A stretch of DNA of 16,723 nucleotides from a bacterium. GTDB taxonomy: Bacteria > RBG-13-66-14. Both the position numbers and the translations under genes were made by a program. Below, one piece after another: positions 1 through 16,723 of the stretch. Under the pieces are notes generated by a model that had not been told where the DNA came from, made no database searches, and was given only the letters and a program-made list of their open reading frames with translations. The stretch lies in NCBI GenBank assembly GCA_035528375.1, contig DATKYS010000002.1, forward strand, positions 1 through 16,723. The letters are read 5' to 3'. Every line of letters begins with the position of its first letter. Positions within the stretch are counted from its first letter, which is position 1.

Positions 1-27
1 AGGACTCGTCCTACGGGGCCGCCCTAC
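1..27. repeat. Partial intergenic palindromic repeat at window edge
   Basis: The first bases are the truncated end of the same intergenic repeat family seen at 10142-12372 and 16600-16690. Read on the minus strand, it runs GTAGGGCGGCC-CCGTAGGACGAGTCCT. The AGGAC-GA-GTCCT inner palindrome is identical to the one nested inside the hairpin at 10363-10397. It lies immediately upstream of the nikR promoter. Confidence 0.6.
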
Positions 28-42
28 AAATTAAAAGGGGTA

Positions 43-71
43 TTGACAGACTCCCCATCCGGTGCTACGAT
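43..71 (+). promoter_or_regulatory. Sigma-70-type promoter of nikR
   Basis: A perfect -35 box TTGACA (43-48) is followed by a 17-nt spacer and a -10-like TACGAT (66-71). Transcription would begin near 78, leaving a short leader before the nikR Shine-Dalgarno at 90-96. The TTG inside the -35 box also opens the nikR reading frame, but it is better explained as promoter than as start codon. Confidence 0.7.
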
Positions 72-90
72 ATTGGCGAATCGTGCTACG
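62..90. promoter_or_regulatory. Candidate NikR operator over the nikR -10 box
   Basis: Two symmetry elements overlap the -10 box. One is an inverted repeat ACGAT (67-71) - N8 - ATCGT (80-84). The other is a direct repeat GTGCTACG at 62-69 and 83-90, spaced 21 bp (two helical turns). Ribbon-helix-helix NikR proteins bind spaced dyads; the E. coli site is GTATGA-N16-TCATAC, which this does not match. Autoregulation through this site is inference from position and symmetry. Confidence 0.4.
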
Positions 91-99
91 GGAGGGCTC

Positions 100-510
100 A
101 TGGCCGAGCTGGTGCGCTTCGGGGTGGCGATGCCCGAGGACCTGGTCGAGCGCTTCGACGCCGCGACCGGGAACTTCCGCAACCGCAGCGACGCCCTGCG
201 CCGCCTGGTTCAGGAATTCCTCGCCGAGCGCGAGTTCGCGGAAAACCAGGAGGTCATGGGCACCGTCACGCTCCTCTACGACCACCACCGGTCCCGGGAG
301 CCCGGCGGCTTGACCGAAATCCAGCACGACGCGGGCGGGCTCGTCCACTCCACCATGCACGTCCACCTGGACCACCGCCGCTGCCTGGAGGTGGTGGTGG
401 TGCGGGGTCCCGGGGGGGAAATCCGCGACCTGGTGGAGCGTCTCGGGAGCGCCCCGGGGGTCCTCCAGGCCCGCTTGCAGGCCGCGCCGCTCCGTCCGGC
501 GCACCCCTGA
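100..510 (+). CDS. nikR: Nickel-responsive transcriptional regulator NikR
   Basis: This 136-residue ribbon-helix-helix regulator controls nickel uptake genes in response to cytoplasmic Ni(II). Residues 1-45 form the DNA-binding region (MAELVRFGVAMPEDLVERFD followed by NRSDALRRLVQEFL). Residues 50-136 are the ACT-like metal-binding domain. The four nickel ligands known from E. coli NikR are all present at the same numbers: His76, His87, His89 and Cys95, within TMHVHLDHRRCLE. The ATG at 100 is chosen because a GGGAGGG ribosome-binding site sits at 90-96 and this start reproduces the E. coli numbering. The longer TTG start at 43 would lie in the promoter. cbiM follows after 136 bp, so NikR probably represses or tunes the adjacent nickel ECF transporter. 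Length matches the family. Confidence 0.95.
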   Translation: MAELVRFGVAMPEDLVERFDAATGNFRNRSDALRRLVQEFLAEREFAENQEVMGTVTLLYDHHRSREPGGLTEIQHDAGGLVHSTMHVHLDHRRCLEVVVVRGPGGEIRDLVERLGSAPGVLQARLQAAPLRPAHP

Positions 511-577
511 GGTCGGTTCGGTCGGTCTGACGGCCATCCCCGACGGACCGGAGACCCGACCCAATTTCCAAGTCGTA

Positions 578-605
578 CTCCGAGAACCGCGAGGTTCCTT
601 CGGAG
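578..605 (+). promoter_or_regulatory. GNRA-capped hairpin in the cbiM leader
   Basis: In the 136-bp gap between nikR and cbiM, CTCCGA (578-583) pairs with TCGGAG (600-605) and AACC (585-588) pairs with GGTT (593-596). The loop is a GCGA tetraloop (589-592). One unpaired base on the 5' side and three on the 3' side form an internal loop. No T-run follows, so it is not a classic terminator. It lies 41 bp before the cbiM start and could be an RNA control element. I see no cobalamin-riboswitch signature and no clear separate promoter in the gap. Confidence 0.35.
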
Positions 606-646
606 CACCGCCGCCCGACGGCTTTACTCAACCGAGAAGGAGTGGA

Positions 647-1291
647 ATGCACGTTCCCGATGGTCTTCTGCAACCGGCGGTGTGGGCCGGCGGCTGGGCC
701 CTGGGCGGGAGCGGCCTCGCCTGGGCCGTCGTCCGCGCCCGGAAGGTGATGGAAAAGGGGCTGGTCCCGCTGGCCGGCGTGCTGGCGGCCTTCATCTTCG
801 CCGCCCAGATGCTCAACTTCCCGATCCTGCCCGGCGTCTCCGGCCACCTGGTCGGCGCGGCGCTGGCGGCCATCGCCCTCGGGCCCGCCATGGGCATCCT
901 GGTCATCTTCACCGTCCTGGCCGTCCAGTGCCTCCTCTTCGCCGACGGCGGCGTCACGGCGCTGGGGCTCAACACCCTGGCCATGGGCGTGACCGGCGCC
1001 CTCGTGGGGTACGGCCTCTACCGGCTCGTCGGCGGGGGGACCCCCTCCGGCTGGCGCCGCCGGGCGGCCGCTTTCACCGCCGGATTCGGCGCCACCGTGG
1101 TCGCCTCCGCGGTGACCTCCACCGCCATCTGCCTCTCCACACCATACCCCCCCGCGACCGTATTCGGCCTCATGGTCGGGTTCCACGCCCTGGTGGGCGT
1201 CGGCGAGGGGCTCATCACCGTAGTGGTGGTGGAGGTGCTGCAGGGGGCGGGCGTCCTGGAGCGGCGACTGGAAGGGGGGGTGGCGCGATGA
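647..1291 (+). CDS. cbiM: ECF transporter substrate-binding permease CbiM/NikM
   Basis: This 214-residue integral membrane S-component captures Ni2+ or Co2+ for an energy-coupling-factor transporter. The mature N-terminus MHVPDG is the family hallmark. In NikM structures the metal is held by the Met1 amino group, His2 and a second histidine at position 67, and His67 is present here in GVSGHLVGA. Further family segments are QCLLFADGGVTALGLN and several hydrophobic helices across residues 12-205. A ribosome-binding site AAGGAG (637-642) precedes the ATG. The gene overlaps nikN by 4 bp (ATGA). The neighbouring nikR and the PDGLE partner argue for nickel over cobalt, but specificity cannot be read from sequence alone. 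The cognate cbiQ and cbiO lie 6.6 kb downstream, beyond three unrelated genes. Confidence 0.93.
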   Translation: MHVPDGLLQPAVWAGGWALGGSGLAWAVVRARKVMEKGLVPLAGVLAAFIFAAQMLNFPILPGVSGHLVGAALAAIALGPAMGILVIFTVLAVQCLLFADGGVTALGLNTLAMGVTGALVGYGLYRLVGGGTPSGWRRRAAAFTAGFGATVVASAVTSTAICLSTPYPPATVFGLMVGFHALVGVGEGLITVVVVEVLQGAGVLERRLEGGVAR

Positions 1292-1590
1292 AGCGGCTCA
1301 CCATCGTCCTCATCGTATTGGGAGCCCTGGCGCTGGTCGCGGCGCTGGCCAGCCCCCTGGCCTCGCCCTACCCCGACGGCCTCGAGGCGGCCCTGGAGCG
1401 GGCGACCGACGAAGGTGCAGCGGCAGAGTTGGAGGAGGGGGAACACCTGGTGGACTCGCCCTGGCCCGACTATGACGCGGGCGGCGACGGTTCAACGGGC
1501 TCCACCATCCTGGCCGGCATCCTCGGCGCCATCGCCACCCTCGCCCTCGGCCTCGGCCTGGCGAAGCTCGTCTCGCTGAAAAAGGCCTAG
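1288..1590 (+). CDS. nikN: PDGLE-domain small ECF component (NikN-like)
   Basis: A 100-residue membrane protein that accompanies CbiM/NikM in nickel/cobalt ECF transporters. It has two hydrophobic segments, residues 4-26 and about 72-94, flanking a polar loop. The name-giving motif YPDGLEAALE is at residues 28-37, just after the first helix. The start is the ATG overlapping the cbiM stop codon, indicating translational coupling. In related systems this component stabilises or assists metal loading of the M subunit. It is the last gene before a strong terminator at 1620-1648, so the first nickel transcription unit ends here without its T and A components. Confidence 0.88.
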   Translation: MKRLTIVLIVLGALALVAALASPLASPYPDGLEAALERATDEGAAAELEEGEHLVDSPWPDYDAGGDGSTGSTILAGILGAIATLALGLGLAKLVSLKKA

Positions 1591-1619
1591 AACCAAGCCA
1601 ACAGCGCAGCTCCACTCAT

Positions 1620-1648
1620 AAATACCGACCACACAAAGGTCGGTATTT
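1620..1648 (+). terminator. Perfect 11-bp terminator hairpin after nikN
   Basis: AAATACCGACC (1620-1630) and GGTCGGTATTT (1638-1648) are perfect inverted repeats with a 7-nt loop ACACAAA. The A-rich 5' arm and T-ending 3' arm allow termination on either strand, although the T-tract is short. It separates nikR-cbiM-nikN from the secreted-protein operon. Confidence 0.7.
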
Positions 1649-1675
1649 GCCACTAGAAAAGAGTGTAAATATATT
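1647..1675 (+). promoter_or_regulatory. Promoter of the secreted-protein operon
   Basis: TTGCCA (1647-1652), a 17-nt spacer and TATATT (1670-1675) form a good sigma-70-type promoter. The surrounding DNA is much richer in A+T than the neighbouring genes. The -35 box overlaps the last bases of the preceding terminator by two bases. Transcription would start near 1682, about 34 nt before the 1716 start codon. Confidence 0.65.
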
Positions 1676-1715
1676 GTAGAGTGAGCTTTGTTGCCATTTG
1701 CGGTGGAGGTACCCA

Positions 1716-4598
1716 ATGCGAGGGAAGGTAGTCGCACTGTTTTTATTCCTGCCCCTGATCACACCCATCCTGGCCGATGATTGGATTCAGGACAGCTGGG
1801 TGGACGGTCCGGCGCCGGAAGGGGATTGGCTCTGGAACCAACACCGGAAGAGCTTCGACACGTCTGTGAACCTCGCCTGGTGGCGCTACGTCGTGGACCC
1901 GGGGACCGGGGACAACCACATCTTTCCCTACGCACCGAGTACGAACCCGGATGATGTCGGCGAATTCGGCGATGGGATAGAGCTCATGCGTGTGATCACC
2001 TGCGAGACCAACTACTTCGACCACGGTTCCGAAACCTTCTACCAGGTTGTCGGCGGACTGGCCGCAAACGGCAAACTCGCCATCTACTACTCGGACGACT
2101 ATGGCGTTACCTGGAATGAAAACATTAGTCCGAATTTACGTGGTCCGCTCCTCTACATCGCCCAGAGACCGGACACAAACGAGCTGCACGTGGCGGCCAA
2201 CACGAATGATGGCTTGGAGATCTACATCCTGGACGGCCTCGACGGCGCCTGGGATCTACAAACCGAGATTCCGGACGCGACGTTCACCAACGCCCGCTTC
2301 CTCTTCGACGACTCCTACCACGGCTATCTGACCGTCTCTGATACCGACCAAACGGACGCCAGGCTCTGGCTCTGGGATGGAAACGACTGGAGTACCGACG
2401 GGGACAAATTCCCCGGGGATCCGTTCCACCTGTACGCCATCTGGCGGATGGGACATACGGATGATCTCTTCGTCGCCGTAGATAACAACGTGGGCAACGA
2501 CCTGCTCTACTACTCGACCGACGACGGGGACTCCTGGAGCGAATGGACGGTGGATTACTACGGCGGTCCGGTGGACGCGCCCCAATTCGCCTCCACCGGT
2601 CCCTCCACCAGCGGGATGAATACTTACGTCTACCTCGCCACGTCCAACGCCCACGGATCGCCGCTGGTCTGTCGGATCAACGACAACGATCCCACGGACT
2701 TCTACCTCTTCGATTTCAAATACACGGGCCTGACCGAAGTCCACGACATCCTGGTCGCAGACGACGGCATCGTCTTCATCTCTGGGATAGGCGTCGGCGG
2801 GGCCGGACTGTGGATCTCCGACGACGACGGTCTGTCGTGGACCGGCAACTACTTTGACGACCCCTGGGACGATCTCGACGCGGTCCCCGTTCTCTTACAG
2901 GACCCCAACTTCGGTTTTATCTACGCATCGGGCAATTCGTTGATTCTGGAGACCCCCTTCATCGTGTTCATGGCCCATCCCACCGCCGAGATTATCAGCC
3001 TGCCCTACGACTGCGGGGAACCCTCCACCTTCGACTCCATCGAAATCCCGGTCGACCTGCCGGAAAATTCCGATCTGAAAGTCTACCTCCGTTCCGACGA
3101 CACCCCGCAGATGAACGGCGATTGGGTCTTGATAGATAACTATTACAACCTCGAGGGCATCGAACAGGGGATGCGGTACGTTCAGTACAAGCTCGAATTT
3201 TTCGCAGGAAACGACGTGCCCTATTCCTTCCCCGTCGTGGAAAGTTTTCGGTTGAGCTACAACCCGGGTGGGGATCCGGACAGCCCCCGGGTCGTGGAAA
3301 CCATCCCCAGCGACGGCGCTCAGGGCGTCTCCCTCAACACGGATATCTGGGTCGTCTTTAGCCGATCCATGGACCTTGCCAGCTTCGAGGGGAACTTCTT
3401 CATCTACGACGGCGAGATCGAGATCCCGTGGACGGGCCGGCTCGAGGGAGACGACGAATCCACTTTCGTCGCCGATCCCGAACAAAGTCTGCCGCCCCTG
3501 AAGCTGATCGAGGTCCTGTTGTACGAGGGCATCACCGACTCGGACGGGACCCCCCTCGAGGACGACAACGGCCCGGCGGAGGGCGCCTACGACTTCGGCT
3601 TCGAAACCGGCGGGTCGAGCAGACCGGACGGTCCCCGGGTCGAGGAAACCGTCCCCCCCGACGGCGCTAAGGACGTGCCCCTCAACACGAATATCTTAGT
3701 CAAGTTCGACCGCCGCATGGATCTGGACAGCTTCAGGGAGAACTTCCACATCTTCGCCGACGGGATCGAGATAGATTGGGACGGCCGGCTCGAGGGCGAC
3801 AATTTCGAGTTCATCGCCGAACCCGACCCCGGCCTGCCCCCCCGAAGCCTGATCAGTGTTCTCTTGGATTTCGGGATCACCGACGAGGACGGGAAGCCCC
3901 TCGAGGACGGCAACGGCCCGGAGGAAGGCGCCTACGATTTCAGCTTCACCACCGGCGGCGAGGGGGACATAGACGAGGACCCGCCCGAGGTCACCGACGT
4001 CAAGGCCAACCCCAACCCCACCTTCGGCGCCGACGTGGTGAGCCTGACCTGCAAAGCCGATGACGCGGAGCGCGGCGGCTCGTTCATCGCCGGCGGCGAG
4101 TACTTCGTGGACGACGCGGGGCAGGACGGGGAGGGCATGCCCATGTCGGCGGGGGACGGCGATTTCGACGACAGTTACGAGGAGCTCCTGGCTCTGGTTG
4201 ACGCGAGCGGCTGGGCCGACGGCTCGACCCACATCCTCTACGTCCACGCGCGGGACGCGGCGGGCAACTGGTCCCCCCTGCAATCCGTCGTGGTGGAGAC
4301 CGAGGGCGACTTCTTCGACCCGTCGCGGGCGTACGTCTGGCCCAATCCCGCCAGCGACGCGGCCCACTTCGCCTTCACCGTGGGCGGCGACGCGCGGGTC
4401 GAGCTCGTGGTTTACGACCTGGCCGGCCGCGAGGTGCACCGCGAGCGGGGCGAGTTCGTCGTGGGAACACCGGGGGCCTTCGTCTGGAACCTGGACGGCG
4501 TCGCCAGCGACGTTTACATTTTCCGCCTGGCCGCCGAAGAGATAAGCGGGATGGGGCGCTCCGGCTCCGTGATGAAGAAGCTGGCCGTCGTTCGCTAA
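1716..4598 (+). CDS. Secreted BNR-repeat / tandem Big_5 protein with type-IX-like sorting domain
   Basis: A 960-residue exported protein of unknown substrate. A signal peptide covers residues 1-20 (hydrophobic VVALFLFLPLITPILA, then DD). Residues about 25-430 look like a beta-propeller with BNR/Asp-box motifs (S-x-D-x-G-x-x-W): YSDDYGVTW near 125, YSTDDGDSW near 266, ISDDDGLSW near 367. Residues about 520-632 and 636-748 are two Big_5 (SbsA-like Ig) domains in tandem. An Ig-like domain with many acidic residues follows at about 752-863. Residues 868-960 are a FlgD/type A sorting-type C-terminal domain: VWPNPAS, VVYDLAGREVH, WNLDG, DVYIFRL, ending KKLAVVR. Such tails direct proteins through the type IX pathway and onto the surface in Bacteroidota-like cells. 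The ATG at 1716 is preferred for its GGAGGT (1705-1710) and good signal peptide. The PorV-like gene follows after 58 bp. Ligand or enzymatic activity cannot be inferred. Confidence 0.85.
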   Translation: MRGKVVALFLFLPLITPILADDWIQDSWVDGPAPEGDWLWNQHRKSFDTSVNLAWWRYVVDPGTGDNHIFPYAPSTNPDDVGEFGDGIELMRVITCETNYFDHGSETFYQVVGGLAANGKLAIYYSDDYGVTWNENISPNLRGPLLYIAQRPDTNELHVAANTNDGLEIYILDGLDGAWDLQTEIPDATFTNARFLFDDSYHGYLTVSDTDQTDARLWLWDGNDWSTDGDKFPGDPFHLYAIWRMGHTDDLFVAVDNNVGNDLLYYSTDDGDSWSEWTVDYYGGPVDAPQFASTGPSTSGMNTYVYLATSNAHGSPLVCRINDNDPTDFYLFDFKYTGLTEVHDILVADDGIVFISGIGVGGAGLWISDDDGLSWTGNYFDDPWDDLDAVPVLLQDPNFGFIYASGNSLILETPFIVFMAHPTAEIISLPYDCGEPSTFDSIEIPVDLPENSDLKVYLRSDDTPQMNGDWVLIDNYYNLEGIEQGMRYVQYKLEFFAGNDVPYSFPVVESFRLSYNPGGDPDSPRVVETIPSDGAQGVSLNTDIWVVFSRSMDLASFEGNFFIYDGEIEIPWTGRLEGDDESTFVADPEQSLPPLKLIEVLLYEGITDSDGTPLEDDNGPAEGAYDFGFETGGSSRPDGPRVEETVPPDGAKDVPLNTNILVKFDRRMDLDSFRENFHIFADGIEIDWDGRLEGDNFEFIAEPDPGLPPRSLISVLLDFGITDEDGKPLEDGNGPEEGAYDFSFTTGGEGDIDEDPPEVTDVKANPNPTFGADVVSLTCKADDAERGGSFIAGGEYFVDDAGQDGEGMPMSAGDGDFDDSYEELLALVDASGWADGSTHILYVHARDAAGNWSPLQSVVVETEGDFFDPSRAYVWPNPASDAAHFAFTVGGDARVELVVYDLAGREVHRERGEFVVGTPGAFVWNLDGVASDVYIFRLAAEEISGMGRSGSVMKKLAVVR
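3279..3960 (+). repeat. In-frame tandem duplication encoding two Big_5 domains
   Basis: Two consecutive segments repeat with a 348-bp period (116 codons). GTCGTGGAAACC at 3291 recurs as GTCGAGGAAACC at 3639, and both units close with nearly the same stretch encoding GAYDF-F-TGG. The reading frame is preserved. The nucleotide similarity is obvious by eye, so the domain duplication is fairly recent. Confidence 0.8.
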
Positions 4599-4656
4599 AA
4601 CCGGACTCAAAGGGCGCCCTGGAGCTTACTTTCCGCACTCCCTTTAGGAGAACGCG

Positions 4657-6609
4657 ATGCCGAAGCGCTTCGTGTCAACGATTCTACTCCTCTTTCTGAC
4701 CGCGGTGGCCCTCGCCGGGAACGCCGGGGCGACCTTCCTGTTGCTGCCGGAGGACATCCGGGCCGTGGGCATGGGCGGCACCGGCGCCGGGGAAGGCGGG
4801 AACCTCGCCGGGCTCTTCTACAACCCGGCCAGCCTGGGCTTCCGCACCGAGGCCGCGATAAACGCCGCCTTCACGAGCTGGATCGCCGACACGAGCCTCG
4901 GCTACCTGGCCGGCTGTCTGCCCATCGGGAAGGCGGGGGTTCTCTCGCTGGGCGCGACCTACATGAACGTGGGCGGCTTCGAGCGGCGGACCGGCGACAC
5001 CGACGAGCCCGAAGGCACATTCGACGCCATGGGCCTGGCCGCCGAGGCGGGCTACGGAATCGAGCTCTTCGACGGCTTCTCGGCCGGCCTCACCGCCGGG
5101 GTGGTCCACCAGCGCCTGGACACCTACTCGGCCACCGGGGCGAGCTTCGATTTGGGCGTCCAGTACCGCCTCCCCTTCGACTGGCTCACCGTGGGCGTGG
5201 CGGGGAGGAACCTCGGCACGCCCCTTACATTCATCAGCGCCCAAACCCCGCTGCCGTCGAACGTTGTCGGCGGCGTCAACCTGAGCTTCCTGGAGGGCGA
5301 CCTCGGCTTCAACCTGGACGCCGAGTACCACCTCGACGACGCCGTGGACAACCTCTACGCCCACGTGGGCGGCGAGTACGTCCTTTTCGACACGGCGGCA
5401 CTCCGTGTCGGCTACACCTTCGGCTACGGTTCCCAGGGCGGCTCGATGACCGGCCTCTCCGCCGGAATCGGCCTCCAGGTCGTCGGCATCACCCTCGATT
5501 TCGCCTACACAAACCAGGGCGACCTGGGCGGCTCCTACCGCGCGGGGCTGGGGTACGACTTCGCCTACGTCACCAGCCGCAGGGACACACTGCAGGATTA
5601 CCTGAACCAGATCGCCGAGCTGGGGCGGGCCACCAGCCGCGCCTTCTACACCGAGGGGCAGGACGCGCTCGGGCAGGAGCGTTACGCCGACGCCGTCAGC
5701 GCCTTCGACAAGGCCCTGATCTGGGACCCGTCCTACACCGAGGCGGCCCTGGCGTACTACGCGGCCGTCGGGCTGGTCCGAGAGTTCGAGATCAACGACC
5801 GCATCTCCCAGGGCAAGCTCTACCTGGAGAATGAGGACTACGTCTTGGCCCTGGCCGAGTTCTCCGCCGCCCTGGGGATCGATCCCGCAAACACCGACGC
5901 CCTCAGCCTTATCACCTCAGCCTCGAACGGCCTGTCCAGGCAGTTGGCCGAGCGGGAGGCCAAGGTGGCCAAGCTCTCCCAGAAGGCCGCCGATCTCTTC
6001 GCCGCCGAGGACTACCGCGGGGCCATCACCGCCTGGAGCGAGGTCCTGGTCCTGGACCCCACGAACAGCCTAGCCCTGGAGTACCTGAGTCTGTCCGAGA
6101 GCAACCTGGCGAAGCAGGTGAAACAGGAGAAGCGCCTGGCACGGAATCTGGAGGAGCAGGGGCGTTACAACGAGGCCCTGGACCACTGGATGAAGGCCAA
6201 CGAGCTGGCCCCCGACGACCCGGAGCTGCCCGTGGCCATCAGCCAGTGCCGAGACAACCTCTCCCTTCAGATAAAAACCCTCGTCGAGGACGGCATCGCC
6301 CGCTACGATAGAGGCGAGTACGCCGCCGCCAAGGACCTCTTCCACAAGGCGCAGCGCCTCGACCCCGGCAACCGGAAGGCCGCGGAGTACCTGGCGAAAA
6401 TCGAGGCCGCCCAGACCACGACGGTGCGTGAATCGGACCCCATCACCGCCAACGAGTTCTACCTGAAGGGCGTCCAGGCTTACACGCGCAAGGACTACGA
6501 GCTGGCGATATACTACTGGGAACAGTGCCTCTACTACCAGCCCGATCATCCCAAGGCGGGCCCGAACATCGAGCGGGCGCGGCAGCTCCTGGCGGCCCTG
6601 CAGGGGTAG
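4657..6609 (+). CDS. PorV/PorQ-like outer-membrane barrel fused to six TPR repeats
   Basis: A 650-residue protein with a signal peptide at residues 1-25 (cleavage near NAGA-TF). Residues about 27-305 match the PorV/PorQ (UPF0164, FadL-like) family: LLPEDIRAVGMGGTGAGEGG with LFYNPASLGF, then alternating beta strands rich in Gly and aromatics. Residues about 325-648 hold six TPR units, each with a D/A-P-x-N/D turn (for example ALIWDPSYTEA, ALGIDPANTDA, VLVLDPTNSLA, AQRLDPGNRKA, CLYYQPDHPKA). PorV in type IX secretion shuttles substrates carrying the C-terminal sorting domain to the attachment complex. The upstream gene encodes just such a substrate, so the two may work as a pair. The TPR half would lie in the periplasm and could bind partners. 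AGGAG at 4646-4650 supports the ATG. The fusion architecture is unlike classical PorV, which is a barrel only. Confidence 0.82.
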   Translation: MPKRFVSTILLLFLTAVALAGNAGATFLLLPEDIRAVGMGGTGAGEGGNLAGLFYNPASLGFRTEAAINAAFTSWIADTSLGYLAGCLPIGKAGVLSLGATYMNVGGFERRTGDTDEPEGTFDAMGLAAEAGYGIELFDGFSAGLTAGVVHQRLDTYSATGASFDLGVQYRLPFDWLTVGVAGRNLGTPLTFISAQTPLPSNVVGGVNLSFLEGDLGFNLDAEYHLDDAVDNLYAHVGGEYVLFDTAALRVGYTFGYGSQGGSMTGLSAGIGLQVVGITLDFAYTNQGDLGGSYRAGLGYDFAYVTSRRDTLQDYLNQIAELGRATSRAFYTEGQDALGQERYADAVSAFDKALIWDPSYTEAALAYYAAVGLVREFEINDRISQGKLYLENEDYVLALAEFSAALGIDPANTDALSLITSASNGLSRQLAEREAKVAKLSQKAADLFAAEDYRGAITAWSEVLVLDPTNSLALEYLSLSESNLAKQVKQEKRLARNLEEQGRYNEALDHWMKANELAPDDPELPVAISQCRDNLSLQIKTLVEDGIARYDRGEYAAAKDLFHKAQRLDPGNRKAAEYLAKIEAAQTTTVRESDPITANEFYLKGVQAYTRKDYELAIYYWEQCLYYQPDHPKAGPNIERARQLLAALQG

Positions 6610-6702
6610 GCCCGGTTTACGGGCGGCGGACTGTGAACCGCATGGCGGAGCGGGCGACGCGTCCTCTATCAATCGGGGGGCCGACGCCCGGGAGAGTGAG
6701 CG

Positions 6703-8163
6703 ATGCGGATTTCCATCAGCATCAAGCTGGCTGTGGCGATTCTGGTCCTGATGGTCGCCTTGACGGTGGCGCTCGCCTGGCGTCTCGAGGCCGAGGCCCG
6801 GCGGCAGGCCATCGGCCAGATACGCCTCCGGGGCGAGGGCGTGGCCCGGATGTTGGCAGTCAACTCCGCGGACGAGCTGGGGCGCCTGGACGACCTGCGC
6901 CTGGCCCAGTTCGTCGTGGACGCCTCCACGCTGCCCGACGTGCTCTACGCCGCCGTGGTGGACTCCGACGGCATCGTCTTCGCCCACTCCGAGTTCGAAG
7001 AGGGGGGCATCGGGAAGCCCTTCGCGCCGTCCTGGGAGGGCTACGCGCCGGTGGAGGAGGGGGTGGAGGACAACCCCTTCATCTACGAGGGCCAGCCGGC
7101 GCGCGACGTCGCGGCACCCATCGTTATCGGCGACTCGAAGACCCGCCGCCGCATCGGCGAGGTCCACGTGGCCATCTCCGAGGCCCCTGTGGCCCGGGCG
7201 GTGGAGGAGCTGCGCCGCACGATGTTCCTCATCGCCGGAATCGCCCTAGGGGCGGCGTTCATCCTGGCCATCCTCTACGGGGTAGTCCTCACCCGGCCGC
7301 TGCGCCGCATCGCCGCCGGCGTGGGCCGCATCGGCAAGGGGGACCTCAGCTACCGCATCAAGGTTAAGCGCAAGGACGAGATCGGCGACCTGGGCCGGGC
7401 CGTCAACAACATGGCCGAGAGCCTGAAGCAGAGCAACTACATCCGCAACGCCTTCCGCCTCTACGTCAGCCGTCAGGTGGCGGACCAGATAATCAGCAAT
7501 CCGCAGCTCCACCTGAAGCAGTCCCGGGGTCAGCGCCGCGAGGTCACCATCATGTTCGCCGACATACGCGGTTTCACGTCCCTGGCCGAGAAGATGCTTC
7601 CCGAGGAGGTGGTCGCCGTCCTCAACACGTACCTGAGCTTCTTGACCGAGTCGGTCTTCGCCTACGACGGCACTCTGGACAAGTTCATGGGCGACAGCGT
7701 GATGGCCGTGTTCGGTGCTCCGCTGGACCAGAAACACCACGCCCTCCGCGGGATCCTGGCCGCCCTGGAGATGCAGCAGGGCATCACCCGGCTGAACCGG
7801 GAGCGGGCGAAAGCCGGGCTGCAGACCGTCTGCATAGGCATCGGCATGACCACCGGCCAGGTCATCGTCGGCAACATCGGCTCCGATGAGCGGTTGGACT
7901 ATACCGCCATCGGCGACACGGTCAACCTGGCCAGCCGGCTCGAGGGGCTGGCCTGTGAGGGCCAGATAATCGTTAACGAGGAGGTCCACCGTTTAGTGCG
8001 GGACTACATCGTCGCCGAGAAGCTGGAGCCGATGATGGTCAAGGGCAGGTCCGCCTCGGTCCAGTCCTGGAATATCACCGCTCTGAGGCCCGGGGTTATA
8101 CTGCCCGAGGACATCCCCCACCACGAAGACGGGAGGAGGGAGTCCGCGCTGAAGAGAAAATGA
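6703..8163 (+). CDS. Membrane-bound class III adenylate cyclase with HAMP domain
   Basis: A 486-residue receptor cyclase expected to make cAMP from ATP. Transmembrane helix 1 is at residues 7-26, an extracytoplasmic single-Cache-like sensor at about 27-172, helix 2 at 174-197, HAMP at about 198-250 and the catalytic domain at about 275-455. Metal-binding Asp287 (FADIRGFTSL) and Asp331 (KFMGDSV) are present, and Lys327 and Thr401 are the adenine-specifying pair. Asn408 and Arg412 in the NLASRLE motif are the transition-state residues. Thr instead of Asp at the base-recognition site is the class IIIb pattern of cyanobacterial CyaC, a group that includes bicarbonate-responsive enzymes. All catalytic residues are intact. 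GGAGAG (6691-6696) precedes the ATG. The gene lies 93 bp after the PorV-TPR gene and 18 bp before cbiQ, so co-transcription is likely. A stand-alone cyclic-nucleotide-binding protein at 9698 is the obvious receptor. The sensor ligand is unknown. Confidence 0.93.
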   Translation: MRISISIKLAVAILVLMVALTVALAWRLEAEARRQAIGQIRLRGEGVARMLAVNSADELGRLDDLRLAQFVVDASTLPDVLYAAVVDSDGIVFAHSEFEEGGIGKPFAPSWEGYAPVEEGVEDNPFIYEGQPARDVAAPIVIGDSKTRRRIGEVHVAISEAPVARAVEELRRTMFLIAGIALGAAFILAILYGVVLTRPLRRIAAGVGRIGKGDLSYRIKVKRKDEIGDLGRAVNNMAESLKQSNYIRNAFRLYVSRQVADQIISNPQLHLKQSRGQRREVTIMFADIRGFTSLAEKMLPEEVVAVLNTYLSFLTESVFAYDGTLDKFMGDSVMAVFGAPLDQKHHALRGILAALEMQQGITRLNRERAKAGLQTVCIGIGMTTGQVIVGNIGSDERLDYTAIGDTVNLASRLEGLACEGQIIVNEEVHRLVRDYIVAEKLEPMMVKGRSASVQSWNITALRPGVILPEDIPHHEDGRRESALKRK

Positions 8164-8181
8164 CGGACGCGGGTTGAGGCG

Positions 8182-8925
8182 ATGACCCCCTGTGAGACCA
8201 TCCAGACCGGCCCGGCGCGTCCGCGTCCCCGCGTCGCCCTGGGCGGGGCGCTCGTCACGGCCGCGGCCGCGGCGGCCCTCCCCGCGGGCGAGATCGTCGG
8301 CGCCGGCCTCGTCGCCGGGCTGCTCCTGGCGAATTGGATTTTCTTGAAGCCCCGCCCCCGGGGGCTTCTGCGCTGGCTCCTGCGGGGCGTGGGCATCCTG
8401 ACGCTCATCACCGCCGCCACCCCCTTCTTCGGCCCGGGGACCCCGGTCGGGAAAATTCTCGGCCTGACGGTCTACCGGGAGGGGCTCCTTTTATGGGCCT
8501 CCATCGTCTCCCGCGGGGCGGTGGCCATCCTCGCGATGGGGGCCGCCGTCTCCGCCCTGGGCGCGAACGGGGCGGTCATCGCCCTGGCCCGCTTCCCCCT
8601 GCCGCGCGTCATCTCGGGCCTCTTCGCCGTGAGCTGGCTCCAGCTCCACCTGCTGGGGGAGGAGATGACCCGGCGGGCGCGGGCCGTGGAGCTGCGTGGA
8701 CCGGGCGCCGGGCGCGCCCTCCGGCGAAGGGCGCTGGGGGGGACCCTGGGCGCCGTGTTCAAAAAGAGCCTGGACCGGGGGCACCGGCTGGGGCTGGCCA
8801 TGAGCCTGCGCGGCGACGGCGAGCCGACATTCACCAAAGGAGCCCCGCTGCGGGCGCTGGACTGGATTTACCTGGTCGTCGCCATCCTGCCTCTGGGCGT
8901 CACCCTCTGGACCTACATTGACTGA
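8182..8925 (+). CDS. cbiQ: ECF transporter T-component CbiQ
   Basis: A 247-residue membrane protein that couples the ATPase to the substrate-binding CbiM. It has several hydrophobic helices (about 20-52, 70-90, 105-140, 220-245). The cytoplasmic coupling helices contain the diagnostic small motifs: ARAVELRG (about 170) and LAMSLRGD (about 208), each an Ala-Arg-Gly-like signature that docks into the ATPase. It starts 18 bp after the cyclase stop behind a GAGG at 8175-8178 and overlaps cbiO by 8 bp. The partner cbiM and nikN genes are 6.6 kb upstream, an unusual separation. Specificity for nickel rests on the presence of nikR and the PDGLE protein. Confidence 0.9.
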   Translation: MTPCETIQTGPARPRPRVALGGALVTAAAAAALPAGEIVGAGLVAGLLLANWIFLKPRPRGLLRWLLRGVGILTLITAATPFFGPGTPVGKILGLTVYREGLLLWASIVSRGAVAILAMGAAVSALGANGAVIALARFPLPRVISGLFAVSWLQLHLLGEEMTRRARAVELRGPGAGRALRRRALGGTLGAVFKKSLDRGHRLGLAMSLRGDGEPTFTKGAPLRALDWIYLVVAILPLGVTLWTYID

Positions 8926-9631
8926 CGGACACGCAGCCTCGACGCTGGTACTGGATGGCCTGACCTGCCGCTACCCCGAGGGGCCGACGGTGCTTGCGGG
9001 CGTGGACCTCCGGCTGGCCGCCGGGGAGCGCGTGGCGCTTCTGGGCGGGAACGGCGCCGGGAAGTCCACCCTCCTCCTCTGCCTGCCCGCCGCGCTGCCC
9101 TACTCCGGGCGCCTGGCGGTGGACGGGCTGGAGGCCCGGGGGAACGAAAAGGCCGTCCGGGAGAGGGTGGGGCTGGTGTTCCAGGACCCCGGCGACATGC
9201 TCTTCGCCCCCTCCTGCCGCGAGGAGGTGGCCTACGGGCCGCTGTGCCGCGGGTGGCCGGCGGAGGAAATCCAGGAGGAGGTCCACGGCTGGCTCCACTG
9301 GGCCGGGTTGGCGGACAAGGCGGACATCCCGCCGTTCCGGTTGTCCTACGGGGAAAGGCGGCGGCTGTCCCTGGCGGCGGTGATGGTCTGCCGCCCGAGC
9401 CTTCTGGCCCTGGACGAGCCGGCGGCCATGCTCGACCCGGCCGCGATCCGCGACCTCGTCCAGCTCCTTACCTCCCTGCCCCAGACCATGCTCGTCGCCA
9501 CCCACGACCTGGGCTTCGCGGAAAAAGTGGCCGACCGCGCCGCGGTCCTCTGCGGGGGGAAGGTCGTCTACGACGGGGACCTCCCCACCCTGCGCGACCA
9601 CCCGGACCTGGCGGAGTGGCGCCTCGGGTGA
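8918..9631 (+). CDS. cbiO: ECF transporter ATPase CbiO
   Basis: A 237-residue ABC ATPase powering the nickel/cobalt ECF transporter. Visible motifs are Walker A GGNGAGKST (residues 43-51), Q-loop VFQDPGDMLF, signature LSYGERRRLSLA, Walker B LLALDEPAAMLDP and the H-loop VATHD. Only one ATPase is encoded here, so the functional complex probably uses a CbiO homodimer. The start is a TTG at 8918 overlapping the end of cbiQ by 8 bp. No good ATG or GTG occurs before the conserved LVLDGLTCRYPEG strand, so a TTG start with translational coupling is the best reading. The gene ends just before a new promoter for the cyclic-nucleotide-binding protein. Confidence 0.93.
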   Translation: MTDGHAASTLVLDGLTCRYPEGPTVLAGVDLRLAAGERVALLGGNGAGKSTLLLCLPAALPYSGRLAVDGLEARGNEKAVRERVGLVFQDPGDMLFAPSCREEVAYGPLCRGWPAEEIQEEVHGWLHWAGLADKADIPPFRLSYGERRRLSLAAVMVCRPSLLALDEPAAMLDPAAIRDLVQLLTSLPQTMLVATHDLGFAEKVADRAAVLCGGKVVYDGDLPTLRDHPDLAEWRLG

Positions 9632-9635
9632 GCCC

Positions 9636-9664
9636 TTTTCACCCCCGTCCCAATATTCTATAAT
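9636..9664 (+). promoter_or_regulatory. Promoter of the cyclic-nucleotide-binding protein
   Basis: A consensus -10 TATAAT (9659-9664) lies 17 nt downstream of TTTTCA (9636-9641), a 4/6 match to TTGACA. It starts five bases after the cbiO stop codon. The predicted transcript leader is about 27 nt. It gives the downstream gene independent expression from the cbiQO operon. Confidence 0.7.
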
Positions 9665-9697
9665 CGGACCCGAAAGACCCGCCGAACGGGGGAAGCC

Positions 9698-10141
9698 ATG
9701 GATACCAACGACCTGGCGCAGATTCAGCTCTTCGCCAACCTGGAGGAGGAGCAGCTCGAGAAGATAGTGGGGCTCTTGCACCGGCTCGAGGTGCAGCCGG
9801 AGAACGAGATCGTCGTCGAGGGCGAGACCGGTCAGCGGCTCTACATCATCGTCGAGGGCACGGCCCAGGTGCGACAGGTGCTGGACACCGACCGGGCCAA
9901 GGTGCTGGCCTCCCTGGGGAAGGGGAATTTCTTCGGCGAGCTGGCGCTGTTGGATTCCGGGCCCCGCTCGGCCAGCGTGGTCGCCGTGACGCCCTGCGAG
10001 TTGTACTACCTGGACCGTGACGAGTTCATGGACCTTCTCAAGAAGTACCCCGAGATGGCGATAAAGCTGGCGCAGACGCTGGCCGGTCGCCTGCGCCGCG
10101 CCAACCGGCAGATAAAGGACCTCTCGCTCTACACATTGTGA
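9698..10141 (+). CDS. Stand-alone cyclic-nucleotide-binding domain protein
   Basis: A 147-residue protein made almost entirely of one CRP-type cyclic-nucleotide-binding domain, without a C-terminal helix-turn-helix. The beta-roll carries the phosphate-binding cassette FGELALLDSGPRSAS. Glu81 would contact the ribose and Arg90 the cyclic phosphate, so binding is likely intact. Residues 108-140 form the C-terminal helix, ending in a basic stretch (RLRRANRQIK). Without a DNA-binding domain it probably acts by binding another protein. The class III cyclase encoded 1.5 kb upstream is a likely source of its ligand. It has its own promoter at 9636-9664 and GGGGGAAG ahead of the ATG. An alternative is a protein that has lost nucleotide control, but the conserved Glu and Arg argue against that. 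Confidence 0.88.
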   Translation: MDTNDLAQIQLFANLEEEQLEKIVGLLHRLEVQPENEIVVEGETGQRLYIIVEGTAQVRQVLDTDRAKVLASLGKGNFFGELALLDSGPRSASVVAVTPCELYYLDRDEFMDLLKKYPEMAIKLAQTLAGRLRRANRQIKDLSLYTL

Positions 10142-10600
10142 CCACCCCCTCTCCCTTTAAGGGAGCGGCGTGCCGACGGGCCGGTGTGAGGGTAATGCGT
10201 GAAAACGGCGTGGACTAAAGTCCCCGCCCTACATTTAGCGCATGACGGAAACGGCCCCCCTCTCCCTCCGGGTGTGGGGATGGGGGTGAGGGCCACCTTA
10301 TAAAAAGCGGCGGGGAAAGGATTCCCCGCCCTACGTTTACGGACAACGATAATTCGACGTAGGGGCGACCGGTAGGACGAGTCCTCCACGGTCGCCCGCG
10401 GGCGGGTGTGGACACCCGCCCCTACGCCATCGCAATCGCGGGTGAGGAGTGCAGCGGCCCCCTCTCCCTTTTAGGGAAAGGGCCGGGGTGAGGGGTGCAG
10501 CTATCCCCTCTGCCTTCCAGGGAGCGGCGCGCCGACGGGATTAAGGGTGAGGGCTTCCTTATAATAACGGGCCGACCTGAAGGTCGGCCCCTACGTCATC
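10142..10600 (-). repeat. Array of palindromic repeats, inverted orientation, between cNMP gene and tyrS
   Basis: This stretch holds no credible gene. It is a mosaic of hairpins whose family flank GTTGCGATGACGTAGGGGC reads on the minus strand. Perfect stems are GGCGGGGAA/TTCCCCGCC (10309-10330), GGGCGACCG/CGGTCGCCC with a nested AGGAC/GTCCT (10363-10397), GGGCGGGTGT/ACACCCGCCC (10400-10421) and GGGCCGACC/GGTCGGCCC (10569-10590). Between them lie CCCTCTCCC...GGGTGAGGG modules at about 10145-10196, 10253-10294, 10459-10496 and 10505-10554. Two of these share GGGAGCGGCG-GCCGACGGG at 10161 and 10520. Confidence 0.8.
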
Positions 10601-10616
10601 GCAACACACGAACCAC

Positions 10617-10639
10617 CGCCCCCGGTGGCGCCGGGGGCG
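10617..10639 (+). promoter_or_regulatory. GC-rich hairpin immediately before the tyrS -10 region
   Basis: CGCCCCCGG (10617-10625) pairs perfectly with CCGGGGGCG (10631-10639) around a TGGCG loop. It occupies the place where a -35 box for the TAGAAT at 10649-10654 would be. It may terminate transcription from upstream, although only a broken T-stretch follows (CGTTGTTAT), or act as a binding site. Confidence 0.5.
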
Positions 10640-10648
10640 CCGTTGTTA

Positions 10649-10654
10649 TAGAAT
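10649..10654 (+). promoter_or_regulatory. Probable -10 box of tyrS
   Basis: TAGAAT at 10649-10654 lies 19 nt before the tyrS ATG. No -35 box is recognisable at the expected distance, because the GC-rich hairpin is there. The sequence after it, CCCGAAAG-CCCG, closely resembles the one after the 9659 TATAAT box, which suggests a shared initiation region. Confidence 0.4.
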
Positions 10655-10673
10655 CACCCCGAAAGGCCCGACC

Positions 10674-11933
10674 ATGAGCGAAATCAAACACGAGCTGGAA
10701 CGCATCCTCTTCGGCCTTGTGGACTGCATCACCGCCGAGGAATTGGAAAAACGGCTCGCCAAGAGGCGCGCCGAGAATAAGCCCCTGCGCCTGAAACTCG
10801 GCGCCGACCCCAGCGCCCCGGACATCCACCTCGGCCACTCCGTGCCGTTGAGAAAACTGCGGCAGATGCAGGAAACGGGCCACCACGTGGACTTCGTCAT
10901 CGGCGACTTCACGGGGATGATCGGCGACCCCACCGGCCGCAGCAAGACCCGCCCCGCCCTCTCCCGCGAGGAGATAGACGCCAACGCCAAAACATACGAG
11001 GAGCAGGTTTTCAAGATTCTCCTCCCGGAGCGGACCACCATCCGGTTCAACTCCGAGTGGAGCGATAAATTGAGCTTCAGCGACGTCATCCGGCTGGCGG
11101 CCAAGTACACCGTGGCCGGGATGCTCGAGCGCAACGACTACCGCCAGCGCTACAACGACGGCCAGCCCGTGGGGGTCCACGAGTTCCTCTACCCCCTGGC
11201 CCAGGCCTACGACTCGGTGGTTCTCGAGACGGACATCGAGATAGGCGGCACCGACCAGCTCTTCAACTTCATCTGTACCCGGGACATCATGGGCCGCTCC
11301 GGCGTCGAGCCGGAGATAGTCATCACCGTGCCGCTCCTGGAGGGGACCGACGGCGTGGAGAAGATGAGCAAATCCCTGGACAACTACATCGGCATCAGCG
11401 AGCCGGGAGAGGAGATGTACGGCAAGACGATGAGCATCCCGGACACGCTCATCGTCAAGTACTTCACCCTGGCGACGGACGCCGATCCCGCCGAGGTCCG
11501 GAAGATGGAGGAGGGGATGGCGTCGGGCGGGTTGAATCCGCGGGACGCCAAGGCGCGGCTGGCGCGGGAGATAGTCACGCTCTACCACGGCGCCGCCGCC
11601 GCCCGGAAGGCCGAGGAGCACTTCGAGACCGTCTTTCGTCAGAAGGAGATTCCCGATGAGGTCCCGGAGTACGAGATTCCCGACGGCATGCGTTGGATTT
11701 GCGAGTTGATAAAGCACGTCGGTTTCGCGAAGAGCAACGGCGAGGCGAGGCGGCTGATTCAGCAGGGCGGTGTGAGGTTGGGCGGGGAGAAGGTGTCAGA
11801 CGTGGACCTGGAGCTGGACCCCAAGCGGGACGACGGCGTGGTGCTGCAGGTGGGTAAGCGGCGGTTCGCCAAGCTGAACATTCCTCACCCAAGACAAATA
11901 GAATCTGTAGACCTCCTTGGAGATGACCTGTAG
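10674..11933 (+). CDS. tyrS: Tyrosyl-tRNA synthetase (TyrZ-like form)
   Basis: A 419-residue class I synthetase that charges tRNA-Tyr. The ATP-binding signature appears as DIHLGH (about residues 50-55) and the second signature as KMSKS (about 228-232). The tyrosine-binding region includes GVHEFLYPLAQAYDS and GGTDQLFN. The segment VIGDFTGMIGDPTGRSKTR with NAKTYEEQVFKIL is typical of the TyrZ subgroup rather than the E. coli TyrS form. Residues about 350-410 form a C-terminal S4-type RNA-binding domain (SNGEARRLIQQGGVRLGGEKV). Length and motifs are complete. GAAAGG (10661-10666) is a modest ribosome-binding site. The gene stands alone, with repeat arrays of opposite orientation on both sides and no neighbour in the same pathway except the synthetase-like gene at 14089. 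Confidence 0.97.
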   Translation: MSEIKHELERILFGLVDCITAEELEKRLAKRRAENKPLRLKLGADPSAPDIHLGHSVPLRKLRQMQETGHHVDFVIGDFTGMIGDPTGRSKTRPALSREEIDANAKTYEEQVFKILLPERTTIRFNSEWSDKLSFSDVIRLAAKYTVAGMLERNDYRQRYNDGQPVGVHEFLYPLAQAYDSVVLETDIEIGGTDQLFNFICTRDIMGRSGVEPEIVITVPLLEGTDGVEKMSKSLDNYIGISEPGEEMYGKTMSIPDTLIVKYFTLATDADPAEVRKMEEGMASGGLNPRDAKARLAREIVTLYHGAAAARKAEEHFETVFRQKEIPDEVPEYEIPDGMRWICELIKHVGFAKSNGEARRLIQQGGVRLGGEKVSDVDLELDPKRDDGVVLQVGKRRFAKLNIPHPRQIESVDLLGDDL

Positions 11934-12088
11934 GAGCGACCCTCTGCGATGACGTAGGGGCCGACCTTCAGGTCGGCCCGCATTTACGAATGTAGGGCGG
12001 GGATTTGCCGGAGGCATAGCTAGCTTCGCTCGGTTCCTATCCCCGCCGCTTTTTAAAGGAAGCCCTCACCCCGGCCCTCTCCCACGGG

Positions 12089-12372
12089 GAGAGGGAGGCC
12101 GTTTCTCGTCGGTTGCAATGACGTAGGGGCGGGTGTCCACACCCGCCCGCGTTTGTTCATCCACCGACGTTAGCCAAAATGTAGGGCGGGGACTTTAGTC
12201 CCCGCCGTTTTTTCAAAGGTGGCCCTCACCCTCATTCCCTCTCCCGGAGGGAGAGGGAGGCCGTTTCTCGTCGGTTGCGATGACGTAGGGGCGGGTGTCC
12301 ACACCCGCCCGCGTTTGTTCATCCACCGCCGTTAGCCAAAATGTAGGGCGGGGACTTTAGTCCCCGCCGTTT
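12089..12372 (+). repeat. 162-bp tandem duplication within the repeat array
   Basis: The 122-bp block 12089-12210 recurs at 12251-12372 with two mismatches: A12117 versus G12279 and A12167 versus C12329. The bases in between are similar but more diverged, with CCCTCACC modules of different length. The near identity shows a recent duplication of a unit that carries two hairpins. Confidence 0.9.
12185..12213 (+). terminator. Repeat hairpin acting as intrinsic terminator
   Basis: GGCGGGGACT (12185-12194) pairs with AGTCCCCGCC (12197-12206), followed by G and six T (12208-12213). This is a good rho-independent terminator downstream of tyrS. The duplicate at 12347-12372 has the same stem but only three T, so it would terminate less well. 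Confidence 0.65.
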
Positions 12373-12450
12373 CCGCTCGCGGCAAAACCCATTCGTAACA
12401 CGAATAATTTTCGTCGCGGTAACGGGGTCCAGCGCCCCGCGCTGGTGGTA

Positions 12451-12459
12451 TGGTAAAAT
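12451..12459 (+). promoter_or_regulatory. Extended -10 promoter for the barrel-protein operon
   Basis: TGG-TAAAAT fits an extended -10 element (TGn followed by a -10 hexamer at 12454-12459). No -35 box is visible. A short inverted repeat ATTCGT/ACGAAT (12391-12405) lies upstream. The same TGG extension occurs on the minus strand at 16511-16519. Confidence 0.5.
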
Positions 12460-12513
12460 GTGGGTTGCTTCTTTTTCCGACCCGACCGCGCCCCGCGGAT
12501 GGATGGAGGTCCG

Positions 12514-13218
12514 ATGAAACGTACCCTCGTCACCGCCCTCGTACTCTTCGCGGCCACCGCCGCCCTGGCCGACGAAGAATTCTTCAACGAGCGCTACATC
12601 CAGGTCACCGCCGGCGTCGCCATCTTCCCCACCAAGACCTGCGTCGTCCTGACCGAGTACGACTACCGGGAGATACCGAGCTACGAATTCCTGGACCACC
12701 AGATCCTCGGGGTCTCGTTAAAGGTTCTGTTTCCCATCCGGGAGTGGGTCAAGCTGGGCGCCCAGATCAACTACGCCGTCCTCGACTACCCCTACGACGA
12801 CCCGGGGAAGATGTCGAGCGAGCTCGACCTCCACATCCTAGCCACGCTGTTGTCGCTCCAGGTGCCCTTCTCGCTCTACTACAACGACTGGCTGGACGTG
12901 ATGCTCATCCCGCAGCTCTACTACTACGGGGCGGGGCAGCAGCCGCAGAACATGGTCCCCGGCCTGGAGGGCTACAACGACCTCCTGACCCGCACCTCGG
13001 TAGAATGGCAAGGGGTGGGTATCGGGGGGTCCCTGGCGGCGGACGTCTACTTCGACGACCTCTTCCTGCACCTCGAGGGCGGCTGGCTCCAGGGCGGCGT
13101 GGACGTTGACCGTATGCTCTGGAAGGAAGAGACCGACACGGAGCCGGCGGTCTACCTGGACCCCTCCTCGGAGATGGGCAACGTCATCTTCTCCGCGGGC
13201 GTCGGCTACTTCTTCTAG
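12514..13218 (+). CDS. Secreted small outer-membrane-barrel-like protein
   Basis: A 234-residue protein I cannot assign to a named family. A signal peptide covers residues 1-20 (MKRTLVTALVLFAATAALA, then DEEFF). The mature part alternates polar and hydrophobic residues with many Tyr, Trp and Leu (VKLGAQINYAVLDY, MLIPQLYYYGAG, LFLHLEGGWLQGGVDV). It ends in AGVGYFF, a C-terminal aromatic residue typical of BamA-inserted barrels. An eight-strand barrel would fit the length. The ATG at 12514 is chosen over in-frame upstream codons because GGAGGT (12505-12510) precedes it and the signal peptide begins there. The methyltransferase frame begins 17 bp downstream, so the two probably form an operon. 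Function unknown. Confidence 0.75.
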   Translation: MKRTLVTALVLFAATAALADEEFFNERYIQVTAGVAIFPTKTCVVLTEYDYREIPSYEFLDHQILGVSLKVLFPIREWVKLGAQINYAVLDYPYDDPGKMSSELDLHILATLLSLQVPFSLYYNDWLDVMLIPQLYYYGAGQQPQNMVPGLEGYNDLLTRTSVEWQGVGIGGSLAADVYFDDLFLHLEGGWLQGGVDVDRMLWKEETDTEPAVYLDPSSEMGNVIFSAGVGYFF

Positions 13219-13235
13219 GTACCGACGGGGCGCCG

Positions 13236-13277
13236 ATGCACTGGACCTATTACGTCGCGGGAGCCATCACGCTTTAA
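13236..13277 (+). pseudogene. Severed N-terminus of the methyltransferase (in-frame TAA)
   Basis: An ATG at 13236 opens MHWTYYVAGAITL and is stopped by TAA at 13275-13277. Reading on in the same frame gives CLWWLIGSARKRRADEV, so the two pieces together would form one complete membrane helix with its basic cytoplasmic end. The simplest reading is a point change or sequencing error that split the gene. Confidence 0.55.
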
Positions 13278-13280
13278 TGT

Positions 13281-13805
13281 TTGTGGTGGCTCATCGGTTC
13301 GGCGAGGAAAAGGAGGGCCGACGAGGTCTGCCAATCCCTGGCCGTGGGCGGCCTCTTCGTGGGGTGGCTCCTGGGCTGGACGAGCCTGCGGCTCTTCGAC
13401 CTGGAGTGGCTTCAAAACCTGGGCTGGGTGACGATAGGGGTCGCGAGCGCCACCCTCATCTCCACCGTCGTCTTCATGCACGTGAAAGGAAAGCCCGGGA
13501 GCGCGAACTTCGAGAAGACCACCCGGCTCGTCGTCACCGGCCCCTTCGCCGTAATCCGCCACCCGCTTTACGCGGCCACCGCCTGGTGGTCGGCGGGGGC
13601 CTTTTTCATCCACCAGAGCCTCCTCGCCGCCGCCACCTTCCTGACCACCTCCGTCCTGGCCTACATGGCGGCCCGACTGGCCGCGCCCCACCTGGCGGAA
13701 AAGTTCGGCCCGGACTACGCCGCGTATGCGGAGAGGGTCCCCCGTTTCAACCCTCTGACCGGGCTGTGGCGCCTGATTACACGCCGCCGACCCGACCGCC
13801 CTTGA
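13281..13805 (+). CDS. PEMT/ICMT-type membrane methyltransferase, possibly 5'-truncated
   Basis: As annotated from a TTG at 13281, a 174-residue membrane protein of the isoprenylcysteine/phospholipid methyltransferase superfamily. It has hydrophobic segments at about 20-38, 46-66 and 95-125. The SAM-binding signature GPFAVIRHPLYAAT is at about residues 86-99. The C-terminal E-K-F-G-x-x-Y-x-x-Y motif (AEKFGPDYAAYAERVPRFNP) is intact. Its substrate could be a lipid or a small molecule; the sequence does not say. No ribosome-binding site serves the TTG. The natural start is probably the ATG at 13236, 17 bp after the barrel gene, but an in-frame TAA at 13275 cuts the first helix. The gene is either damaged, translated from a weak internal start, or miscalled by one base. 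Confidence 0.7.
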   Translation: MWWLIGSARKRRADEVCQSLAVGGLFVGWLLGWTSLRLFDLEWLQNLGWVTIGVASATLISTVVFMHVKGKPGSANFEKTTRLVVTGPFAVIRHPLYAATAWWSAGAFFIHQSLLAAATFLTTSVLAYMAARLAAPHLAEKFGPDYAAYAERVPRFNPLTGLWRLITRRRPDRP

Positions 13806-13813
13806 AAAAAAGC

Positions 13814-13841
13814 TTGACAGGAAAATTTTCCCTGTTAGAAT
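13814..13841 (+). promoter_or_regulatory. Strong promoter with palindromic spacer
   Basis: TTGACA (13814-13819), a 16-nt spacer and TAGAAT (13836-13841) form a near-consensus promoter. The spacer contains the perfect 12-bp palindrome GGAAAATTTTCC (13820-13831), bordered by ACAG and CTGT that extend the symmetry with a one-base offset. A dimeric regulator bound there would block or remodel the promoter. It drives the long leader and the gene at 14089. Confidence 0.7.
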
Positions 13842-13953
13842 CACACAAATTTTAGCGTGGCAAGGCCGACGCGAGAAGGGGCGCTTCTGCCAGCGAACAA
13901 AAAAATACACTTTCCCGGGATAAGTTCGTCCGGCCCGGGTTCCACCGCTCTCG

Positions 13954-13978
13954 AAGGGGATTTTCTCCCCTTTTTTTT
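13954..13978 (+). terminator. First leader terminator
   Basis: AAGGGGA (13954-13960) pairs with TCCCCTT (13966-13972) around a TTTTC loop. The eight T residues at 13971-13978 form the tract. It is a canonical intrinsic terminator about 110 nt into the transcript. Confidence 0.7.
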
Positions 13979-13988
13979 ATACCGCCCG

Positions 13989-14017
13989 GTCGGGCCGCCC
14001 GAAAAAAACGGCCCGGC
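13989..14017 (+). promoter_or_regulatory. Intervening hairpin, possible antiterminator
   Basis: GTCGGGCCG (13989-13997) pairs with CGGCCCGGC (14009-14017), including one G-U pair, around an A-rich loop CCCGAAAAAAA. The same GGCCCGG-type segments occur at 13932-13939 and 14010-14025, so alternative pairings are possible. Confidence 0.4.
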
Positions 14018-14041
14018 GGGCCCGGATTTCACCACTCTCGC

Positions 14042-14064
14042 GGGGGGTCTCCCCCCCTTTTTTT
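14042..14064 (+). terminator. Second leader terminator
   Basis: GGGGGG (14042-14047), loop TCT and CCCCCC (14051-14056) are followed by C and seven T (14058-14064). It ends 24 nt before the start codon at 14089, so readthrough is required for expression from the upstream promoter. Confidence 0.7.
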
Positions 14065-14088
14065 AAACCCCGGGAAAGGAAGGACCGG

Positions 14089-14934
14089 ATGCAGGACGCG
14101 AAACGGTTCCACGACGCCACGACGGAGCTCAGGAAATTTTTCGTCGAACGGGGCTTCATCGAGGTACCCGTGCAGTCGCGGCTGTCCATCCTGGCCGCCT
14201 GCGAGGACCCCTACACGATAAGCATGTTCACCTTCGCCGGGGAGAAGTGGCCCCTGCCGCAGACGGGGCAGATGTGGCTGGAGTACGAGCTTCTGACCCA
14301 CCCCCGGTGGCCCGGCGTCTTCTGCGTGAGCACGTCATACCGCAACGAGCCCCGCCCGATTCCGGGCCGGCACGACCTCGTATTCCCCATGTTCGAGTTC
14401 GAGGCGCAGGGGGGCGTGGCCGACCTGGTGGCCCTGGAAAAGGCGCTCATCGGAGAGCTCGGGATGGGCGACTCCCGCATCGCGGATTACAACGAGGTGT
14501 GCGAGAAGTACGGGTCGGCGGCCATAGGGGCGCGGGAGGAAGAGCTGCTGGAACGAGATTACGGATGCCCCGTGATTTTGACCCGGTTCCCCTTCCGGTC
14601 GCACCCGTTCTGGAACATGAAGGAAATCGGTGACAGGCTCTTCAACAAGGTGGACGTCATCCTCCACGGGATGGAGACCGTCGGCAGCGCGGAGAGGAGC
14701 TGCAACCCCGGGGAGATGCGGGCCAACTTCCACGGCGTCAGCCACGGGAAGTACGCCGAGAAGCTGTTCGAGCTTTTCGGGCGGGAAAGGGTGATGCGGG
14801 AGCTGGACGCCTACCTGGCCCTGGACATGTTCCCGCGGTTCGGTGGTGGGATAGGGCTGACGCGGCTCGCCCGGGCGTTGAGGCTGGAGGAGGAGCGTGG
14901 GGCATCGGCGCTGCGGGAGGCCGAATGCGGCTGA
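14089..14934 (+). CDS. Class II aminoacyl-tRNA-synthetase-like protein (Asp/Asn/Lys type), catalytic core only
   Basis: A 281-residue homologue of the catalytic domain of class IIb synthetases. Motif 2 is seen as STSYRNEPRP with Arg85, then GRHDLVFPMFEFE (Arg94, His95, Glu103). Motif 3 is GGGIGLTRL with the ATP-binding Arg259. VDVILHGMETVGSAERS resembles the amino-acid-site strand of AsnRS/AspRS. There is no N-terminal OB-fold anticodon domain, so it is unlikely to be a normal synthetase. Related proteins include the archaeal AsnRS-derived asparagine synthetase (about 294 residues), and other paralogues aminoacylate or adenylate proteins or small molecules. AAGGAAGGA before the ATG is a strong ribosome-binding site. 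A long leader with two terminators precedes it. Substrate and product are not determinable here. Confidence 0.75.
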   Translation: MQDAKRFHDATTELRKFFVERGFIEVPVQSRLSILAACEDPYTISMFTFAGEKWPLPQTGQMWLEYELLTHPRWPGVFCVSTSYRNEPRPIPGRHDLVFPMFEFEAQGGVADLVALEKALIGELGMGDSRIADYNEVCEKYGSAAIGAREEELLERDYGCPVILTRFPFRSHPFWNMKEIGDRLFNKVDVILHGMETVGSAERSCNPGEMRANFHGVSHGKYAEKLFELFGRERVMRELDAYLALDMFPRFGGGIGLTRLARALRLEEERGASALREAECG

Positions 14935-15007
14935 CAGCGACCGACGCATCGAAATCGCATAATAAAGACGCCCCTCGGGACGTCCACTTGAAGACGCGCG
15001 ACCCCCC

Positions 15008-15346
15008 TTAACCATCGCGTAACAAATCGCGCACGTACTTAATTATTTTCGGGACATCCGAATTAAGCGTGTACCAGATGATATCTATGTCCACAACGTC
15101 GTACTCGTGAATGAGGACGTCACGCATTCCAGCCATCGCCGCCCAGTCCATAGCCGGGTGGTTTTGCTTCAGCTCGACCGAGAGTCTCTTCACCGCTTCA
15201 CCGATGATCTCGAATCGCCGTACAACGGCATCCTGAATCATTTTATCAGCCTCTATGTCCTTCTTACTCCGCTTCTTCGTGTATTCCAGGATGCGTTCGG
15301 CGGCTTCCAGAATATCACCTAGATATGTTTTATCACGCTTTTTCAT
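15008..15346 (-). CDS. hepT: HEPN-domain ribonuclease toxin HepT
   Basis: A 112-residue all-helical HEPN (DUF86) protein, the toxin of the HepT-MntA type VII system. The RNase motif R-x4-H-x-Y is complete: Arg75, His80 and Tyr82 in MRDVLIHEYD. In characterised systems the antitoxin adds AMP to a tyrosine of this motif and so disarms the enzyme. Other family features are FEIIGEAVKRL and the closing IKYVRDLL helix. The ATG at 15346 is preferred over upstream codons; the frame overlaps the 3' end of mntA by 14 bp, indicating coupled translation. It converges with the synthetase-like gene across a 73-bp gap that holds only a weak hairpin (14967-14984). The A+T content is visibly higher than in most neighbouring genes, in keeping with horizontal acquisition. 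Confidence 0.92.
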   Translation of the reverse strand: MKKRDKTYLGDILEAAERILEYTKKRSKKDIEADKMIQDAVVRRFEIIGEAVKRLSVELKQNHPAMDWAAMAGMRDVLIHEYDVVDIDIIWYTLNSDVPKIIKYVRDLLRDG

Positions 15347-15638
15347 AAATCGTCCTCGCCGTGTTGAGTATTTCCTCCCTGCGCATTGCGTTTCCACTAT
15401 TGAGAAGACCCCTCTTGCTTATCAGATCAACCTTCCTGTTGAAAAGACGCACCAATTCATACCTGATGTTGACGAAATCCAGGAGCGTTATCGGTATATT
15501 GTCCTCGAATTCCACCAGTAGGTCCACGTCGCTCTCGGGACCCGATTCCCCCCGCAATACCGATCCGAAAAGGGAAAGCTCTCGGATCCCCCACCGCCCG
15601 CACAGGCGGCGAAGCTCTTCCTCGGGTACATTCAGCAT
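15333..15638 (-). CDS. mntA: Minimal nucleotidyltransferase antitoxin MntA
   Basis: A 101-residue MNT-fold nucleotidyltransferase, the cognate antitoxin of the HEPN toxin encoded next. The active-site motif LFGSVLRGESGPESDVDLLVEF-type is complete: Gly25-Ser26, Arg29-Gly30, then Asp37 and Asp39 as metal ligands. It would transfer AMP to the HepT tyrosine. AGGAGG (15643-15648, minus strand) lies 4 nt before the ATG and overlaps the stop codon of the L,D-transpeptidase gene upstream, so all three genes are probably on one transcript. The antitoxin precedes the toxin, which helps neutralisation during translation. Length is normal for the family. Confidence 0.92.
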   Translation of the reverse strand: MLNVPEEELRRLCGRWGIRELSLFGSVLRGESGPESDVDLLVEFEDNIPITLLDFVNIRYELVRLFNRKVDLISKRGLLNSGNAMRREEILNTARTIYEKA

Positions 15639-15646
15639 GATTCCTC

Positions 15647-16483
15647 CTACTCCGCCCAGATGACCGTGTCGCCCAACTTCAGGTACACGAAGACCTCCTC
15701 GATGTCCGCGTTCAGGGACCGGACGCAGCCGTGGCTGACGGCGGTGCCTATCAGGTCGGGCTCGTTGGTCCCGTGCATGCCGTAGGTGGGGAGGTCTATG
15801 CCGATCCAACGCGAGCCGAGGCCGTTCTCCGGGTCGCCGGGCGGGTAGCTCCGGCCCTCCCAGTTCCAGGTGGGATTTTCCTTCAGGCGGACGATATCGT
15901 ACACGCCGGGGGGCGTTGGCGAAGAGGGACCGCCGACGGCCACCGGCCAGGTCTTCACCGACCGGCCGTCCACGAAGAGGGTGGCCCGGCACTCCGAGAT
16001 GTCCACGTAGACGACCGTCCCCTCGCCGTAGCCCATCCCGGAAAGCTCATCGGTGGAGATTATCGGGGCCAGACCGTCGGGCCAGAGGGCCAGCGTCTGC
16101 ATATCGAAGTCGGCGCCCAGCCGCAGAATGACCGCGGCCTCGCTGGAACCGGGAGGGACCGGGATAAGCCGGTCGGAATCCAGGGAGAACAGGAGCGCCA
16201 GGTCCCGGGCGGCGGCCCCGTAGGCCGGCTCGTACAGGACCACCGTACGCTCGGGGACACCGTCCGGGGGATCGGTGATGCGCCAGCCGCGGGCGGTGGT
16301 GTCGTTGGCCAGGGTGGAGAGTCCGGCCTCCAGGGCGGCGTCGGACCCGCCGTCGGCGCGCTCCACCAGGAGGAGAAGACGCGGCGGCGCCAGGGGCGGA
16401 TCGCCCCCGGGGTCGGACCCGCCGCAGGCCGTCACGCCGGCGAGCAAGAGGAGCGCCAGGATCGTACGAGCGAGTGGTTTCAA
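15647..16483 (-). CDS. Lipoprotein L,D-transpeptidase (LytR_C-like plus YkuD domains)
   Basis: A 278-residue cell-envelope enzyme expected to form L,D cross-links in peptidoglycan or to attach proteins to it. The lipoprotein signal peptide ends in the lipobox VTAC, making Cys20 the lipidated residue. Residues about 35-135 resemble the LytR C-terminal domain: a V-x-x-A-x-x-G beginning, RTVVLYEPAYGAAARDLALLF, and a closing VILRLGADFD. The YkuD domain spans about 155-278, with catalytic His237 (YGMHGTNEP), the SHGCVR signature (His251, Cys253, Arg255) and AVGGPSSPTPPG. The start is taken as TTG at 16483, preceded by GGGGGA. It lies just downstream of an extended -10 promoter at 16511-16519 and yields a perfect lipoprotein signal. 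The longer ATG start at 16582 would precede the promoter. The gene leads the operon with mntA-hepT. Confidence 0.85.
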   Translation of the reverse strand: MKPLARTILALLLLAGVTACGGSDPGGDPPLAPPRLLLLVERADGGSDAALEAGLSTLANDTTARGWRITDPPDGVPERTVVLYEPAYGAAARDLALLFSLDSDRLIPVPPGSSEAAVILRLGADFDMQTLALWPDGLAPIISTDELSGMGYGEGTVVYVDISECRATLFVDGRSVKTWPVAVGGPSSPTPPGVYDIVRLKENPTWNWEGRSYPPGDPENGLGSRWIGIDLPTYGMHGTNEPDLIGTAVSHGCVRSLNADIEEVFVYLKLGDTVIWAE

Positions 16484-16510
16484 ACGGTCCCCCGTTTCGG
16501 TGCGTCCACT

Positions 16511-16519
16511 ATTGTACCA
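16511..16519 (-). promoter_or_regulatory. Extended -10 promoter of the L,D-transpeptidase operon
   Basis: On the minus strand TGG-TACAAT fits an extended -10 element, with the hexamer at 16511-16516. No -35 box is evident. Transcription would begin near 16504, about 20 nt before the TTG start at 16483, which supports that start. Confidence 0.55.
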
Positions 16520-16601
16520 AACGGGGCGCTCCTCGACCCGAGACGAATCTCGTAGCAGGAAGGAATCCGGCCTTTCCGGCATCTAGCGCCGGCGGACGCG
16601 G

Positions 16602-16622
16602 GGGCCGACATTCGGTCGGCCC
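16602..16622. repeat. Repeat-family hairpin GGGCCGAC/GTCGGCCC
   Basis: GGGCCGAC (16602-16609) and GTCGGCCC (16615-16622) form a perfect 8-bp stem with an ATTCG loop. It is a variant of the stems at 10569-10590 and 11958-11979. Confidence 0.7.
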
Positions 16623-16652
16623 GAGGGCCGGTCGGATTCGAATTATGTAACG

Positions 16653-16687
16653 CAGGGCGGGGGTTTGAGTACCCCGCCCTGTTTTTT
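16653..16687 (+). terminator. Repeat-family hairpin with T-run at window end
   Basis: CAGGGCGGGG (16653-16662) pairs with CCCCGCCCTG (16672-16681), followed by six T (16682-16687). It is the GTAGGGCGGGG member of the repeat family and a good plus-strand terminator, although no plus-strand gene lies close upstream. It probably also insulates the minus-strand operon. Confidence 0.6.
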
Positions 16688-16723
16688 ATATAAGGCAGCC
16701 CCCCCATCGGCGCGCCGCTCAAA

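Follow-up and report, generated by a model that had tools for sequence, protein, structure and literature searches.

We describe a locus of Candidatus Coatesbacteria in which a nickel importer operon and a surface-protein cassette very probably form two interleaved but separable modules, the cassette having ancestrally occupied the site between nikN and cbiQ, with later losses in individual lineages and with cbiQ and cbiO carried on the cassette transcript. The window (the whole stretch of DNA that was analysed), 16,723 nucleotides without any N, opens contig C2 of a genome of 2.63 Mb; this genome was placed in Candidatus Coatesbacteria because a named Coatesbacteria record contains a CbiM with 78% identity to that of the window. 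Module one would be a group I ECF nickel importer, encoded by nikR-cbiM-nikN and cbiQ-cbiO, and module two a phylum-wide cassette consisting of a type IX-type surface protein, a PorV/PorQ-TPR barrel and an sCache-HAMP adenylate cyclase. Comparison of genomes shows the cassette already between nikN and cbiQ in an ancestor that two or more genera of the family have in common.

All genes from nikR through the cNMP gene are on the forward strand. The first group comprises the nickel-responsive repressor gene nikR (positions 100–510; NikR_C 93 bits, 1e-26; NikR equivalog 119.2, cut-off 105), cbiM/nikM for the metal-binding S component (647–1291; CbiM 184.7 bits, cut-off 23.1, 2.4e-54) and a nikN-type PDGLE subunit gene (1288–1590; PDGLE 56.7, cut-off 27, 2.2e-15). 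After 125 bp there follows the gene for a secreted cargo protein (1716–4598; Big_5 74.2, cut-off 23.6, with a sub-threshold BNR match and a T9SS-type C terminus), 58 bp further on that of a PorV/PorQ-family outer-membrane barrel with ∼340 residues of TPRs (4657–6609; PorV_fam 158.3, cut-off 90, 3.4e-46), and after another 93 bp that of a membrane adenylate cyclase with sCache_3-HAMP-Guanylate_cyc architecture (6703–8163; 99.9 bits, cut-off 21.9). The T component gene cbiQ (8182–8925; CbiQ 55.9, cut-off 25, 6.1e-15) begins 18 bp beyond the cyclase stop codon and overlaps the ATPase gene cbiO (8918–9631; ABC/CbiO-like match, ABC_tran above cut-off), and 66 bp downstream of cbiO stands a gene for a stand-alone cNMP-binding protein of 147 amino acids (9698–10,141; profile match). 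Pfam and NCBIfam profile matches thus bear out what the initial annotation had described, a separation of nikR-cbiM-nikN from cbiQ-cbiO by three genes, and they agree with its naming of these as a secreted sorting-domain protein, a PorV-TPR fusion and an adenylate cyclase.

We assign NikR, CbiM, NikN, CbiQ and CbiO as the parts of a NikMNQO importer. The predicted CbiM starts with MHVPDG, which contains the Met-His of an S component and aligns from residue 1 to MHIPEG of the solved CbiM (4m58), and the N subunit, T component and ATPase of a group I ECF transporter each score above their cut-offs (PDGLE, CbiQ and ABC_tran, respectively). Cbi/NikMNQO systems are the commonest Ni/Co importers of prokaryotes, and their control by NikR has been predicted previously (PMC2667541). 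We infer nickel as the substrate from the adjoining nikR and from the joint absence of cbiM/cbiQ and NiFe hydrogenase: NiFe hydrogenase genes are present in the window's genome, and searches of genomes G004 and G006 for cbiM, cbiQ and NiFe hydrogenase found none of the three. The locus resembles group I ECF NikMNQO systems with NikR in its full component set, its domain signatures and its adjoining nikR, but unlike them it has 6.6 kb of unrelated genes and an internal promoter-like site parting M-N from Q-O. CbiQO would energize CbiM as usual. Their probable expression apart from cbiM, and their position on a different contig in a genome of another genus (G005), would also fit CbiQO being a general energizing module for other S components in the manner of group II ECF transporters, for which a position beside cbiM is irrelevant. 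Against this, the window's genome holds a single cbiQ and a single cbiM, the two genes are missing together in G004 and G006, and the neighbors of cbiQO are nickel genes; we regard a general module as very improbable.

The arrangement had been called a departure from a usually contiguous operon, and indeed cbiQ lies at most 3 kb downstream in 60 of 71 informative loci (named cbiM loci with enough sequence). Among the remaining 11, one has an upstream cbiQ and one has cbiQ 4.4 kb downstream. Separation of M-N from Q-O is uncommon, yet not unique to the window. One contiguous operon is a usual, not strictly defining, property of NikMNQO systems; here, nikN and cbiQ are 6.6 kb apart. The prevalence of the contiguous order, which also occurs in another family of the phylum, is what would be expected if a mobile surface cassette had recently, and by chance, interrupted a cbiMNQO operon that was until then intact in this lineage, one of two explanations offered in the initial annotation. 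The comparison of relatives contradicts it.

Two of three genomes from the same genus (G002 and G003) share the cassette position. In G002 the cassette is located between nikN and cbiQ as in the window (identities are 93% for NikR, 95% for CbiM, 83% for PorV-TPR, 84% for the cyclase, 92% for CbiQ and 99% for the cNMP protein), the join between cyclase gene and cbiQ crossing a scaffold gap of 32 N. G003 contains cbiM-nikN-cargo-PorV and then reaches a contig end. The third genome, G001, appears contiguous, its nikN and cbiQ being separated by a 168-bp spacer. This spacer aligns over its length, up to 20 bp short of cbiQ, to the nikN-cargo region of G002 (score 162, whereas none of 500 shuffles exceeded 50) and retains the hairpin, the AT-rich promoter region, the ribosome site and ∼15 cargo codons (the first cargo codons are MRGTAIGLASFFF in the G001 spacer and MRGKAICLVSFFV in G002). 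Its last ∼20 bp before cbiQ resemble the sequence upstream of cbiQ in the window (GCGGG..G..CGATGA), and the 19-codon remnant ends in an ATGA that overlaps the cbiQ start. Orthologues of the cargo, of PorV-TPR and of this cyclase were looked for in G001 (96% complete) and none was found. We interpret the spacer as the deletion scar of the cassette. In the cbiM tree, the cassette-bearing G003 falls outside a group formed by G001, G002 and the window, and since G001 is nested within that group, it has lost the cassette, its contiguous order being secondary. G001, G003, G004 and G005 are fragmented metagenome-assembled genomes.

The comparison of gene order that the initial annotation had proposed did yield a relative with contiguous genes, G001, but the scar in this genome leaves chance insertion unsupported. 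In G005, two cargos come directly after cbiM-nikN, then PorV-TPR (61% identity), the cyclase (66%) and pta, so that the adjacency of cbiMN and cassette extends to a second genus. The additional G005 cargo ahead of the orthologous one (L144, 1104–2744) is a BNR_4 protein whose Por_Secre_tail match exceeds the cut-off. A recent insertion is refuted by the same split in G002, the cbiMN-cassette order in G003 and G005 and the scar in G001; it would demand independent gains in G002, G003 and G005, a recombinase was sought among the genes of the split and none was found, and gene trees part the families as taxonomy does. We give it almost no credence.

The cbiQO-cNMP genes of G005 are found on a separate contig and are preceded by a membrane-protein gene present in three genomes only (G004, G005 and G006). 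In G005 and G006 this gene adjoins cbiQO-cNMP, and in G004 it directly follows the cyclase gene and is itself followed by the cNMP gene. Pieced together from these contigs, the older order was likely cyclase-membrane protein-cbiQ-cbiO-cNMP, with cbiMN-cargo-PorV upstream. G004 (99% complete) has cargo-PorV-TPR and cyclase-membrane protein-cNMP and, as described above, no cbiM or cbiQ. One of the two modules was later lost in individual lineages: the cassette in G001, as the scar shows, and probably the nickel genes in G004.

Further out in the phylum, PorV-TPR, one or more cargos and the cyclase are adjacent in G008, G009, G010 and G011, away from nickel genes, with selA upstream of the cassette in G008 and G011; the cassette genes are unlinked or incomplete in G012 and G013. 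Both the PorV-TPR tree and the cyclase tree separate the families in line with taxonomy. Because the same gene types adjoin across the phylum and the trees follow taxonomy, the cassette is an old module, which among the genomes compared lies inside the nickel locus in one family only. A CbiM tree could not be used to date the origin of the transporter and was dropped: family f1 has a long branch, only weakly joined to its neighbor, and f3 is not its sister. A description of the cassette was sought in the literature searched, where the phylum is named in six papers, once in each, and not found, and a search on PorV2/PorU2 gave nothing relevant.

The second explanation in the initial annotation was a deliberate linkage of metal uptake to surface and cAMP functions. 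In its obligate form it is refuted by cassettes without nickel genes (in the phylum and in G004) and by nickel genes without a cassette (in G001). A looser functional coupling, in which metal uptake and surface/cAMP signaling are co-regulated, for example by raising limiting T and A components together with secretion, would account for the cbiMN-cassette linkage kept in two genera, for the 18-bp gap that probably puts cbiQO on the cassette transcript and for the cassette promoter region left before cbiQO by the deletion in G001. The reciprocal absence of the modules in G004 and G001, the different contig of cbiQO in G005 and the unlinked cassettes elsewhere in the phylum speak against it, and we consider coupling unlikely. 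Two interleaved modules, each separable from the other, remain our preferred reading.

How the genes may be transcribed was assessed from promoter-like sites. Upstream of nikR we located TTGACA-17-TACGAT (43–71, forward strand; promoter scan) and a repeat, GTGCTAC-N14-GTGCTAC (62–68 and 83–89, forward strand), which overlaps the -10 element of this promoter, is largely conserved in G002 and has no further GTGCTAC in the window. It is a candidate NikR operator of this phylum, with an unusual half-site orientation. In G008, GTAGCAC-N13-GTGTTAT is found upstream of cbiM. The GTGCTAC repeat was looked for in positions 1590–1716 and is absent there, and NikR control of the cassette was rejected on this ground; NikR would control nikR-cbiM-nikN.

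Downstream of nikN lies a hairpin with a 12-bp stem (1619–1649, forward strand; z = -6.45), which is conserved and shows a compensatory change from T-A to G-C between relatives. It had been called a terminator. The hairpin is real, but the sequence after it has no run of U (G001 and G002 come least close to one), and the hairpin was not among the hits of a terminator scan. We rejected the reading as an intrinsic terminator as unsupported, and read-through beyond nikN is possible. A new promoter had also been claimed near 1647, where we find the promoter-like site TTGCCA-17-TATATT (1647–1675, forward strand) with 10 of 12 matches; sites of this kind number five in 10.7 kb compared with 1.0 expected. 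The AT-rich -10 region is kept in G001, G002 and G003. From this promoter, cargo, porV-TPR, cyclase, cbiQ and cbiO would be read as one transcript, and co-transcription of cbiQO with the cassette, apart from the permease, is likely: the 18-bp gap between cyclase gene and cbiQ hardly fits a promoter outside the cyclase gene, and G001 is consistent with this assignment, as the cassette promoter region and leader abut cbiQ after the deletion. A shared transcript is a matter of operon architecture and does not argue for any dependence of nickel uptake on the cassette. The cNMP gene would have its own promoter, a TTTTCA-17-TATAAT site (9636–9664, forward strand) whose TATAAT is unchanged in G001 and G002.

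A genome search for CCGACC-N3-9-GGTCGG returned 100 matches per strand count (palindromes counted on both strands; control, 7). Among the matches listed, most belong to dispersed intergenic repeats and form another short hairpin, one with a 4-base loop; the count therefore has no bearing on the nikN hairpin. The CCGACC/GGTCGG palindrome occurs in many copies in the genome, and dispersed intergenic repeats are located at 10,140–10,670 and 11,934–12,450 of the window (for example GTAGGGGCCGACCTNNAGGTCGGCCC and GGCGGGTGTCCACACCCGCCC).

The cargo protein contains a signal peptide, a BNR-like propeller, two Big_5 domains and a T9SS-like C-terminal domain. Its tail scores below the T9SS cut-offs (TIGR04183, 18.6 versus 23; PF18962, 18.4 versus 27), its last 96 residues match the tail of the T9SS-dependent family NF052323 at 7e-14, and the G004 orthologue passes TIGR04183 (30.6, cut-off 23). 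Because the window's genome encodes an SprA-type translocon (266.8 bits, cut-off 200) and has 48 sorting-domain matches, a T9SS-type export route is available. The neighboring barrel reaches 58.9 with the PorV equivalog model (cut-off 250) and 104 with that of PorQ (cut-off 220), and we classify it as a member of the PorV/PorQ family, not as a PorV equivalog. The TPR fusion recurs in other families of the phylum. PorV-TPR is most naturally read as the dedicated partner of the cargo, which would be exported and displayed with its help. An SprA-like translocon, sorting-domain matches and a PorV-family barrel beside a cargo gene are shared with type IX secretion; unlike there, the barrel is TPR-fused, misses the equivalog cut-offs of both PorV and PorQ by a wide margin and forms a pair with an adenylate cyclase, and the host is a Coatesbacterium rather than a member of the Bacteroidota.

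The cyclase contains the class III motifs FADIRGF, DKFMGD and VNLASR in the alignment, with the metal-binding Asp, the adenine Lys and the transition-state Asn/Arg. Its sCache_3-HAMP-catalytic order and catalytic motifs are those of class III adenylate cyclases with sensor and HAMP domains, but it is tied genetically to a secretion partner and a cargo, not to a transcription factor. It would sense a periplasmic ligand and produce cAMP, which the neighboring cNMP protein, carrying the cyclic-nucleotide pocket motif FGELALLDSGPRSAS, may read. The genome encodes eight cNMP proteins matching that of the window, so pairing this one with the cyclase is a guess from position. Against G001 and G002, the window's cNMP protein is 97–99% identical, more than any other protein of the locus, but only 44–47% identity is left in its orthologues from other genera of the family.

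The history of the cargo gene differs from that of its neighbors. A mosaic (recombinant) stretch (2200–3550, forward strand) is shared with the G003 lineage at 87–93% nucleotide identity, compared with ∼80% in the flanks. At fourfold sites, 90% are identical to G003 (n = 233), versus ∼66% in cbiM, nikN and PorV-TPR (Fisher p = 3e-11). G002, the closest relative elsewhere, carries a different cargo N-terminal domain: its first 515 residues are 45% identical to those of the window and the remainder 79%. Shorter cargo tails, 3' copies of the cargo, additionally stand between the cargo gene and PorV-TPR in G002 (354 amino acids) and G003 (105 amino acids). The cargo slot corresponds to 1716–4598 in the window, 6312–10,007 in L142 and 1018–4038 in L143. 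With few genomes at hand, the pattern suggests allele exchange at a swappable surface-protein slot. The cassette could, speculatively and with the odds well against it, be a trans-envelope signaling and display device, in which PorV-TPR docks a swappable surface protein, the sCache cyclase reads the complex, the cNMP protein is the effector, and recombination exchanges the cargo much as in surface antigens or polymorphic tips.

Farther downstream in the window, a HepT-like ribonuclease gene adjoins that of a nucleotidyltransferase-domain protein (15,008–15,992, reverse strand), likely a HEPN/MNT toxin-antitoxin pair. A 281-residue protein (14,089–14,934) has a class II aaRS-like catalytic domain (tRNA-synt_2), no further domain being found, and could represent an asparagine synthetase or a tRNA-synthetase paralogue.

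Taken together, our comparison shows that operons of unrelated function can stay interleaved across genera while each module is losable without the other, with G001 providing a natural deletion relevant to where the promoter is placed. For a phylum on which hardly any work exists, it further brings to light a conserved T9SS-type cassette of PorV-TPR, cargo and adenylate cyclase, whose cargo gene appears to be exchanged between lineages.
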